From positions 276,501-340,500 of the forward strand of contig CAKKNE010000002.1 in assembly GCA_918797485.1 (NCBI GenBank): a stretch of 64,000 nt of DNA. Reading direction: 5' to 3'. Position 1 is the first letter of the stretch. Each line of letters begins with the position of its first letter. The notes under the pieces are model-generated. The model was not told the origin of the DNA, did not search any database, and saw nothing but the letters and a program-made list of their open reading frames with translations. The DNA is from Pelagomonas calceolata. Lineage: Eukaryota > Sar > Pelagophyceae > Pelagomonadales > Pelagomonadaceae. Of the stretch, positions 1-64,000 are shown one piece after another. The translations under genes and the position numbers were made by a program.

Positions 1-327
1 CGGCTCGATCCCGACGGTACGATCCTGTGCGCAAATCAACCAGTGAGTCGGGTGCACTCTTACTCTGCTGCAGCGCGGCCGCGAAGACTGAATCGAGGGG
101 CGCAAGACCCACACCGCCACGCCGTCGAGCTGGCGTCGCGTCGAGTCGCGCCGCGACAATTTGATGTACGCACAGGTACGATCTCGGTCCTCGACGACAC
201 GGGCCTCGTCACCGCGCACGTCGTCGTGCCGGCCGTCTGCGACGCGTTCCTCGACATCTACCTCGGCGCCGACGGCATATCGCCGACGACCCTCGAGGCC
301 GTCAAGGCCGGGCTCGAGAAGTTTTGA
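1..327 (+). CDS. 3' end of an unidentified gene (partial)
   Basis: Only the last part of this gene lies in the window. Bases 1-16 and 176-327 form one open frame once the intron 17-175 is removed. The join is seamless, because one copy of the 8-bp duplication GTACGATC stays in the mRNA. The visible tail is about 55 residues and ends in VKAGLEKF before TGA at 325-327. The sequence is moderately hydrophobic with no motif I recognise, so no function is assigned. The stop lies 38 bp from the stop of the convergent SUZ12-like gene, so the 3' UTRs must be very short or overlap. The intron length is a multiple of three and it has no in-frame stop here, so a naive gene caller would translate straight through it. 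Confidence 0.6.
   Translation, partial: RLDPDGTILCANQPVSRVHSYSAAARPRRLNRGAQDPHRHAVELASRRVAPRQFDVRTGTISVLDDTGLVTAHVVVPAVCDAFLDIYLGADGISPTTLEAVKAGLEKF
17..175 (+). mobile_element. Introner (intron-forming DNA transposon copy), 159-bp intron
   Basis: The element body 25-175 starts CTGTGCGCAAATCAA and ends in its near inverse, TTGATGTACGCACAG. It is flanked by perfect 8-bp direct repeats GTACGATC at 17-24 and 176-183. The upstream duplication supplies the 5' GT and the element end supplies the 3' CAG, so splicing restores the uninterrupted target. It shares AAATCAACCAGTGAGTCGG and a GC-rich core with the intron at 10554-10728. Non-autonomous introners with inverted repeats and 8-bp duplications are known from Aureococcus. 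The perfect duplication suggests a fairly young insertion. Confidence 0.85.
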
Positions 328-365
328 GCGCGGCCCCCTCGGGCAGAATATAAGGTCTCGTCTGC

Positions 366-2230
366 TTAGGGTTCTTCACTAGTCGGCCGCGCGGCCTCGT
401 CGTCGACGACGTCGAGCGCGGCCGATATGTGCGCCGCGGCGAGGAGCGAGTTGTCCCAGAGGTGGAAGAGGTGGAGGAGGAAGTTGTGCCGCAGGTTCTG
501 GCCCGCGATCTCGGCCGCGTGCGCGCGCGCGAAGGCGACGACGGCCCGCGGCACGTCGCGGTCGGCCTGGATGGGCCGCGCGAAGATCCAGCGGTTCCAG
601 AGCTTCATGAACGCCTTCTCCGGCGGCGTCACGTCCTCGAACTCGTCCAGCAGCACCTCGGCGCGCCGGAGGCGCCAGCCCTCGTCGACCTCGTCGTCGC
701 TGTCGTAGCCGCTCTGGAGGAGCCGCGGGTGGATCGGCTGGCCCGTGCGCGCGTGGTAGTACTGGCGCGTCGGCGCGGTCGGGCGCGGCGTGCCGAGCGG
801 CAGGTCGGCCTGCGCGCCCGCCGCGGCCGCCGCCTGGCGCACCACGTACTGGTCCTTCGAGCAGCACTTGACGACGCCCGGCGGCGGCGGCGCCGCCACG
901 ATGAGGGGCGGCGCCGCGTCGTCGTCGTCGTCGTCGCCCGCGAGGGCCCCGGCCCGCCGCGCCGCCGCGGAGACCGCCCGCGGCGTCGCGACGACGTGGA
1001 GGCGGTCCCGGTCGTCGAGGAGGCACTCGAAGCGGAGCGCCGGGCTGTGGCTCGCGCGGAGGTGCTGCGCCAGCGCCCGGCTCGTCCCGGCCTGGAAGCC
1101 GCACCACGCGCACGCGGCCTGCGTGGACATAGACTCACCGGGCGCTCGCCGCGAAATTGGACTTCGACGCCGCGCGCGACGGCGTCGGTGCGCGACACGC
1201 GCGAGGCAAGCGCCCGCGTCGCCGCGTCCCAATACACGAGGTGGTAGAAGACGCACGCCGGCACGGCGTCGCCCGCGGGCGCGCCCGGGGGCGCCGGCGT
1301 CGGCGCGGCCGCCACGGCGCGGGCGGCCGCGAGCGACGCGGTCGTCGCGCCCGCCGGCGCGCAGGCCCACGCGGCGCCGACCCGCACCGTGTAGGCGCCG
1401 GCCGCCTTGCGCTGGGCCTTGAGCTTGACGGCTTCGAAGCCGCCGCGCGCGGCGGCGGGCGCGTCGGCGAGGCCGAGGATGCCCCGCGTCGCGTCGCCCG
1501 CGAACGTCTTGTGGACGTCGACGAGCGCGCCGTGCGACGCGCGGCCCAGCGGGCCCGGCAGGCCCGCCTGCGTCACCGCGTGCTGCTCGAGCGCCTCCTT
1601 CTCGCTGAGGGTCGCGGCCGAGAAGGTGCAGGCGTCCGGCCAGCGGAGAAAGGCGCCCTCGTCGGCGGCGCCGTCGCCCGCCGCGTCGAAGACCTGCAGC
1701 GCGACGCAGGCGCGGCGCGTGCCGTCGAGCATCGCCGACGCCTCCGTGTCGAAGCAGAGCCAGACCTCGTCGCCCGGCGGGGCCTCCTCCTGCGTCTTGC
1801 GCTTCTTCGACGCCGGGGGCTTGCTTCCGGCGCCGGCCGCCTTCTTCGACGCCGGAGGCTTGCTGCCGCCGGCGGCCGCCGGGGCGGCCGTCAGGCGCAC
1901 GGGGCGCGCGGCCTCGAGCGGCGCGAGCGTCCGCCCCCGGCGCTCGTAGAGCGTCGCGCACAGGAGCCGCGCCCCCGCCGGCGCCCCGGCCGCGCTTAGC
2001 GCCGCGGCGGGGAGCCGGAGCCGGAGGTAGCGCCCCACCGCGCGGTCGGGCGCGGGCGCGGGCGCGGCCGGGCCGCCGATCGTCGGCTGGCCGGGCACGA
2101 AACTCAGCGTGCGCCTCAAAAACAGCGGATTCTCCCGCTGGCGGCGCGCGAGGTAGGCGTGCCAGAGCGCGGCCGGCTCGTGGGCGGCGCGGTAGCGGGC
2201 GTCGTCGTCGTCTCCATTCGTGGTGGCCAT
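366..2230 (-). CDS. SUZ12/EMF2-like Polycomb PRC2 subunit (zinc finger + VEFS box)
   Basis: Likely the SUZ12-type subunit of Polycomb repressive complex 2, a nuclear H3K27 methyltransferase complex. The N-terminal 350 residues are poorly conserved and include two copies of a GSKPPASKK-like stretch. A C2H2-like finger follows (CAWCGFQAGTSRALAQHLRA plus SH). After an acidic linker comes the VEFS box: YYHARTGQPI, YDSDDEVDEGW, MKLWNRWIFARP and LRHNFLLHLFHLWD match the order and spacing of SUZ12, EMF2 and VRN2. ATG is at 2228-2230 and TAA at 366-368. A frame change just before the finger needs a short intron. GTGAGT...CGCAG (1119-1138) would be only 20 nt; 1119-1162 (44 nt) and 1119-1168 (50 nt) also keep frame. 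The product is 604-614 residues depending on the choice. The VEFS call is firm; the exon edge is not. Confidence 0.88.
1119..1162 (-). other. Short intron in the SUZ12-like gene (boundary ambiguous)
   Basis: The upstream frame from 2230 and the zinc-finger frame differ, so an intron is required. The 3' site is CCACGCAG at 1119. Candidate 5' sites in phase are 1138 (GTGAGT, 20 nt), 1162 (GTCCAATTTC, 44 nt) and 1168 (GTCGAAGTCC, 50 nt). Other introns in this window are 44 nt or more, which favours one of the longer two. The end TGTCCACGCAG resembles an introner terminus, but no target duplication survives. Confidence 0.55.
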
Positions 2231-2600
2231 TTTGGCTTCCTGCTTTCGCGCTGCTCTCTTAGGCGGACGGCGTATGCGCTATCGGGTGGAGCAGCGCTGC
2301 TGCGGTGGAGCTACGGGACAGCGATGCCTTTGCTAGCAAGACTGCGCTCTATGAACCTTGCGCGCGCCGCCGCGCGAGAGCCGCTTTGCAGAGATGCCTA
2401 GTGTCTTACAGCGCTAGCGCGCGGTAATGGATCGAGTTGAACGCGGGGGACGTAATAGCCCGAGCCTGACCCGGTCTCGAAGCATGTCTCGGATTGTCCT
2501 TCGGTCTGGAACCTCTCGAGTCTCGGCGGCCCGTCTTGATGACGAAAAGCAACACACGAGGACACATGCGAGTAAAAGTAAATTAACCCAAACTTAGGCC
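2231..2600. other. Intergenic, SUZ12-like promoter region
   Basis: This 370-bp stretch lies between the SUZ12-like start and the cyclophilin stop (both minus strand). It should hold the promoter of the former and the 3' UTR of the latter. I see no convincing gene. It carries one copy of the CTAG-flanked motif at 2398-2417. Confidence 0.6.
2398..2417. promoter_or_regulatory. CTAG-flanked promoter motif, copy 1
   Basis: CTAGTGTCTTACA, one spacer base, then CGCTAG, 168-187 bp upstream of the SUZ12-like ATG (reading reversed relative to that gene). The same arrangement occurs at 6838-6859, 31262-31283 and 62769-62788, each upstream of a start codon. Function is inferred from position only. Confidence 0.5.
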
Positions 2601-3353
2601 TCACGCGTCGGCGGCGGGCCAGCTCCCCGGCTTCTCCGTGCCGTCGAGCGCGAGCTCGCCGCAGGCCGCGATGACGACCTTCTTCGACGTCTCGCCGCCC
2701 TGCGAGCCGACCTTCTCGATCGCCTCGACGACGTCCATGCCCTCGACGACCTTGCCGAAGACGACGTGCTTGCCGTCGAGCCAGGGCGTCTTGGCCGTGC
2801 AGAGGAAGAACTGGGACCCGTTCGTGCCGGGGCCCGCGTTGGCCATGCTCAGCACGCCGGCGCCCGTGTGCTTCAGCCGGAAGTTCTCGTCCTCGAACTT
2901 CTCGCCGTAGATCGACTTGCCACCCGTGCCGTTCTGGTTCGTGAAGTCGCCGCCCTGGCACATGAAGCCGGGGATGACGCGGTGGAACGGGCAGCCCTTG
3001 TAGCCGTAGCCCGGCTCGCCCGTGCAGAGCTGCCGGAAGTTGTCGGCCGTCTTCGGCACGATGTCCTTGCGCAGCTGCATGACGATGCGGCCCGCCGCCT
3101 CGCCGTCCATCGTCACGTCGAAGAAGACCTTGGGGTTGCCGCGCACCGCCAGCGCCTGGCTCTTCGTCTTCGCGCACTGCTTCGCCATCCACGCGTCGAG
3201 GTCCGCGCGCTCCGGATGTTTTTCTTTGATTTTTTCCCCAGCCTCCCACGCTTTGACCTTGGCCGCGCGCCAGGTCTCGCAGTCGGCCTCGTCCTTAGCA
3301 GTCCAGAGGGCTTCCAGCGCCGCTTCGTCGGCGGCTGCTACCTGCTCTGCCAT
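2601..3353 (-). CDS. Cyclophilin-type peptidyl-prolyl cis-trans isomerase
   Basis: A 250-residue protein that accelerates X-Pro bond isomerisation, probably cytosolic because no signal peptide is seen. Residues 1-70 form a charged helical extension. The cyclophilin domain spans about 73-240. [16 protein letters not shown] holds the catalytic Arg (about 125), Phe (130) and Gln (133), and [10 protein letters not shown] holds the cyclosporin-contacting Trp (about 191). NGSQFF and the long [11 protein letters not shown] loop are typical of the cyclophilin A class. The ATG is at 3351-3353 and the stop is TGA. The domain is complete and uninterrupted. The N-terminal extension is unusual and might bind a partner, but nothing in it is recognisable. 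Confidence 0.95.
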
Positions 3354-3854
3354 TTTTTTGGAGTGTTGTTGGCTTCGGGGGCGAGCGGAGGGTCGGGATC
3401 TGCCACCTGGCCCAGTGGCAACACTTTAGTTAGTAGTTATTGGCTTCGCCGAGACTGCTGTTCGTTTCGCGACTACTGACGATGACACGCTGCAAATGCA
3501 ATTTTACAGCAGGCTGCGTGAAGGCGTTTAGACCTCGATCGAGACCGCGTACCTCGAGGTATGCATAGAGCTAGGGGGGGGTTTCAGGTCGGAATAGATA
3601 TGCGGCGTTTTGGTTAACTTTTCCGTGGCCCGTGGCGTCGAGGCAATTCTCTTAGACGGAAGTGTGCTATTAAGAAAGTACGACCCGCCACCGACGAACC
3701 GGCAAAGCGCGGCCGCCGCGCGAAACCGTCGAATGTCGAAAGCCGCGCCCGGGCACCAGTCTCATCACGATGGTTTTCGTGAAATACTTGTATAGGTATG
3801 TCCGAAGACAGGCGCGCATATATTCTTTTCGATTGAAGTACACACTACTACTAC
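3354..3854. other. Intergenic, cyclophilin promoter and calpain 3' region
   Basis: About 500 bp between two minus-strand genes, clearly lower in GC than the coding DNA. Directly downstream of the calpain stop the minus strand reads GTAGTAGTAGTGTGTA, a motif also seen after other genes here. No supportable ORF or RNA gene. Confidence 0.5.
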
Positions 3855-6728
3855 CTACTGAGCGGTGCCCATCGCCGCGGCCAGGGCCTCCGCGAGCGCC
3901 CCGGCGCCGACGCGTGGCGCGTCCATCGGCAAAGACAGGTGTATATCTCCGTCGCGAGATAGCTCTGGAATGTGGGCTTCGGGCGTGCCCGGCGGCTGGA
4001 CAGCGCCCGAGAAACCCCAGCCCAAGGAAACCTTGCTGTCGAGTGCGGTCCCCGATTCTCGCGAAAGAATGGCCAGACAGCAGCGCGAGCGCGGCGGAAT
4101 TACGTCCTGGGACAGAAGCGAGGTCCCTCGCGACGAGACGAAGCCGCGAGTCTTCTCGGTCGCGTCCAGTCCGATCAATACCGGATTTGGACCATGGTTG
4201 ACAGCGACGAAGGCAATGCCCGCTTCGTCCTCGATAGTCAAAATCTCGACGATGGGCCGTTTGAGCGAATCCTCGAGGAGCGGCGCGCGCTTGCCCGAGT
4301 CCTCCGCAATCTGCGCGAGCGCCGCCGCCACGACGGAGGGCTCGCAGCTCACGACGCCGACCTCGCAGACCAAGTCGCTGTGGACGACGGCTCGGAACCG
4401 CCGCGGCTCGACGGAATGTCGGTGCCCGAAGCACAGAGGCACGACTAGGTAGCGCGTAGTAGGGTCGTCGTCGTGCTCGAGGGTCAGGTGGCACGCCGCG
4501 CCGGCGCGGTGCGCGACGCGCGGCGCGGCCGCGACGAGCCGGTGCGTCCGCGGGTCGTCGCCGGCGACGGCGCGGTCGCTGCGCGAGGCGCACTTGACGA
4601 CGACGCAGCCGAGGTCCAGCGCCGTCGCCGCGCCGGCCTCGCCCTGGCGCACGGCGTGCGGCTCCTGGTAGAGGGCGACGTCGAGCCGCGTCCGCGCGTA
4701 GGCCTCGACCGCGACGCACTCCCCGCCGTTGAACGCGCTCCCGAGCCAGCCCCCGACGCGCGCGTCGACGCGGTCCCGCAGCACGCGGCACACCGTCAGC
4801 TCGACGAAGTACGCCAGGAAGTCGTCGACCGCCATCCAGAAGACGCCCGGGTCCTCGCGGTCGAGCCCCAGCGCCTTGCGCGCCGCGAAGGTCATGCGCT
4901 CCGCGTCCTCGCGCGACCACTTGCCCTTCCAGAGGGCCACGCCGTTCGGGTTCCGCAGCTTGAAGAGGTGCTCGCCGTCGTAGACGCGGCACTCGAGCAG
5001 GCCGTACGCGTGCCGCGTCTGCAGCCCCTTGGCCTTCATCTCCTGGCCGAACGGCGTCGCCGGGTCCGTGAACGTCGAGGCGCCGACGGCGAAGCCGCTC
5101 TCGAAGAAGCTGAAGACGCGCGCGAAGCACTCGACCTCGGCCTCGTCGGCGCCGCCGGGGAACCGCTTGTCGAAGGCCTCGCGGAAGACCGCCCCGTCGT
5201 CGCCTGCGGCGGCGGCGCCGCGCGCGCGCGCGGCCGCGGCCCAGGCGCCGCCGTCGCGCGTGTAGCCGTGGAGCCGCTCCTGGTCGACGGGGAAGCCCGT
5301 CAGCGTGTGGAAGGCCTCGGCGAAGGTGCCGCCCGCCAGCGCCTCGTACGAGCCGTGGAGCTTGGCCGCGGCCTTCTCGAGGAGCGGCGCCCAGAGCGCC
5401 CGCCGCGCCGCCTTGACCTGCGTCGAAACCAAGCGGTTGGGTCGGGGCGCCGCGGCGACGTCCGCGCGGGCGGGGACGTAGGCGAGCATCTCGAGGGCGT
5501 TGCACGGCAGCAGGTCGTCCACGAGCAGCGTGCGCCACTCGCCCGCGAGGCAGAGCCGCAGCTTGTAGGCGCCCGCGGGGTTGTACGCGCGCGTGACGAC
5601 GCAGTTCTTGAGCGTCTCCGGCGCCGCCTCGGCCAGGATGGACAGCGCGCAGACGTACCAGCAGTTGCCGACGCCGCCCTGGCGGATGTCGTCCGCGCGC
5701 GGCTCGCCCCGGAAGACCTCCCACGGCACGTCGCTCGTGAGGCCCGTGACGTCGTCGCGCAGGTCGCCCGGCCGCAGCCAGGCCGACGGCCGCATGGCCA
5801 CCTCGAGGACGGGGTGCTCCCGGCCGCAGGCCGCGCACCGCACCAGGGGGAGGTCGCCCCGCCGCTGCCGCTGCATGAGCGCGAGGACGGCCTCGCGGCC
5901 GTTCGCGTCGGGCGGCACGGCGTTCCGCGCGCCGCACTGCGCGCAGCGCCACGAGTCGCCGTCGTTGCCGCCGCCCGCATAGAGGCTCGCCTCCGCGGGC
6001 GGGAAGCCCGGGTCGACGAACTGGATGCCCTCCTCGCGGTAGAGGACGTTCAGGACCCCCATGGTCTCCTCCGCGACCTTCTCGCCCTCCTCCAGGCGCT
6101 TGAACGACGTCGCGCCCGCCGGCGCCGGCGCCGGCGCCGCGGCGGCCGGCGCGGGCGCCGGCGCGGCCGGGGGCGCGGCGCGCTCGGCCGTCGCCCGCCG
6201 CAGCGCCGCGGCGGCGGCGTCGTTCGGCGTCGTGCCGCCCGCCGCCATCAGCTCCGCGAAGATCTCGCCCACGCGCTTCTGGAAGCGCGCCTTCGCGTCC
6301 GGCGCGGGCGCCTCCGGCACCGGCGGCGGCGGCGGCGCGGCCGCCGGCGGCGCCGCCGCCTCGCGCGACATGGCGAGGGCGCGGGCCAGGTCGTCGTCGT
6401 CGTCGTCCGTCTCCATCGGCGCCGGGCCCCGCGCCCGCTCCACCTCGCCGTCCGACATGGCCAGGCGCGCGTCGACGAGGCGCAGCGCGGCGTCGACGCC
6501 GTCGGCGCCCTCGCGCGCGCAGAGGTCGCCGTCCGCGGCGAAGCCGAGCGCGCCGAGGAGGGCGCCCGCGTCGCCGAAGCGTTCGCGAAAGAGGCGCGAG
6601 GACGTCTTCAGCCTACGATACTTAATTTCGTCGGGGTTCGTTGCTATCTTGGTCAGGAGCTTGTGGACGTGGGTCACTGTGGACGTGGGCGCCTTCAGCA
6701 ACTCTTGCTCTATATTGCCTTCGTCCAT
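3855..6728 (-). CDS. Calpain-family cysteine protease with N-terminal PUB-like domain and UIM
   Basis: A 957-residue cytosolic-type Ca2+-dependent cysteine protease. The N-terminus (about 1-100) resembles a PUB/PUG domain. An acidic patch plus DDLARALAMSRE (about 108-123) looks like a ubiquitin-interacting motif. A Pro/Ala-rich linker follows, then a paired-Cys zinc site (CAQCGARN at about 262, CAACGREHP at about 298). The calpain core starts near 330: QGGVGNCWY carries the catalytic Cys (about 356), LQTRHAYGLLECR the His (about 573) and LRNPNG the Asn (about 593), so the triad is intact. The C-terminal 300 residues fit calpain C2-like beta domains. A zinc site before the protease core recalls calpain-15/SOL. 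The PUB and UIM parts suggest recognition of ubiquitylated targets (inference). ATG at 6726-6728, stop TAG. Confidence 0.9.
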   Translation of the reverse strand: MDEGNIEQELLKAPTSTVTHVHKLLTKIATNPDEIKYRRLKTSSRLFRERFGDAGALLGALGFAADGDLCAREGADGVDAALRLVDARLAMSDGEVERARGPAPMETDDDDDDLARALAMSREAAAPPAAAPPPPPVPEAPAPDAKARFQKRVGEIFAELMAAGGTTPNDAAAAALRRATAERAAPPAAPAPAPAAAAPAPAPAGATSFKRLEEGEKVAEETMGVLNVLYREEGIQFVDPGFPPAEASLYAGGGNDGDSWRCAQCGARNAVPPDANGREAVLALMQRQRRGDLPLVRCAACGREHPVLEVAMRPSAWLRPGDLRDDVTGLTSDVPWEVFRGEPRADDIRQGGVGNCWYVCALSILAEAAPETLKNCVVTRAYNPAGAYKLRLCLAGEWRTLLVDDLLPCNALEMLAYVPARADVAAAPRPNRLVSTQVKAARRALWAPLLEKAAAKLHGSYEALAGGTFAEAFHTLTGFPVDQERLHGYTRDGGAWAAAARARGAAAAGDDGAVFREAFDKRFPGGADEAEVECFARVFSFFESGFAVGASTFTDPATPFGQEMKAKGLQTRHAYGLLECRVYDGEHLFKLRNPNGVALWKGKWSREDAERMTFAARKALGLDREDPGVFWMAVDDFLAYFVELTVCRVLRDRVDARVGGWLGSAFNGGECVAVEAYARTRLDVALYQEPHAVRQGEAGAATALDLGCVVVKCASRSDRAVAGDDPRTHRLVAAAPRVAHRAGAACHLTLEHDDDPTTRYLVVPLCFGHRHSVEPRRFRAVVHSDLVCEVGVVSCEPSVVAAALAQIAEDSGKRAPLLEDSLKRPIVEILTIEDEAGIAFVAVNHGPNPVLIGLDATEKTRGFVSSRGTSLLSQDVIPPRSRCCLAILSRESGTALDSKVSLGWGFSGAVQPPGTPEAHIPELSRDGDIHLSLPMDAPRVGAGALAEALAAAMGTAQ

Positions 6729-7161
6729 AGTCGGGTCAGTCGCGTCAGTTGCGGTCTAGCTCTAAGCAAATCAATGCAAGTACGCGCTTTTTTATCGCAG
6801 CGCTGTCCAAAACGGGCTGTTCCGCAAAGTCTGGTGACTAGCGGTTTGTAAGACACTAGGAGTACTGGAGGTACTAGTGCGTAACTAGCCTGAGCCTGAC
6901 TAGTAATTATTATGGGCCGGGGAGGGGGAACGCTGGGGGGGAAGGCGCGTTAACCCCCCCATGTTGAATTGAATTGAAATTCGCTTACTTTTGACTATCG
7001 TTCGTTGGGTGATGATAGAGGGTAATGCTCCACGGAAATCGATGCGGTTGGCTGCGCAATGACTAGAAGATTAAAGGGAAGATCACACGACACACCCGAG
7101 CGAGCAGCACAATCCACACGTCGACGTCCAGGTACTTACGAGCCCCCGAACACAACTACTA
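6729..7161. other. Intergenic, calpain promoter region
   Basis: This 433-bp gap holds the calpain promoter and the 3' end of the UBX gene. It contains the CTAG-flanked motif at 6838-6859, a G-run near 6915-6942 and an AT-rich patch near 6960-7010. No gene seen. Confidence 0.55.
6838..6859 (-). promoter_or_regulatory. CTAG-flanked promoter motif, copy 2
   Basis: On the minus strand it reads CTAGTGTCTTACA, AAC, CGCTAG, placed 110-131 bp upstream of the calpain ATG in the same orientation as the gene. Confidence 0.5.
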
Positions 7162-8340
7162 CTACCGCGCCACGCACTCGAGCAGCGCGCGCGCGCCGAG
7201 GACGTCGCCCAGGAGCGACGTCCGGTCGTCGAGCACGACGCGGTCGCCCGCGGCCTTGCGCACGACGAACGCCTCCAGGTCGACGCCGCGCACGTCGCAC
7301 CAGTCGAGGACCTCGCCGGCCGGCGCGTCGGTGGCGAACTTGCGCGTCGCGGTCGAGCCGTCGGGGCAGCGCAGCTTCACCAGGACGCCGGGCCCGTCGG
7401 GCTCGGGCGCCAGCGCCTTTTCGAGCGCCGCCCGTCGCGTCAGGTCCGCGGCCGCGCGGCGCTCGGCGGCGAGCGCCGCCTCGGCCTCGGCCGCGGCGGC
7501 GGCCGCCGCCGCGGCGCGTGCTGCCGCCGCCTCCGTCGCGGACTTCCGGTCGCTGCTCTTGGCCTCTGCGAGCTCGCGCTTCTGCTCCGACGCGAGCCGG
7601 TGCTCCGCGGCCGCCCGCTCGAGCGCGGCGAGGTCGTCCGCCGCCGTCTCGCGCGCGCGCGCGAGCCAGCTCTCGCCGACGCCCGTGCCGCGGTAGACGG
7701 CCACGTAGCGCAGCTGGCCGGCGCCCGCCGGCACCGCGAGCGCGCAGAACGGCGCGTTCTTCGGCAGCGCCGCGGGCATCGCCGCCGACGCGAGCCTCGC
7801 GGCGCGCGCGTAGGTCTGCGCCGTGCGCGTCGCGTCGAGCAGGACGGCGTCGCTGCCCAGCGCCTTGACCGCCGCGGCGAGCTCCTCCGCGGCCGCCGAC
7901 GCCGGCGGCGCCGCGACGACGAGCACCGGCCGGCCGGTCGCGAGCGCCCGCCGGGCCGCGCGCGCCGCCGTCGCGAGCGCGCCGGGGCAGGCCGCCTCGA
8001 CCGCCGACGGCGCGTCGGCGCTCGCGCTCGTGCCGCTCTTGCCGCTCTTGCCGCTCGAACCGCCGCCGCCGAAGAGCGAGGCCAAGGCCCGTCGGAGGGC
8101 TCGCGCCGCCGAGGCGAGCGCCTTGAGCGGGTCGAAGTGCACGTCCAGATACACCTCGCCGTCCCTGTCCTCCTCCGGCGCCTCGACGACGTCGCGCGGC
8201 GCCGCCTCGACCACCGCGGCCTCGTCGCCGTCGTCGTTGGCGCCTCCCCGCGGCACGAGGCGCAGCGGCAGCGGTCTCGTGCAGCTCGCAGCGGCTGTGA
8301 TTGCTAAAAGCAGCGCTTGAGCTGCGACTGCACGCCGCAT
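7162..8340 (-). CDS. UBX-domain protein with signal peptide (FAF2/UBXD8-like or SELMA sUbx-like)
   Basis: A 392-residue protein predicted to recruit the AAA ATPase Cdc48/p97. I place the start at ATG 8338-8340, because the frame upstream begins only with a TTG and because MRRAVAAQALLLAITAAASC makes a good signal peptide. It is followed by a basic TRPLPLRLVPRGG segment. A UAS thioredoxin-like region lies in the middle (PVLVVAAPP, DAVLLDATRT). A long Ala/Glu helix follows, then a C-terminal UBX domain of about 80 residues (VLVKLRCPDGSTATRKF at its start). That order is the FAF1/FAF2 layout. A signal peptide plus basic leader without an aromatic +1 residue would suit the periplastid ERAD-like machinery of heterokonts; a normal ER location is equally possible. 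Confidence 0.75.
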   Translation of the reverse strand: MRRAVAAQALLLAITAAASCTRPLPLRLVPRGGANDDGDEAAVVEAAPRDVVEAPEEDRDGEVYLDVHFDPLKALASAARALRRALASLFGGGGSSGKSGKSGTSASADAPSAVEAACPGALATAARAARRALATGRPVLVVAAPPASAAAEELAAAVKALGSDAVLLDATRTAQTYARAARLASAAMPAALPKNAPFCALAVPAGAGQLRYVAVYRGTGVGESWLARARETAADDLAALERAAAEHRLASEQKRELAEAKSSDRKSATEAAAARAAAAAAAAAEAEAALAAERRAAADLTRRAALEKALAPEPDGPGVLVKLRCPDGSTATRKFATDAPAGEVLDWCDVRGVDLEAFVVRKAAGDRVVLDDRTSLLGDVLGARALLECVAR

Positions 8341-8732
8341 GGCCGCAGCACTCGCGAGACAGCAGCACTGCAGCGCTACCACAGCAGTCGGTACGAAAGA
8401 CGATTTTTGCAACTCCTGCGCTACCAACGCGTACGTTTGTAGTTTTTTGGGCTTCAAGGCTAACTCTAGTGCCTCTATACGACTCTAGCTGCGGCGCCAG
8501 CGCTGGGAGCGAGTTGCGGGCTCGCTCGCGCATAAAAACCCCACACGGGCTTCGCTGATACCTTCACCAAGCCACCGCGGCCGCTGCTTGCGCGCTTGCG
8601 CCGTTCCACAGCTCTCCTGCGAGCCGGCGCCGCCGCGGGGCGCTGCTAGCGCGACCTAAATTATTAGCGGCACCGGCCAACGTCGTGGCGGACTTTGCGA
8701 CGGGTAGAGCGTAAAAGAAACGGCTGCGAAAC
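8341..8732. other. Divergent promoter region
   Basis: This 392-bp gap lies between the divergently transcribed UBX gene and the plus-strand gene at 8733. An open frame continues 5' of the UBX ATG but begins only with TTG, so I treat it as 5' UTR. CTAG sequences occur near 8645 but do not form the full CTAG-flanked motif. Confidence 0.5.
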
Positions 8733-9275
8733 ATGGTCCGCGTCGCAAATGAATACCTGGCGTGCGCCTGCCGCGTGCAGCAGGACAACCCCAAGAAGAA
8801 CATGAGCGCCGACCGCTACGAGCGCTACAAGGCGGCGAGGACGCTCCAGCAGGTGCTGGATCTGGGGGGTTCGCGGGGCGACATCGCCAACGACATGCTG
8901 CGGGGTTACATCGTGGTCGAGGACCGCGAGATCCACGAGGCGATCCTCATGACGGCGAACGAGAGCGAGCGCCGCCACCTGCCCGCGCACCTCCTGGGCC
9001 GCCTGCCGCCGGCGGGCTCGGGCTCGGACCCGCGCTCGCGGCCCCGCGCGCCGCGCCCGCCGCCGCCGCCGCGGTCGCGCGCGCCGCCGCCGCCGCCTTT
9101 GCCGCGCAAGCTGGCGCCGCCGCCGCGCGACCTCTACGACCGCAAGCGCCCGCGCGACGCGACCGACAAGTCGTCGATGCGCAAGCGCGCCGTCGAGTGC
9201 GTCAAGCGCCGCGCCAAGATCTTCGGTCGCAGCGTCGGCAAGGGCCGGCTCCTGCCTGTGTTCGATGACACGTAG
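8733..9275 (+). CDS. Hypothetical protein with Pro-rich linker and basic C-terminus
   Basis: A 180-residue protein I do not recognise. Residues 1-95 look folded and helical (DRYERYKAARTLQQVLDL, then DIANDMLRGYIVVED). Residues about 95-130 are Pro/Arg-rich with runs of PPPPP. The C-terminal 50 residues are strongly basic with clusters such as RKRPRD and KRRAK that could act as a nuclear localisation signal. The start ATG 8733 has a purine at -3, and the stop is TAG at 9273-9275. The structured N-terminus and strong codon bias favour a real gene over the long antisense frame. Confidence 0.6.
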   Translation: MVRVANEYLACACRVQQDNPKKNMSADRYERYKAARTLQQVLDLGGSRGDIANDMLRGYIVVEDREIHEAILMTANESERRHLPAHLLGRLPPAGSGSDPRSRPRAPRPPPPPRSRAPPPPPLPRKLAPPPRDLYDRKRPRDATDKSSMRKRAVECVKRRAKIFGRSVGKGRLLPVFDDT

Positions 9276-9768
9276 TAGGAGCATGTGGGCACTAAACGTA
9301 TTCCAAGTAACCTTGCCAGTAGTGGGCGTTTGCTTGAGCTGGGCCACATATAGAGGCCAGCCACGAGGCCGACGCGCATGACCCAAGATTGGTTTATGCT
9401 CCCGGGCCCTCGCCGCCGTCGCCTCCGAGCTAAATAGATAAACTTTGAATAAATAAATTAAGGAAGACCTAAAAAAGGAACAAGCTCCTAAGAGCCTTCT
9501 CCCTGCTCGGTCAGGATGCCCAACCGGAGCTTCGAAATAGCAATAAGATATCTGTATACCGTATTCTAAGTCTCTAACACTCGGGGCGACCGTCACGGCC
9601 CCGGCGACGGCGTATGAGGGCCGGGGGCGGGGCGGGCGTGCGGTCACGCAGACCCCGCGCCGGGCGGGTGCCTAGGCGCCCCGGGTGGCTAGGCGGCCGA
9701 GCTCTAAGCAAAGCACTTATGTCCGGACGACCATAATCGAGATAGTTCCTAATTAACAGGCGCCAAGG
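9276..9768. other. Intergenic between convergent genes
   Basis: 493 bp between the 3' ends of two convergent genes. It contains an AT-rich patch at about 9425-9480 and a GC-rich patch at about 9595-9690. I see no coding signal or structured RNA I could defend. Confidence 0.5.
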
Positions 9769-11399
9769 TCACCACCGCATCGACGCCGCGCGATCATCCG
9801 CGAGGGCGGGCCGTCCCACTTCGAGGCCCAGCTGCTGAGTGGCCAGCTTCGGGCGCGGCGGCGGTTGGCGCGCGCCGGCCGATGCCGGCCTTGGGACGCG
9901 CTCGGCCCCGCGAGAGTGTGAAGAAGAGGACGCGGAACGGCCTTCGCCGTCCGAGAACAGGCTCAAATAATCAAAAGACCACGAGGCGCTCTCGTCGACG
10001 GTGCGGAACCGGTCCGCGGGCGTCGGCGCCGCCGGTTTCGCGGCCCTGTCGCGGCGGAAGGCGATCGCCGCGTCGGTCTTGGCGGTGCCGCGGTAGTGCG
10101 GCCGCGGCGGCCGCTTCGGGGGCGGCGCGCCCTCGTTGTCGGCGAGCGCGGCTGCCGCAGCGCGTCGCCGCGCCGACCCCGGCCGCCGGGTGGCGTGATC
10201 CGGCCGCCGCGAGGCGTGCTCCGGCGCGGCCGGGCCCGCGCGCGGCTTGCGCGGCGAGAGCTGGACGGCGGCCTTGACGACCGACACGGCGGACCGGAGG
10301 AGCGACTTCTTCGGAGACGCCGCCGCAGGTCTCGGCTCGCGCGGCGGCGGCACGAGCGCCCTCGGCGGCCCGAGGGGGCAGTGCTCGTAGAGCTTGCGCA
10401 CGGGCAGCTGCGCGGCGCGCGCGAGGAGGCAGTCCGAGAAGCGGAGGCACTCGAAGAGCGGCAGGTACGCGTCGCTCTTCTCCTTGGCGGCCTGCGCGGC
10501 CTGCGCAGCGCGCGCGTTCGTCCAGCCAGCGTCGGCGTCGGCCGCATCGTAGCCTGCGTGGAAATCAACCAGTGAGTCGGTTACGACGCTGCCGTGCTGG
10601 CTCCGTCGAGCGGTGAGGAACCGGCACCGCCACGCTATCGAGCAGGCGTCGCGTCGATGACGTGGAGGTCGACGCCGGCGGTTCAGGACGAACGCGTCGC
10701 GAATTTTGATTTCCACACAGGTCGTAACGGAACGGCGGCGGCGGCCACGCGCGCGAAAAGCCGCCGCTCCGCGCGCGCCGGAGCTCGTCCTCGGCGTGGC
10801 AGACGACGTCCCAGTCGTCCGGGCCGAGCCGCTCGAGCGCGACGTCCTCGGGCCGGCCCGAGCGGCGCCAGGCGTCCTGCTGCGCGCCCGCGCCGCCGGC
10901 CGGCCGCGCCGGGCCGCCGGCGCGCGACCGGTCGAGGCGGTCGCGGCGCGCGGCGCGCGCCTCCTTGCGCGCGGCCTTGGTCGAGAAGGGCCGGAAGCCC
11001 GTCGTGTGGAAGACGTCGGCCACGAGGCGGCCCTTGATGCGCCGGTCGAGCACCGAGTTGCCCATGAGCGACGGCGAGATGTTGACCTCGATGAGCCAGG
11101 GCCGCAGGTCCGCGTCGAGCAGCACGTCGAAGCCGAAGAGCTCGTAGCACGGCCGCCGCGGCGCCGGCGGCGCGCCGGCCGGCCGCGCGGCCCGGCACGC
11201 CTGGACGTTGTGCGGCGTCAGCTCGGCCTCGGCGGCGATGAGCGTCTTGACGACGAGGTCGTGGCAGCGCGCGCGCACCGCCGCCGCGTCGTGGCCGTGC
11301 GCGTCGAGCCAGCGCCACAGCGCCTGCAGCGGCCACTTGAAGGCGTCCTCGGGGTCGGCGCCGCCGGCCGTCGGGTCCGCGGGGCCCGCGGCGGCCTCC

Positions 11400-11435
<36 letters not shown>

Positions 11436-12607
11436 CCGCCGTCGTCGTCGGCGTCGGCGGCCTCGGCGCCGTCGCCGTCGGCCTCGACGTAGCGCTTCGA
11501 CTTCTTGTTCACCGAGTAGTTCGTCAGGTGCACGTAGCGGCAGCGCAGGTTGCGCATCGTGTACGCGTGCGTCGAGAAGCGCACGAGGCCGTCCTCGTGC
11601 ACGTAGACGACGAGCGGGTCGACGGACGTGACCAGGGCGTAGAGCCGCAGGTCGAACTTGCGGCCGTTCACGCCGAGGAAGGGCGCGTCGACGTAGCGCT
11701 GCACGACGTATTTCTTCTCCTTCGGGAGCGTGCCCGCCGTCAGCTCGCGCGACGTGGCGAGCCGGATGCCCCGGCCGCACGAGCTCGCCGGCGGCTTGAC
11801 GATCCACACGGCGTGCTTGTCCAGCTTCGCCTTGCCCTCGAGCGCCCGGGCCTCGCCCGGCAGGATGTAGCCCTCGGGCATGAAGGCGTAGGCCTTGGCC
11901 GCGGTGCCGCCGCGGCTGCGCGCGCGGCCCAGGCAGCGCAGCAGCCGGTCCTTCCGCCCGATGCACCACGACCCCGGGAAGTGGTTCACGCGCTGGTGCC
12001 GCCGCTGCGTCGCGTAGACCTCGGCCCCGGGGTGCTTGGTCCACGACGCGCACCACGGCAGCTTCGTCACGTGGGCGTCGAGGGCCTTCTTGCCCTTCTT
12101 CTTGCCGCCGGCCGCCCCGGTCGGGGCCAGGCCGAGGAGGCCGCCCACGAAGTCCGCGAGCCCCGAGCCGGATCCGTCCGGCGACGCCTCGCCCCGGACG
12201 CCCTTGAGGGCCCGCAGCTCGGTGCCGTCCTTGACGCGGCGGAAGCCCGCGAGGCTGAAGGCGTTCTTGATGCAGTTCCGCTCCCACGTGCACCGGTAGG
12301 CCAGCCGCCGCGTCCCGAGGTCCGCCGCGACGGGGAGCGGGCCCGACCGCTCGAGGTTCACGTCCTTCTGCGGGTAGGGGAAGTAGACCGTCGCCTCGCG
12401 CGCGTCGGGCCACAGCGACGGGCACATGCGGACGACGCGGCTCGCCGGCTGCGCCGGCGCCTCGACGACCGTGATGTCGACGACGCGCCGCGCCGACGCG
12501 TCGTCCTCGTCCTCGTCCTCGGCCGCCGGGAGGTCATCGATGTCCGAGTCCTCCGAGGGGCCCACCACCGCAGCCCGCGAGCTCAGTGCGCTGATTGCGG
12601 CGCGCAT
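9769..12607 (-). CDS. Tubulin tyrosine ligase-like (TTLL4/5-type) polyglutamylase
   Basis: A predicted tubulin-modifying ATP-grasp ligase of 887 residues, encoded by exons 12607-10729 and 10553-9769. The core shows FPGSWCIGRKDRL, VWIVKPPASSCGRGIRLA (ATP site), KFDLRLYALVTSVDPLVVYV, HLTNYSVNKKS and CYELFGFDVLLD followed by WLIEVNISPSL (Mg and glutamate-ligation residues). This order matches TTLL4/TTLL5 polyglutamylases. A very acidic Asp-rich insert lies between NYSVNKK and the next helix. The C-terminal 260 residues after the intron are Pro/Arg-rich and low complexity. Splicing gives PPPFR-YDAADADAGW in frame. ATG at 12605-12607, stop TGA. Likely acts on axonemal or cortical microtubules (inference). 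Confidence 0.9.
10554..10728 (-). mobile_element. Introner in the TTLL gene, 175-bp intron, opposite orientation
   Basis: On the plus strand the element shows AAATCAACCAGTGAGTCGG and a core CACCGCCACGC..TCGAGC.GGCGTCGCGTCGA matching the element at 25-175. The host gene is on the minus strand, so this copy is spliced in antisense. On the coding strand it begins GTTACGAC then CTGTGTGGAAATCA, and ends TGATTTCCACGCAG then GCTACGAT. The duplications match at 6 of 8 positions. Phase 1 splicing keeps the frame. Confidence 0.85.
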
Positions 12608-13055
12608 CCCTTTATCAAGGTTGGATGTGTCTGTCTCCGGGCGCCGGGGCAGCCCGCCGCGCCGCGGCTGCTTTCCTCGGCTCCTCGGGCGACTACCTCG
12701 ACCACTTCCAGTCCGTGCAGTCCCGCTCGATGATCAGTTGGATGGAACCAAACCAAAACCCGAACATCCGGTGATCTGATCGATATCTTGATCGATCAAG
12801 GAGCTCTAATTCTAGTTGTACTGAGCTCTAATTCTAGTTGTACTTAGTACCTCTTGATCTGATCTTGCAAAACAGAAGAAGGAAGTATCACGTAGAGGTG
12901 CTTGGGCGCGCGTCACGAGCTAAGTGCGTTTGATGACCTTTTTGTGGGCCAATGGTATCATTGGCATCAAGCCAGAAGGTCCCGAGCCAGGAGGTGTCAA
13001 GGTGAGCCATAAAATGATTAACAAGCCGGCAGTCGTCGGGGTTGGGACTCATGAA
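12608..13055. other. Intergenic, TTLL promoter region
   Basis: 448 bp with low GC around 12760-12870. It contains repeated GATC-rich palindromic stretches near 12770-12800 and a 22-bp tandem duplication. No gene is supported. Confidence 0.5.
12801..12844. repeat. 22-bp tandem duplication
   Basis: Two adjacent identical copies of a 22-bp unit beginning GAGCTCTAATTCTAG, at 12801-12822 and 12823-12844. They lie about 200 bp upstream of the TTLL start. Perfect identity suggests recent slippage. Confidence 0.9.
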
Positions 13056-15754
13056 TCAGAAGAACCGCCGCGGCTTCGCGTTCTCGGCGCCCGGCGGCGG
13101 CGGCGGCGCGTCGGCCTGCGCCGCGGCGAGGCGCTTCTGCTTGTCGGCGAGGGCCTTGTGCGACGCGAGGGCCTTGGACTTGGCGAGGACCTGGGAGTCC
13201 GTGGCGTTCGCGCGGCGGCCGCCCTTGAGCGCGAAGGCCCGGTCGACGGCCGACTGCGCCGACGCCGACAGCGCGACGCGGGGCCGCGCGGGCGCCGGCC
13301 TGGGCGCGGCGGCGGCCGCGGCGGGCGCGTCCCGGGCGGGCCGCGCGGTGCGCGCGAGCACCGGCCCGGCCGCGTCCGTCCGCGCGCCGCGGATCCGCGC
13401 CGCGGGCGCGGGCGCGGGCGCCGCCGGGTCGGCCTTGGCCGCCGCGGCCGCCGCGCGCTTGGCGTTGCGTTCCTTGGCGGCGAGCTTGCGCCGGAGCTTG
13501 TCGCGGCTGCGGCGGACCTCGGACGCGAAGCCGTCCAGCGCGCCGAAGACGAGCTTGAGCGCGGCCGCCGCGGGGCCGCCCGTGGCGCCGAAGTAGGCCC
13601 GGCACTTCTTCGTCGCCGCGTCGAGGGCGGCGATCTTGGCCTCGAGGCCCGCGACGGCCTTGGCCGCCTCGTCGACGCAGCGGCCGGCCTCGACGACGAA
13701 GCGCACGGTGGCCTGGGCGTCCAGCGCCGCCCGGCCCTTGGCCGTCGCCGGCGCGGCGGGGCTCGCGACCTCGGGCGCCGGCGCCTCGCCGCTCTTCTTC
13801 CGGAGGGCCGCCGCGCGCTTGCGGTCGGCCGACGACAGCGACGCCTCCGCCGCCTTGGCCTCGGCCTGGACCTGGGCCAGCCCGCTCCGGAGCTTGCGCA
13901 GCGCGCCGCGCGTGTGGTCGTCGTCGACGTAGCGCGCCGCCTCGGCGAGCGACGGCAGCGCGTCGACGAAGTCGAGGTCCGCGGCCTGGCCCCGCTCGGC
14001 GAAGATCTCGGCCACGTAGTCCACGAGGTTCGCGCCGCCCTTGCCCCGCGCCGTGGCGAAGGCCCCGAGCGAGCCCAGCGCCACGCCGGCCGCGTCGCCG
14101 CTCGCGAGGCCCGAGTTCAGCGCGTTGCCGGCCTTGAGCAGGTAGCGCAGCACGCGGCCGAGGCCCTCGGACCCGACGAGCGCGGCGACGGCGGCCGCGA
14201 CCTTGTCCGCCGCGCGGCACGCGTCCCACGCCTGCTCGTCGAACTCCGCGCGGAAGCACGCGGCCTCGACGCGCGCCGCGAAGCGCGGCCACCGCAGCGC
14301 CGCCGCGAAGAAGCGCTCGGGCCGCGCGAGGCGCGCGGCGTCGTTCGCCGCGTCGTCGACGTACGACCGCACGAGGGCCTCCTCCTCGGGCGTCGGCAGC
14401 TGCACCTGCAGGCTCCGCAGCTTCGGCCCGTCGAGCCACTCCGAGAGCGAGGCGACGGCCCGGCACAGCGCGTCGTCGTCGCCGCGGTACTGCCGCGAGA
14501 AGTACTCGAGCCCGATGGCCACGTTCGCGGCGCGGCGCGAGTCCTCGAGCAGCGACACCTTCTTGAGCGAGGCCGGCTCCGCGGCGCCGCCGGCGGCGGC
14601 GGCGCGGTCGGCGGCCCGGGCCTTGGCCGGCGGCGGCTTGCTCGCGAAGATCTCCTCGAGCAGCGCGAGGTCGTCGTCGGCCTCGTCCGCCGGCGACGCG
14701 GCACCCCAGACCGTCGCGCCGACGTCGACGGACGCGTCGAGCTTCGTCCAGTGCAGCTGCTTCGTCTTGCGCGGCGCGGGCGTCCGCGCGGGCGCCTTCG
14801 CCGCCGTCGCCGGGGGCGCGGGCGGCGCGGCGGCGCCGCACACGGCCGCGACGTCGGCCTCGGACCGGCCCTCGCGGCGCATGCGGTCGCCCACGGCGCC
14901 CGGCGGCACGCGCATGCGCAGCATCTTGCGGTAGGGCTCGAGCGCCGCGGCGTCGGCCGCCGGCGCCGGCGCCGGGGCGGCCGCGGCGGCCGCGGCGGCC
15001 GCGCCGGGGTCGAGCGTGCTCGCGAGCGCGTCGGCGACGCCGTCGCGCCGCGCGGCGGCCTGCGCGCGCGACTCGACCGGTGAGAGGCGGGGCCGCGAAA
15101 CTGGAGATTTCCGCGCGGGCGCCGCGCCGCGGCCGTGCTGGGCGGCACGCCCATCTTGACCATCTTGCGGTACTTGGCCAGCGGGTCGTCCCCCGCGTCC
15201 GCCGCCGCCGCCGCGGGCGTCTCGAACGCGACGCGGCCGCGGCACTGGCGCGGCGTCACGCCGCGCCGGACGTCGTAGCGCGGCAGCGGCGAGTTCGCGC
15301 CCAGCAGCTTGCGCGCGGCGCGCTCCTGCTCGTCGTCGAAGGCGCGCTCGCCGAGGCCGCTCCGCTTCAGCTTCGCGCGGATCGCCGCGAGCGCCTCGTC
15401 GCGCAGCTCCGGCCGGACGCCCGACGCCGCGAGGCGCTCGCCCACGACGTCCAGCGGCACGTCGTGGATCACGTGCATCGACAGCGCCGCGCCGAGCACC
15501 TTGTCCCGGTTCCGCAGCAGGCGCTCCGCGTCCTCGGGCGTCAGCGTCTCGCGGCGCCGGCGCAGCTCGAAGGACCGCCGGCGCGACCGGTCCAGCGGCG
15601 TCAGGTAGCACGGGGCCGTCGCGTTCGTCGGCGTCGTCACCGCGGCGGGCTGCGCGGCGCCCGCGCGCTTGGCGAGCATGGCGTTCAGGGCGTCCGGCTT
15701 CGGCTTTCCGGCGCGCTGCGCGAGCATGGCTTCTAGGGCCGCGTTTTTGCCCAT
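13056..15754 (-). CDS. Formin (FH2-domain actin nucleator)
   Basis: An actin filament nucleation/elongation factor of about 874 residues, from exons about 15754-15134 and 15059-13056. The N-terminal third holds two short KYRKMVKMGVPPS-like motifs (the second is PYRKMLRMRVPPGAVGDRM). Similar repeats occur before formin or WASH-complex domains in other stramenopiles. The FH2 domain begins at KTKQLHWTKLD and runs about 400 residues, including SLQVQLPTPEEE and LRYLLKAGNALNSG, which match the FH2 core and its conserved G-N-LN-G motif. There is almost no classic FH1; a short DAPPPPPGAENAKPRRFF tail sits at the C-terminus instead. ATG at 15752-15754, stop TGA. Frame continuity requires the intron near 15060-15133. 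Confidence 0.88.
15060..15133 (-). other. Intron in the formin gene, probably a decayed introner
   Basis: The coding frame shifts between the N-terminal exon and the FH2 exon. The 3' site is GAGTCGCGCGCAG at 15060. In-phase 5' GC sites lie at 15133, 15130 and 15127. With 15133 the first eight bases GCCGCGGC match the eight after the 3' site (GCCGCCGC) at 7 of 8 positions. An internal CGCGCGGAAATCTC recalls the introner terminus. The GC-AG type and the exact 5' edge are inferred. Confidence 0.6.
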
Positions 15755-16610
15755 TATTTTTCCTCTTGTACGCTCTGCGGCGCGCGCGCGTTTTTAGTGC
15801 TGCCGGCGCCCACCAAGCGGCGGCTGTGGCAGCAGCAGGTCTCCAAGTCTTCCGGGCACTGCACGAGAGCAGTGATTACGCGGGCACGGCTCAGCGGCCC
15901 CGCGCGCTGCGCAAACTGCCTTGACGAGCGGGACGAAACCCGCACTAAAAGGTTCAGCTTTCAGGGCCACAACAAGTGATTAAGCATGAACCCACGCGTG
16001 TCCCGTCTCGCCGCCCGTCTCGCGCTTTGCGTCGGCGCACTAGACTGAGCCTCTGAGACGGCGTCTGCGAGGCAAAAAATCAGCCTATTAGCGCGCGCTA
16101 CAGCGCTGCTCCGAAGCTTTGGGCTTCTCCGGGAGCCTATCCAGCGAGGACTGCTCGCCGCTGCGCTGCGCCAGCTCTCAGCGCGCCGCCGCGGCTCTCC
16201 TGAGCCAGCACAGCTGTGTTTCTGGCTGGGCTCCATAGGACGACACGGCGCCGCCGTCACACGGCCCACGATCACTTAGTATGTCCGTCCGTGATTCACG
16301 CCGCTGGACTTTGCTTCCTCTTGGGTGACAATGTTTACCTGATAACCGGGTGATCACGTGGCCGTCGGAAAAGTGGTCGGGCTGAGTGGCGGTGGTCTGC
16401 TCCGAAACGTTCTCATGGACGCGGCCTGCGGGGTACACAAGGTCGTGAGCTGCGTACCGCTGTGCGGCGCACCTCAAATGGCCTCGACGACGTCAGACGC
16501 CGGCCGCACCGTCCTTCTCAAGGTCGCGGCGCTTCGAGGGCTGCTTCTTAGTTGTTCTGGTGCGTGACCTGCGCCGTCGCGACCACGGGCGACGACGGGT
16601 CCTCCAGTTC
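15755..16610. other. Intergenic before the tandem array
   Basis: About 850 bp with no supportable gene. Small open frames exist but lack homology and codon bias. The segment 16470-16610 is a diverged partial copy of the downstream repeat unit (CTTCGAGGG, GACCACGGGCGACGACGG and CGTGATCTAATGCTGATCTC are recognisable). Confidence 0.5.
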
Positions 16611-19083
16611 GTGATCTAATGCTGATCTCGCGCCTCGACGCGGGCCGCGCCGTCCTGGACCAGGTCAAGGCGCTTCGAGGGCGGCGTGTTATGTGATCGT
16701 GACCTGTACTCGGCGTCGCCGTGAGCAAGGGCGACGTCGGATCTACCAAGTCGTGATCTCTCGCTGATCTTGTGCCTCGACGCGGGCCGCGCCGTTCTGG
16801 ACCAGGTCAAGGCGCTTCGAGGGCGGCGTGTTACATGATCGTGACCTGTACTCGGCGTCGCCGTGAGCAAGGGCGACGTCGGATCTACCAAGTCGTGATC
16901 TCGCTGATCTTGTGCTCGACGGGCGCGCCGTCCTGGACCAGGTCAAGGCGCTTCGAGGGCGGCGTGTTATGTGATCGTGACCTGTACTCGGCGTCGCCGT
17001 GAGCAAGGGCGACGTCGGATCTACCAAGTCGTGATCTCTCGCTGATCTTGTGCCTCGACGCTGGCGCGCCGTTCTGGACCAGGTCAAGGCGCTTCGAGGG
17101 CGGCGTGTTACATGATCGTGACCTGTACTCGGCGTCGCCGTGAGCAAGGGCGACGTCGGATCTACCAAGTCGTGATCTCTCGCTGATCTTGTGCCTCGAC
17201 GCGGGCCGCGCCGTCCTGGACCAGGTCAAGGCGCTTCGAGGGCGGCGTGTTACATGATCGTGACCTGTACTCGGCGTCGCCGTGAGCAAGGGCGACGTCG
17301 GATCTACCAAGTCGTGATCTCTCGCTGATCTTGTGCCTCGACGCGGGCCGCGCCGTCCTGGACCAGGTCAAGGCGCTTCGAGGGCGGCGTGTTATGTGAT
17401 CGTGACCTGTACGGCGTCGCCGTGAGCAAGGGCGACGTCGGATCTACCAAGTCGTGATCTCGCTGATCTTGTGCCTCGACGCTGGCCGCGCCGTCCTGGA
17501 CCAGGTCAAGGCGCTTCGAGGGCGGCGTGTTACATGATCGTGACCTGTACTCGGCGTCGCCGTGAGCAAGGGCGACGCCGGATCTACCAAGTCGTGATCT
17601 CGCTGATCTTGTGCCTCGCGCGGGCCGCGCCGTTCTGGACCAGGTCAAGGCGCTTCGAGGGCGGCGTGTTACATGATCGTGACCTGTACTCGGCGTCGCC
17701 GTGAGCAAGGGCGTCGGATCTACCAAGTCGTGATCTCTCGCTGATCTTGTGCCTCGACGCGGGCCGCGCCGTCCTGGACCAGGTCAAGGCGCTTCGAGGG
17801 CGGCGTGTTATGTGATCGTGACCTGTACTCGGCGTCGCCGTGAGCAAGGGCGACGTCGGATCTACCAAGTCGTGATCTCGCTGATCTTGTGCCTCGACGC
17901 GGGCCGCGCCGTTCTGGACCAGGTCAAGGCGCTTCGAGGGCGGCGTGTTACATGATCGTGACCTGTACTCGGCGTCGCCGTGAGCAAGGGCGACGTCGGA
18001 TCTACCAAGTGGATCTCTCGCTGATCTTGTGCCTCGACGCGGGCCGCGCCGTCCTGGACCAGGTCAAGGCGCTTCGAGGGCGGCGTGTTATGTGATCGTG
18101 ACCTGTACTCGGCGTCGCGGTGAGCAAGGGCGACGTCGGATCTACCAAGTCGTGATCTCTCGCTGATCTTGTGCCTCGACGCGGGCCGCGCCGTCCTGGA
18201 CCAGGTCAAGGCGCTTCGAGGGCGGCGTGTTATGTGATCGTGACCTGTACTCGGCGTCGCCGTGAGCAAGGGCGACGTCGGATCTACCAAGTCGTGATCT
18301 CTCGCTGATCTTGTGCCTCGACGCGGGCCGCGCCGTTCTGGACCAGGTCAAGGCGCTTCGAGGGCGGCGTGTTACATGATCGTGACCTGTACTCGGCGTC
18401 GCCGTGAGCAAGGGCGACGTCGGATCTACCAAGTCGTGATCTCTCGCTGATCTTGTGCCTCGACGCGGGCCGCGCCGTCCTGGACCAGGTCAAGGCGCTT
18501 CGAGGGCGGCGTGTTATGTGATCGTGACCTGTACTCGGCGTCGCCGTGAGCAAGGGCGACGTCGGATCTACCAAGTCGTGATCTCTCGCTGATCTTGTGC
18601 CTCGACGCTGGCCGCGCCGTTCTGGACCAGGTCAAGGCGCTTCGAGGGCGGCGTGTTACATGATCGTGACCTGTACTCGGCGTCGCCGTGAGCAAGGGCG
18701 ACGTCGGATCTACCAAGTCGTGATCTCGCTGATCTTGTGCCTCGACGCGGGCCGCGCCGTCCTGGACCAGGTCAAGGCGCTTCGAGGGCGGCGTGTTACA
18801 TGATCGTGACCTGTACTCGGCGTCGCCGTGAGCAAGGGCGACGTCGGATCTACCAAGTCGTGATCTCTCGCTGATCTTGTGCCTCGACGCGGGCCGCGCC
18901 GTCCTGGACCAGGTCAAGGCGCTTCGAGGGCGGCGTGTTATGTGATCGTGACCTGTACTCGGCGTCGCCGTGAGCAAGGGCGACGTCGGATCTACCAAGT
19001 CGTGATCTCTCGCTGATCTTGTGCCTCGACGCGGGCCGCGCCGTTCTGGACCAGGTCAAGGCGCTTCGAGGGCGGCGTGTTCA
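16611..19083. repeat. Tandem array, 18 copies of a ~142-bp unit
   Basis: Eighteen head-to-tail copies, each containing GACCAGGTCAAGGCGCTTCG, CTGTACTCGGCGTCGC, GACGTCGGATCTACCAAGT and CGCTGATCTTGTGCCTCGAC. Full units are 142 bp; several are shortened to about 135-141 bp by small deletions. Copies are almost identical apart from a few sites. Two variants dominate: CCGTCCTGG with GTTATGTG, and CCGTTCTGG with GTTACATG. They largely alternate along the array. Edge copies diverge at both ends. Frames through it stay open only because the unit lacks stops; 142 is not a multiple of three, so I do not call genes. Confidence 0.95.
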
Positions 19084-19139
19084 TTGAGCTGGTGTGTGAC
19101 CGACGCCGCTGCTCTGAACTGCAGCTCGCCACCGCGCAA

Positions 19140-20084
19140 TTAGATGTCCATCGATTTAGGGGCGGCGTCATAGGCGGTGAGCGCCTTCGCATTAAACGCG
19201 GCCAATGCGTCCCTAAAGTCGGATCTATTACCGACCGAGAACTTGAGTTTGAGCTCGGCGAATGACGCGTCGAGCTCGGCAGCAGGGTCGGCCGGCGGCG
19301 CCGCCACGGGTGCTGCTGGTTGTTGTACTAAGGGCGCCGAGCCGCCGCCGTCCACGGCCGCTACGGACTCCGGCACCGCGTCGGCGGCCGGCGCCTCGGT
19401 CATCGGAGTGTTCTCATCTTCCGACTCGAGCGGCGGCGGCGCGGTCTGTTCTACTACATCGGGCGGCGGCGGCTGCTGCAAAGCGTCGTCGTCGCCTAGC
19501 GCCATCGGCATGCCCACGGCGGCGTCCGCCGGCGCCTCGACGCTCGCCTCCTCAACGGTCTCGGGCTCCTCGTTGTCGGATTCATCGTCCGACGACGACT
19601 CATCCTGGCGCGGCTGCACGCGCGCTCTCATGACTTCGAGGGTCTCTTCGTCATCGCTCTCAGAATCGTCGGCGGCGGCCGACGGCGCCTCGGCGGGCGC
19701 CTCCTCAACGGTCTCGGGTAATACGGAGTCGCACGGCTCGGTGCACTTCCGACCCCCGTCTGCACAGGTCCAGTGTGCGCCTTCAACTACTACGGTGCCT
19801 TTCTCGCGGAGGCGCCACTGTCCACACTTGTCGCAACAGGACCATGGCCTGTCCTGTCCTGTTTGGTAGAAGTAGTTTTTGACCTGGTTGTCGGTGCGGC
19901 CGTTGCCCAGCCGCTGAGCGATCTTCGGCCACTTTCCCCTCGTGTTGCGGAACTTCTCCTCCAACACGACTATCATGCGCTTCTCGGGTTTGGTCAGGGG
20001 CGTTTGGTTCGACTGGAGAGACTCGTAGTGCTCCGTGACGTACCTTCGTTCCCACTCCTTTCCACCCTTTCGCGGCACGCCCAG
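19140..20084 (-). CDS. SANT/Myb plus CW-type zinc finger protein frame
   Basis: This frame encodes a probable chromatin or DNA-binding protein. A Myb/SANT helix set comes first (KPEKRMIVVLEEKF, then GKWPKIAQRLGNGRTDNQVK). A CW-type zinc finger follows (PWSCCDKCGQWRL, then WTCADGGRKCTEPCD); CW domains read H3K4 methylation. The rest is acidic and Pro/Ala-rich, with a short C-terminal helix (AELDASFAELKLKF). There is no ATG before the SANT domain. The frame opens directly after a TAG (20085-20087) that ends the upstream frame, and both are in the same phase. It is therefore probably the C-terminal half of one gene running 21080-19140 that is interrupted by a single TAG. Stop TAG at 19140-19142, about 60 bp from the tandem array. 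Confidence 0.75.
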   Translation of the reverse strand: MGVPRKGGKEWERRYVTEHYESLQSNQTPLTKPEKRMIVVLEEKFRNTRGKWPKIAQRLGNGRTDNQVKNYFYQTGQDRPWSCCDKCGQWRLREKGTVVVEGAHWTCADGGRKCTEPCDSVLPETVEEAPAEAPSAAADDSESDDEETLEVMRARVQPRQDESSSDDESDNEEPETVEEASVEAPADAAVGMPMALGDDDALQQPPPPDVVEQTAPPPLESEDENTPMTEAPAADAVPESVAAVDGGGSAPLVQQPAAPVAAPPADPAAELDASFAELKLKFSVGNRSDFRDALAAFNAKALTAYDAAPKSMDI

Positions 20085-21080
20085 CTAACGCATGGCCTCC
20101 GCGCTCGCGCATGCGATGGTCGAATAGTGGGCGTTTCTCTCGAGGAGCGCCCGGACATGCGCTTCGACTCGCAGCGGCGCCACGATATCATCTCCATTGT
20201 ACATGCCCTGCCGAGTGTGGTCCATCGCGCGCGGGTTACTTGGATCGACGTGATATTTGACGTCTTCGTTGATGAGCTCGTGTCGGAACTCCGTCATGTG
20301 GCCGTGGGCCGTTTTGCACGTGTGCGCGACCGACGAGGCGAACCCGACGAATTCGAGGACTAGAGCAGCTTCACGCTTCTGAAGGGCTAACAATGGCGAC
20401 ACCGGCGGTCGCGGCTGCGGCGGCAGCTGGTGCGTCGGCGCGGCCGGCGGTGGTTGTCTGGCGTCCGGCGTCGGCGACTGGGGCCGCGGCGGGCCGGTCG
20501 ACGGCGCCGCGGCGGCGTCGTCGAAGTTGAGGACCGTCGCGTCGCGCGCGGCGTCCGACGTGCGCGAGACTTTGGCCGGCGGCGGCCGGCGCGCCGGGCT
20601 CTTCTTGGATACGACCGGCACGCTGCGCTTCGTCGAGCCGGGCGGCGCCTTGTTCTCGGCGAGCGGCGGCCGCGACGCGCCGCTGCGGCGCGGGCAGTCG
20701 TCACACGAGGGAGGCGGCGGCCCGTCGGGCAGCGGTGCCGTCGTCGCCGGGGGTGCGGTAGTATGGGTGTAAATCGAATGATCATCGGAGAGCGCTCGGC
20801 CGAGTTCGTCGACCCTCGTCACGTCGCCCCTCAGCACCATCTTCGTGTTGTAGAATCCAGCGAGGTCCTCTCCTTTTTCGTTGATGAATCGGACGCAGAG
20901 CTTTCCGTCGTCGGCGACGTATAATACGCGCGCAAAGCGACCTCGGTAACAGACCGGCTCCAGGCCGCCGGCGGCCATGGCCGCGGCGAAATTTGCCGAC
21001 TGGCGCTCCGCTTCCGGCGCCCAAGCAAAAAGACCGAGGTCGTCGATCTCAGGCGGCTCGATGTAGGTTGTTTCCGCCAT
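20085..21080 (-). CDS. Unknown protein, N-terminal partner of the SANT-CW frame
   Basis: A 331-residue frame starting at ATG 21078-21080 (the upstream extension begins only at GTG). Residues about 25-100 form a compact region rich in beta-type sequence (GRFARVLYVADDGKLCVRFI), which might be a Tudor- or SH3-like barrel. A Pro-rich disordered linker follows, then a conserved-looking helical C-terminus (LLALQKREAALVLEFVGF, then RVEAHVRALLERNAHYS). It ends ATG CGT TAG at 20085-20087, after which the same frame continues into the SANT-CW region. I cannot tell whether TAG is a genuine end, a read-through site, a strain-specific nonsense change or a sequence error. The same 11-nt context interrupts the fimbrin gene. 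Confidence 0.65.
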   Translation of the reverse strand: MAETTYIEPPEIDDLGLFAWAPEAERQSANFAAAMAAGGLEPVCYRGRFARVLYVADDGKLCVRFINEKGEDLAGFYNTKMVLRGDVTRVDELGRALSDDHSIYTHTTAPPATTAPLPDGPPPPSCDDCPRRSGASRPPLAENKAPPGSTKRSVPVVSKKSPARRPPPAKVSRTSDAARDATVLNFDDAAAAPSTGPPRPQSPTPDARQPPPAAPTHQLPPQPRPPVSPLLALQKREAALVLEFVGFASSVAHTCKTAHGHMTEFRHELINEDVKYHVDPSNPRAMDHTRQGMYNGDDIVAPLRVEAHVRALLERNAHYSTIACASAEAMR

Positions 21081-21730
21081 GGCGAGTGGCGACTGGACAC
21101 GCAGCGGCCGTGACGAGCCCGCGTCTGCCGGCAAAGACGAGTCGAGCGTGGATTTCGCGGCGCCGCCCGCGTTTAGAGCGATGCGACTGAGCACGTGTGA
21201 GGCGTAGCCCTGCTCTGCGTCCGCTAGCGGGCGAGCTAGTCGAGCTTGTAAGTCCTAGCAGCACTCGAAAAGAGGTTTCGAGGAGGTTTTTGGTGCTCGT
21301 TTCTATGTGAGGCTAACGATATTGATTGATAATTGCGAAATTCAAGCAATACTATAGGATTCTGCAAGCTACAGTCTCGACTGAGCTTCAAAAATCGATG
21401 AGCAGGCGGCTCCCTAGTATCTTACTGTCGCTAGCACCAAGCCCAACGATGGCCACACGAGAGGACAAGCGTGCGTTCACGGGTCCTCGACAGGCTCGTC
21501 GTTTGATTTGCCTCCAGGGCTTTCCCAACTTAGCTGCTTCTTTGGACCCGATGGCGCCCCGTCGCCGTCGAACGCGCGGCGTCTCCCCTAGGCTAGTCCT
21601 AGCACGAAGCCTCGGAAATCAACGTCAAAGATCGGCTTTTCCCATATGTGGAGTTACGGCGGTCCGGAGGCCAAAAAAGCAATAGCAAAAGAGGCAACTG
21701 GCGTGTAAATAAAAACGCAACCGGATAATA
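21081..21730. other. Intergenic
   Basis: 650 bp between two minus-strand genes, lower in GC around 21290-21420. A plus-strand 119-codon frame at 21326 begins with ATA-rich sequence and lacks the local codon bias, so I leave it out. Confidence 0.5.
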
Positions 21731-23482
21731 TTAGAGCCGCCGCGCGATCCGCGCCGCGATCCGCTTCTTCGCCCAGGCCGGCAGGACGCGCTGCGCGACG
21801 GCGCCGCACCGCTCGCGCGTCCGCCGGCCGACGGCGCGCCAGAGGTCCCGGAGCCGCGGCTCGCCGCCGGAGTCCTCGGCGGCCTGCGCCTCGGGCCGCG
21901 CCCAGGGCGGCGGCAGGCCCGGCTCGCGCTCGCGCGCGGCCTGCTCCCACGCGTCGGCGAGCGAGTAGTTCACCTCGAGCTTGGACGCGATGCCGCGGAT
22001 GATGACGGCCGCGCGGCCCATGAGCACGAGCGCCTGGGGGAAGGACTTGAGCCGCTTCAGGGGCGAGTCCGCCGAGAGCTCGTCGGCCGAGTAGCCGCCC
22101 GGGATCTCGTCGACGGACTTGTCGCCGAAGAGCGTGACCGCGATGGCGGCGAGGCAGGCGTCGTCGTCGAGGTCCGCCGCCGCCTTCGTCGGCTCGTAGA
22201 GCTCGTCGACGTCGCGCGGCCGCAGCTCGACGCCGTACGCGCGGACGGCGTCGCCGAGCGCGGCGAGCGCGGCGCGGTCCGAGGGCGCCGCGCGGTAGGC
22301 CTGGAGCCGCGCGATGACGGCGCCGAGGCGCTCGACGTCCGCGGCCGACAGCTGCTTCGTCTGGCCGCAGTCGAGGAGCGCGACGTCGCCGCCCGGCTGG
22401 ACGAAGACGTTGCCCGGGTGCGGGTCGCCGTGCACGAAGCCCGCCCCGAAGATCATGCGCGCGTAGGCCTCGCCCAGGGCCCGCACGATGCGGCTCCCGA
22501 GGATCTTGGCCTCGGGCGAGCCCGGCTCGACGCCCCGCTTCTTCGCCTCCGCCGCGAGGTTGTTGAGCGACACGCCCTCGACGAACTCCATGACCAGCAC
22601 CTTCGTCGTCGCGAGGCCGGGCACGGCGCGCGGCACGCGGAGCGGCGCCGGCGCCGCGCGGCCGTCGGGCCGGAAGCGCACCGCCGCGTGCAGCTTCTCC
22701 ATGGCCTGGGCCTCCTGGAGGAAGTCGAGCTCGCCCTCGAGCACGTCCCCCAACTCCGAGAAGACGACGTAGTAGTCCACGGGCAGCGCGTCCGCCAGCA
22801 GCTTCGCGAATCGCTTCAGGTTCGCGACGTCGGCGCGCAGCAGGGGCTTGGCGCCCGGCCGCTGCACCTTGACGGCGACGCGGCGGCCGTCGAGCAGCGT
22901 CGCGGCGTGCACCTGCGCGATCGACGCGCAGCCGAGCGGTTTTTCTTCAAAGTCACTGAAGAGCTCATCGAGAGTGCCGTCGCCGCAGAGTTCCCGTCTC
23001 ACGACCTCCTTGACGACGTCCGTCGGGATCGGCGCGAGGCCCTCCTGGAGCACCTGCAGCTTGTCGCAGTAGGGCTTCGCGAAGAGGTCGACGCGCGTCG
23101 ACAGCACCTGGCCGCTCTTCACGTAGAAGCCCTGCAGCTCGAGGATCGCGTCGCGCAGCTTGTCGCTGCCCCACTCGTCGAGCTCCGAGTACTCGGCGGA
23201 GCACTCCTCCTCGTCGGCACAGCGCTGCTCGAGGTCGAGCTCCGCCAGCTTGTACCGCGCGAGGATGGGCAGCACGCGCGAGTAGAACGTCAGGCTCCGG
23301 CTCAGGCGCTCCGTCACGCTCAGCGCCTTGCGCTCGCCGACGTCGAGCGGCAGCACGTCCTCCGCGGCCTCCGGCGGCGGCGCGAGCGTCGACGCGGGGA
23401 CGGTGCCGCTCCGCGTCGGTGCCGGCGCCTGCAACGCTGCGACGCCGACGAGCACCAGCGCTATTTGCAGCATGATTTTCAT
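21731..23482 (-). CDS. ABC1K/UbiB-family atypical protein kinase, plastid-targeted
   Basis: A 583-residue ABC1/ADCK/UbiB kinase-like protein; the family controls quinone and prenyl-lipid metabolism in plastids and mitochondria. The N-terminus (MKIMLQIALVLVGVAALQAP) is a signal peptide followed by a Ser/Thr/Pro-rich stretch, suggesting a bipartite plastid leader. Family motifs are intact: YVKSGQVLSTR (KxGQ), CASIAQVHAA, the VAVKVQRPG lysine, EGELDFLQEA (ExD), LVMEFVEG, FVHGDPHPGN (catalytic loop) and LLDCGQ (metal site, DxGQ type). The C-terminal 100 residues are helical and basic. ATG at 23480-23482, stop TAA. Intronless in this model. It shares a 460-bp divergent promoter with fimbrin. Confidence 0.93.
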   Translation of the reverse strand: MKIMLQIALVLVGVAALQAPAPTRSGTVPASTLAPPPEAAEDVLPLDVGERKALSVTERLSRSLTFYSRVLPILARYKLAELDLEQRCADEEECSAEYSELDEWGSDKLRDAILELQGFYVKSGQVLSTRVDLFAKPYCDKLQVLQEGLAPIPTDVVKEVVRRELCGDGTLDELFSDFEEKPLGCASIAQVHAATLLDGRRVAVKVQRPGAKPLLRADVANLKRFAKLLADALPVDYYVVFSELGDVLEGELDFLQEAQAMEKLHAAVRFRPDGRAAPAPLRVPRAVPGLATTKVLVMEFVEGVSLNNLAAEAKKRGVEPGSPEAKILGSRIVRALGEAYARMIFGAGFVHGDPHPGNVFVQPGGDVALLDCGQTKQLSAADVERLGAVIARLQAYRAAPSDRAALAALGDAVRAYGVELRPRDVDELYEPTKAAADLDDDACLAAIAVTLFGDKSVDEIPGGYSADELSADSPLKRLKSFPQALVLMGRAAVIIRGIASKLEVNYSLADAWEQAAREREPGLPPPWARPEAQAAEDSGGEPRLRDLWRAVGRRTRERCGAVAQRVLPAWAKKRIAARIARRL

Positions 23483-23942
23483 CTCTCTGGCCTTTCAAGC
23501 AATCTCTTGCAAGAAGTCGTTGCACAACGCACGACTGAGCGATGCAATTTTGATCAATGCACAACAAGTTGTTCAGCAATTGCATATATCGCGCGTATGC
23601 GCGTCAACAAAGCCACGACACAAATCTCGCAAGCTGCGCCCGGGTTTTTGGAATCCTTCTCGTCTTCCTCTCGAGTGTTGATTAGCCTAAAAGTATATCC
23701 TTCTCGCTTTCAGACAGGTCAAAAACCTGATTTCCCAAAGCCAAAAGAGAGAGCTTGGCAAACAGCCTGATTATCAAGCGCTCAGGCCAAGCCGCTGCGC
23801 GCCCTTTTGCGGCGTATAGCCTTGACTGCTCCTCGCCTCGCCCGCCTCAGCAACAACAGGCAAAGGCTGTTTGTTCGATCCCGTCTGCTAGCGGGTCATC
23901 TGAGCAGCCCAGCGGTTTCCACGCGCGCGCTCACGCGCAAAT
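23483..23942. other. Divergent promoter region (ABC1K / fimbrin)
   Basis: 460 bp of relatively AT-rich sequence between two divergent starts. It holds pyrimidine-rich tracts near 23650-23720. No clear TATA box about 100 bp upstream of either start. Confidence 0.5.
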
Positions 23943-26309
23943 ATGGCCGACGTCAAGGAACTCTTCGAGACCTTCGACGCGGACGGCTCCGGCCGCATCT
24001 CGACGCAAGAAGTCGCCGGCCTCCTGGCCAAGCTCGGCGCCCCGAAGCCCGCGGCCGCGGTGGCCGCGCTCGTGGCCCAGGTCGACACCGACGGCGACGG
24101 CGAGGTGTCGTACGCCGAGTTCGAGGCCATGCTCAGGTCGCAGGCGGACCTCGCGCACATCGTCCAGGACAAGCGCCAGGCCATCAAGCAGCTGCACGTG
24201 CGCCAGGGCGCGGGCAACTCGCAGCACTCCTTCTCCTCCGAGGAGGCCGAGGCCTTCACCGAGGTCCTGAACTCGCGCCTCGGCGGCGACGCCGCGCTCG
24301 CTTCGGTCCTGCCGCTGGCCCAGGACGCGGCGGACCCGCCGCTCTTCGCCGCGTGCGCCGACGGCGTGCTCCTGTGCAAGCTCGTGGCGCTGATCGACGG
24401 CGACGCCGTGGACCTGCGGGCCGTGAACATGGGCGCGCTCGGCCGCGCCGCGGACCGAAAGGCCACGTTCAAGGTCGTGGAGAACTGCAACCTGGCGATC
24501 AACGCGGCCAAGGACGTTGGCTGCCGCGTGACGAACATCGGCCCGCGCGACATCATGACCGCGCGGCCGCACCTCGTGCTCGGGCTGCTCTGGCAGGCTA
24601 TCCGGCTGCTGCTGACGCAGAAGATCTCGCTCAAGGAGCACCCGGGCCTCGTGGCGCTGCTCGAGGGCGACGAGACGCTCCAGCAGCTCCTGGCGCTGCC
24701 GCCCGAGCGAATCCTCGTGCGCTGGCTCAACTACCACCTCGCGCGCGCCGGGTCCGCGCGCCGCGTCGCGGGCTTCGGCCGCGACCTCATGGACTCGGAG
24801 GTCTACGCCGTGGTCATGCAGCAGCTCTACGGCGCCGAGGTCCAGCCCGTGGACCTGACGACGCCGGACCTCGAGGCGCGCGCGGCGCGGGTCCTCGCGA
24901 ACGCGGCGGCCGTCGGCGTGGCGCCGTTCATCAAGCCCCGCGACGTCGCGGCGGGCAACGCCAAGCTGAACCTGGCCTTCGTGGCGCAGCTCTTCAACGA
25001 CCGCCCGGGCCTCGAGGTCGTCGCGGACGAGGCCGTCGCGCGCGAGCTCGCCGGGCTCGACCTCGACGACGCGGGCGACACGCGCGAGGCGCGCACCTTC
25101 AAGCTCTGGATGAACTCGCTCGAGGCGTGGGCCGGGCCCGACGCGACGGACGCGGTGCAGATCCGCGACCTCTTCGCCGAGTGCCGCGACGGCGTGCCGC
25201 TCCTGGCGACGATGGACGCCGTCCGGCCCGGCTGCGTGCCCTGGAAGAAGGTCCGGCTCGCGCCGAAGAACCGGCACCACGTCGTCGAGAACGGCAACCG
25301 CGTCGTCGCCGTCGGCCGCGGCCTCGACCTCGTGCTCGTGAACATCGGCGGCGTCGACATCGCCGACGGCAACAAGAAGCTCATCCTCGCGGTCGTCTGG
25401 CAGCTCATGCGTTAGCAGACCGTCGACATGCTCAAGCAGCTCAAGGGCGACGGCACGGCCGTCGACGAGGCGGACCTCGTCGCGTGGGCCAACGCCAAGG
25501 TCGCGGCCTTCGCCGGGGCGACGCAGCCGCCCATCCGGTCGCTCAACGACAAGAAGCTGGCGACGGGCCGCTTCTGCGTCGAGCTCTGCGCCGCCGTCGG
25601 CGGCGACGTCGTCGACTGGGACCTCGTGACGCCGGGCGCGACGGACGAGGACCGGGCCCTCAACGCCAAGTACGCGCTCTCCATCGCGCGCAAGGTCGGC
25701 GCGCGCGTCTTCTGCACGCCCGACGACATCGTCGAGGTCAAGCCGAAGATGATCCTCCTCTTCATCGCGGCCCTCTGGCAGGCGGAGCTCTCGGGCGCCA
25801 CGCGCCCGTCGCTCGGGTCCGAGCCCACGCGCTCCACGCCGGCGTCGCCGCCGCAGCTCGTCGCGAAGACGCCCGTCCAGCCGCCCGCGGCGACGTCGTG
25901 GATCAAGCCCAAGCCGCCGAGCCAGCCCAAGCCGGCCGCCCCGGCGCCGCCGCCGCTCGGCGCGCGCGCCGCGGCGCCGCCGCCGCCCGTGCCCCGGCGC
26001 GCGCCCCCTCCGGCGCCGCAGCGCACGGCGCCGCCGCCCGTGCCGCAGCGAGCCGCGGCGCCCGCGCCGCCGCGCCCGGCCGCCTCGTCGGGGCGCAAGC
26101 CCCTCCCGCCCCGCAAGCCCGGCGACTGCGCGGGCGTTTCCCGAGCTCCGCCGCCCCCGAAGCCGGCCACGACCTTCAACGACGACGACGAGCACGTCGT
26201 CAAGTACGCGGCGCCGGCGCCGGCCGCGTATGGCTTCAAGAGCGTCAACGGCACCGGCGAGACGGGCGCGGTCGAGTCGAACGACGTGGACGAGGACGAG
26301 TGGAACTGA
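23943..26309 (+). CDS. Fimbrin/plastin, actin-bundling protein, interrupted by one in-frame TAG
   Basis: An actin cross-linker: two EF-hands (FDADGSGRISTQEV at about 10-24 and VDTDGDGEVSYAEF at about 47-60), then four calponin-homology domains in two actin-binding tandems. CH3 ends at VVWQLMR, where TAG (25413-25415) occurs; the same frame then continues QTVDMLKQL into a well-conserved CH4 (ARKVGARVFCTPDDIVEVKP). In plastins the equivalent stretch (WQLMRRYTL) is unbroken, so this is one gene with a nonsense codon where an Arg, Tyr or Phe normally stands. After CH4 comes an unusual 130-residue Pro-rich tail (PPPPVPRRAPPP) and an acidic end, DVDEDEWN. ATG 23943, final stop TGA at 26307-26309. 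Total 788 codons including the TAG and the final stop. Confidence 0.88.
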
Positions 26310-26396
26310 GTGCGCGCGTCCCCTGTGCCTCTGTGTAACAGCCACCAAGGGCTATCCTATATCTATCACAAAGCTTACACACTACTACTAGGCCTT

Positions 26397-26443
26397 CATC
26401 GTCCGCGCTTCGGGCACGCTTGTAGGCGAGCTGCGCCGCTTTG
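26397..26443. repeat. Truncated duplicate of the glycosyltransferase 3' end
   Basis: The segment carries CATCGTCCGCGC, TTCGGGCA and CGCTTGTAGGCGAGCTGCGC. The same blocks occur in the same order inside the last 90 bp of the neighbouring coding sequence (about 26462-26538), where two short stretches separate them. It lies just beyond that gene's stop codon, so it is a partial tandem copy with two internal deletions. Confidence 0.8.
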
Positions 26444-26452
26444 GAGCCAGCA

Positions 26453-27886
26453 CTACGCATGCATCGTCCGCGCCTCGTTCCACGTCGTCAGGCCGCGCTT
26501 CGGGCAGACGTCCCGCTTGTAGGCGAGCTGCGCCGCTTGCAGCCGCGGCAGGACGTTGCAGAGGACGTACGCGTTGCGGACGGCTTCCCGGCTCCCGGCA
26601 CCGATAGCCGCGGCGGCCGCCTTGCCGGCGTCGAAGGCGAAGACGCCTCCATCACACGAGAAGGCGTTGTGCGGCACGGAATGCTTGCCGAACTTCTGAC
26701 CACCCGCCGGGTACCGCTGGCAGAAGTGCACCACAGCGGGCGCCGCCGGACCCGGCGGGTGGATATCGTTCGAGAAGGGCAGCGACGGATCGAAGCGCGT
26801 CGCCAGCGGCGGCGTACTGTCCGCGGCGCCGCCGCAGATCTGCTCCCGCGGTACGCTGTCGACCCAATCCCAGCCCTCGCCGCCGGCCTGGGCGTTCGAT
26901 ACCATGAGGTGGTGGACCTGGGCGTGCGGCAACGACAAGTTCGCCGCAGCCATGCTGTAACCATACATCTCGGCCAACAAGTACGGATACTGCGCGTGCA
27001 CGTCGGGCACGGCCCGCAGCCACGCCTTCGCGAGCGGCACCGCGTCGCGCGCGTGGATCACGTAGGGCGGGCCGACGGCGTAGGACTGCGCCGCCTCGCG
27101 GACCGTCGTGCGGGAACAGGGGCCGTCGCCGCAAACTCGACCGCGGTCGAAGCTGCGCCACGACTTGCCCGCGGTGGGCTTCCCAGCATCCCCCCAGGCG
27201 CCGCCTAGCCCATACTCCTGGCCGGCGGCGACGCCGGGCGCGACGCGCTCCGCGATCCCGTCCAAGTTGTGGCCGAGGACGCGCGGGACGCCGTCGGCGT
27301 CCACGAGTTCGCCCTTGCGCGGCGACGGCCGCAGGCCCGCTCCCAGCGCCGCGGTGATCGGCCGCAGCAGCATCTGGTCGGGATCGATCAACACGACGAT
27401 CCCGCGGGACGGGTCCACGAAGGGCGGCGGGCGGGCCGTCGTGAGCCAGTGATACAGGCCAGACGGCTTGTTGGAATACTTGTACGTGCCGCCGCGAAGA
27501 GCGCCCGCGGGAGCAAAGTGGGCGCGAAACGTGCCCGTGGGGTCGATCTCGAGCCACTCCGCCGCGACTTTGCGCGCCTCCTCCGCGGCGCAGCCGCTCG
27601 CGATGCGCGTCACCGGCCCGCGCTGCCCTACCGCCCGCGCCGAGTACCAGACGTTGATCGACTGCCAGTGCTGGTACGGCGAGCAGTCGGTGCTGAAGAC
27701 GACGTGGACCTCGGTCTCGCCCGCGGCGAGAACGTATGGTGCCTCCGGCACCGCCGGTTTCTCGTGCATTGCCCGTAGCGCCGCGAGATGCACGAGCGCG
27801 AGCAGGCCCGTCGCAGAGAGCGCGCAGCAGAGCACGCAACTCTGCAGCCGTGGCCGGCGCCGGTTGCGGCCGCTGGTGCGGCGCAT
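26453..27886 (-). CDS. Type II membrane glycosyltransferase of the SERGT/HPAT family
   Basis: A 477-residue Golgi-type glycosyltransferase related to peptidyl-serine galactosyltransferase and hydroxyproline arabinosyltransferases, which decorate secreted glycoproteins. A basic N-terminus (MRRTSGRNRRRPR) precedes a single membrane anchor (LCCALSATGLLALVHLAAL). The catalytic region starts at VHVVFSTDCSPYQHWQSINV and continues with GPVTRIASGC, IVVLIDPDQMLLRPI (a D-x-D-like metal site) and GPPYVIHARD. Several Cys pairs fit a lumenal domain. ATG at 27884-27886, stop TAG. The gene is intact and intronless here. Its 3' flank holds a partial duplicate of its own end. Confidence 0.85.
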   Translation of the reverse strand: MRRTSGRNRRRPRLQSCVLCCALSATGLLALVHLAALRAMHEKPAVPEAPYVLAAGETEVHVVFSTDCSPYQHWQSINVWYSARAVGQRGPVTRIASGCAAEEARKVAAEWLEIDPTGTFRAHFAPAGALRGGTYKYSNKPSGLYHWLTTARPPPFVDPSRGIVVLIDPDQMLLRPITAALGAGLRPSPRKGELVDADGVPRVLGHNLDGIAERVAPGVAAGQEYGLGGAWGDAGKPTAGKSWRSFDRGRVCGDGPCSRTTVREAAQSYAVGPPYVIHARDAVPLAKAWLRAVPDVHAQYPYLLAEMYGYSMAAANLSLPHAQVHHLMVSNAQAGGEGWDWVDSVPREQICGGAADSTPPLATRFDPSLPFSNDIHPPGPAAPAVVHFCQRYPAGGQKFGKHSVPHNAFSCDGGVFAFDAGKAAAAAIGAGSREAVRNAYVLCNVLPRLQAAQLAYKRDVCPKRGLTTWNEARTMHA

Positions 27887-28307
27887 CAGTGTATATTGCT
27901 GCTGCTAGACGTGCTGCAGGCTGTGCAGCCGAGTTTCTTGCTGCTACTAGGCTGTTGGCAGCTTAAAAAAAAACCAAGCACTGCATGCAGCGCGCACAGT
28001 GAAAGAAAGCATGCGAGACAAAAAATATGCCTGGGCACAGAGAAAAGCGTTTTAATCGGGTTTTATACTGGCCCTTTCTTCTCTTTCTTTTCTACGAGTC
28101 TAGTCGGGCTCTCAAAGGACGTCTCGTTTCGGGGTAGGAAGTTTGGCGGGAGAGCGATTTTGCCTTTTGGCATTGGGCTGTAGGATTCCACAGCTCGACT
28201 GGCAGACCGAGCCACTGTAGCAACGCGCCGGATCGTTTTGGCACACGTTTGCGCGAGCCTGAGCCAAACGGCGAAACAGCAACGGAGAAACTGGGCTGTA
28301 ACACACC
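27887..28307. other. Divergent promoter region
   Basis: 421 bp between divergent starts, with A-runs and T/C-rich tracts (27965-28100). No gene is supported. Confidence 0.5.
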
Positions 28308-30500
28308 ATGCAGCAGCTTGCTCTCCTTGTTGCTGCCTCGGCGGCGGCGGCCTTCGCGCCGACGCCAAACCAACGCATAGACACCCGCCTACACTTCAAT
28401 TTCGGCAACTTCGGCGGCAAGAAGGTCGATGAGAAGGAGGCCGTGAAGCTCGCCGAGACGGTCGACGTCGTCGGCGCGCTCCCGACGGAGATGGCGGGCC
28501 TCACGCCGGAGCTCGACGGCTTGCGCAAGGCGAATGCCTTGTTTAATCAGGGGCTTATTAGTATGGACGAGATCGACGAGTACGCAGACACGCTCGCCGC
28601 GGCGAAGCGGAAGGAGGTCGCGGAGAAGGAGCGCGACGCGCGCGAGGCGGCCGAGCGCGAGGCCCGGGCGCGCGAGCGGACGCGCGCGGCCGCCCGCGCG
28701 GCGACGGGCGCCGTCGGCGGCCTCGTGGGCTTCGTGGGCCGCGGCGCGGGAATCAAATCGTCGCGGCGCGGCTCGGTTCCGCCAGCACGGGCGCGAGAAC
28801 GCGTGCCCCCGACTCGCTGATGGCGCGTCCGGCGTGGCGGTGTGGTCTCCCACCGCTCGGCTCCGCCAGCACGGGAGAACGCGTACCTAACTCACCGATT
28901 GATGTGCGCACAGGTGGGCCGGGGCCTCGCGGGCGCGGCGGGCGCGGCGGCGGGCGCGGCGGTCGAGGGCGCCAAGGGCGCCGCGGTCGCGGCCGCGACG
29001 GGCGCCGTCGAGGGCGTCAAGGCCGGGACCATCGCCGTCGGCAAGGGCGTCGTGGACGTGACCATCGTGCGGCCGGCCAAGGCCGTGGGCGACGCCGCGC
29101 TCAACGTCGCGACGGCGCCGGTGCGCGCCGCCGAGGCCGCCGCGCAGAAGGCGGCGGCGGCGCCCGGCGAGGCGGCGGCGCGCCTCCGGGCCGAGGCCGA
29201 CGCCGCGCGCGCGGCCGCGGACGCGGCGGCCGCGAAGGCGAGCGCCGACGCGCAGGAGGCGGCGCGGCTCCGGCGCGAGGAGCTCGAGCGCGAGGCGACG
29301 GCGCGCGTCGACGACGTCAAGGCCCGCGTCGCGGCGGTCCAGGACGCCGTCGCGACCGCGCCGGACCGCGTCCGCGACGCGACGACGACGGCCGGCCGCG
29401 CCGCGGCGACGCTGCTCCGCGGCGCGGCCGCGAACGTCGCGGCCGTCGGCGCCGAGGACGCCGCGGCCGAGGCGCGCGCGGCGACCGTCGACATGCCGGC
29501 GCCGCCGCCGACGGCCGGCGAGTGGCGCGCGGCCTGCGACGCGGCCGTCGTGTCGCACTACGACTTTGGCGTGCGCGCGACGGAGGCCGCGCGGCGCGCG
29601 CAGTTCACGGCGCAGGAGCCCGAGGACATCTTTGAGGGCCTCGCCGAGGACGACATGGGCGCGCGCTTCTCGGCCGTCGTCGTCCAGGCCTCGAAGAAGT
29701 TCGCGGCCGAGTTCCCGCCGCTCGCGCAGCGGACGGTGGCCACGACGCTGCGCGTTCCGCGGCGTCCCCTTGTTTGATACAAAACGCCGTCGCGCGTCGT
29801 TCCGAGGCGGGCCGGGACCCACGGCCCCGCGTCTATTTTAGCGCGACGGAGAGCGACCCCCGGGCCGCGCGCGCCGCGGTCGACCGAGACCGCCGGCCCG
29901 CGCGCCCCGGCACATGACGTAAACCGTCGCAGGTCGAACGCGACGGCGTCGTTCGAGGCGGCGGCGGCGCGCGAGGCCGTCGAGAAGACGGCCGCGGTCG
30001 CCGCGCGCGAGGCGATCCGCAAGAAGCGCGAGGACGACCTCAAGCGCCAGGACTTCAAGCTCGAGGAGACCGCGGCGACGGTCGAGCGCGAGGCGCTGCT
30101 CGCCGCGCGCAAGGTGCTCGCGATCCCCGACGACGAGTACTTCGGCGACGCGACCGCGCTCGCGGACCCCGCCACGGCCCAGGCCGTCGCGGACACGCTC
30201 AAGGCGCGCACGGACGCGCTGCGGGCGGAGCGCGACCGGCGGCTGCCAGCGCCGTCCGTGCGCGCGCCGAAGCGGCCGCCCGTCGCGCCGCTCCGGCCCC
30301 TCGACGACAAGGCGGCGACCGCGCGCACGGACGCGGCCGCCGCCGACGCGCTCGCGCGCGACCGCCTCGCGCGCGCCGCCGAGGCCCTCGTCGTCGACGC
30401 GGCCGTCGGCGACGAGGCGGAGCGCGAGCGCATCGTCGCCGCGCTCCAGGAGAAGCTCCTCTCGACGACGTCGGAGAAGTCCGCGAAACAGCGGGAGTGA
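28308..30500 (+). CDS. Plastid-targeted Ala-rich coiled-coil protein of unknown function
   Basis: The N-terminus MQQLALLVAASAAAAFAPTP is a textbook heterokont bipartite plastid leader: a signal peptide with an AFAP cleavage motif and a Phe at +1. Exon 1 (28308-28733) joins exon 2 at 28914 across a perfect introner and reads GFVG-RGLAGAAG. The protein is dominated by Ala/Glu/Arg coiled coil, with a Gly/Ala/Val-rich stretch (about residues 140-200) that may associate with membranes. A compact motif (GEWRAACDAAVVSHYDFGVR) lies near 29518-29577. A last exon (about 29933-30500; FGDATALADPATAQAVADTL) continues the coil and ends EKSAKQRE. A TGA at 29775-29777 in the same frame implies a second intron, roughly 29754-29932, whose 5' edge I could not fix. 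No family recognised. Confidence 0.7.
28734..28913 (+). mobile_element. Introner, 180-bp intron with perfect 8-bp duplication
   Basis: Flanked by GTGGGCCG at 28734-28741 and 28914-28921. The body opens CGGCGCGGGAATCAAATC and closes ATTGATGTGCGCACAG, a decayed inverted pair. Inside is a direct repeat of about 45 bp: GCTCGGTTCCGCCAGCACGG near 28771 and GCTCGGCTCCGCCAGCACGG near 28855, each followed by AGAACGCGT. Removal is phase 0, and retention would introduce a stop at 28818-28820. Confidence 0.85.
29754..29932 (+). other. Probable second intron of the plastid coiled-coil gene
   Basis: Coding quality collapses between about 29754 and 29932, and an in-frame TGA lies at 29775. The 3' site GTAAACCGTCGCAG at 29932 opens straight into strong coiled-coil coding. 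The 5' site is unclear: GTTCCGCGGC at 29754 is out of phase with 29933, while a GC at 29759 is in phase. Confidence 0.45.
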
Positions 30501-30698
30501 ATATTATGCTTGGCTCGGGGCCGCTCCTAAGGGTGGTCTCTTGCTTTTCGAACGGTCCTAGGGCGAGTGGACTTTACGCGTAGTAGGCGACTCGGACCCG
30601 CCTGGTCTCTGCTAGTACTCTTCCGACAGGGCATGCTTACTTGTGGCGCGGCGCCCACGCCCCCGGAGAGGAAGCGGTCGCGCGCGCGTCGGGGGCGG

Positions 30699-30765
30699 GT
30701 CTGTGATGCACCTGCGCGCGACGTCGTCTCGGTGACTGCGTTTACACACTGGTTGATTTCCACAC
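30699..30765. mobile_element. Intergenic introner-family relic
   Basis: The right edge GGTTGATTTCCACAC is the family terminus seen in the genic introns, here followed by TG instead of AG. The interior GACGTCGTCTCGGTGACTG resembles GACGTCGTCTCCGTGATTG inside the SET-gene introner (63498-63516). The left edge is uncertain (CTGTGATGCACC). It lies outside any gene, so it would not be spliced. Confidence 0.55.
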
Positions 30766-31261
30766 TGACCCGCGCTCGCGCATGGTGGCTTGCGGGGGGT
30801 GCTTGCGAAGAGAGAGAGGAGGGAGGCGAAGGGATCCGAGGGTGAGTCGGACTTGACCTGCGGGCATACGCGTTTATTCCTCATCGACAGGCGAGCTCTA
30901 GATAGGCGAGGGCGTGCCGTTGTGAACGTGGCGTGGTGTGGCGTGGGTATGGGCCTCAGGCGCGCGCGCGCGGCCGTGTGTTTTGATTGGGGTGGCGGTT
31001 AATAGGCTTTGCTCCTTTGGTTGGACGAGGTACCGCCGGCCATGCGGCTCACGACCAATAGGGGTCAGTCTGAAGGCGAGGAGAGCGCGAGGCGACCGCG
31101 CGCGTTTCTCAGGCGCCGCAATTTGACCGTGTTTGTGAATTGCGCGGCAGGCCCAGACGGCGCAGGCGCGCCTCAAGCAAAGTACCACTCCCCACCCCTT
31201 ACACGTCTCTAGATTGCATCCAGGGGGAAAAAAGGGGGATCGTTTGCCGGTTTTCGTTTTG

Positions 31262-31283
31262 CTAGTGACTTACAGGCCGCTAG
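31262..31283 (+). promoter_or_regulatory. CTAG-flanked promoter motif, copy 3
   Basis: CTAGTGACTTACA, GGC, CGCTAG, located 66-87 bp upstream of the ABC transporter ATG and in its orientation. One mismatch from copies 1 and 2 in the first block. Confidence 0.5.
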
Positions 31284-31348
31284 CTCAGCTTTTGCCGGCT
31301 CTCCCACCAAACCACGCACATCGGTAACAAAGCCTATAGGCAAAGCAT

Positions 31349-33494
31349 ATGCATCGTCCACTGATGCTGCTGGCCATAGCCATAGCTCTGCAGCACGCTA
31401 TCGCATTTGCACCGCCGCCGTATCGACCTGTGCCAGTGCCAACACGTGCGCCACAGGCTGCCAGCAGCCTCCGGCGCCTCAGGGCTGAACCGAGCAGCAG
31501 CAGCAGCGACAAAGATGCCCTGACGGTGGACGACAGCGCTCTGGGCGTCAACGCGACGATCCAAGAACGCCTCGACCTCTTCCGGCGGCTCGCGGTGCCG
31601 TACTTCCAGCAGGCCGAGGGCGCGAAGCTGCAGTTCGGCCTCCTGCTCATCCTCGTGCTCTGCCAGAGCGGCGTCTCGGTGATCTTTAGCTTCGTGGGCC
31701 GCGACTTCTACAGCGCGCTGTCGGCCAAGGACCTGGCCGTCTTCCAGGAGAAGACGGCCAACTACGCGGTGGGCCTCGCGGTCGCGACGCCGCTGACGGT
31801 GCTCTACAAGTTCCAGCGCCAGCGCCTGGCCCTGAGCTGGCGCCAGTGGATGACCAGCGAACTCGCGAAGCAGTACTACCAGGACCGCGCCTACTACCGC
31901 GTCGAGCTCGACCGCGACGCGAACGCCGGCGCGGAAATCTCACGTCGATCGCGTGGAGGTGACGCGGTCCCGCGCAGATCGACAACCCCGACCAGCGCCT
32001 GACCGAGGACGTCGCCGCCTTCACGAAGGTGTCGCTCGACTTCTTCATCACGGTGCTCACGGCGGTCATCGACCTCGCGAGCTTCTCGGGCATCCTCTAC
32101 TCGATCTACCCGAACCTCTTCTACGCCATCTTCGCCTACGCGACCTTCGGCTCGCTCACGACCGTGGCCCTGGGCAAGACGCGTCCCGCGCCGGCGTCCT
32201 TTTTTTCTTCTTCTCTTCTCGCGCGCGCGAACCGAGTCGCGGCCACCGCGCAGTCGTCGGCCAGAACGCGCAGCAGCTGCTCAAGGAGGCGGACCTGCGC
32301 TACAGCCTCGTGCGCCTGCGCGAGAACGCGGAGTCGATCGCGTTCTACGGCGGCGAGGCCCGCGAGGCCGAGGAGGTCGGCGCGCGCCTCGACCGCGCCG
32401 TGGCGAACAAGCGCGAGATCCTGGGCACGCAGCGGAACCTCGAGTTCTTCACGACGGCGTACACGTACCTCGTGCAGATCCTGCCCGTGCTCGTCGTCTC
32501 GCCGCTCTACTTCGCGGGCACGATCGAGCTCGGCGTCGTGACGCAGTCGGCGGCGGCGTGAAAATCAACGGCGCGTCGATGGCGTGGGACACGTTGGGTC
32601 GCGCACAGGTCGGCGGGCGCCTTCAACCACGTCCTCAACGACCTGAGTCTCATCGTGAACCAGTTCGAGGGCCTGTCGTCGTTCTCGGCGGGGCTCGGCC
32701 GCCTCGCGACGTTCGTCGAGCGCATGGAGAGCTACTGCGACGCGAGCGAGTGCGCGACGGACGCGAACGCGACCTTCGTGCTGCGGGACGAGCCGCGCGC
32801 CGCGCCGGCGCGCCGCGTCGAGGCGACCGAGGCGGCGGCCGCGGGCGGCTCCGTGCTCGCGATCGACGGCCTCCGCCTCGAGACGCCCGACGGCAACCGC
32901 GAGCTCTTCGGGGACCTCTCGCTCGAGGTCCGCGGCGGCGACCACCTGCTGGTGACGGGCGCGTCGGGCGCCGGCAAGTCGTCGCTGCTCCGCGCCGTCG
33001 CGGGCCTCTGGGACCGCGGCGAGGGCTCCGTCGTGCGCCCCCCGCGGAACGAGACCGTCTTCCTGCCGCAGCGGCCGTACGCGACGCTCGGCTCGCTGCG
33101 GCAGCAGCTCGTCTACCCGAAGACGGTCGCCGAGGCGGCCGCGCGCGACGAGGACCTGCGCGCCGCGCTCGAGACGTGCCGCCTCGGCCGCCTCGCGGCG
33201 TCGGACCTCGACACGGTGCGCGACTGGGGCGACGAGCTCTCGCTCGGCGAGCAGCAGCGCCTCGCCTTCGCGCGCGTGCTCGTCGCGCGGCCGCGGCTCT
33301 GCGTCCTCGACGAGGCGACGTCGGCGCTCGACCTGGCGAACGAGGCGGCCATGTACGGCGCGCTCGCCGCGGTCCCGGGCCTGACCTACGTCTCCGTGGG
33401 CCACCGGCCGAGCCTCGTCGACTTCCACGCGCGGCGCCTCGACGTCAAGGGCGGCGACCGCTTCGAGGTCCAAGAGCTGGCACGGAGCCGGTAG
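31349..33494 (+). CDS. Plastid ABC half-transporter (ABC_membrane_2 / YddA-ABCD type)
   Basis: A 654-residue membrane transporter from four exons: 31349-31930, 31978-32182, 32254-32545 and 32609-33494. The leader MHRPLMLLAIAIALQHAIAF plus APPPYRP is an AFAP-type plastid presequence. The membrane domain shows FSFVGRDFYSALSAKD, RQWMTSELAKQYY, DNPDQRLTEDV, EADLRYSLVRLRENAESIAF and FNHVLNDLSLIVNQF, all typical of the SbmA/YddA/ABCD permease family. The nucleotide-binding domain has Walker A GASGAGKSSLL, signature LSLGEQQRLAF and Walker B LCVLDEATSALD. The coding length totals exactly 655 codons once the three introns are removed. Substrate unknown; cyanobacterial-type relatives act in plastid envelopes or thylakoids (inference). 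Confidence 0.92.
31931..31977 (+). other. 47-bp GC-AG intron (probable decayed introner)
   Basis: GCGGAAATCTCACGTC at the start and GGTCCCGCGCAG at the end resemble worn introner termini. Removal joins ...DANAG to IDNPDQRLTED, as expected for this family. A GC at 31925 is a possible alternative 5' site. No clear target duplication. Confidence 0.65.
32183..32253 (+). other. 71-bp conventional intron
   Basis: GTCCCGCGCC...CACCGCGCAG with a long pyrimidine tract (CTTTTTTTCTTCTTCTCTTC) in the middle and no introner ends. Splicing in phase 1 gives ALGKTLVGQNAQQLLKEADL, matching the family consensus. Confidence 0.8.
32546..32608 (+). mobile_element. 63-bp introner with perfect 8-bp duplication
   Basis: Direct repeats GTCGGCGG at 32546-32553 and 32609-32616 flank a 55-bp body that opens CGGCGTGAAAATCAACGG and ends GGTCGCGCACAG. 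Splicing yields TQSAGAFNHVL; retention meets TGA at 32559. This is a near-minimal copy of the element. Confidence 0.85.
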
Positions 33495-33544
33495 TCGGTA
33501 GTCCAGGTATAAAACTTCAAAGTTACACGCAGCACATACAAATA

Positions 33545-34519
33545 TCAAACAAAGAGCACCGCCGCGGCCGCCAGGCAGCCGACCATGGCTCTGCCGACGA
33601 CGCGGCCCGCACCCCCGCGCATCGCGGCACTGGTGCTCAGGGCGCCGGTGCAGTTGCCCTCGCTCGCGAGAAAGCACGGCGTCCCGTGGCCTTCGACGTT
33701 CGAGCCGCGCGAGTCCCAGCAGGGGCATTCCAGGGTAAATGGACCGGAACCGTGGACGGTTTCGATGACGACCGGCTCGTCTTGACACGCGTCGTAGAGA
33801 CTCCTGCACTGGTCCACCGTCACCGGGTAGGTAGACGCGTCGCCGAAGCAGCCCATCGTGAACGGGGGCGCATCCGTCAGCGTGTAGTAGTACACCGGCT
33901 CTCCTCCGCTGTCCGGCGTCACGCCCACCCGCCCGCCGCAGGCGTCCAGGTCGTCGGGTTCGACGCCGCCATCAACGTGTTTGCCATAGAGGCCGTGGCC
34001 GTCGAGCGCCGTTCCGATGCGAGTGGAATGGCCCGTCGTCGCATCATCTTCGTAGAGGCAGCTCATCTTCTCGTGGTAATGATAGGGCGTGGCGTGGCCG
34101 CCGCAGAAGTCCAAAATCTCTCGGTCCTCGCAGCCGTCGATGGCGTGAAGCATGGCCTCGGCGAGTCGCGTGTCCATGCCCGCCGGCACGACGACATTTC
34201 CCAGGCACTCATGATTCTCGCTCGTGAACCCGGCCTCCATCGGACCGTAAATATTAGTCGCGGGCCGCGTCCCGCCGCGCCGATTCTCGACGGTCGGTCG
34301 CGTCGCGAGCGGACCCGCGTCTACGCAGCCCACATTTCCCCGCACTGGGATTGGCTTCAGGCCGGCGCCGATGTAGTCCGAGTCGCCAGCGAACCCACCT
34401 GCGTCTGGGCACTCAAAATGCGGGTTCCCACCACCACCACCCATGCCACCGTTGCCTCCTGGCTGGGCAAGGATCATGGGTGCGACCACGCCCAGCAATT
34501 TGGTGGTTCTGCATCCCAT
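33545..34519 (-). CDS. Secreted YHYH-domain protein, probable GPI anchor
   Basis: A 324-residue extracellular-type protein. I start it at ATG 34517-34519, because the longer frame begins with GTG. A signal peptide follows (MGCRTTKLLGVVAPMILAQP), then a Gly-rich linker. The YHYH domain is clear: GHATPYHYHEKMSC, HSTRIGTALDGHGLYGK, DLDACGGRVGVTPD and YYYTLTDAPPFTMGCFG. Its paired His residues probably bind metal. Many Cys residues suggest disulfides. The hydrophobic C-terminus (RAMVGCLAAAAVLFV) fits a GPI-anchor signal. Codon GC is lower than in neighbouring genes. Its stop lies 50 bp from the convergent ABC transporter stop. The function of YHYH proteins is not established. Confidence 0.82.
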   Translation of the reverse strand: MGCRTTKLLGVVAPMILAQPGGNGGMGGGGGNPHFECPDAGGFAGDSDYIGAGLKPIPVRGNVGCVDAGPLATRPTVENRRGGTRPATNIYGPMEAGFTSENHECLGNVVVPAGMDTRLAEAMLHAIDGCEDREILDFCGGHATPYHYHEKMSCLYEDDATTGHSTRIGTALDGHGLYGKHVDGGVEPDDLDACGGRVGVTPDSGGEPVYYYTLTDAPPFTMGCFGDASTYPVTVDQCRSLYDACQDEPVVIETVHGSGPFTLECPCWDSRGSNVEGHGTPCFLASEGNCTGALSTSAAMRGGAGRVVGRAMVGCLAAAAVLFV

Positions 34520-34820
34520 GATGCCGTTGGGCAGCCAGCGCAGCCAGGTGACCTGGCAGAGCACAACACGCCCGTGTGACGGAGAGCTGAGTTGGGGTGC
34601 TGTTTTTTTTTTTTGGAAGGGGGCAAAAGAGGGGAGTTCGGGAGCCCATCCGTCGGGCTAGGACAACGCCAGGCGGTCGCGATATCGATCCTGCCGTATT
34701 TTTACAGAATTCCGAAGTTCGATCGTGCAGCGATTCGTGCTCGCGGCGCCCAGCCATAGGAAGGAAGGAATGTCGACACATCCCGCGCCGTTCGACGTCT
34801 ATCCTAATACTTTATAACTA
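34520..34820. other. Intergenic, YHYH promoter region
   Basis: About 300 bp with a T-run at 34602-34616 and lower GC. It holds the promoter of the YHYH gene and the 3' end of the ferredoxin-like gene. No gene seen. Confidence 0.5.
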
Positions 34821-36044
34821 CTACAATTCGCGCGATCCGCCGTCGCGCAGGATGCCGAGGTTCTCGGCCGCCTCGGCCTTCTGGGCCTTGATCAATTCCC
34901 GGCGCTTGCGCTCGCGCCGCGCGCGCTTCTTCTGGAACTCGGGGTACTTGCTGGCGATGGGGCAGTTCGCGCAGCCGTTCGAGGGGCAGTTGCCGCAGCG
35001 CGTCTTCCGCCGCTCCGTCGACACAGCGAACATGGGGCAGTCGGGGCACTGGTTCGTCGGGCAGTTCTGGCAGCGCATCGCGTGGTTCGTCGAGATGTCG
35101 AGCAGCGCCCGGCCCGCGCCCTGCGTCGACGTGAGGCCCTCGTTGCCCACGAGGCGGCCCTTGAAGTTGTAGGTCGTCATGACGCCCTCGCGCTCGCGCT
35201 CGAGCTTCACGAGCTCGTCCCACGGCACGTAGTGGATGCAGTCGACGGGGCACGTCGCGATGGCCTCGGCGACCGTGTCGTCGTCGTCGCCCTCCTGGTT
35301 GAAGCTCCGCGCCCGCCCGTGGGCGTCCTCCATGAGGAACGTCAGCGGCGCGATCGTCGCGCACGACGTGCACCCGATGCACGTGACCTCGTCCACAAAG
35401 ACGTGCCGCGTCGCCGTCGTCACGGGGTCGCCGTCGTCGTCCACCTCGATGAGCTCGTGGCTCATGACGACACCTAAGCGCTCATCCACGTCGGCCTCCT
35501 CCTGGCGGTCCATCTCGTCGTACGTCAGGAGGTCGAGCGCGGCCTCGGCGTCGGCGGACCGCGCGTCCTCGGGCTCCTGGTCGTCGGCGGGCCCGGCGTT
35601 CAGCGCCTCGAGCGCGTCGTCGAGCGGCTTGCCGTCGAGGCCTATTATCCTCTCGGGTTCGTCGTCGACGTCGCGCACCTGCAGCCGGTCGAGCTCGTCG
35701 TCGTCGAGCGCGCTGGCGAAGAGCGCGACGGCGCGGTCCGCGGCCTCGTCATCATAAATGGGCACGGCCTCGTCGGTATTTGCGTCGGCGTCGGCGTCGG
35801 CGTCGTAGGCCCCCTCGAACGTCTCGACGCCCGCGTCGTCGGTGTCGCCGTCGGAGCCCCAGCCGCTGCGCCAGCTGTCGCTGATTTTGTCCCTGAGGCC
35901 GTACCGCGGCGTCAGCCGTCTCCGGCTACCGCCGTACCGCGGCGTCAGCCGTCTCCGGCTGCCGCCGTGCAGCCAGCAGGAGGCCAAGATTGGCAGCAGG
36001 CACAAAGCTACTCGCCTCAAATCGTGCGAAGGCATTGAAGGCAT
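34821..36044 (-). CDS. Ferredoxin-domain [4Fe-4S] protein with C-terminal Cys-rich module
   Basis: A 407-residue protein starting at ATG 36042-36044 (the longer frame begins with TTG). MPSMPSHDLRRVALCLLPIL plus ASCW is a signal-like leader, followed by a basic GGSRRRLTPRYG segment present twice, consistent with plastid targeting. A long acidic region precedes a single-cluster ferredoxin domain: FVDEVTCIGCTSCATIAPLT and ATCPVDCIHYVPW. The C-terminus has paired CxxC-like motifs (CQNCPTNQCPDCPMF, CGNCPSNGCANCPIA) that could bind zinc or another cluster, and ends in a basic helix. The combination recalls plastid ferredoxin/DnaJ-type proteins of plants, but no J domain is present. An electron-transfer or assembly role is inferred only. 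Confidence 0.82.
   Translation of the reverse strand: MPSMPSHDLRRVALCLLPILASCWLHGGSRRRLTPRYGGSRRRLTPRYGLRDKISDSWRSGWGSDGDTDDAGVETFEGAYDADADADANTDEAVPIYDDEAADRAVALFASALDDDELDRLQVRDVDDEPERIIGLDGKPLDDALEALNAGPADDQEPEDARSADAEAALDLLTYDEMDRQEEADVDERLGVVMSHELIEVDDDGDPVTTATRHVFVDEVTCIGCTSCATIAPLTFLMEDAHGRARSFNQEGDDDDTVAEAIATCPVDCIHYVPWDELVKLEREREGVMTTYNFKGRLVGNEGLTSTQGAGRALLDISTNHAMRCQNCPTNQCPDCPMFAVSTERRKTRCGNCPSNGCANCPIASKYPEFQKKRARRERKRRELIKAQKAEAAENLGILRDGGSREL
35898..35963. repeat. 33-bp in-frame tandem duplication
   Basis: Two adjacent 33-bp units (35898-35930 and 35931-35963) differ at one base and add a second copy of the 11-residue GGSRRRLTPRY segment to the leader of the ferredoxin-like protein. 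Confidence 0.9.
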
Positions 36045-36435
36045 TATCTGCAGCTTGGCTTCCAACCGCGCTCGAGATATATCAATGCATGTTCACGTCG
36101 CATAAGACGTCTGGCGCACTCGGAAAGCAGTTTTGAGTCGAGATGATGCCAGCTTGCTTGCGAAGGCTAGAGCCTCCACCCGCTAGACTGCTTGAGAGAA
36201 TCGTGGCGAGAGAGGCGTCACGAGCAGAGGGCTGCCCGGCGCGCACGCAAGCCCTGCAGCTCGCCGCGCCCCGATTTCCTCTGCTCGGCCAAGCCTGGGC
36301 TTTAAAGCAATTCGACGCGGCGGCATGGCCACGGCGCGAAGGACTCGTAACAGGTAGGCCCGACGCCCATCGCCAAGCGAGCGGCGCCCTGAACCACAGC
36401 AAAAGCCGGGGAGGGGCAGCCCTCCTCTCGATACC
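36045..36435. other. Divergent promoter region (ferredoxin / anoctamin)
   Basis: 391 bp between divergent starts, containing GATATATC near 36076 and TTTAAAG near 36301. No gene. Confidence 0.5.
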
Positions 36436-39007
36436 ATGACCTCCTCGCACAACTACGGCGTGAACACGCTGAGCCTCAAGGGCGGCAACCACGACGCGAC
36501 GCGGAACTACCTGGAGGTGCTGATCTACCTCACCGTGCTCGGCATGCTCGTGCTCAGCCTCCAGCTTTTATTGAGGATGGCGCGGACGCAGATGCAGCCG
36601 CGGCCCAAGTACGTCAAGCCCGACCCGCTCTTCAAGGACTTCGCGAAGGGCCAGAACTGGAGCTGGGACTGGGTCATGGTCTTCGCCGTGCGCAACCCCG
36701 ACGACTACGTGTCGGACTACCAGCGGCGGTTCACGCTCCGGCGCGTCGTCGAGCGCCTCGAGTCGGGCGGCCTCGAGACGAAGCTCTACAAGTCGTACAC
36801 GTATGACAAGATCTTTTGTAAGATACGGTGCAGCGCGGACCGGCTCAAGGACCAAGCCGCAGAAGTGTGCTACCCCCTGCTCCTGGACGAGACGCAGGTC
36901 GTCGCGCGCATCGAGAAGGGACGGAAGAAGCCGGACGGCGAGTGGAAGTGGTACCCGCGGCGCGCGGGCTGGCTCCTGACGGGCGAGAACGAGGCCGGCG
37001 AGTACGTCGAGCGCGAGCAGGACAACGCCATCGTCGACACGGAGGGCCAGTCGGACTACCCCTATGAACGGTTTATCTACGGCAAGTTCGACAAAAGGCC
37101 GGACCTGCAGCACCCGTCGGTCTACGTGACGTACCCCGCCTCCAACAGCATCTTCCGGTCCGTCGACCGCCTCAAGCTCATCGAGGGCATCATGGAGGCG
37201 GACCCGAAGAAGCGCGGCTGCAACCTGCAGCTCAAGGAGCTGCTGGCGCGGGGCGCGTGCCTCGCGATCTACCCGCTGCACGACGACGACGAGTTGCAGA
37301 CGATCCAGGACCGCTGGCTGACGCCCTGCGACCCGCCCTGGGCGCAGCCCATCGTCATGGTCAAGGACTACTTCGGCGAGAAGGTGGGCATGTACTTCCT
37401 GTTTTTGGGGACGTACTCGACGTGGCTCTTCTACGCGGCGGGCATCGGCATCGCCTCCTTCGGGTTGGAGCTGCTGGGGGGCCAGTACCTGACCTGGGCG
37501 ACGGCGGCCTGCGGCATCTGCATGAGCCTGTGGACGACGCTCTTCCTCGAGTGCTGGAAGGGCGAGGAGGCGCGCGCGAAGCTCGAGTGGGGCATGACGG
37601 GCTTCGAGGAGACGGAGGAGGACCGCACCGAGTTCGAGGGCCGCGAGATCCACAGTCCGGTGACGGGCCTGCCCGACGCGTACTTCCCGCCGCGCGACAA
37701 GGCCCGGCGCATCGTGGGCAGCTACCTCCAGATCGTGCTCTGCATCTTCTACGTGAGCTGCGTCAACGCGGGCATCTTCTACGTCCACGCCTACGTGAGC
37801 CGCTACCCTTTGCGCAACTACGTCGACTTCCACCACCTCGCGGACGGGCCCTTCGGCGTGCCGACGGTCGTCACGAACCTCGCGCTGGCGCTGTTGATCC
37901 AGGCGACGAACGCGCTCTTCATGCCCTTCGCGACGCGCATGACCAAGGTCGAGAACCACCGGACCGAGACGGACTTCGAGGATCAATTGATAGCCAAGGT
38001 CTTCCTCTTCCAGTTCGTCAACTCGAACGGCGCGCTCTTCTACGTGGCCATGGCGCAGGGGCCCCTGACGCGCGGCATCGGCGACAAGCAGCCCTGGAAG
38101 ACGCGGCGCTTCGACTGCGCGCCGTACTGCCTCGAGCACGTCAGTTATTTGCTGGGCACGATCTTCATCGTGCGCGTCGTGCTGGGCAACTGGAACGAGG
38201 TCGTGGCGCCGTTCCTGGCGCGGCTGCGCAAGGACGCCGCGCGGCGGCGCGGCCACGACGAGGACGACGCCGAGTACGAGGACCCGGCGTCGACCAGCAT
38301 CCGCAAGCGCCAGGTGTCGCCGGCCGAGGAGCAGTTCGAGAAGGACGACTACGGCAGCCTCGACATCTTTGATGATTACGGCGAGCTCGTCGTGCAGTTC
38401 GGCTACGCGACGCTCTTCGTGTCGGCCTTCCCGCTCGCGCCGGTCTTCGCGTGCGTGAACAACTTCATCGAGATCCGGGTCGACGGCTGGAAGATGTGCC
38501 AGAACACGAAGCGGCCCTGGCCCAAGGGCGCCGAGGACATTGGTACGTGGGAGTCGGTGCTCACGGTCGTCGCGATCCTGGGGACGATCACGAACAGCAT
38601 CATGATCACGCAGACGAGCCCGGCCTTTACCAACGTGACGTCGTCGTACCGGCTCGTGGCCTTCGTCGTGCTCGAGTGGATTTTGATAGGGGCAAAGATC
38701 GTGCTCATCGGTGCACGAATCAAATTGTCGCGGCTCGTCTCACGACCTCCACACACAGGTACTGATGAGCGTCATCGACGACGTCCCGGAGGACGTCGAG
38801 CTCCAGGAGCAGCGCCAGGAATTCCTCGTGACGAAGATCATCGTCGACGAGGCCGACGAGGAAATAGATCTCGAGGACGACGAGTTCATAGAGATCGACG
38901 AGCCCAAGGTCTACCAGTCGGACCCCTGCCTCCGCGAGGACGCCGGCGGCGGCGACGAGGACGACGGGCCAGGCGGTGAGAAGAAAGAGCCTGACGCGGA
39001 GGAGTAA
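36436..39007 (+). CDS. Anoctamin/TMEM16-family membrane protein
   Basis: An 837-residue Ca2+-activated channel or lipid scramblase type protein (exons 36436-38700 and 38759-39007). A first membrane helix (YLEVLIYLTVLGMLVLSLQL) is followed by a cytosolic domain. The anoctamin core begins at DYFGEKVGMYFLFLGTYSTW, with further helices such as IVLCIFYVSCVNAGIFYV and VTNLALALLIQATNALFMPF. The conserved region FQFVNSNGALFYVAM and the later QFGYATLFVSAFPLAPVFA plus NNFIEIRVDGWKM match the TMEM16 core, including the acidic residues of the Ca2+ site. Splicing gives ILIGAKIVLMSVIDDVPEDV, as in family members. The C-terminus is acidic. It is probably plasma or internal membrane; channel versus scramblase cannot be told from sequence. 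Confidence 0.92.
38701..38758 (+). mobile_element. 58-bp introner in the anoctamin gene
   Basis: Starts GTGCTCAT, then CGGTGCACGAATCAAATTG; ends ACCTCCACACACAG followed by GTACTGAT. Duplications match at 6 of 8 positions. Splicing is phase 0 and restores the conserved DVPEDV junction. Confidence 0.8.
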
Positions 39008-39194
39008 CGGCGCCGTGTTTTTGTAGTTCGACCCACTGCCGACCCCCGAACGACGCCCGGCCGCGCGCGCCGCCGGTAAGTGCACAGTGTCTGCTGGCGC
39101 GAGAGTTTGAGAGCGAGAGAATAGATGAGGGTCGCATGAAGTATGCACCCCAAATTTTTCTCAGAAAGCATATTCTTACGTGGCGCGCCCGACG

Positions 39195-39980
39195 ATGGCG
39201 GAACAGGCGAAGATTTTGTTCGCGGAGGCCGAGGAGAACAATCTGGACGACAACGTGAACGATGAGCGGTTTGCCCGGTGGTACACGTGCAGTCTGTGCG
39301 AGCAAGACTACCACGGCGTCGTGGCGTGCGCGCTTGGGTGGGCGTGCTGGAAGACGTACTTGGGGCGGCCGGAGGCGGACTGGCCTCGACAATCCGCGAT
39401 GACGCAGCTTGGGCACGGTTTATCTCATGCAGACCACTACGCGGACGCGTTGACCGTGAAAGAGGCCGAGTTGTCCATGCGGCGGCGACTTGGCCAGCCG
39501 AACGGCGTCATACTTGCTGTGCAGGGCAATATTGCGATCACGTATCTAAAGCTTGGACGGCTTGACGAGGCCCTGCGCATGCGGCGGGACATGTACTCTG
39601 AAAGTTTGAAGCTCTTTGGCGAAGAACATTCGATTACCCTCCTTGCAGCCCTCAACTACGGCTCGTCGCTAAATCAACTAGATCGATTCAAAGAGGCCAA
39701 ATCACTCTTTCGCAAAGCGGTGCCCGTGGCGCGACGGGTTCTCGGAGAAAATCATAACACCACGTTCAACTCAAGGATGATCTACGCGCGGTCGCTCTTC
39801 CGGGACCCTAGCGCCACGCTCGACGATCTCCGCGAGGCCGTGACGACGCTCGAGGAGACAGAACGGACCGCGCGACGCGTGCTCGGTGGCGCGCACCCGG
39901 CCACAGCGGCACATGAGGGAGCCCTGCGAAAAGCGCGAGCCGCGCTCCGCGCCCGCGAAACGCCGTCGGAGACCTCGTAA
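39195..39980 (+). CDS. TPR protein with Cys-rich N-terminal motif (kinesin-light-chain-like repeats)
   Basis: A 261-residue protein from ATG 39195 (the longer frame begins with GTG). The N-terminus holds CSLCEQDYHGVVACALGWAC plus WKTYLGRPE, a Cys-rich segment I recall from expanded algal families. At least three tetratricopeptide repeats follow (VQGNIAITYLKLGRLDEALR, LLAALNYGSSLNQLDRFKEA), spaced by about 42 residues as in kinesin light chains. Codons are visibly less GC-rich than in neighbouring genes, which could mean recent arrival, relaxed selection or membership of a different gene class. Function is likely protein binding. The stop lies 37 bp from the convergent gene at 40018. Confidence 0.8.
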   Translation: MAEQAKILFAEAEENNLDDNVNDERFARWYTCSLCEQDYHGVVACALGWACWKTYLGRPEADWPRQSAMTQLGHGLSHADHYADALTVKEAELSMRRRLGQPNGVILAVQGNIAITYLKLGRLDEALRMRRDMYSESLKLFGEEHSITLLAALNYGSSLNQLDRFKEAKSLFRKAVPVARRVLGENHNTTFNSRMIYARSLFRDPSATLDDLREAVTTLEETERTARRVLGGAHPATAAHEGALRKARAALRARETPSETS

Positions 39981-40017
39981 GTATTCACAAAAATCGCCGA
40001 GCTAACGTTCAACCAAA

Positions 40018-40893
40018 TTACTCGTCCTCGCCCTCGTCGAGGACGCTCTCGCGCACGCCGGCCTCGAGCGCGCGCGACTCGAGCTCGACCAGGCCCTTGC
40101 GCAGCAGCAGCTCGAGGGCCCGGAGCGCGCCCACGGCCCAGACGTAGGCCTGCCGCACCACGAGCAGCTTCAGCGGCAGCGGCGCGTGCACGAGCGGCGA
40201 CCAGAGCGCGTAGTTCGTCCAGCACGCGCGCGACGTCAGGCCCGCGACGGCCGCGACGGCGAGGAGCGGCCGCGCGAGCGCCAGGACGAGCGCGGCGGTC
40301 AGCAGCGTCAGGCCGCGCGCCGCGCGCCGCGAGTCCAGCAGGGACCCGAGCAGCACGCCCGCCGGGCCGCTCTCGGCGTTCAGCCGCCGCAGGTCGAGCG
40401 CGTAGCGGTCGTACCAGAGCTTCGACGCCTTCGCGGGCTCCAGCCGCCGCAGGTTGTTCAGGGCGCTCAGCGAGACCCACTGGCCGCGCGCCTTGCGCGG
40501 CCGCACGACCGCCGTGTCCTCGAGGGCGTCGCCCCAGATGAGGCAGCTCCGCGGCGCCTCCTCGCTCGCGCGCGCCACGAGCCAGTCCGGCGCCTCGACC
40601 ATCAGCCGCGGCGGCGGGTTCGCCGTCGTGCCGTCGCCGAAGTTGAGGCCGCGCTCCGCGAGCGCCTTGCTGAACACGAGGACGCGCTCCTGCCGGCGTC
40701 GTACCTGTTCGACGAGCCAGGTCCGCCGCGCCCGGGCGTCGGCGTCGACGGCGTCCTCCGGCTCCGCGGCGGTCTCGCCGCCTCGGATCGCGAGTCCGGC
40801 GCGGCGCGGCAACGACGGCTTGCACCGCGCAGATGCGGCTGGTCGGCTTGCGAGGAGCCCGACGAGGAGCTGGATCGCGCGCTGCCGTCGCAT
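40018..40893 (-). CDS. Hypothetical membrane protein with signal or plastid leader
   Basis: A 291-residue protein. I use ATG 40891-40893, since MRRQRAIQLLVGLLASRPAA plus SARCKPSLPRR forms a signal peptide and basic transit-like region. The soluble part has PPPRLMVEAPDWLVARASEE, CLIWGDALEDTAVVRP and RGQWVSLSALNNLRR, none of which I can place. The C-terminal third has two or three hydrophobic helices (GLTLLTAALVLALARPLLAV and LPLKLLVVRQAYVWAVGALR). It ends acidic. Stop TAA at 40018-40020. No family recognised; a plastid membrane location is inferred from the leader. Confidence 0.65.
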   Translation of the reverse strand: MRRQRAIQLLVGLLASRPAASARCKPSLPRRAGLAIRGGETAAEPEDAVDADARARRTWLVEQVRRRQERVLVFSKALAERGLNFGDGTTANPPPRLMVEAPDWLVARASEEAPRSCLIWGDALEDTAVVRPRKARGQWVSLSALNNLRRLEPAKASKLWYDRYALDLRRLNAESGPAGVLLGSLLDSRRAARGLTLLTAALVLALARPLLAVAAVAGLTSRACWTNYALWSPLVHAPLPLKLLVVRQAYVWAVGALRALELLLRKGLVELESRALEAGVRESVLDEGEDE

Positions 40894-41282
40894 GTTTGCT
40901 GAGGTGCAAGCTTGTTGCTTGCTGCTGAGTGCAAGCTTGCTTTGAGAGAGTTGAGGTTGCAGAAGCGCCTCGCCTCGGTGCAACGGGTGCCGTGAACAGT
41001 GCGTAATCACTTACAGCTTGGCTGTTAGTGGTTTTGGTCGCGCGTAAACTTGCCTCGCTGCTGGCTTGGTACGCGTTTAGTGAGTTTAGCGCTAGCCTGC
41101 GCATTTTTTAGCAAAAAAAAGGCATTGCCGTGCAAATTGCTCTCACACCCAGCTTTAAAAAACGTGCACGAATTGTTGTTGATTGCCCTCGCGCGGCTCC
41201 CACCAAGAAACTGCATTTCTAAGGGTCATCAAGGCAGTGCTAAGGGGGTCATCAAGGCAGTCCAGCCAGCTTGGGCCCAGCC
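40894..41282. other. Divergent promoter region
   Basis: 389 bp, AT-richer than average, with an A-run at about 41113-41120 and a duplicated GTCATCAAGGCAGT (about 41224 and 41248). A partial CTAG-motif relative, CACTTACAGCTTGGCTGTTA, sits at about 41008. No gene. Confidence 0.5.
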
Positions 41283-42041
41283 ATGGAGAGAGCAGACAGA
41301 AAAAGCCACGGCCCCTTCCTACTCCACAACACACCACTAGCAAAGGGGCAGGAAGCGCCGACAGCGGCGCCGCCGCCGCCGGAGAACGCGTCCGTCTCGG
41401 CGGTGCGCGTCGCGCAGACCGAGAGGTTCGTGGACGCCATCCAGGTCCAGTACAAAAACGGCGAGGGCGACTGGCACGGGAGCTTCGAGTCGTCGGGCGA
41501 GCTCAGCGCGTGGCAGACGCTCGCCTGCATGGGCGACGAGCACGTCACGCGCGTCGTCGTCTACCTGACGCCCGAGGGCCAGGTGCGGCGGCTCAAGGTC
41601 GGCACGAGCGAGGGCCGTGTCCTGGACTCGGCGGCAGTGAGCGGCATCGACGTCGACGTCGACGCGGGCGGCACGACGACGCGGATGTGCGACAGCGCGG
41701 GCGACGTGCTGCGCGGCGTCGCCGAGGCGCTGACGGTCCGCGACGGCGTCGCAACGCGCGAGGTCTCGTTCCTGTTCGGCGCCGCGGCGCCGCCGAGGCC
41801 GCCGCCGCCGCCGGCCGGCGCGAAGAAGCGGAACGTCCGGTCCTTCTCCGCGCCCGAGGCGCGGCCCTCCGTCGACGCGCCGCCGCCCGAGATCGTCAAC
41901 GAGCGCGAGACGCTCGAGACGTACTTCCGGTCCGCGAGCAACACGTCGGCCGCGCTCATGGGGCTGGACCTCCTGCGCGCGAACCTGTGCTACCCGAGGA
42001 GCTCGACGCCCCGCGGAGGGAAGAAGGGGGGGAAAAAATAA
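41283..42041 (+). CDS. Hypothetical protein, possible jacalin-like beta domain
   Basis: A 252-residue protein starting at ATG 41283 (the longer frame begins with TTG). Residues about 45-160 alternate hydrophobic and polar residues (RFVDAIQVQYKNGEGDWHGS, VTRVVVYLTPEGQVRRLKVG), consistent with an all-beta fold that loosely resembles jacalin-type lectins. A Pro-rich linker (PPRPPPPPAG) and a basic C-terminus (GGKKGGKK) follow. It ends 17 bp from the stop of the convergent TPR-sulfotransferase gene. The lectin idea is weak. Confidence 0.6.
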   Translation: MERADRKSHGPFLLHNTPLAKGQEAPTAAPPPPENASVSAVRVAQTERFVDAIQVQYKNGEGDWHGSFESSGELSAWQTLACMGDEHVTRVVVYLTPEGQVRRLKVGTSEGRVLDSAAVSGIDVDVDAGGTTTRMCDSAGDVLRGVAEALTVRDGVATREVSFLFGAAAPPRPPPPPAGAKKRNVRSFSAPEARPSVDAPPPEIVNERETLETYFRSASNTSAALMGLDLLRANLCYPRSSTPRGGKKGGKK

Positions 42042-42058
42042 CTTACTGTTGTGAACAA

Positions 42059-43654
42059 CTAATCGAGCGCGTCCGCGGTGTCTGCCTTGACTGCCGGAGC
42101 CGGCGGCGGCGGCGGCGCGGGCGGAACCGGCGGCGGTCTCGAGTCGTCCGGCCGGTCCGGCGCGGGCACGTGGAACTTGTCGCCGGGCGCGAGACCGGCG
42201 GGGACCGTCGCCTGTATCGCGACGCCGCGGAACGTGAAATTGACTTTGTCCCCCGGCCGCGCGCCAGCTGGTACAACAACAGCGAGCATCCGTCGCGCGT
42301 CCGGCGCCGCGCGGTGCGGCGCGGCGACCGTCCGGGCCTCGTCGTCGTCGCTCGACGCCGTCGCGCTCTCGTCGTCGTCGTCGTCGTCGAGGCGCTCCGC
42401 GAAGTCGCCGGCCACGAAGGCGTCGTCGTCGCCCTCGGGCGCGAGGTAGAGGTAGCGCTGCTGGTTCTCGCAGACGCGCTCCCGCGGCGGGTCGCCGCGG
42501 ATGCCGAGCCATGCGAAGAGGTCGCGCTGCTCCGCCTCGGACTCGAAGAGCGCCTCGCAGTCGTAGGTCCGGACGTTCGCCGGGAACTCGCGCTCGAGCT
42601 CGGCGCAGGCGGCGTAGTACGCGTCGTAGAAGGCCCGGATCGCGCCGCGCTTCGTCGCCGCGGCGTGGTTCGGCAGCGTGAGGTCCCACTCGTCCCACTC
42701 CCACTCGGCCGCGTCGTGGTCCGCGAAGGGGTTCTTCGCCGCGCCGAAGCCCGGCGCGTCTCCATTAATTGTGCGCCGCCGCGCGCCGGCTTCCGTCCAG
42801 TAGTACCACGACTCGACGCACGCGCGCCGCTCGCGCCGCAGCACGACGAAGCGCGTCGCCGGCGCGACCTCGAGCACGGCGCGCGCGTAGGGCAGCCAGG
42901 CCCAGTGGATGTCGCCGACGACGTCGGCGCCGCGCACCTTCTCGAGCGCCGCGAGGCGCCGCGCCGCGACGGCGCCGCGCGCCTCGCCCGGCGCCCAGAG
43001 CAGCGGCCGGTCGTCGGGCGCGCAGGACAGGCACGCCGCCGCCGACCGCGCGCCGAGGCCCGCGAGCCGCGCCAGCGAGTGGAGCCCGCACCGCCCCGCG
43101 CCGAGGCCGATCCAGACCTTCGCCGCCGGCGCCGCCGCGGGCGGGGGCCGCGGGACCGGCGCGAGCGGCGACATGTCGTCGGCCTCGTCGTCGACGGCGA
43201 CGAGGGCCCGCGACGCCTGGTCCCGCGTCCGCGCCACGGACGCCTCGCGGCAGCGCTGGATGCGCGGCGTGCACTGCGCGTAGAGCTTCTCGTCGGCCTC
43301 GACCGCGCGGTAGTAGAGGCTCGAGGCCGCGCGCGGCTTGCCGAGCGCCTCGAGCGCCGCGGCCGCGCGGAACCAGGCCTTGGCGTGGCCGGGGAAGGCG
43401 CGCGCGCCGCGCGCCGCGTCGCAGTAGGCCTCGGCCCAGAGGCCCAGCTTGCCGGCGACGATGGCGCGGTTCGTCAGGCAGACGCCGACGCCCTTGGCGA
43501 AGCCCGCGCGCGCGAACGCCGCGGCGGCCTCGGTGTACTTGGCGAGGGCCGCCTCGTGGTCGCCGGCCAGCGCGAGCTCGCGGCCGGCGGCGCGGAGCTG
43601 TTCCGCGGCGTGGATGGGGAGGGAGTAGGCGGGTGCGCCGTCGGTTTGCGCCAT
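42059..43654 (-). CDS. TPR-sulfotransferase fusion protein
   Basis: A 531-residue protein. Residues about 15-135 form three TPR motifs (AAGRELALAGDHEAALAKYT, CLTNRAIVAGKLGLWAEAYC, AKAWFRAAAALEALGKPRAA). The middle is sulfotransferase-like: KVWIGLGAGRCGLHSLARL is a 5'-PSB/P-loop-type PAPS-binding segment, and ATRFVVLRRERRACVESWYY resembles the 3'-phosphate-binding motif. ADVVGDIHWAWLPYARAVLE and the Trp-rich EWEWDEWDLTLPNH lie between and after these. An acidic DDDDDDE tract and a small beta region repeating PAGARPGDKVNFTF / PAGLAPGDKFHVP follow, then a Pro-rich tail. No signal peptide, so cytosolic. Substrate unknown. ATG at 43652-43654. Confidence 0.8.
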   Translation of the reverse strand: MAQTDGAPAYSLPIHAAEQLRAAGRELALAGDHEAALAKYTEAAAAFARAGFAKGVGVCLTNRAIVAGKLGLWAEAYCDAARGARAFPGHAKAWFRAAAALEALGKPRAASSLYYRAVEADEKLYAQCTPRIQRCREASVARTRDQASRALVAVDDEADDMSPLAPVPRPPPAAAPAAKVWIGLGAGRCGLHSLARLAGLGARSAAACLSCAPDDRPLLWAPGEARGAVAARRLAALEKVRGADVVGDIHWAWLPYARAVLEVAPATRFVVLRRERRACVESWYYWTEAGARRRTINGDAPGFGAAKNPFADHDAAEWEWDEWDLTLPNHAAATKRGAIRAFYDAYYAACAELEREFPANVRTYDCEALFESEAEQRDLFAWLGIRGDPPRERVCENQQRYLYLAPEGDDDAFVAGDFAERLDDDDDDESATASSDDDEARTVAAPHRAAPDARRMLAVVVPAGARPGDKVNFTFRGVAIQATVPAGLAPGDKFHVPAPDRPDDSRPPPVPPAPPPPPAPAVKADTADALD

Positions 43655-43985
43655 TTTTCAAGGAGTGGACTTTGTTAATCGTCCACTACGCCGTCAATTT
43701 ATCGATTTTTGATCTACGAGATGGTGCAGCGAGTAATTTCAATACAAATTGGCAAGCTTATGCTGTTTTTGCAGCATCGCGTGCATTTCTATGGCTGGCT
43801 GTGGCCTCACGCCTCCGGCGCTTTAGTTAGCCGAGTGAGGTACTAGCTATTTTCGAGCCGTCGTGCTAGAGGGGCTACAATAAGCGACTCTCTCTCTTTT
43901 CCAGCGAGATTCAAGAAGAAACTTTATGGTATCACATCCGGCAGCTGCTCGTCGCACGCCGGCCCCGCCTCGTCGCGCGCACAGT
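43655..43985. other. Intergenic, sulfotransferase promoter region
   Basis: 331 bp of low-GC sequence between two minus-strand genes; contains a CTCTCTCTC tract near 43890. No gene. Confidence 0.5.
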
Positions 43986-44464
43986 CTAGATCTCGTCGAA
44001 GTCGATGCCGATATCATCATTGGCGTCGTCTCCTTCCATTGCCATGTCTACGGCCGTCTCGTTGATGCGCGCCGTCTCGGGTAGCTCCCCGTACTGCTTG
44101 AGATTTCTTGCTTCATCAGCATTATACTTGTGGATGATGTCCACCTGTGCGTGAACGACGGTTACAGGTTGTTGTTGCGCTAGGACGCTGCTCAGCGAGC
44201 CTTGTCGTCCTGGTACTCCCTCAATCCAACAAGCACGATGTCGCCCGCCGACACCCAGACCTTCTTACGCATCTTGCCACGGATGTGGCCAAGGCGCGTG
44301 ACGCCGTCGAAGCAGTAGCATTCGCATCTGCCGTTACCTAGCATACGCACGACCTGCGAGTACTCCTGGCCGGGCTCCTTGAATTCGAGCTGGCGTTTGG
44401 TCTCCTCGTTCTCGTTCTTGCCGCGCCTCCGGTTCTTGCCGCCCTTGCCCTTATTCTTAGGCAT
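43986..44464 (-). CDS. Translation initiation factor eIF1A, two exons
   Basis: eIF1A promotes scanning and start-codon recognition on the 40S subunit. Exon 1 (44464-44201, 88 codons) gives the basic N-terminus [20 protein letters not shown] and the OB-fold ([40 protein letters not shown]). Exon 2 (44144-43986) gives [29 protein letters not shown] and an acidic end, [10 protein letters not shown], exactly the eIF1A C-terminus. Splicing joins YQDDK to VDIIHKYN in phase 0 for a 140-residue product, the usual family length. Without splicing the frame stops early at TGA (44192-44194). GC is lower than in neighbouring genes, as for some conserved housekeeping genes here. Confidence 0.96.
44145..44200 (-). 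other. 56-bp GC-AG intron in eIF1A
   Basis: Begins GCTCGCTGAG and ends CGTCGTTCACGCACAG. The 3' end resembles introner termini, but the 5' part and target duplication do not. Frame and homology fix both edges well. Confidence 0.85.
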
Positions 44465-45227
44465 GATCTAAGGGTGGCCGCCTCCTCCGCGTCCTGCGAG
44501 GGGACGCGTGTTTGCAAAGGTTCGTCGTGTGCGCATCGCCGCGGCGGCGTCGACGCTCTCGGAGCGATGCGCGCTACCAAAGCCCGTCGAGCGACTAAAG
44601 CTTCGGCAGCGCGCGGTCGGCCCGCCGCCTAGCGCGCTGCCAGGAACCCGCCGAGCGACAGCTCTATGCGCGTTCGGCAACGCTCGACCGGCCACCCACG
44701 CAGCCCGTCGACGTCGCCCGCGCCCAAAAAAAGGAGAGGACTGGCATTTGAATAAGCTCTCTGTGACGCTGTGCTTCACCTATTGCAGCTGTTGTAAGCG
44801 CGCTGTGCTGCAGCGTTCCGCGTGTCCTCACAGCGTGTCTGCTTGCGCTGTTAAGCCCCTTGCGCGCGCGGACGTGATGTCGCCGCTTTTTGCGCTCGTC
44901 GACCTCAGCAACCCTAAGACTCTTCAAACGCGGCGAGCCGTGGACGCAGAGGTCTGGGTACGCGCCGACAGGTTGCCAGGCCGCTGCATTTTCGCGCGGG
45001 TTTCGCTACTAGCCTGCGGTCGCAGTGGAAAGCGGCTGCTGCTCGTGGTAAAGCCTACGTCGTTATCTGCGAGAGCTGAGCACGCTATTTTATTAGTGCA
45101 TCAAGTACGCAGTCGTATTTTCTGGCCCTCGCGCGTTGCGGTGGAGCTAGAATACCACTTCCTGGTTTTGCCAGCTGTTGTCTTGCTGTTTGCGACGCGC
45201 GTTCACGCCGTGCACGCGTCTGCTAAG
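44465..45227. other. Divergent promoter region (eIF1A / thioredoxin)
   Basis: 763 bp between divergent starts. A plus-strand frame is open through most of it in phase with the thioredoxin gene, but its sequence has no domain character and the signal peptide begins at 45228, so I treat it as 5' region. Confidence 0.5.
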
Positions 45228-45782
45228 ATGGCACGCCCAACAGCAGCACACGTCGCAACAGCAGCATTACTCCTCGCCGCCGCGGCCGGCTTCAGGCCAG
45301 TCGTGCCGCGACGGCCCGCCACCTCGTTGTACGCCAAGCCGCTGGCGCGGAAGCAGTCGTCGCACGTGCCCGCGATCGTCGACGAGGACACGTTCCTCGC
45401 GGCCATGTCCAAGAGCGCGGGCGACAAGGTCGTGGCGATCAAGTTCTACGCGGGCTGGTGCCGGGCGTGCAAGACGATCGCGCCGCGCTTCGAGCGCCTC
45501 GCGAAGGAGTTCGGCGAGGAGGCGGCCTTCTACGAGATCGAGTTTTCCGCGAACAAGGACCTCTGCCGGCGGCTGGACATCAAGAAGCTGCCGTGCGTCC
45601 AGTTCTTCCGCGGCGCCGAGGGCCACGTGGCCACGGTCATGTGCGGCCCGTCGAAATTCCCGGACGTGCGGCTGAAGCTCGAGGACCTCCTCGGCCACTC
45701 GCACCACCCGGACGACGTCCCGGAGTTCACGGACGTGTCCGAGCACTACAACGGCACGGACGTGTCCGAGGCCTACGCGTAA
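45228..45782 (+). CDS. Plastid thioredoxin-like protein (WCRAC active site)
   Basis: A 184-residue protein with the leader MARPTAAHVATAALLLAAAA plus GFRPVVPRRP, a signal peptide with a Phe near the cleavage site followed by a basic segment, typical for stramenopile plastid import. The thioredoxin fold spans about 50-155: VVAIKFYAGWCRACKTIAPR carries the redox pair Cys78 and Cys81 in a WCRAC motif (canonical WCGPC). KKLPCVQFF holds the cis-Pro. The C-terminal tail is acidic and His-rich. Likely a stromal or lumenal thiol oxidoreductase. The stop lies 18 bp from the stop of the convergent cyclophilin-like gene. Confidence 0.88.
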   Translation: MARPTAAHVATAALLLAAAAGFRPVVPRRPATSLYAKPLARKQSSHVPAIVDEDTFLAAMSKSAGDKVVAIKFYAGWCRACKTIAPRFERLAKEFGEEAAFYEIEFSANKDLCRRLDIKKLPCVQFFRGAEGHVATVMCGPSKFPDVRLKLEDLLGHSHHPDDVPEFTDVSEHYNGTDVSEAYA

Positions 45783-45800
45783 CGAGTCGTATCGTATTAG

Positions 45801-46675
45801 CTACCTTACGGTCCCGCTGTTCCCCCTAGCTGGGTCGCGGAAGCCCTCCTTCTCGACCTGTGCGGGAATAATCGATCGACGCGGCCCCTTTGTCGCTCGA
45901 CACAGTCCGCAACCTGGAGAAACCGCCGCTCGCGCCACTCCGCCTCCTGCTCGACGTCCCAGAGGCAGTGCTCCTCGATGTCGACCTGCGTGTTCGAGGT
46001 CGCGGCGACGGCGTACCGCGGAGGACGCCGCCGACGCGCGTCGGCGGGCGCCGGCACCAGGCAGTCGTCCGCCACGTCTAGAAGTCCCGCGCGCTCGATG
46101 CGCGGCTCGGCGTCGGCCGGGAGCTCGCAGAGCCCCTGGAGCACTTCGTCGGCGCCGGGTGCGCAGACGCCTAAAACATACGAGTTCACGAGAAGCCGTT
46201 CCTGCCACGCCGGCGGCGAGGATGTCACACGCACGAACGAAAACCGCGCCTTGTGCGCGCCCGGACCGACACGCGGCGTCGTGAGGAGCACAGCATCATC
46301 ATTCCATCGATACCCATAATACGACCCGCCGAACACGTCATGCCGGCACGACGGCGCGGCGTCGGTCTTGAGCAGAGACGGTTCGATGGCCGGCCGGTTG
46401 CCGGCGCCCTCGAATTCGTGCGACCATTTGTATTGAGGCCCTTGCGGCGCGTGTCTGAATCGCGAGCCATCAAACGAGCACCTCGGCGCCCTCTCGTTCG
46501 CGGCGATGAGGCGGAGGTTCTCGACCAACCTTGGCAGGCTGTCAAAGGCTGCCAATTCGACCTCTATGCGGCCCAGCGCGGCCGCATTCGTCGTCTTGAG
46601 GTCAAAGAATAGGCGTGGCGGAGCCAAAGCACCGGCTGTCGCAACAATTAACAGCGAGACGGCTGCAGGCTGCAT
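45801..46675 (-). CDS. Divergent cyclophilin-like protein with signal peptide
   Basis: A 276-residue protein from exons 46675-45902 and 45857-45801. I start at ATG 46673-46675 because MQPAAVSLLIVATAGALAPP is a clear signal peptide with an ALAP-type end; an in-frame ATG 36 nt upstream is an alternative. The next segment, LFFDLKTTNAAALGRIEVEL followed by LPRLVENLRLIA, and FDGSRFRHAPQGPQYKWSHE resemble cyclophilin strands and the active-site loop. However, the catalytic Arg/Gln pattern is not conserved, so isomerase activity is doubtful. The C-terminus is Cys- and Trp-containing (IEEHCLWDVEQEAEWRERRF). Splicing joins VADC to VEKEGFRDPARGN and a stop. Confidence 0.7.
45858..45901 (-). mobile_element. 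44-bp introner remnant
   Basis: On the coding strand it starts GTCGAGCG and ends GATTATTCCCGCACAG, followed by GTCGAGAA; the two duplications agree at 6 of 8 positions. The terminus is a decayed form of the family end. Phase 0. At 44 nt it is among the shortest introns here. Confidence 0.75.
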
Positions 46676-46878
46676 TTTGCTCTCCCTGGCAGCTTTTTGA
46701 GAGCTAGGCAAATCTCAGGCTGCACGCCGCACGAGGCGCTGAAAGAGGCAGGGGAATAGTGAATCCTGCTATCGGATATAAATACGTCAAATCGATAAGC
46801 GCTCGTACTCCGACCAGACAGCGGCACTGAGCACTAATCACTGGCAAGCACTCGGCAGTCGCGCGCGGCGCAGCACGC
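46676..46878. other. Divergent promoter region
   Basis: 203 bp between the cyclophilin-like and VPS26C starts, containing a TATA-like element at 46777-46784. Confidence 0.6.
46777..46784 (+). promoter_or_regulatory. TATA-box-like element
   Basis: TATAAATA, 95 bp upstream of the VPS26C ATG. A similar spacing is seen for TATATA upstream of the gene at 59293. Confidence 0.5.
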
Positions 46879-47688
46879 ATGGCGAGCTTCGATCACAGCA
46901 GCCTACAAGTGCGCGTCGACCGGGTCGACCGCGTCTATAGGCCAGGCGACGTGATCGCGGGCACCATCGTCGCCCGCGTGCGGAAAGGCTGGCGCCACCA
47001 GGGAGTCGGGCTGCGCGCGCTCGGCGCGGTCGAGATCGCGCACCACCTGCGGCCCTTCATGAACGAAGCGTCGGTGCTGACACCGCCGGGGCATTTCTCG
47101 GACGGCGAGCACGCGTTAAGGTTCGAGATCGAGCTGAGGCCCTGCCCCGGCGCCGAGCTCCTCGAATCCTATCACGGCAGTGCAAACGTTACGTACACGT
47201 TGATCTGTACCTGTCGCCGCGGGCCGCTGAGACCCGCCCTCGAGGCGCGGTGCGAGATTTTCGTCGAAGTCCCGTCGGGCCCGCCGCCGCAGCCGGCCCC
47301 GACGACGTTTATGGTCGCGCGCGAAAAAGGACTGCGGGTCGCGGGTAAAGTGGACTCGACGCGGTGCTTGCTCGATCGCCCCTTCACGGGCGAGCTGCGA
47401 ATCGACGAGTGCGCCGAGCGCATACGATCCGTGGACATCGCCCTGATGCGGCGCGAGACCGTAAGCGGCGTCCTGGGGCGGGCCGCAGAAGTCCGCAGAA
47501 CCCAGATTGTGGATGGCGACGTCACGCGGGGAATCGATATCCCGATCCACGTCTTTTTTCCACGCCTCTTCGCCTGCCCGAGCCTTGCTATCGACGGCCT
47601 GAGCGTCGCGTTCGAGGTGGATGTTGTTGTGTCTTTCGGAGAGGGCCTGGTCGCCAGGGAGTCGATTCCCGTGGTGCTGTATCGCTGA
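46879..47688 (+). CDS. VPS26C (DSCR3) retriever-complex subunit
   Basis: A 269-residue arrestin-fold protein of the retriever complex, which recycles membrane cargo from endosomes with the CCC and WASH complexes. It resembles VPS26C along its whole length: VYRPGDVIAGTIVARV near the start, then LLDRPFTGELRIDECAERIR, SVDIALMRRETVSGVLG, QIVDGDVTRGIDIPIHVFFP and LFACPSLAIDGLSVAFEVDV. The length is slightly under the typical 297 residues of animal VPS26C. No introns. ATG 46879, stop TGA at 47686-47688. No other retriever or WASH subunit was recognised in the window. Confidence 0.92.
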   Translation: MASFDHSSLQVRVDRVDRVYRPGDVIAGTIVARVRKGWRHQGVGLRALGAVEIAHHLRPFMNEASVLTPPGHFSDGEHALRFEIELRPCPGAELLESYHGSANVTYTLICTCRRGPLRPALEARCEIFVEVPSGPPPQPAPTTFMVAREKGLRVAGKVDSTRCLLDRPFTGELRIDECAERIRSVDIALMRRETVSGVLGRAAEVRRTQIVDGDVTRGIDIPIHVFFPRLFACPSLAIDGLSVAFEVDVVVSFGEGLVARESIPVVLYR

Positions 47689-47909
47689 TGGTTGTTGTAA
47701 TTTTTGAGTTGTAATTCTGGGCAGTTTCTCAGCGGCTTGGGCCCGCACGCTAGGGTGCGATTTACGCACGGCGTTCTGTACGTGAGAAACGGTCCAGCGT
47801 AAATAACGCCATGTTTTGCGCATGTCGGAGCGGCCCGGTGCGACTTGTAAACTAGTAACAGGGATAGTATTTACTCAGAGGCCAGGCGTGCCCAACATAC
47901 ACGCGACCT

Positions 47910-50900
47910 TCAGCGGCTTTCAAACCCAAACCAGAAGAACACGAAGCACGTCAGGCACTCGTACGCCACCGCGAAGAGGAAGAGCCGCAGGTGGGCCGCC
48001 GGCGCCGCCGCGGGGTCGAAGCCGAAGCAGCGCAGGACCGCGTCGCCCGCGAGCGGCGCCGACCGGTACTTCTGCGCGCCGACCTTGGACGTCAGGTACA
48101 GCTCCGGGATGCCCGAGAACTCGTGGACCACGAGGGCCTCGTAGCCCGACGCCGCCGGCAGCGCGCGCGCCACGCGGCGCCACGCGGCCGGCAGGTCGTC
48201 GGGGTCCGCGAAGAAGCCGCAGAGCAGCAGGTTGAAGAGGAGCACGAGCGACGCGGCCGCGTTCGCCACCGAGTCCGAGGGCGCCAGGGCCCCGAGGCAC
48301 CGGCCCAGCGCCGCGAAGGCGTAGTGGAGCTGCAGCGCCGCGGCGATGAAGCCTAGCCCAGCCGCGGCCGTCGGCGCGCCGCGCGCGACGGCGAGCGCGA
48401 GGCCCGCCGTGAGCACCGGCGGCAGCAGCCGCAGCGGCAGGACGTCGCCCACGCCGCACATGGCCAGGAACGCCGCCGGCCCGCCGTACGAGTCGCGCTC
48501 GCGCGCGAGCAGCCGCGCCGCGCGCCGCGCGCGCGGCGGCGCCGACAGCGCCGACAGGCCCACGGCCACGCAGAGCACGAAGGCCAGGCCCAGCCGGTCC
48601 TGGATGCCCGCCGCGGACCCGTTGCGCGCCGGCAGGTTGGCGAAGGCCAGGCCCAGCACGAGGCCGACGGCCGCGGCGGGCCCGTAGTGCAGCGCGAGGA
48701 GGCTCGCGTCGCGGCGCACGCCCCGCCACTCGCGCGCCGCCAGGAGGCGCAGCGTCGCGTAGCCGTAGGGCGGCCGCCGCGCCGCCGGCACGGCCGGCGC
48801 GACGAACGCGCCGCGGAAGGGCCGCGGCCGCGCGGGCGCCGCGAGCGCGCCGAGGCGCTCGGCCGACGCCGACAGGTCCAGCAGCGCGTCGGCGGGGTTT
48901 GCGGCGTCCGGCGCGGCGGCGTCGACGTCCGCCGGCGGCCCGAGGAAGCGGAGGCGGCCGCCGGCGACGAGCGCGACGCGGTCGAGCAGGCGCACGATCT
49001 CGCGCCGCGGCTGGTGCAGCACGCAGACGACCGTCGTGCCGCCCCGGGCGAGGGCCGCGAGGCGGCCCACAACCTTGAGGGCCGTGGCCGCGTCGAGGCC
49101 CGTCGTCGGCTCGTCCGCGAGGACGAAGCGCTTCCGCGCGAGCAGCGCGGTCGCGAGCGTCGCGCGCCGCCGCTGGCCGCCCGAGCAGCGCCAGAGGCGC
49201 GTCGCGTGGAGCGCCGCGCCCGTCAGGCCCAGGGCCTCGGCCTCGCGCAGCGCGCGCGCCGCGGCCCTTTTCTTCGGCCAGCGCGCCGGCAGCCGGAGCC
49301 GCGCGTGGAAGCGCAGGTGCTCGGCGACGGTCAGGTGCGGCGGCAGGATGTCGTCCTGGGGCGCGAAGGCCGCGGCGAAGCGGCGCTGCGCCGGCGTCGC
49401 CACGGCGCCGTCGAGCGCCACGAGGCCCGACGGCGCGCCCGACGTCCGCCGGCCGCTCAGCACCGCGAGCAGCGACGACTTGCCCGCGCCGCTCGGCCCC
49501 AGCAGGCCCGTCAGGCCGCCCGCGGCGACCTCCAGCGAGACCTGCTCGAGGACGACGCGCCCCGTCGTCAATTTTAAACCGACGCGCGAGCACGCGAGCC
49601 GCCCGGGCTCGCCGTCCGCGGCGTCGTCGTCGTCCTCCTCGCCGTCGTCCAGCAGGGGCGCCGCCAGCGCGTCCGGCGCCGCCGGGTTCTCCTCGTCGGC
49701 GCCCGCGTCTTCCGGCGCCTCGCGCGCCGCGGGCTCCGCGAACGGGCGCTTCTCGGCGGCGTCGTCGACGTCGGCGGCGGAGCGGAGCGCGTGCGCGAGC
49801 GCCGCGACGCCCAGCGCGGCGACGACGACGAGGCCCAGCCGCAGGAGGGCCGCGTCCGCCGCGCTCGACACCGTGGGCAGGCCGAGCGTCGACAGGATCT
49901 GCGTCACCGTGACGTAGAGGTCCGAGGGGAACGTCGGGTCGCACTTGTGCGCGTCGATGACGTAGTACTGGGGCCCGCCGGGCACGGCGTCGGCGACGTT
50001 CGCCGGGGGGTGGTCGCCGTAGCGCGCGCCGGCGAACTCGCCGACGACCGCGGCGCGGTACGCGTGGAAGAGCGCGTCGGCGCGCGCCGCCGCGCCCGTC
50101 GCCGCGCGCGACAGGGCGCCCAGGGCGTCCGCCCCGCCCTGCGCGAGGCCGCCCGCCGTGTCGTGGGCCTTGGACTCGACCGACACGGCGACGCCCCCGA
50201 AGAGCGCCATGAGCAGCGCGCCGAGCGCGCCCGCGGCGTTCGCGACCTCGGCGCGGATGCGCGCGGCGCCCAGCGCCAAACACAGACAGCCCGCCGCGGC
50301 CGAGGCGCCGCCCAGGGCCGCGGCGAAGCGCAGCACGCACCAGCCCGCGCAGCGCGGCCGCAGGCCCGCCGCCGGGTAGACGACGAGCGCGAGCGCGAGC
50401 GCCGGCGCGAGGCGCAGCAGCACGAGGTCGCAGCCGAGCACCGCCGCCAGGTGCGCCGCGCGCCCGTAGAGCCCGCCCAGCGCCGCGCGCTCGCCGTCCG
50501 CGCAGGCCGCCTCCTCGCGGAACGCCGCGAGCGCGCTCAAACTCAAACACGTCACGAAGAAGAGCGCGAAGAAGATGGCGCCGACGCGCCGCTGGGCGCC
50601 GCCGAGGTCGCGCGGCAGGTCCGCGTCGACCGTGCCGAGGCAGACGGCCGCCAGCACGGCGCCCGCGAGGTGCAGACACAACGACGCCGGCGCGCGCGCG
50701 ACGCGCAGGAGCTGCCGGTCGCAGAGCGCGCGCAGCTGCGTCCGGCGGTCCGCCCTCTTAAACTTCGCGCCGGCCACGGCCGCCGCCGGCACGATCTGCC
50801 GGGCGCGGACGTCGTCCGGCGCGTCGCCGAGGCTCGCCGGGTCCGCGCAGAGCGCGTCGAGGACCGCGTCGCCGGGGTTCGCGCCCGGAGGTCCGAGCCG

Positions 50901-53206
50901 CGCCGCCAGGGCCCGCAGGTCCGCCGCCGCGCCGCGCCAGACGACGACGCCGGCGTGGATGAAGCAGCAGCGGTCGACGAGCGCCAGGATCTCGGACCGC
51001 GGCTGGTGCAGCGTGCAGAGCACGGCGACGGGCCGGCCGCCGCCGCCGCCGCGCCGCGCGACGCGCCCGAGCGCGCGCGCGAGCCGCAGCGCCGCGCGCG
51101 CGTCGAGGCGCGACGTCGGCTCGTCCAGGAGCAGCGCCGCCGGCGCGCCCAGCAGCTCGGCCGCGACCGACGCGCGCCGCGCCTCGCCGCCCGAGCAGCC
51201 CCGCTGCGCGGCGGGCGCCTCGTCGTCGGCGCCCCGCGCGCCCAGGAACGTGCCGGCGCAGGCCTCGAGCTCCAGCGCGCGGAGCACGCGCCGCACGGCC
51301 CGAATTCTTTCACTCGCGGGCTCGTCGGCGGGCCGGCGCAGGCGCGCGTGGAAGAGGAGGTGCTCCGCCACGGTCAGCGTCGGCGGGAGCCCGGAGTCGT
51401 CCTGCTCGACGAACGCGAGCGTCGCGCGCCGCGCGCGGCTGCCGAGGACGCGGCCGCCGACCTCGACGGCGCCCCGCTGCCGCGCGCCCCGCGGCGCGCG
51501 GCCGCCGATGGCCCGCAGCAGCGACGACTTCCCGGCGCCCGACGGGCCCATGACGCAGCCCACCTCGCCCGCGGGCGCGCACCCGTCCGCGCGCTTCACG
51601 ACGAGCGCCGCGCCACACGCGAGGCCCACGCCGCGCCACGCGAGGTCCAGGCCCTCGTCTTCACTAGAATCGAGCTCGTCCTCGTCGTCCTCCGCCGCCG
51701 CGAAGTCGAGCGCGATCTCGCCCTCGATCCTCATACCCTCGCGCCGGAGCGGGCTCGTCAGGAAGGCGCGGAGGCTCAGCCCCAGCACCAGCGCCAGGGC
51801 CGCGGCGAGGAGCGCGAACTGGTGCGCGTGCAGCGTTTCGACGGGCCGGCGCAGGTCGAAGGTCCACGCCGAGACCGCGGGCTGCGGCCTGTGGACGTGG
51901 TCGACGACGGGGATGTCGGGCGCCGCCGTGGCGTTGTCGTAGAGGCAGTTGCCGACGTGGCACCTGCGTGTGCATCGCGATGACCGGAGGCGACGACCTC
52001 GCTCGAGAGACCCGCACCGCCGCGCCGGCTAGCGGAATTGAAGGCGCCGCGGGATTCGAACGCCGCGCCGCGCGTGAAGGGGAAGCCCTTCTCGTCGCCG
52101 AGGTGGTCCTGGTTCAGGTAGCACCGCCTCGCCGACGGCGGCGCGCCGTCGACCGCGTCGAGCTCGCACACGAACTCCGTCGCGACGACGTTCCAGACGG
52201 CCTCCGTCGACTCGCACGTGCCGGCACCCGCGTCCGCAAAGGCGCCGTCGTCGTCGTCCGCGGCGTGGTCGTAGGGGCAGCAGAGCGGGTTCTCGACGTG
52301 GTAGCGCTTCCCGTGCATGACGTCGTCGTCGGTGCCCGGCGCCGCCTGGCAGCAGCCCGTCGGCGACTTGGTCGCGCACTCGTGCTCGCAGACGTACTTG
52401 TGCGTGCACTCGTCGTAGGTCCAGCCCGGGCAGCGCGGCAGGTCCGCCGGCGGGCAGTCGATGTGCGTGCGGGCGCACTTGAGCGTGAGGCACCGCTTCG
52501 CGGGGTCCCAGGCGCACGTGCCCTGGGAAAACTGGCAGCCCGTGAGGTTGCCCGTGAAGTAGGCCGCGTAGTCGAAGTCGTTCTGGCCCGGAAACTTGGC
52601 CGCGTCCGCGCGGTACGTGCCCAGGCGCCACGCGACCTCGGCGTGGTCCGCGAAGGCCGTCAGGTCGAAGGACGCGCTCGGCGCGTTCACCGTCGGCAGC
52701 AGGCACAGGGTGCTCGCGGCGCCGGGCCCGCAGACGCTGCACGAGAAGCGCTTGCCGCTGACCAGCTCCTCGGCGACGGGCTCGACGGCCCCCGCCGAGC
52801 AGTTCCGGGCCCTTTGATTGCCGCGGCGCGGGCACGCGGCCACGTCGGCGCAGACGTCGCACGCCGTGCCGTTCCAGCCGGCGCAGCAGCGGCCCCACGA
52901 CGGCTCCGGGTTCGCCGCGGCGGCGCGCGACGCGTTGTTCAGGCGGCGCCACTCGTCCTCGCCGTCGCGGCCGCAGACGCAGGTCGCGCAGTTGTCCTTC
53001 TGGACGAACTTGCTGCCCTTGGCGCTGCCGACGAAGGCGAAGAGCGTCGCGTCGTTCGCGCACGGCGGCGCCGTCTCGTCGACGTGGATGCAGGCCTTTG
53101 AGACGTCGTGCGTGGCTGTCGCGGCGCTGTCATGCGTCGCGGCGGTCGCAATAGCGGAGACGCAGGCCGCGGTGAACCAGAGGAGGCAATGGGTCACTTT
53201 TGTCAT
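47910..53206 (-). CDS. Full-size ABCG-type transporter with large Cys-rich N-terminal ectodomain
   Basis: A 1732-residue transporter from exons 53206-52062 and 51963-47910. A signal peptide (MTKVTHCLLWFTAACVSAIA) leads into a roughly 400-residue ectodomain with more than 30 Cys (CCAGWNGTACDVCADVAAC, CPGWTYDECTHKYVCEHEC). A membrane helix (LLAAALALVLGLSLRAFL) follows. NBD1 has GPSGAGKSSLLRAIGG, CSGGEARRASVAAELL and LLLDEPTSRLD. TMD1 has five to six helices and a lumenal loop. NBD2 has GPSGAGKSSLLAVLSGRR, CSGGQRRRATLATALL and LADEPTTGLDA, then TMD2. The order NBD-TMD-NBD-TMD is that of full-size ABCG/PDR pumps, while the Cys-rich leader recalls plant ABCG24/28. Substrate unknown; lipids or xenobiotics are usual. 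Confidence 0.9.
51964..52061 (-). mobile_element. 98-bp intron in the ABCG gene, probable old introner
   Basis: Coding-strand start GTTCGAATCCC, end GATGCACACGCAG, then GTGCCACG. Splicing in phase 2 gives TRGAACHVGNCLYDN and continues the Cys-rich domain. The terminus fits the family, but the duplication is no longer recognisable. Confidence 0.7.
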
Positions 53207-53658
53207 GTGGCAGGTGATCTGGCCCTATGTTTGAAGCGAAGCTTGTAGTATACTATCAGAGTAGGCTGTTAGCGATGCGAATCCATCGTCTGAGTCGCTG
53301 CCAGCTGTATATACACCCTTTTGGCTTCTGCTAAATTTGGCAAAAACCCGCCCGTTTTGCGGCGGTCTTTGCCGCTGGTATTCTTACGCTCAAAGCTCGG
53401 GAGAAGGCTTTTCTCGACCCGTGGACAAGCGACGGGTCCGCGCCCAAAATGCCAACTTTTGAGTCCAGCACAAACCAAAACGGGCAGGAACTCGGCGCCC
53501 AGAAGCGCGCGCCCGCTAAAAAGAGGCTGTGGTAGCCACCAACACGTCTCAGCTCTCGCAACTCCTCGAAAGCAGGCGTTGTTGGCACCGCTGGTGCTAG
53601 CTGGGCAGCTAACAGACACAGTCGCACCTCGTACACCGACGCCGATCATACAGGGAAC
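53207..53658. other. Divergent promoter region (ABCG / CAMSAP)
   Basis: 452 bp with TATATACA near 53308 and lower GC than the flanking genes. No gene. Confidence 0.5.
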
Positions 53659-55965
53659 ATGTACGCGGACGCCCAAAGCTACCCGACCATCCCCGAAGCC
53701 GTGACGCCGCTGGCGGCCTGCGCGGCCTGGGCCGAGGCCTTTGTGGCGGCGCCGGACGACGCGGCCGTCGACGAGGAGGCGCTGCGCGCGCCGGAGCGCT
53801 TCGCCGCGGCCGTCGCGGCGGCGCACCGCGGCGCGGACGAGGGCGTCGAGGCGGCGGTCGCGCGCCAGCCCGCGCTCCGGCTCATGGCGCGGCCCGTCGA
53901 GCTCAAGTCCGCGGCGGCCGACGACGAGCGCTGGCTCCTGCCGCAGCTCTCCGGGCTCGTCGCGGCGCTGCGCGGCGGCGCGGGATGCGTCCTCGTCGCG
54001 ACGGCGACGGACGCGCTCTGCGTCGGCCTCGCGCGGCGGCCGGTCGCGGACGAGGACGCCGAGGACGACGGCGCCGAGGCGCCGCTCCGCAGCGTCTGCT
54101 TCGACCCGCGGCCGCGGCCGGCGCTCGCGCAGCGGACGCCCGCGGCGCTGCATTTTACGTCCTCGAAAGCGCTGCAGCTGCACGTGCTCGCGCTCCTCAC
54201 GGCGGAGACGGACGACCGCCGCGCGACGCTCGGCGTCGTCGTCTCGGGCGCGCGGCGCGACGCGTCGCGGCTCGCGCTGCTCGAGCGCGACGCGGCGGCC
54301 ATCCGCCGCGCCGAGAAGAAGCGCGCCATCGAGCGCCAGCGCGCCGAGATCGAGCAGCTCCGCCGCGCGCTCCGGCCCGCGGCGCAGGCCGCCGCGACGC
54401 GGTCCGGCGACGGCGAGCAGTTCGTGGCCTTCGGCGAGCGGCTCTACGCCGAGCTGCGGGGCGCGGCCCTCGACGCCGGCGCCGCGTCGCCGCTCGAGGC
54501 CGCGACGCGCGCGTACGAGGCCGCGGCCGCGCGGCCGCTGACGGGCGCGGCCGCGCGGCTCCTGGCGTCGGCCGACGGCGACGACTTCCTGCGCGCCGGC
54601 GCGGCGCTCTACGCGGCCGCGCGCGCGGCCGCGGCGCCGTCGGCGTCGTCGTCCTTCGCCGCGTCCTCCGTGGCGTCCTTCGCGACGACGGCGGCCTCGG
54701 TCGCCGACGCGCCGCCGGAGCCGCCCTTCGCGACGTCGGCCTCGTTCGCCCCCCCGGAGCCGCCGCGACCCGTTCCCGCCGCGGCGGCGCCGCCCGCGGA
54801 CGACGCCGCGGACCGGCGGTCGACGGCGGCGACGGACGGCGGCTCCGAGGCCCCGGGCGACGACGACGCGCCGCCGCCGCTGCGCCTCGACGCGGACGAG
54901 GGCGACGACCGCCTCGACGTGCCGACGCCGTTCCGCGGCGGCGCGACGCCCCTGTCCGAGGCCGCGGACGCGACGGGCGGCGACGACGACGACGTGCTGC
55001 TCCAGTCGGCGGCGCCGCCGCGCGCGGCCGCGGCGTCGCCCGAGGGCCTCGTCGTCGACGTCGGCGCCGCGGACCGGCGGCCCCTCGTCGCGTCGTACGG
55101 CAGCGATTCCGAGGACGGCGCCGCGGCGGAGCCGCCGCCGCGCGTCCCGCCGGCGGGCTGGGCCGCCGAGTACGACATGGGCGCGGCCGCGCGGCCGCCG
55201 CCGGCCCGGCCGGCGCCGCCCGCCGCGCGGCGCCGGAGCGGCGGCGACGTCGTCGAGGTCGACCTCTTCGACGACGCGGCGCCCGACGCGGCCGCGCGGA
55301 AGCAGCGCATGGAGCGGTTCCAGCAGATGCGCGAGAAGCGCGCGCGCGCGATGGACGAGTCGCGGCCCGCGTCTTGCCATCGCGCGTTTTTTTTACCGGT
55401 GTTCACCGGCGCGACGCCGCCCGCGCGGCCATCACCCGGTGCCTGGTTCTTGACTGGTCGAAAACACAGGCGGCGGCGGCTCGAGAAGGAGCACCACGCG
55501 GCGCTCCGGGCCGGCGGCTTCGCGCACAACGCCGACGCCTCGAAGCCAACGCCGTCGAAACGGGCGGGCCCGCCGCCCGTCGGGCGCGGCCGGCTCTGCA
55601 ACGCGAAGACGCTGGCGAACGCGCTGCAGCAGATCTGCCTCGCGGGGCCGCACTGCGCGGACCGCCTCGCGGCGGCGCTCGCGAGCCTCAAGGCGTCGCC
55701 GGCGGACCACCACGTCGTCGTGCTCAAGGACGACGGCGTGCGCACGTTCCGCGGCGTCTACGCCGTGGGCCGCGGCGGCGCCTGCGAGAAGATCCACGGC
55801 CGCGGGCCGGCGCGCTTCGCCGAGGCGGACGTCGCGACGTTCCTCAAGTTCAACTCGGCCCGCCGCGCGTTCGTCAAGCTGCCGTCGAGGTCCTTCTCGC
55901 TCACGACCGACGCGGTCATGCTCTCGGCCTCCGTGCTGCCCAAGAACAAGCCGGTGCTCTACTAG
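53659..55965 (+). CDS. CAMSAP/Patronin-like protein with C-terminal CKK domain
   Basis: A 731-residue microtubule minus-end binding protein candidate (exons 53659-55358 and 55470-55965). The C-terminal 120 residues match the CKK domain: NAKTLANALQQICLAGPHCA, DHHVVVLKDDGVRTFRGVY, KIHGRGPARFAEADVATFLK and FNSARRAFVKLPSRSFSLTT follow the CAMSAP order (ALTHVCLAGP, IHGxGP, YNSxRKxF in animals). The N-terminal 150 residues may be a diverged CH-like domain. Next come a basic coil (RRAEKKRAIERQRAEIEQLR), a long Pro/Ala/Asp-rich disordered region and a helix (RKQRMERFQQMREKRARAM) joined by splicing to DERRRLEKEHHAAL. ATG 53659, stop TAG at 55963-55965. Confidence 0.88.
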   Translation: MYADAQSYPTIPEAVTPLAACAAWAEAFVAAPDDAAVDEEALRAPERFAAAVAAAHRGADEGVEAAVARQPALRLMARPVELKSAAADDERWLLPQLSGLVAALRGGAGCVLVATATDALCVGLARRPVADEDAEDDGAEAPLRSVCFDPRPRPALAQRTPAALHFTSSKALQLHVLALLTAETDDRRATLGVVVSGARRDASRLALLERDAAAIRRAEKKRAIERQRAEIEQLRRALRPAAQAAATRSGDGEQFVAFGERLYAELRGAALDAGAASPLEAATRAYEAAAARPLTGAAARLLASADGDDFLRAGAALYAAARAAAAPSASSSFAASSVASFATTAASVADAPPEPPFATSASFAPPEPPRPVPAAAAPPADDAADRRSTAATDGGSEAPGDDDAPPPLRLDADEGDDRLDVPTPFRGGATPLSEAADATGGDDDDVLLQSAAPPRAAAASPEGLVVDVGAADRRPLVASYGSDSEDGAAAEPPPRVPPAGWAAEYDMGAAARPPPARPAPPAARRRSGGDVVEVDLFDDAAPDAAARKQRMERFQQMREKRARAMDESRPASCHRAFFLPVFTGATPPARPSPGAWFLTGRKHRRRRLEKEHHAALRAGGFAHNADASKPTPSKRAGPPPVGRGRLCNAKTLANALQQICLAGPHCADRLAAALASLKASPADHHVVVLKDDGVRTFRGVYAVGRGGACEKIHGRGPARFAEADVATFLKFNSARRAFVKLPSRSFSLTTDAVMLSASVLPKNKPVLY
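55359..55469 (+). other. 111-bp intron in the CAMSAP-like gene, probable introner
   Basis: Starts GTCGCGGC, ends GACTGGTCGAAAACACAG, followed by GCGGCGGC; the eight-base flanks agree at 6 of 8 positions. The length is a multiple of three and it has no stop, so the frame reads through. However, the translated insert is non-helical while removal gives a continuous charged helix (RARAMDERRRLEKEHH). Confidence 0.7.
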
Positions 55966-56013
55966 GACTTGAGAGGTCTAAGTTTTGCTTCCTTACTACA
56001 CACATTACAAGCT

Positions 56014-56502
56014 TCACAGCTCGATCGTCGCGTCCGTGTCCGCGGCGACCTTGTCGGCCGCGAGTATGTTCTCGGCCGTGTCGGCTTCGTCGGGCTCGCA
56101 GCCCGCGGCCAGGCGCATCGATTGGTAGGCGGCCGCCGCCGCCGCCCGGGCCGTCTCATCGAGCGTCGCGGCCGCCAGAACCTGGATCAGCGGGCCGTCG
56201 TCGCCGGCGAGCACGCGCGCGCCGCCCGCGGCGGCCGCCGCGTCGTCGGGCACGACTGCGCCCGAAAGCAGCGCCACGAGCGCCCGGAGCGCGTCGCCGT
56301 CGGCGCCTCCGGTGAGCAGTTTCGCGCGGTCGCCCGCGAGCGCCCGCGCGGCATCGGTGCTCGCGGTATCATTGGCGGCGTCGCTTGGCGGTGGCGTGGC
56401 CGCGGCGTCTCGCGCGAGGGACGCCTCGAGCGCCTGCCAGGACGGCAGCGTCACGCCGCGCTTGCAGAGGTCGCCGACGGCGTGTGATTTGTGTTTGCGC
56501 AT
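56014..56502 (-). CDS. Hypothetical small helical protein
   Basis: A 162-residue protein with no family I recognise. The N-terminus is basic (MRKHKSHAVGDLCKRGVTLP); the rest is Ala/Asp-rich and predicted helical (DALRALVALLSGAVV, GPLIQVLAAATLDETARAAA), which would suit an armadillo- or HEAT-like helical pair. It ends in acidic ATIEL. ATG at 56500-56502, stop TGA. Its stop lies 49 bp from that of the convergent CAMSAP-like gene. Codon bias matches other genes here. Confidence 0.6.
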   Translation of the reverse strand: MRKHKSHAVGDLCKRGVTLPSWQALEASLARDAAATPPPSDAANDTASTDAARALAGDRAKLLTGGADGDALRALVALLSGAVVPDDAAAAAGGARVLAGDDGPLIQVLAAATLDETARAAAAAAYQSMRLAAGCEPDEADTAENILAADKVAADTDATIEL

Positions 56503-57071
56503 GGCTACGAGTTGCGAACCGCGCGCGCGGCACAGTGCATGCAGGCAGCCTGCTGCCGCTGTGAGTGAACCACCGGCGAATGCAGTGAGTGTTTTCTCTT
56601 GGTGCCGTGCCCGGGACCATGCATTCGACGCACCAGCCGTGCGGTGCAGGCATACAATCGCAATTGCCGGGTGCCTCGAGCCAGGCGCCGGGGCGGGCAG
56701 CTGAGCTGCACCCGCACGGTAAGAAAACTCGCCAATTACTCACGCAGGCAATCGGACGCATCGCTTCGAATGGTCCTGTCCCTGATTTCGTTTGCCCAGA
56801 CAGGCGCAGCGAGGGCTGGGCTTGACAGCAACCACAATAAAGGCCAAGACGGTACTCGTAGCGGTAAACGGTGCAGCAAAGACACCGGCGGCACGAGTCA
56901 TCAATCCTTTCGCTGCCAACGCTGTTTCATCCGTTGCTGCACACCTAGCTGCGAGCTTGAGCTAACACTCAGGAGTGTGCAGCATCACACTCGGAGCGCG
57001 CGTCGAGTGGAGGAGCGTTTCACACGTCAAGCGGAGCGCGTAGTACCGGCAAAGCAACCATATATTAAGCG
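56503..57071. other. Divergent promoter region
   Basis: 569 bp upstream of HisG, with lower GC and a TATATTAAG directly before the HisG ATG. Small open frames here lack support. Confidence 0.5.
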
Positions 57072-58064
57072 ATGCACCGCATCGCTCTCTCCACCGCGCG
57101 CGCGCCCGTCGCGGCGGCGGCGGCGGCGGCGTACTACGGCTCGCGGCCGCGCGAGGCGGCCTGCGACCCGCAGCTCGTGCCGCACCCGGAGCGCCACGAC
57201 CGGCGGGGCGAGCTCCTCTTCGGCGTGCCGAAGAAGGGCCGGCTGCACGAGAAGATCGTGGGCATGCTCAAGGGCGCGGGCCTCGAGTACAAGCGCGAGG
57301 CGCGCCTCGACATCGCGCACTGCCGCGACCTGCCCGTGTCCCTCGTCTTCCTGCCGGCGGCGGACATCGCGACCTACGTGGGCGAGGGCGACGTGGACAT
57401 GGGCATCACGGGCGAGGACATCATCGCCGAGAGCGAGGTCGACGTCATCGAGCTGATGCGGCTCGGCATGGGCAAGTGCCGGCTGAGCGTGCAGGCGCCG
57501 GCGGGCTCGACGCAGGACCCGCGGCAGCTCGCGGGCAAGCGCGTCGTGACGTCGTTCCCGGTGCTCACGAAGAAGTACTTCGCGGGCCTCGAGACCGGCG
57601 CCGAGACCAAGGTCAAGTGCATCTCCGGGAGCGTCGAGGCGTCGTGCGGCCTCGGCCTCGCCGACGGCATCGTCGACCTCGTCGAGACGGGCACGACGAT
57701 GCGCGCCGCGGGCCTCGAGGAGGTGTCGGTCATCATGCACACGGAGACCGTGCTCATCGCGAACCCGCACTCGCACCATAAAGAATTGATTGAGCTCCTG
57801 CGGAAGCGCATCTCGGGCTTCATCACGGCGTCGCGCTACATGATGGTGACGTACAACGTGCCGCGCCACCTCCTGCACGTCGCGCGGCAGATCACGCCGG
57901 GCAAGAAGTCGCCCTCGATCCAGCCCCTCGAGGACGAGGCCTGGGTCGCCGTGTCCGCCCTCGTCGAGAAGTCCAAGGCGGCCACGATCATGGACTCGCT
58001 CGAGGCCGCGGGCGCGACGGACATCCTGCTCTCGGCGATCCACTCGTCGCGCATGGGCGACTGA
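57072..58064 (+). CDS. hisG: ATP phosphoribosyltransferase, histidine biosynthesis step 1
   Basis: A 330-residue long-form HisG: it condenses ATP and PRPP to phosphoribosyl-ATP, the first committed step of histidine synthesis. The N-terminal 35 residues (MHRIALSTARAPVAAAAAAA) are organelle-leader-like. The catalytic part starts FGVPKKGRLHEKIVGMLKGA and includes YVGEGDVDMGITGEDIIAES, GSVEASCGLGLADGIVDLVE (PRPP loop region) and TGTTMRAAGLEEV. The last 80 residues, including PGKKSPSIQPLEDEAWVAVS, form the C-terminal regulatory domain that binds histidine for feedback inhibition. No HisZ partner is needed for this form. ATG 57072, stop TGA at 58062-58064. Ends 54 bp from the convergent IPK gene. 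Confidence 0.95.
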   Translation: MHRIALSTARAPVAAAAAAAYYGSRPREAACDPQLVPHPERHDRRGELLFGVPKKGRLHEKIVGMLKGAGLEYKREARLDIAHCRDLPVSLVFLPAADIATYVGEGDVDMGITGEDIIAESEVDVIELMRLGMGKCRLSVQAPAGSTQDPRQLAGKRVVTSFPVLTKKYFAGLETGAETKVKCISGSVEASCGLGLADGIVDLVETGTTMRAAGLEEVSVIMHTETVLIANPHSHHKELIELLRKRISGFITASRYMMVTYNVPRHLLHVARQITPGKKSPSIQPLEDEAWVAVSALVEKSKAATIMDSLEAAGATDILLSAIHSSRMGD

Positions 58065-58118
58065 GGCGCTGGCTGAGCGGGGATAGTGGAGGCGTGTAGA
58101 GAACACACATAACTAAGT

Positions 58119-59039
58119 TTATGATGACGACGCCCGCTCGACGAGCGTGCAGACGTCGGGGACCTCGCCGCGGAGCGCTGCTCGCGCGTGCGCCGTCCCG
58201 GCCTCGACGACGACGACGGGCGTTCCAGCACGTGCGATCGCGATCGCGGACTCGAGCTTCGCGGCCACGCCGCCGGTCACGTCGTGGAGGGCTGTCGACG
58301 TCGCGATTTTGGGGCCTCGTCCAGCGCCCACCGAGATCCGCGGGACGAGCGTCGCGCCCGGCTCGTCCGGCGGGCGGTCAAAAACCCCGGGTACATCCGT
58401 GATAAAAACGACGAGCTTCGGCCGCAATTCTTCCGCGAGGAGCGTCATGAGAGTATCCCCGGACAGGATACTTGCTCCCTGGATTTCGTCTATGCAAGCG
58501 TCGCCATGGATTGCGGGCACGCAGCCAGTTCCGAGCAGTTCGCGGACGCGGGCGACGCCGCGGCGCCGCGCTGCGCGTGGCACGACGCCTCTGCCGCGCG
58601 TCGCGCCAAATGCGTCGCAGGGCGAAACCCCCACGGCTGCGACGCCTGCCGCGAGCAGCCCGTCAACGACGAGCCCGTTCAATTTGCACACCGACGAGCG
58701 CGTTAGCCCAAAGCCGCGCCAGGAAAACTTTGGGTCTCCCGATCCCTTTGACACGGCGTGCTCACGCGCCTGGAAGTGGCCGAAGCTTCCCGCGCCGTGG
58801 ACTACGGCGACGCGTTTGCCGCTTTGCGCGATATTTTCGCAGCAGTCGCGTAGGTTGTCGGCATGCAGCGTCTCGAACGATGCCTTGTTGGTCAGAGCGC
58901 TGCCGCCGAGCTTAACCAGGACGTCTAGTTGGTTGCTGCTGCCCCAGCGTCTCCGGAGAGAACGCGTGAGGTGAGCGGTCGCGGGCGGCAGTGCGAGCAC
59001 TATAAGTGCGAGGCACCAGCGTTGTGCATCTGTGGGCAT
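58119..59039 (-). CDS. Isopentenyl phosphate kinase
   Basis: A 306-residue amino-acid-kinase-fold enzyme that phosphorylates isopentenyl phosphate to IPP, feeding isoprenoid synthesis. A hydrophobic leader (WCLALIVLALPPATAHLTR plus SLRRRW) suggests a signal peptide with a basic follow-on, so an organelle location is possible. Motifs: LVKLGGSALTNK (phosphate loop), VVHGAGSFGHFQA with the family's substrate His, LNGLVVDGLLAAGV, AIHGDACID, LSGDTLMTLLAEEL, VFITDVPGVFDRPP and HDVTGGVAAKLESA. All key segments are present. Known in archaea, plants and some algae. Codon GC is slightly lower than average. ATG at 59037-59039; divergent from the gene at 59293. Confidence 0.93.
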   Translation of the reverse strand: MPTDAQRWCLALIVLALPPATAHLTRSLRRRWGSSNQLDVLVKLGGSALTNKASFETLHADNLRDCCENIAQSGKRVAVVHGAGSFGHFQAREHAVSKGSGDPKFSWRGFGLTRSSVCKLNGLVVDGLLAAGVAAVGVSPCDAFGATRGRGVVPRAARRRGVARVRELLGTGCVPAIHGDACIDEIQGASILSGDTLMTLLAEELRPKLVVFITDVPGVFDRPPDEPGATLVPRISVGAGRGPKIATSTALHDVTGGVAAKLESAIAIARAGTPVVVVEAGTAHARAALRGEVPDVCTLVERASSS

Positions 59040-59292
59040 TGTTTACGCGCCAAATGCCGGCAGGCCTAGGCCTAATTGCGCCGGCCTAGCGGCGTACGGC
59101 ACTAGCAAGCCATTTTTTTGCCGCGCGGTCTGATAGCCCAACACCTGCCGACGCGCGGCATCACGGACTCACACTGCCGCCTCAGTCGCTTATATAGCCA
59201 AGAGAGGCCCAGGCTCCGAGTCATCTGGACTCTAAGAATTGAAATTTGAATTATACTACTAATACGCCTCCAGGGCCGCGCCGCGCCACGTC
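59040..59292. other. Divergent promoter region
   Basis: 253 bp between the IPK and 59293 starts. Contains CCTAGGCCTA-like palindromes near 59067 and a TATATA at 59191-59196. Confidence 0.55.
59191..59196 (+). promoter_or_regulatory. TATA-box-like element
   Basis: TATATA in GCTTATATAGCC, about 100 bp upstream of the ATG at 59293, the same distance as at VPS26C. Confidence 0.45.
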
Positions 59293-59703
59293 ATGGGCCA
59301 GTTCTCCTACGCATGCAAATCGTGTGGCGGCCACGACCAATTCGACTGGGTCACCTCGTGCGTCGTCGAGCTCGCGCTCACGACGGGAGAGACGATCCAC
59401 GTCGAGGGCCATTACGATGGGTACGGCCGCGCGATTTGCCGCGTCGGCGAGGACCAGCAGTGCCGCGTCTATCCGGACCAGTTCGTCCAGTTTTTCAAAC
59501 ACTGGGGCGGCGTACAGATCACTACAAGCAAGATCTGGTGCAACGGCTCCCACGGTTGTGAGCGGAACTGCGTCCCTCGCGGCACCGACATCCTGGACCG
59601 CATCCCCGCCGAGCGCTACGACGAGCTGCAGATGCTCGCCGGCGCCCCGAAAAGTGATCTGCGCGAGCCCTACGACGCCGACGGCATGAAAGGGGACTAC
59701 TGA
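59293..59703 (+). CDS. Hypothetical small Cys-containing protein
   Basis: A 136-residue protein with several metal-ligand-like Cys: MGQFSYACKSCGGHDQFDW at the start and KIWCNGSHGCERNCVP in the middle. Between them lies a beta-rich segment (VVELALTTGETIHVEGHYDG, then YGRAICRVGEDQQCRVYPDQ). Composition and pattern suggest a small zinc-binding or disulfide-stabilised domain; I do not recognise the family. A start Met followed by Gly and no Ser at position 6 makes myristoylation uncertain. ATG 59293, stop TGA at 59701-59703. Confidence 0.7.
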   Translation: MGQFSYACKSCGGHDQFDWVTSCVVELALTTGETIHVEGHYDGYGRAICRVGEDQQCRVYPDQFVQFFKHWGGVQITTSKIWCNGSHGCERNCVPRGTDILDRIPAERYDELQMLAGAPKSDLREPYDADGMKGDY

Positions 59704-59855
59704 AGCTCCACAAGGGACTGAAGGGAGCCGCTCCACAAGGGAGCCCAGGCCGGGAAACATCGCCCGCGCCTCGAATCTACCACTTCGCCGTCGCAAGGAT
59801 AACTACTCTTTCTCGAATCTGTAGAAAAGGGGTGCGGGGCGGGGGAGGAGAACGC

Positions 59856-61178
59856 CTAGCCCGCCGCCACCACCCACCCGCGGAGCTGGCGCGAGAGCGT
59901 CTCGAGGACGAGCGCGCGGTCCCTTGTCGAATCGCGGCGCGTGTCGAGGCGGCAGCAGCAGTGCGTCGGGAGGAGCGCGGGCGCGCGGACGACGGTCGCG
60001 ACGCCGTCGCACCGGACGCCGACCGTCTCGACGAGGTGGAGGAGGGCCACGGCCGGGAGCGCGTCCGTCCAGGCGCGGGGCACGCCGGCCGCCACGAGGT
60101 CGTCGGCGAAGGAGGCCGCGTGCGCGGCGACGGCGCGGGCCACGGCGCCGTCGTCCGCCGCCCGCGCCGCGAGGTACGCGGCCGCGCCGACGCACGACAG
60201 GCACCGGACTTGGTTCCGCACGATGAGGTTGTCCGTCGAGACGTGGGCGTACTCGACGCCGGGCAGCGCGACGTGGCCCCGGGCGAAGAGCCGGACCGCC
60301 GCGGACTGGATCGGCGCGTCGCCCCAGCGGTGGACGTAGATGCCCCCCGTCGCGTCGACGGCCGCGAGGTACCGGCGCACGTCGGCGCCGCGCCAGAAGT
60401 CGACGACGGTCGCGAAGACGTTGTTGAAGAACATGGCGTCCACGACGCCCCGCGCGAGCGGCCCGCAGTCGCCTCGGCCGCCGAGCACCTCGCAGTAGGC
60501 CCGGACCCAGGGGCCGAAGGTCCGGGCCGTCGGGCCGTGCGACTCGCCCGTCTCGGCGCCCCAGGCGTAGTCCGCGTCGCTCTCCCAGAGCAGCCGGAAT
60601 GGGTCGTAGGGCGCCCGCGCCAGGAAGAAGACGTCGTCGTCGACGCGCATGACGACGTCGAAGTCCGCCACCTGGTCCCAGAGCTGCAGGCCGTAGAAGC
60701 GGCACATGTGCTTGTAGCCCTCGCTCCGGTCCGTCGCGGCCCACTGCTCCGCGGGCGGCCGGTCGGCGGTGCCCCAGACGCCCGCCAGCCCGCGGAAGAC
60801 GAGCCAGGGCGCGCGCGCCCGCAGGGCCGCCACGTGGCCCTCCGGAATGTCGCCCTCGTGGAAGACGACGTGCGGGTAGCGCCGCTCGAGGCGGAACGCG
60901 TCCTGCACGCGGTGGGCGGACTCCAGAAACGCGGCGTACCGCGTCTCGTCGCCCCGCCGCCGCAGGAGCGACACGAAGGCGCAGCGCACGGAGGCGTCCC
61001 ACGGCCGCCGCCCCGGCCGCGGCTCGGGCGCCGGCGGTCGGACGGGCACGACGGGCGCCGGCGGTCGGGCGGCGAGCATCGAAGGGGTGACAACCGGCGC
61101 GGGCGGCGGCGGCCGCGACCACCACCAGCCGCCGAAGACCAGCGCCAGCGCCGCGGCGCGCCAGCGCCATCTGCTCAT
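59856..61178 (-). CDS. GT15-type (KTR/MNT1-like) alpha-mannosyltransferase
   Basis: A 440-residue type II Golgi glycosyltransferase. I start at ATG 61176-61178, which gives a short basic N-terminus and one anchor (WRWRAAALALVFGGWWW) followed by a Pro-rich stem. The lumenal domain matches KTR/KRE2 mannosyltransferases: CAFVSLLRRRGDETRYAAFL, SEGYKHMCRFYGLQLWD (the GYKHMCRF signature), FDVVMRVDDDVFFL (metal-binding acidic motif) and GGIYVHRWGDAPIQSAAVRL. About 170 residues beyond the catalytic part contain several Cys. Acts in extending mannose chains on glycoproteins in fungi; the algal role is inferred. Stop TAG at 59856-59858. Confidence 0.9.
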   Translation of the reverse strand: MSRWRWRAAALALVFGGWWWSRPPPPAPVVTPSMLAARPPAPVVPVRPPAPEPRPGRRPWDASVRCAFVSLLRRRGDETRYAAFLESAHRVQDAFRLERRYPHVVFHEGDIPEGHVAALRARAPWLVFRGLAGVWGTADRPPAEQWAATDRSEGYKHMCRFYGLQLWDQVADFDVVMRVDDDVFFLARAPYDPFRLLWESDADYAWGAETGESHGPTARTFGPWVRAYCEVLGGRGDCGPLARGVVDAMFFNNVFATVVDFWRGADVRRYLAAVDATGGIYVHRWGDAPIQSAAVRLFARGHVALPGVEYAHVSTDNLIVRNQVRCLSCVGAAAYLAARAADDGAVARAVAAHAASFADDLVAAGVPRAWTDALPAVALLHLVETVGVRCDGVATVVRAPALLPTHCCCRLDTRRDSTRDRALVLETLSRQLRGWVVAAG

Positions 61179-61550
61179 AGGGGCAGCCCTGCATGCCTTT
61201 TCTCTCTTCGAGTCGCGCCGCGCGCGCATGGGCCTCATGGTGGCAGCTGCGCAGTTTGGAGTCTCGTCCACAAGAATAGCACAGTGACGCCGCATATGCC
61301 TGTGTTGCTGGCCCGGCGGCGGCGGGCAACAAGGCACATCACAAATGGGCATAGGGGGTCGGTCCGTGGGCAGGTTGCAGATTTCCACCTCCGAGTTGTG
61401 GCAGGTTTTAGGTTTCCGGATGACTAGAAAGGGCAATCGAGGATTCCAGCTCGCGGCCGCTGGCGCGCGACGAGATGTCCACCCTGAGAAAGTCCCTGAG
61501 AGCACGGCTAGCAAAACAACGACGTCCAAAGGAAAAGCTTACGGGGGGGG
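61179..61550. other. Intergenic, GT15 promoter region
   Basis: 372 bp between two minus-strand genes. An in-frame extension of the GT15 ORF runs through part of it, but it would bury the membrane anchor, so I regard it as 5' UTR. No gene. Confidence 0.5.
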
Positions 61551-62639
61551 CTAGCCCGCGATGTCGCCGTACTTGACCTTCTCGTCGCGGACCATGACCT
61601 TGAACGCGGCGCAGAGCGTCCGCGCCTCGAGCTCGGAGCCGCACTCGATGTCGAGCGTCCGGTCCACGAGGACCAGCGAGAAGGCGCGCTTCATGATCGT
61701 GGGCCCGTCGGCCGTCTGCCGCAGGATGTGCGTCCCCGCCACGGGCTTGAGGAGCGACGCGGCCGGGTCCACCTCCGAGGCCATGCGGACCGCGTCGATG
61801 TCGCGCAGGCTCACCATCGTCGTCTCGGGCTGGCCTCGCTTCCAGCCGACGCGCGTCTCGGCGCGGTTCAGGCACAGCACGCGGTCGCGCTTCCGGAGGT
61901 CGCTGCAGTGCTTCACGAACGGGATGCCCTTCCGGAGGCTCCGCTTGACGCGCACCAGGTTCACTTCTATCTCCGGCGCCGGCTTCGGCCCTGCTTTCGG
62001 CGTCGCGGCCGGCGATCGCCTCGCGGCCGCCGCCGGTGGCGGCGCGGGCGCGGGCGGCGCGGGCGGCTTGGCTTTCGGACTCGGCGGCGTCGCGGCCGGC
62101 TTCGCGATCGGAGTCGTGGCGGCTTCGCGCGCGGCGGCCGGCGGCGCCGCTTTGGCCGGCGGCGGCGCGGCCGCCTTGGGCGCCGCCCGCGGCTTCTTGG
62201 CCGCCGCGCGGGGCGACGGCGCCGCGCGCGCCGGGGGCGGTTCGTCGGCGTCGTCGATGATCTCCGGCGGCGCGTCGATGCGCTCGACCGCGGGCCCGCC
62301 GCGCGGCGCGGCTTCGCCCAGCACGAGCGTGCGGTACTCCTCGCCGTAGGCGTCGTCGTCGAACGCGGCCGCGGACGCCCGCGCCGGCGCGTCCTCCGCC
62401 GGCCCGAACGTGTCGGTGCGCCCGTCCGCCGACACGACGGTGATGCTCGCCTGGCTCACCGTGAAGGACCCGTCGGCGCCGTCGTCGAGCAGGCACGAGC
62501 AGCTGTTCGGCCCGCAGACGTAGTCCGTGCTCACGTCGAACCAGCGGTCCACGGCGTCGCCGACGGCGCCGAGGCCCAGCCCCCGGCTGGAACTAGTAGG
62601 ACTCTCGGCCGCCTCCGTGCTGCTCTGGGTGGCGCCCAT
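61551..62639 (-). CDS. Probable myristoylated protein with PH-like C-terminal domain
   Basis: A 362-residue protein. MGATQSST is a good N-myristoylation signal (Gly2, Ser6). After an acidic N-terminal part comes a 110-residue Ala/Pro/Lys-rich linker. The C-terminal 120 residues (LVRVKRSLRKGIPFVKHCSD, RVLCLNRAETRVGWKRG, TMVSLRDIDAVRM, FSLVLVDRTLDIECGSELEA) follow a PH-domain pattern of strands ending in a helix, like PH-type domains in algal signalling proteins. A membrane-associated adaptor is a fair inference. Two Cys pairs (CGPNSCSC) lie near residue 42. ATG at 62637-62639, stop TAG. Confidence 0.72.
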   Translation of the reverse strand: MGATQSSTEAAESPTSSSRGLGLGAVGDAVDRWFDVSTDYVCGPNSCSCLLDDGADGSFTVSQASITVVSADGRTDTFGPAEDAPARASAAAFDDDAYGEEYRTLVLGEAAPRGGPAVERIDAPPEIIDDADEPPPARAAPSPRAAAKKPRAAPKAAAPPPAKAAPPAAAREAATTPIAKPAATPPSPKAKPPAPPAPAPPPAAAARRSPAATPKAGPKPAPEIEVNLVRVKRSLRKGIPFVKHCSDLRKRDRVLCLNRAETRVGWKRGQPETTMVSLRDIDAVRMASEVDPAASLLKPVAGTHILRQTADGPTIMKRAFSLVLVDRTLDIECGSELEARTLCAAFKVMVRDEKVKYGDIAG

Positions 62640-62844
62640 TTTTAAGGTTGAGGGGGGGAAGCTTAAGGTGTTGGGGCAATTGTTGTGTTGGGGCAGCCCG
62701 TGCCGGCCGGCTGCCTTACAGACAGCAGAGGCCGCGAATCCCCGCGATCGCGTCCCCTGGGCCGCTTGCTAGTGTCTTAGGTCGCTAGTTAGGAATCGAG
62801 GATATGGAGGACGCGTAATGGTCCACATCACAGCGATAAACTGA
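62640..62844. other. Intergenic with promoter motif
   Basis: 205 bp between the PH-like gene start and the SET-gene stop, both minus strand. Carries CTAG-flanked motif copy 4. Confidence 0.55.
62769..62788. promoter_or_regulatory. CTAG-flanked promoter motif, copy 4
   Basis: CTAGTGTCTTA, GGT, CGCTAG; 130-149 bp upstream of the PH-like gene ATG, reversed relative to that gene as in copy 1. Confidence 0.5.
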
Positions 62845-64000
62845 CTACGCGTAGGGCGGCGGCGCGACGACGTCGAGGGCCGCGGCCTCGGCGCGGTAGG
62901 CCGCCGCAACACTCTCCGCGAGGCGGAGCGCGGCGTCGCGGAACGAACGCGCGGCCTCGGCAGCGGCGCCGACGGTTCCGGGCGAGTCGCCCGCCGCGGC
63001 GCGGCGCAGGTCCGCCGCGTCGGCGTCGGCGATGGCCGCGAGTCGCCGCCAGGCGCGCGCGAGCGCCGGCGGGGCCGCGGCCGCGGCGACGGCGGCCTCG
63101 ACCGCCGCGCCGCCGTCGACGGCCGCGGCCGCCCGCGCCGCCGCAGCCGGCTCGAGCTCGAGCGTGACGGCGACGACCGTCGAGGCATTGCGGCCGCGCG
63201 CCCACGTCGTCTCCGGCGGCGGCGCCGGCGCAGCGCGGATGCGCGCCGCGTCGACGGCGGCCGGGAGCACGGGCTGCCAGCGGTACGTCCCCCGGGGCCA
63301 CGCGCGCGGGCCGAGCGCGGCGTCGAGGAGCGCCGCGCGCGGCGCGTCGGCGGCCGCGAGCCCCACGGGCCGCGCGACGACGGCGTCGTCGTCGAAGGGC
63401 GGCGGCAGCACGAAGCCGTGCGCGACGAAGTAGTCGAAGTTCGTCCAGCCGTAGTTCCTGTGTGGAAATCAAATTTCAGGCGCCCCACGCCATCGACGTG
63501 ACGTCGTCTCCGTGATTGAGTCTGCTCGATGGCGTGATTTCCACACAGCATGTGGCTCGACGACCTCGGCGTCGGCCGCGACCGGGGTCGGCGTCCGCAT
63601 GGCGGCCGCGCCGCCGTCAAACGCCGCCCTCGACCGCGGCGCTCCGGGCGCCCAGCGGCAGTTCGTCATGTCCACCACGGGCACGAACGCCCAGGCCGGC
63701 GCGCCGCCGGGCCCGAGGCCCCGCACGAAGATGCAGCGCGTCATCCAGCACCGGTAGGCCCACCGCCACCGGCTCCGCGGCACGCCGACGTCGTAGCACG
63801 CGCGCGCCGCTTCCACGAACCGGGCCTCGTCGCGCCGCGCGTCCCGCAGCGCGTCGAGCGCGTAGGTGCCCGCGAGGCACGCGTCGCCCGACGCGTCGCG
63901 GAGCGGGTGCGCCGCGAAGCGCTTCGGCAGCGCCCGCACGTACGGAGCATGGGGCGAGGCGTCGCCGGCGGCCCGCTCCAACGCTAGCCGCGCACAGACC
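62845..64000 (-). CDS. SET-domain methyltransferase, LSMT/SETD3-like (5' end outside window)
   Basis: The gene runs off the window edge. Exons are 64000-63557 and 63457-62845. The visible protein starts ARLALERAAGDASPHAPYVR plus ALPKRF, typical of the N-SET region of Rubisco-LSMT/SETD3 proteins. AWAFVPVVDMTNCRWAPG corresponds to the usual LVPLADMxNHxx, with Cys in place of the SAM-contacting His. After splicing, EVVENYGWTNFDYFVAHGFV restores the conserved ENYG core of the SET domain. The C-terminal 170 residues are helical and Ala-rich, like the Rubisco-LSMT substrate-binding domain. Probably a protein-lysine or histidine methyltransferase; the His to Cys change makes activity less certain. 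Stop TAG at 62845-62847. Confidence 0.85.
63458..63556 (-). mobile_element. Introner with perfect 14-bp inverted repeats, 99-bp GC-AG intron
   Basis: The body 63458-63548 begins CTGTGTGGAAATCA and ends in its exact inverse TGATTTCCACACAG. On the coding strand the intron opens with GCCACATG, eight bases before the inverted repeat, and ends at CAG before GAACTACG. The eight-base flanks now agree at only 3 positions. Splicing in phase 2 regenerates the SET motif ENYG, which supports a GC 5' site. Confidence 0.85.

What the first reader, a model, noticed from the sequence alone, without database searches (positions are those of the whole stretch)
17..175. One introner family seen in both orientations relative to its host genes
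The introns at 17-175 and 10554-10728 share AAATCAACCAGTGAGTCGG and a GC-rich core in the same plus-strand orientation, yet the first host gene is on the plus strand and the second on the minus strand. The same element is therefore spliced in sense and in antisense. This works because both inverted-repeat ends read CTG...CAG, so either orientation supplies a 3' CAG.
Basis: partly seen in the sequence, partly recalled or inferred. Interest (0 to 1): 0.75.

Follow-up and report, generated by a model that had tools for sequence, protein, structure and literature searches.

The report
Jumping introns spliced in both orientations
In this small alga a short jumping element has spread through genes as introns, and its near-mirror-image ends seem to let the cell cut it out whichever way round it landed; it is a clear new example of a known kind of element.

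Summary
Introns 17-175 (host gene on +) and 10554-10728 (host gene on -) are copies of one element lying the same way on the plus strand, so each is read the opposite way in its transcript. The exact 19-mer occurs 79 times in the 32.4-Mb genome. The looser left end occurs 886 times, with GT/GC at the sense donor place in 556 and at the antisense place in 570. Anatomy: 8-bp duplication, inverted ends CTGTG...CACAG, variable core. Host strand was called from flanking codon usage alone. Of 69 called insertions (18 sense, 51 antisense), 66 start GT/GC on the host strand (24 on the other strand) and 69 end in AG; flank frames join in 73 of 82 (re-paired flanks: mean 17). Intron A's gene has two more copies the other way round; removing the three gives a 232-codon ORF matching 230-residue database proteins. 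Copies whose second end gives CACTG instead of CACAG start the intron at that end in 70 of 76. No RNA reads were available. The genome fits Pelagomonas calceolata, where introner-length introns are already reported. New member of a known kind.

The parts
17..175 (+). Intron A: intronic 8-bp copy plus 151-bp element, 19-mer end first (sense)
   Evidence: removal restores a 232-codon ORF together with two upstream introns
17..24 (+). Duplication copy GTACGATC giving the 5' splice site of A
25..39 (+). Left inverted end of A
33..51 (+). 19-mer AAATCAACCAGTGAGTCGG in A
161..175 (+). Right inverted end of A: TTGAT...CACAG, 3' splice module
176..183 (+). Exonic duplication copy GTACGATC
10554..10728 (-). 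Intron B: intronic 8-bp copy plus 167-bp element, 19-mer end last (antisense)
   Evidence: flank frames agree, host minus
10721..10728 (-). Intronic duplication copy GTTACGAC giving the 5' splice site of B
10707..10720 (-). Right inverted end of B, at the 5' side of the intron
10562..10580 (+). 19-mer in B, complement lies in the intron's 3' part
10554..10567 (+). Left inverted end of B; its complement is the 3' splice module ending CACGCAG
10546..10553 (-). Exonic duplication copy GCTACGAT
28734..28913 (+). Intron C: diverged copy, GTGGGCCG duplicated exactly, host plus, element reversed relative to A (element orientation read by eye)
38701..38758 (+). Intron D: 58-nt diverged copy, 6-of-8 duplication, host plus (element orientation read by eye)

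Best explanation
A family of short non-autonomous cut-and-paste DNA transposons (introners) that become spliceosomal introns on insertion. Each insertion duplicates 8 bp. The upstream duplication copy on the host strand supplies the 5' splice site, where only GT or GC is visibly constrained. The element end lying downstream supplies the 3' end: a branch-point-like TTGAT whose A is 11 nt before the end, and a terminal CACAG. Because the two ends are inverted repeats, either end can do this, so either orientation can be removed exactly and the original frame restored. Shown here: the copies, ends and duplications, frame restoration, a donor signature that follows the host strand, and both orientations. 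Inferred: that the spliceosome removes them, that TTGAT is the branch point, and that a transposase acting in trans moves them.
For: 79 exact 19-mers, 31 with a perfect 8-bp duplication against a mean of 0.7 in the swapped control. Flank frames agree in phase after removal in 73 of 82 copies, re-paired mean 17.2, maximum 28. Host-strand GT/GC 66 of 69, other strand 24 of 69; AG 69 of 69. Pfam domains crossing the junction: sense L026 and L067 (2 of 8 proteins given), antisense L048, L006, L020 and L017 (4 of 10 given). One gene with three copies in two orientations gives a 232-codon ORF that matches P0039-P0041 across the three junctions. L074: one gene with a copy each way. Ends giving CACTG start the intron in 70 of 76, symmetric ends in 211 of 388. 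Right ends lacking CAG: 0 of 9 sense, 21 of 38 antisense.
Against: No RNA reads. Three of 69 called copies have no GT/GC donor on the called strand: L001 (weakly scored, CG), L008 (GA; its other strand reads GT) and L051 (TC). Nine of 82 flank pairs do not agree. The TTGAT-like motif is also present at the unused end (18 of 18 sense, 39 of 51 antisense), so its presence does not prove use. Database proteins crossing copy A may come from alleles without it, and none was found crossing copy B. Copy A's RNA does not fold better than shuffles (z -0.23), copy B's does (z -4.24).
Confidence: 0.93

Rival explanations
1. The element's transposase prefers GT/GC at its target; the donor signature reflects target choice and not splicing in both directions.
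For: 98 of the first 100 listed left ends carry GT/GC on at least one strand, a high figure if some copies lie outside genes.
Against: The signature follows the host coding strand, called without it: 66 of 69 on the host strand, 24 of 69 on the other, in both element orientations.
Confidence: 0.1
2. One orientation is an ordinary intron and the other is a retained or harmful insertion.
For: Database proteins retain copy A (P0045) or sequence of the upstream copy (P0038, P0047), and those found for copy B read into or start inside it.
Against: Of 47 called 19-mer copies, 32 would shift the frame if retained and 26 bring an in-frame stop. Donor and AG are kept in both classes. Conserved domains cross junctions in both classes.
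Confidence: 0.04
3. Copies spread by reverse splicing of excised introns through RNA, not as DNA transposons.
For: Called copies lie within coding sequence.
Against: Reverse splicing should keep one orientation relative to transcripts; here both occur, with 8-bp duplications and inverted ends.
Confidence: 0.02
4. Database proteins that cross copy A come from introner-free alleles; splicing of A is then not shown by them.
For: The source is given only as 'ena'; P0045 still carries A.
Against: P0039 stands for 281 member sequences and lacks the three introns at once. This does not decide the matter.
Confidence: 0.3

Closest known systems
Introner elements of Aureococcus (Huff et al. 2016 is not held, recalled only; PMC7789003 and PMC9860276 seen in passages and sections)
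   Same: A pelagophyte alga; inverted ends and direct repeats (PMC7789003); 8-bp duplication in Aureococcus sp. (PMC9860276 Fig. 2F).
   Different: In Fig. 2F the introner carries both splice sites and adds 12 bp to the transcript; here the donor lies in the duplication and removal leaves the exon unchanged. Orientation behaviour there was not seen by me.
Introner-length introns of Pelagomonas calceolata (PMC9481584, passages)
   Same: Probably this genome; the paper reports an intron length peak near 210 bp, likened to Aureococcus introners.
   Different: The passages seen give no ends, duplications or orientation; its Supplementary Note 3 could not be read here.
Symbiodinium microadriaticum introners (PMC9860276 Fig. 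2B)
   Same: Inverted ends; [quoted passage not shown]
   Different: 4-bp duplication there, 8-bp here.
Amoebophrya introners (PMC7789003, passages)
   Same: Inverted and direct repeats at intron ends, MITE-like spread.
   Different: Largely non-canonical splice sites and 3-5-nt direct repeats there; GT/GC-AG and 8-bp duplications here.

Membership tests
Introner (intron-generating transposable element) | Many similar introns at unrelated sites, similarity reaching the splice boundaries | tested here: met
   79 exact 19-mers and 886 looser left ends; ends defined against the duplications
Introner (intron-generating transposable element) | Spliced from mRNA | tested here: inconclusive
   Frames, domains and database proteins support it; no RNA reads
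TIR DNA transposon / MITE | Terminal inverted repeats and fixed-length target duplications | tested here: met
   Inverted ends and 8-bp duplications; 31 of 79 perfect, swapped control mean 0.7
TIR DNA transposon / MITE | Both orientations relative to host genes | tested here: met
   18 sense, 51 antisense of 69 called; genome-wide signatures 556 and 570 of 886
hAT superfamily | 8-bp duplication and YARNG ends (recalled) | tested here: inconclusive
   8 bp met; the CAGTG right end of 76 copies fits, the CTGTG ends do not
hAT superfamily | Autonomous hAT element with the same ends in this genome | tested here: inconclusive
   One place matches PF05699; no close end match in the 3.2 kb held; the ORF runs off that stretch. 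Other transposase families were not searched

The most novel reading that the evidence does not exclude
The inverted repeat is a complete, duplicated 3' splice module (branch-point-like TTGAT plus CACAG), kept because it makes insertions survivable in both orientations. The subfamily whose second end gives CACTG lost that insurance and survives almost only one way round: a natural experiment on why introners keep symmetric ends. The 5' splice site needs little more than G-Y, so recognition of these introns would rest mostly on the 3' module.
Probability: 0.5. Interest if true: 0.6.

Novelty: new member of a known kind. Interest (0 to 1): 0.45.

Why it matters
Orientation independence argues for DNA transposition over reverse splicing as the source of these introns. 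The symmetric and the one-way copies let one ask, within one genome, which splice signals a new intron must bring with it and which it borrows from its target. Genes with copies in both orientations, such as the one at the start of the window, are ready test cases.

Tried and rejected
Considered and rejected: chance similarity (0 in shuffles); retained coding insertions; target preference as the whole cause of the donor signature; reverse splicing (both orientations, duplications).

Tested without support: improvement of the intronic duplication copy towards GTRAGT (7 changes towards, 6 away, 15 neither, at positions 1-6 of 21 diverged pairs out of 47 copies). A general RNA hairpin: copy A folds no better than shuffles, copy B does; only these two were folded. 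A matching autonomous transposon: one hAT-like ORF, no close end match in the stretch held. The two left ends with a donor signature on neither strand (L080, L081) had no clear partner end.

Bias found and handled: the 19-mer lies in the 3' part of antisense introns, so it over-samples that class; a second set without the exact 19-mer was taken from DNA already held and looser patterns were counted genome-wide. Those genome-wide counts are of donor signatures, not of called host strands, and the listings showed only the first places of the larger sets.

Rows dropped: of 79 copies, 57 were kept after removing unclear ends and duplicates (L035 and L059 by name; thresholds set by me), 47 strand-called. 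Of 29 bystander rows 4 were dropped with loci L015, L035 and L050 as repeats, 25 kept, 22 called. Of 10 sense translations printed 8 went to Pfam (L001 and L025 left out): 2 hits over the curated cut-off, both crossing the junction, and 1 below it. Of 24 antisense translations printed (38 called) 10 were given: 4 with a domain crossing, 1 with domains on both sides, 3 with a domain on one side, 2 with none. The codon model was trained on 22 window ORFs picked by base composition, not homology; its 104 of 104 is on its own training windows.

Full report
Setting. The window is C2:276501-340500 of a genome of 32,445,274 bases in 8 contigs. Size and contig number fit the Pelagomonas calceolata RCC100 assembly: 32.4 Mb in six nuclear contigs plus plastid and mitochondrion (passages of PMC9481584). 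The best-scoring named relative of the copy-B host protein is from Aureococcus, also a pelagophyte. The organism's name is an inference.

The observation. The 19-mer AAATCAACCAGTGAGTCGG is at 33-51 and 10562-10580, both on +, with none in 100 shuffles. Intron A is GTACGATC|CTGTGCGC...GTACGCACAG|GTACGATC. Intron B, on the minus strand, is GTTACGAC|CTGTGTGGAAATC...GATTTCCACGCAG|GCTACGAT. The elements share the 19-mer, the inverted ends and a GC-rich core. Flanking codon usage puts A's host on plus and B's on minus. So the element lies one way round in A's transcript and the other way in B's.

The family. The genome holds 79 exact 19-mers, 35 forward and 44 reverse, and none of the reversed control pattern. 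All 79 places were read. The anatomy is: 8-bp duplication, CTG[T/C]G...AAATCAACC left end, variable core, TTTGATTT..GCAC[A/T/C]G right end, duplication. The duplication is perfect in 31 of 79 and at least 6 of 8 in 57 of 79; with left flanks swapped among copies the means are 0.7 and 9.1. Of the 79, 57 have confident ends and are non-redundant by my thresholds.

Host strand and splicing. A codon model trained on window ORFs was applied to each flank separately. Flank frames agree in strand and phase after removing element + 8 nt in 48 of 57; of the 52 on one strand, 48 are in phase and 4 are off by one. A second set of 25 copies without the exact 19-mer, lying inside loci already held, agrees in 25 of 25. 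Together 73 of 82 agree, against a mean of 17.2 and maximum of 28 in 1000 re-pairings of flanks. Of 69 called copies 18 are sense and 51 antisense; donors are GT 43, GC 23, other 3; 69 of 69 end in AG. On the unused strand GT/GC occurs in 24 of 69. The signature therefore belongs to the host strand, as splicing requires. The three exceptions are L001, L008 and L051. No consensus is visible beyond position +2 in the 47 called 19-mer copies.

Homology. Sense: Roadblock/LC7 (L026) and TauD (L067) domains run through the junction, 2 of 8 proteins given; L025, not strand-called by the model, lies in what I recognise by eye as triosephosphate isomerase, with a second copy 48 nt downstream of its duplication. 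Antisense: THF_DHG_CYH (L048), transaldolase (L006), kinesin (L020) and RdRP (L017) run through it, 4 of 10 given.

One gene, both orientations. Just upstream of the window, in the gene that holds intron A, are two more copies with perfect duplications (C2:275820-276003 and 276052-276243), reversed relative to A. Removing the three introns gives a 232-codon ORF. Database proteins P0039, P0040 and P0041 (230 aa; 281, 2 and 2 member sequences; precomputed PF16036) match it across the three junctions. P0038 crosses two and begins in translated sequence that fits the 3' end of the first copy; P0045 reads into copy A. Whether the contiguous proteins come from RNA or from introner-free alleles cannot be told here. 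For copy B no database protein crosses the junction; P0001 reads into the intron and P0002-P0006 start inside it. L074 holds a second gene with one copy each way.

Genome-wide balance. Left ends CTGTGNNNAAATCAACC: 886. With GT/GC at the sense donor place 556, at the antisense place 570. Among the first 100 listed, 29 have the sense signature only, 40 the antisense only, 29 both and 2 neither. These are signature counts, not called hosts, but they indicate classes of similar size; the exact 19-mer over-samples the antisense class, in whose 3' part it lies. The second set gives 9 sense and 13 antisense of 22 called.

A one-way subfamily. 76 right ends read CAGTGNNNAAATCAAATT; the complement ends CACTG and offers no terminal AG. 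70 of 76 have GT/GC at the start of the adjoining 8 nt, so the intron would start there; of 388 symmetric right ends, 211 do (Fisher test). In the 19-mer set, right ends without CAG occur in 21 of 38 antisense and 0 of 9 sense copies; conversely two of nine sense copies lack CAG at the unused left end (L053, L074). Over both sets the unused end still offers AG in 16 of 18 sense and 26 of 51 antisense copies.

Mechanism. The donor is borrowed from the target. The acceptor and a branch-point-like YTNAY, its A 11 nt before the intron end, come from whichever inverted repeat lies downstream: 15 of 18 sense and 49 of 51 antisense. The motif is also present at the unused end (18 of 18 and 39 of 51), as expected of an inverted repeat, so its presence does not prove use; for the 19-mer copies the antisense match is fixed by the probe. 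Antisense 19-mer introns also carry CTCAC with A 19 nt before the end (37 of 38), likewise fixed by the probe. Symmetric ends make both orientations usable; an asymmetric end restricts use. Splicing, branch point and transposase are inferred.

Known and new. Introners with inverted ends, with donors recruited from the duplication, and with GC donors are known, and the pipeline of Gozashti et al. allows opposite-orientation insertions (PMC9860276: abstract, section 4 part 1 of 2, sections 8, 23 and 26, passages). Searches for introner with Pelagomonas, with orientation, antisense and inverted repeats, with Aureococcus, with either orientation (none), with opposite orientation (two papers; PMC3510045 not read), and introner from 2022 on (listing) showed me no description of this family's orientation behaviour. 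Passages of PMC12730881, PMC12768974 and PMC10666404 hold the word introner but not orientation. Huff et al. 2016 is not held and supplements could not be read, so no priority is claimed.

Noticed in passing
window 16472-19081: A tandem array of units of about 140 bp (16-19 copies in register, many 95-100% alike) in a stretch of lower G+C.
   Followed up: no
window 63458-63548: A 91-bp copy with both CTGTGTGGAAATCA ends but no matching 8-bp duplication; flank frames on minus are off by one for the interval tested.
   Followed up: partly
window 30745-30767: A single introner-like end (GGTTGATTTCCACACTG) with no partner end seen nearby, perhaps a relic.
   Followed up: no
L079 1396-3204 (contig C4 around 4499982): The only PF05699 (hAT dimerisation) match reported for this genome, in a long open frame; its ends were not found to match the introner in the 3.2 kb held. 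The CAGTG right end of the one-way copies fits the hAT end rule as I recall it.
   Followed up: partly
L025: A gene recognisable by eye as triosephosphate isomerase has two introner copies about 48 nt apart.
   Followed up: no
L034 and L035 (C3:4198350 and C3:4289319): Two loci about 91 kb apart carry the same introner and flanks, a segmental duplication.
   Followed up: no
69 called copies: GC donors are frequent: 23 of 69, against 43 GT.
   Followed up: partly
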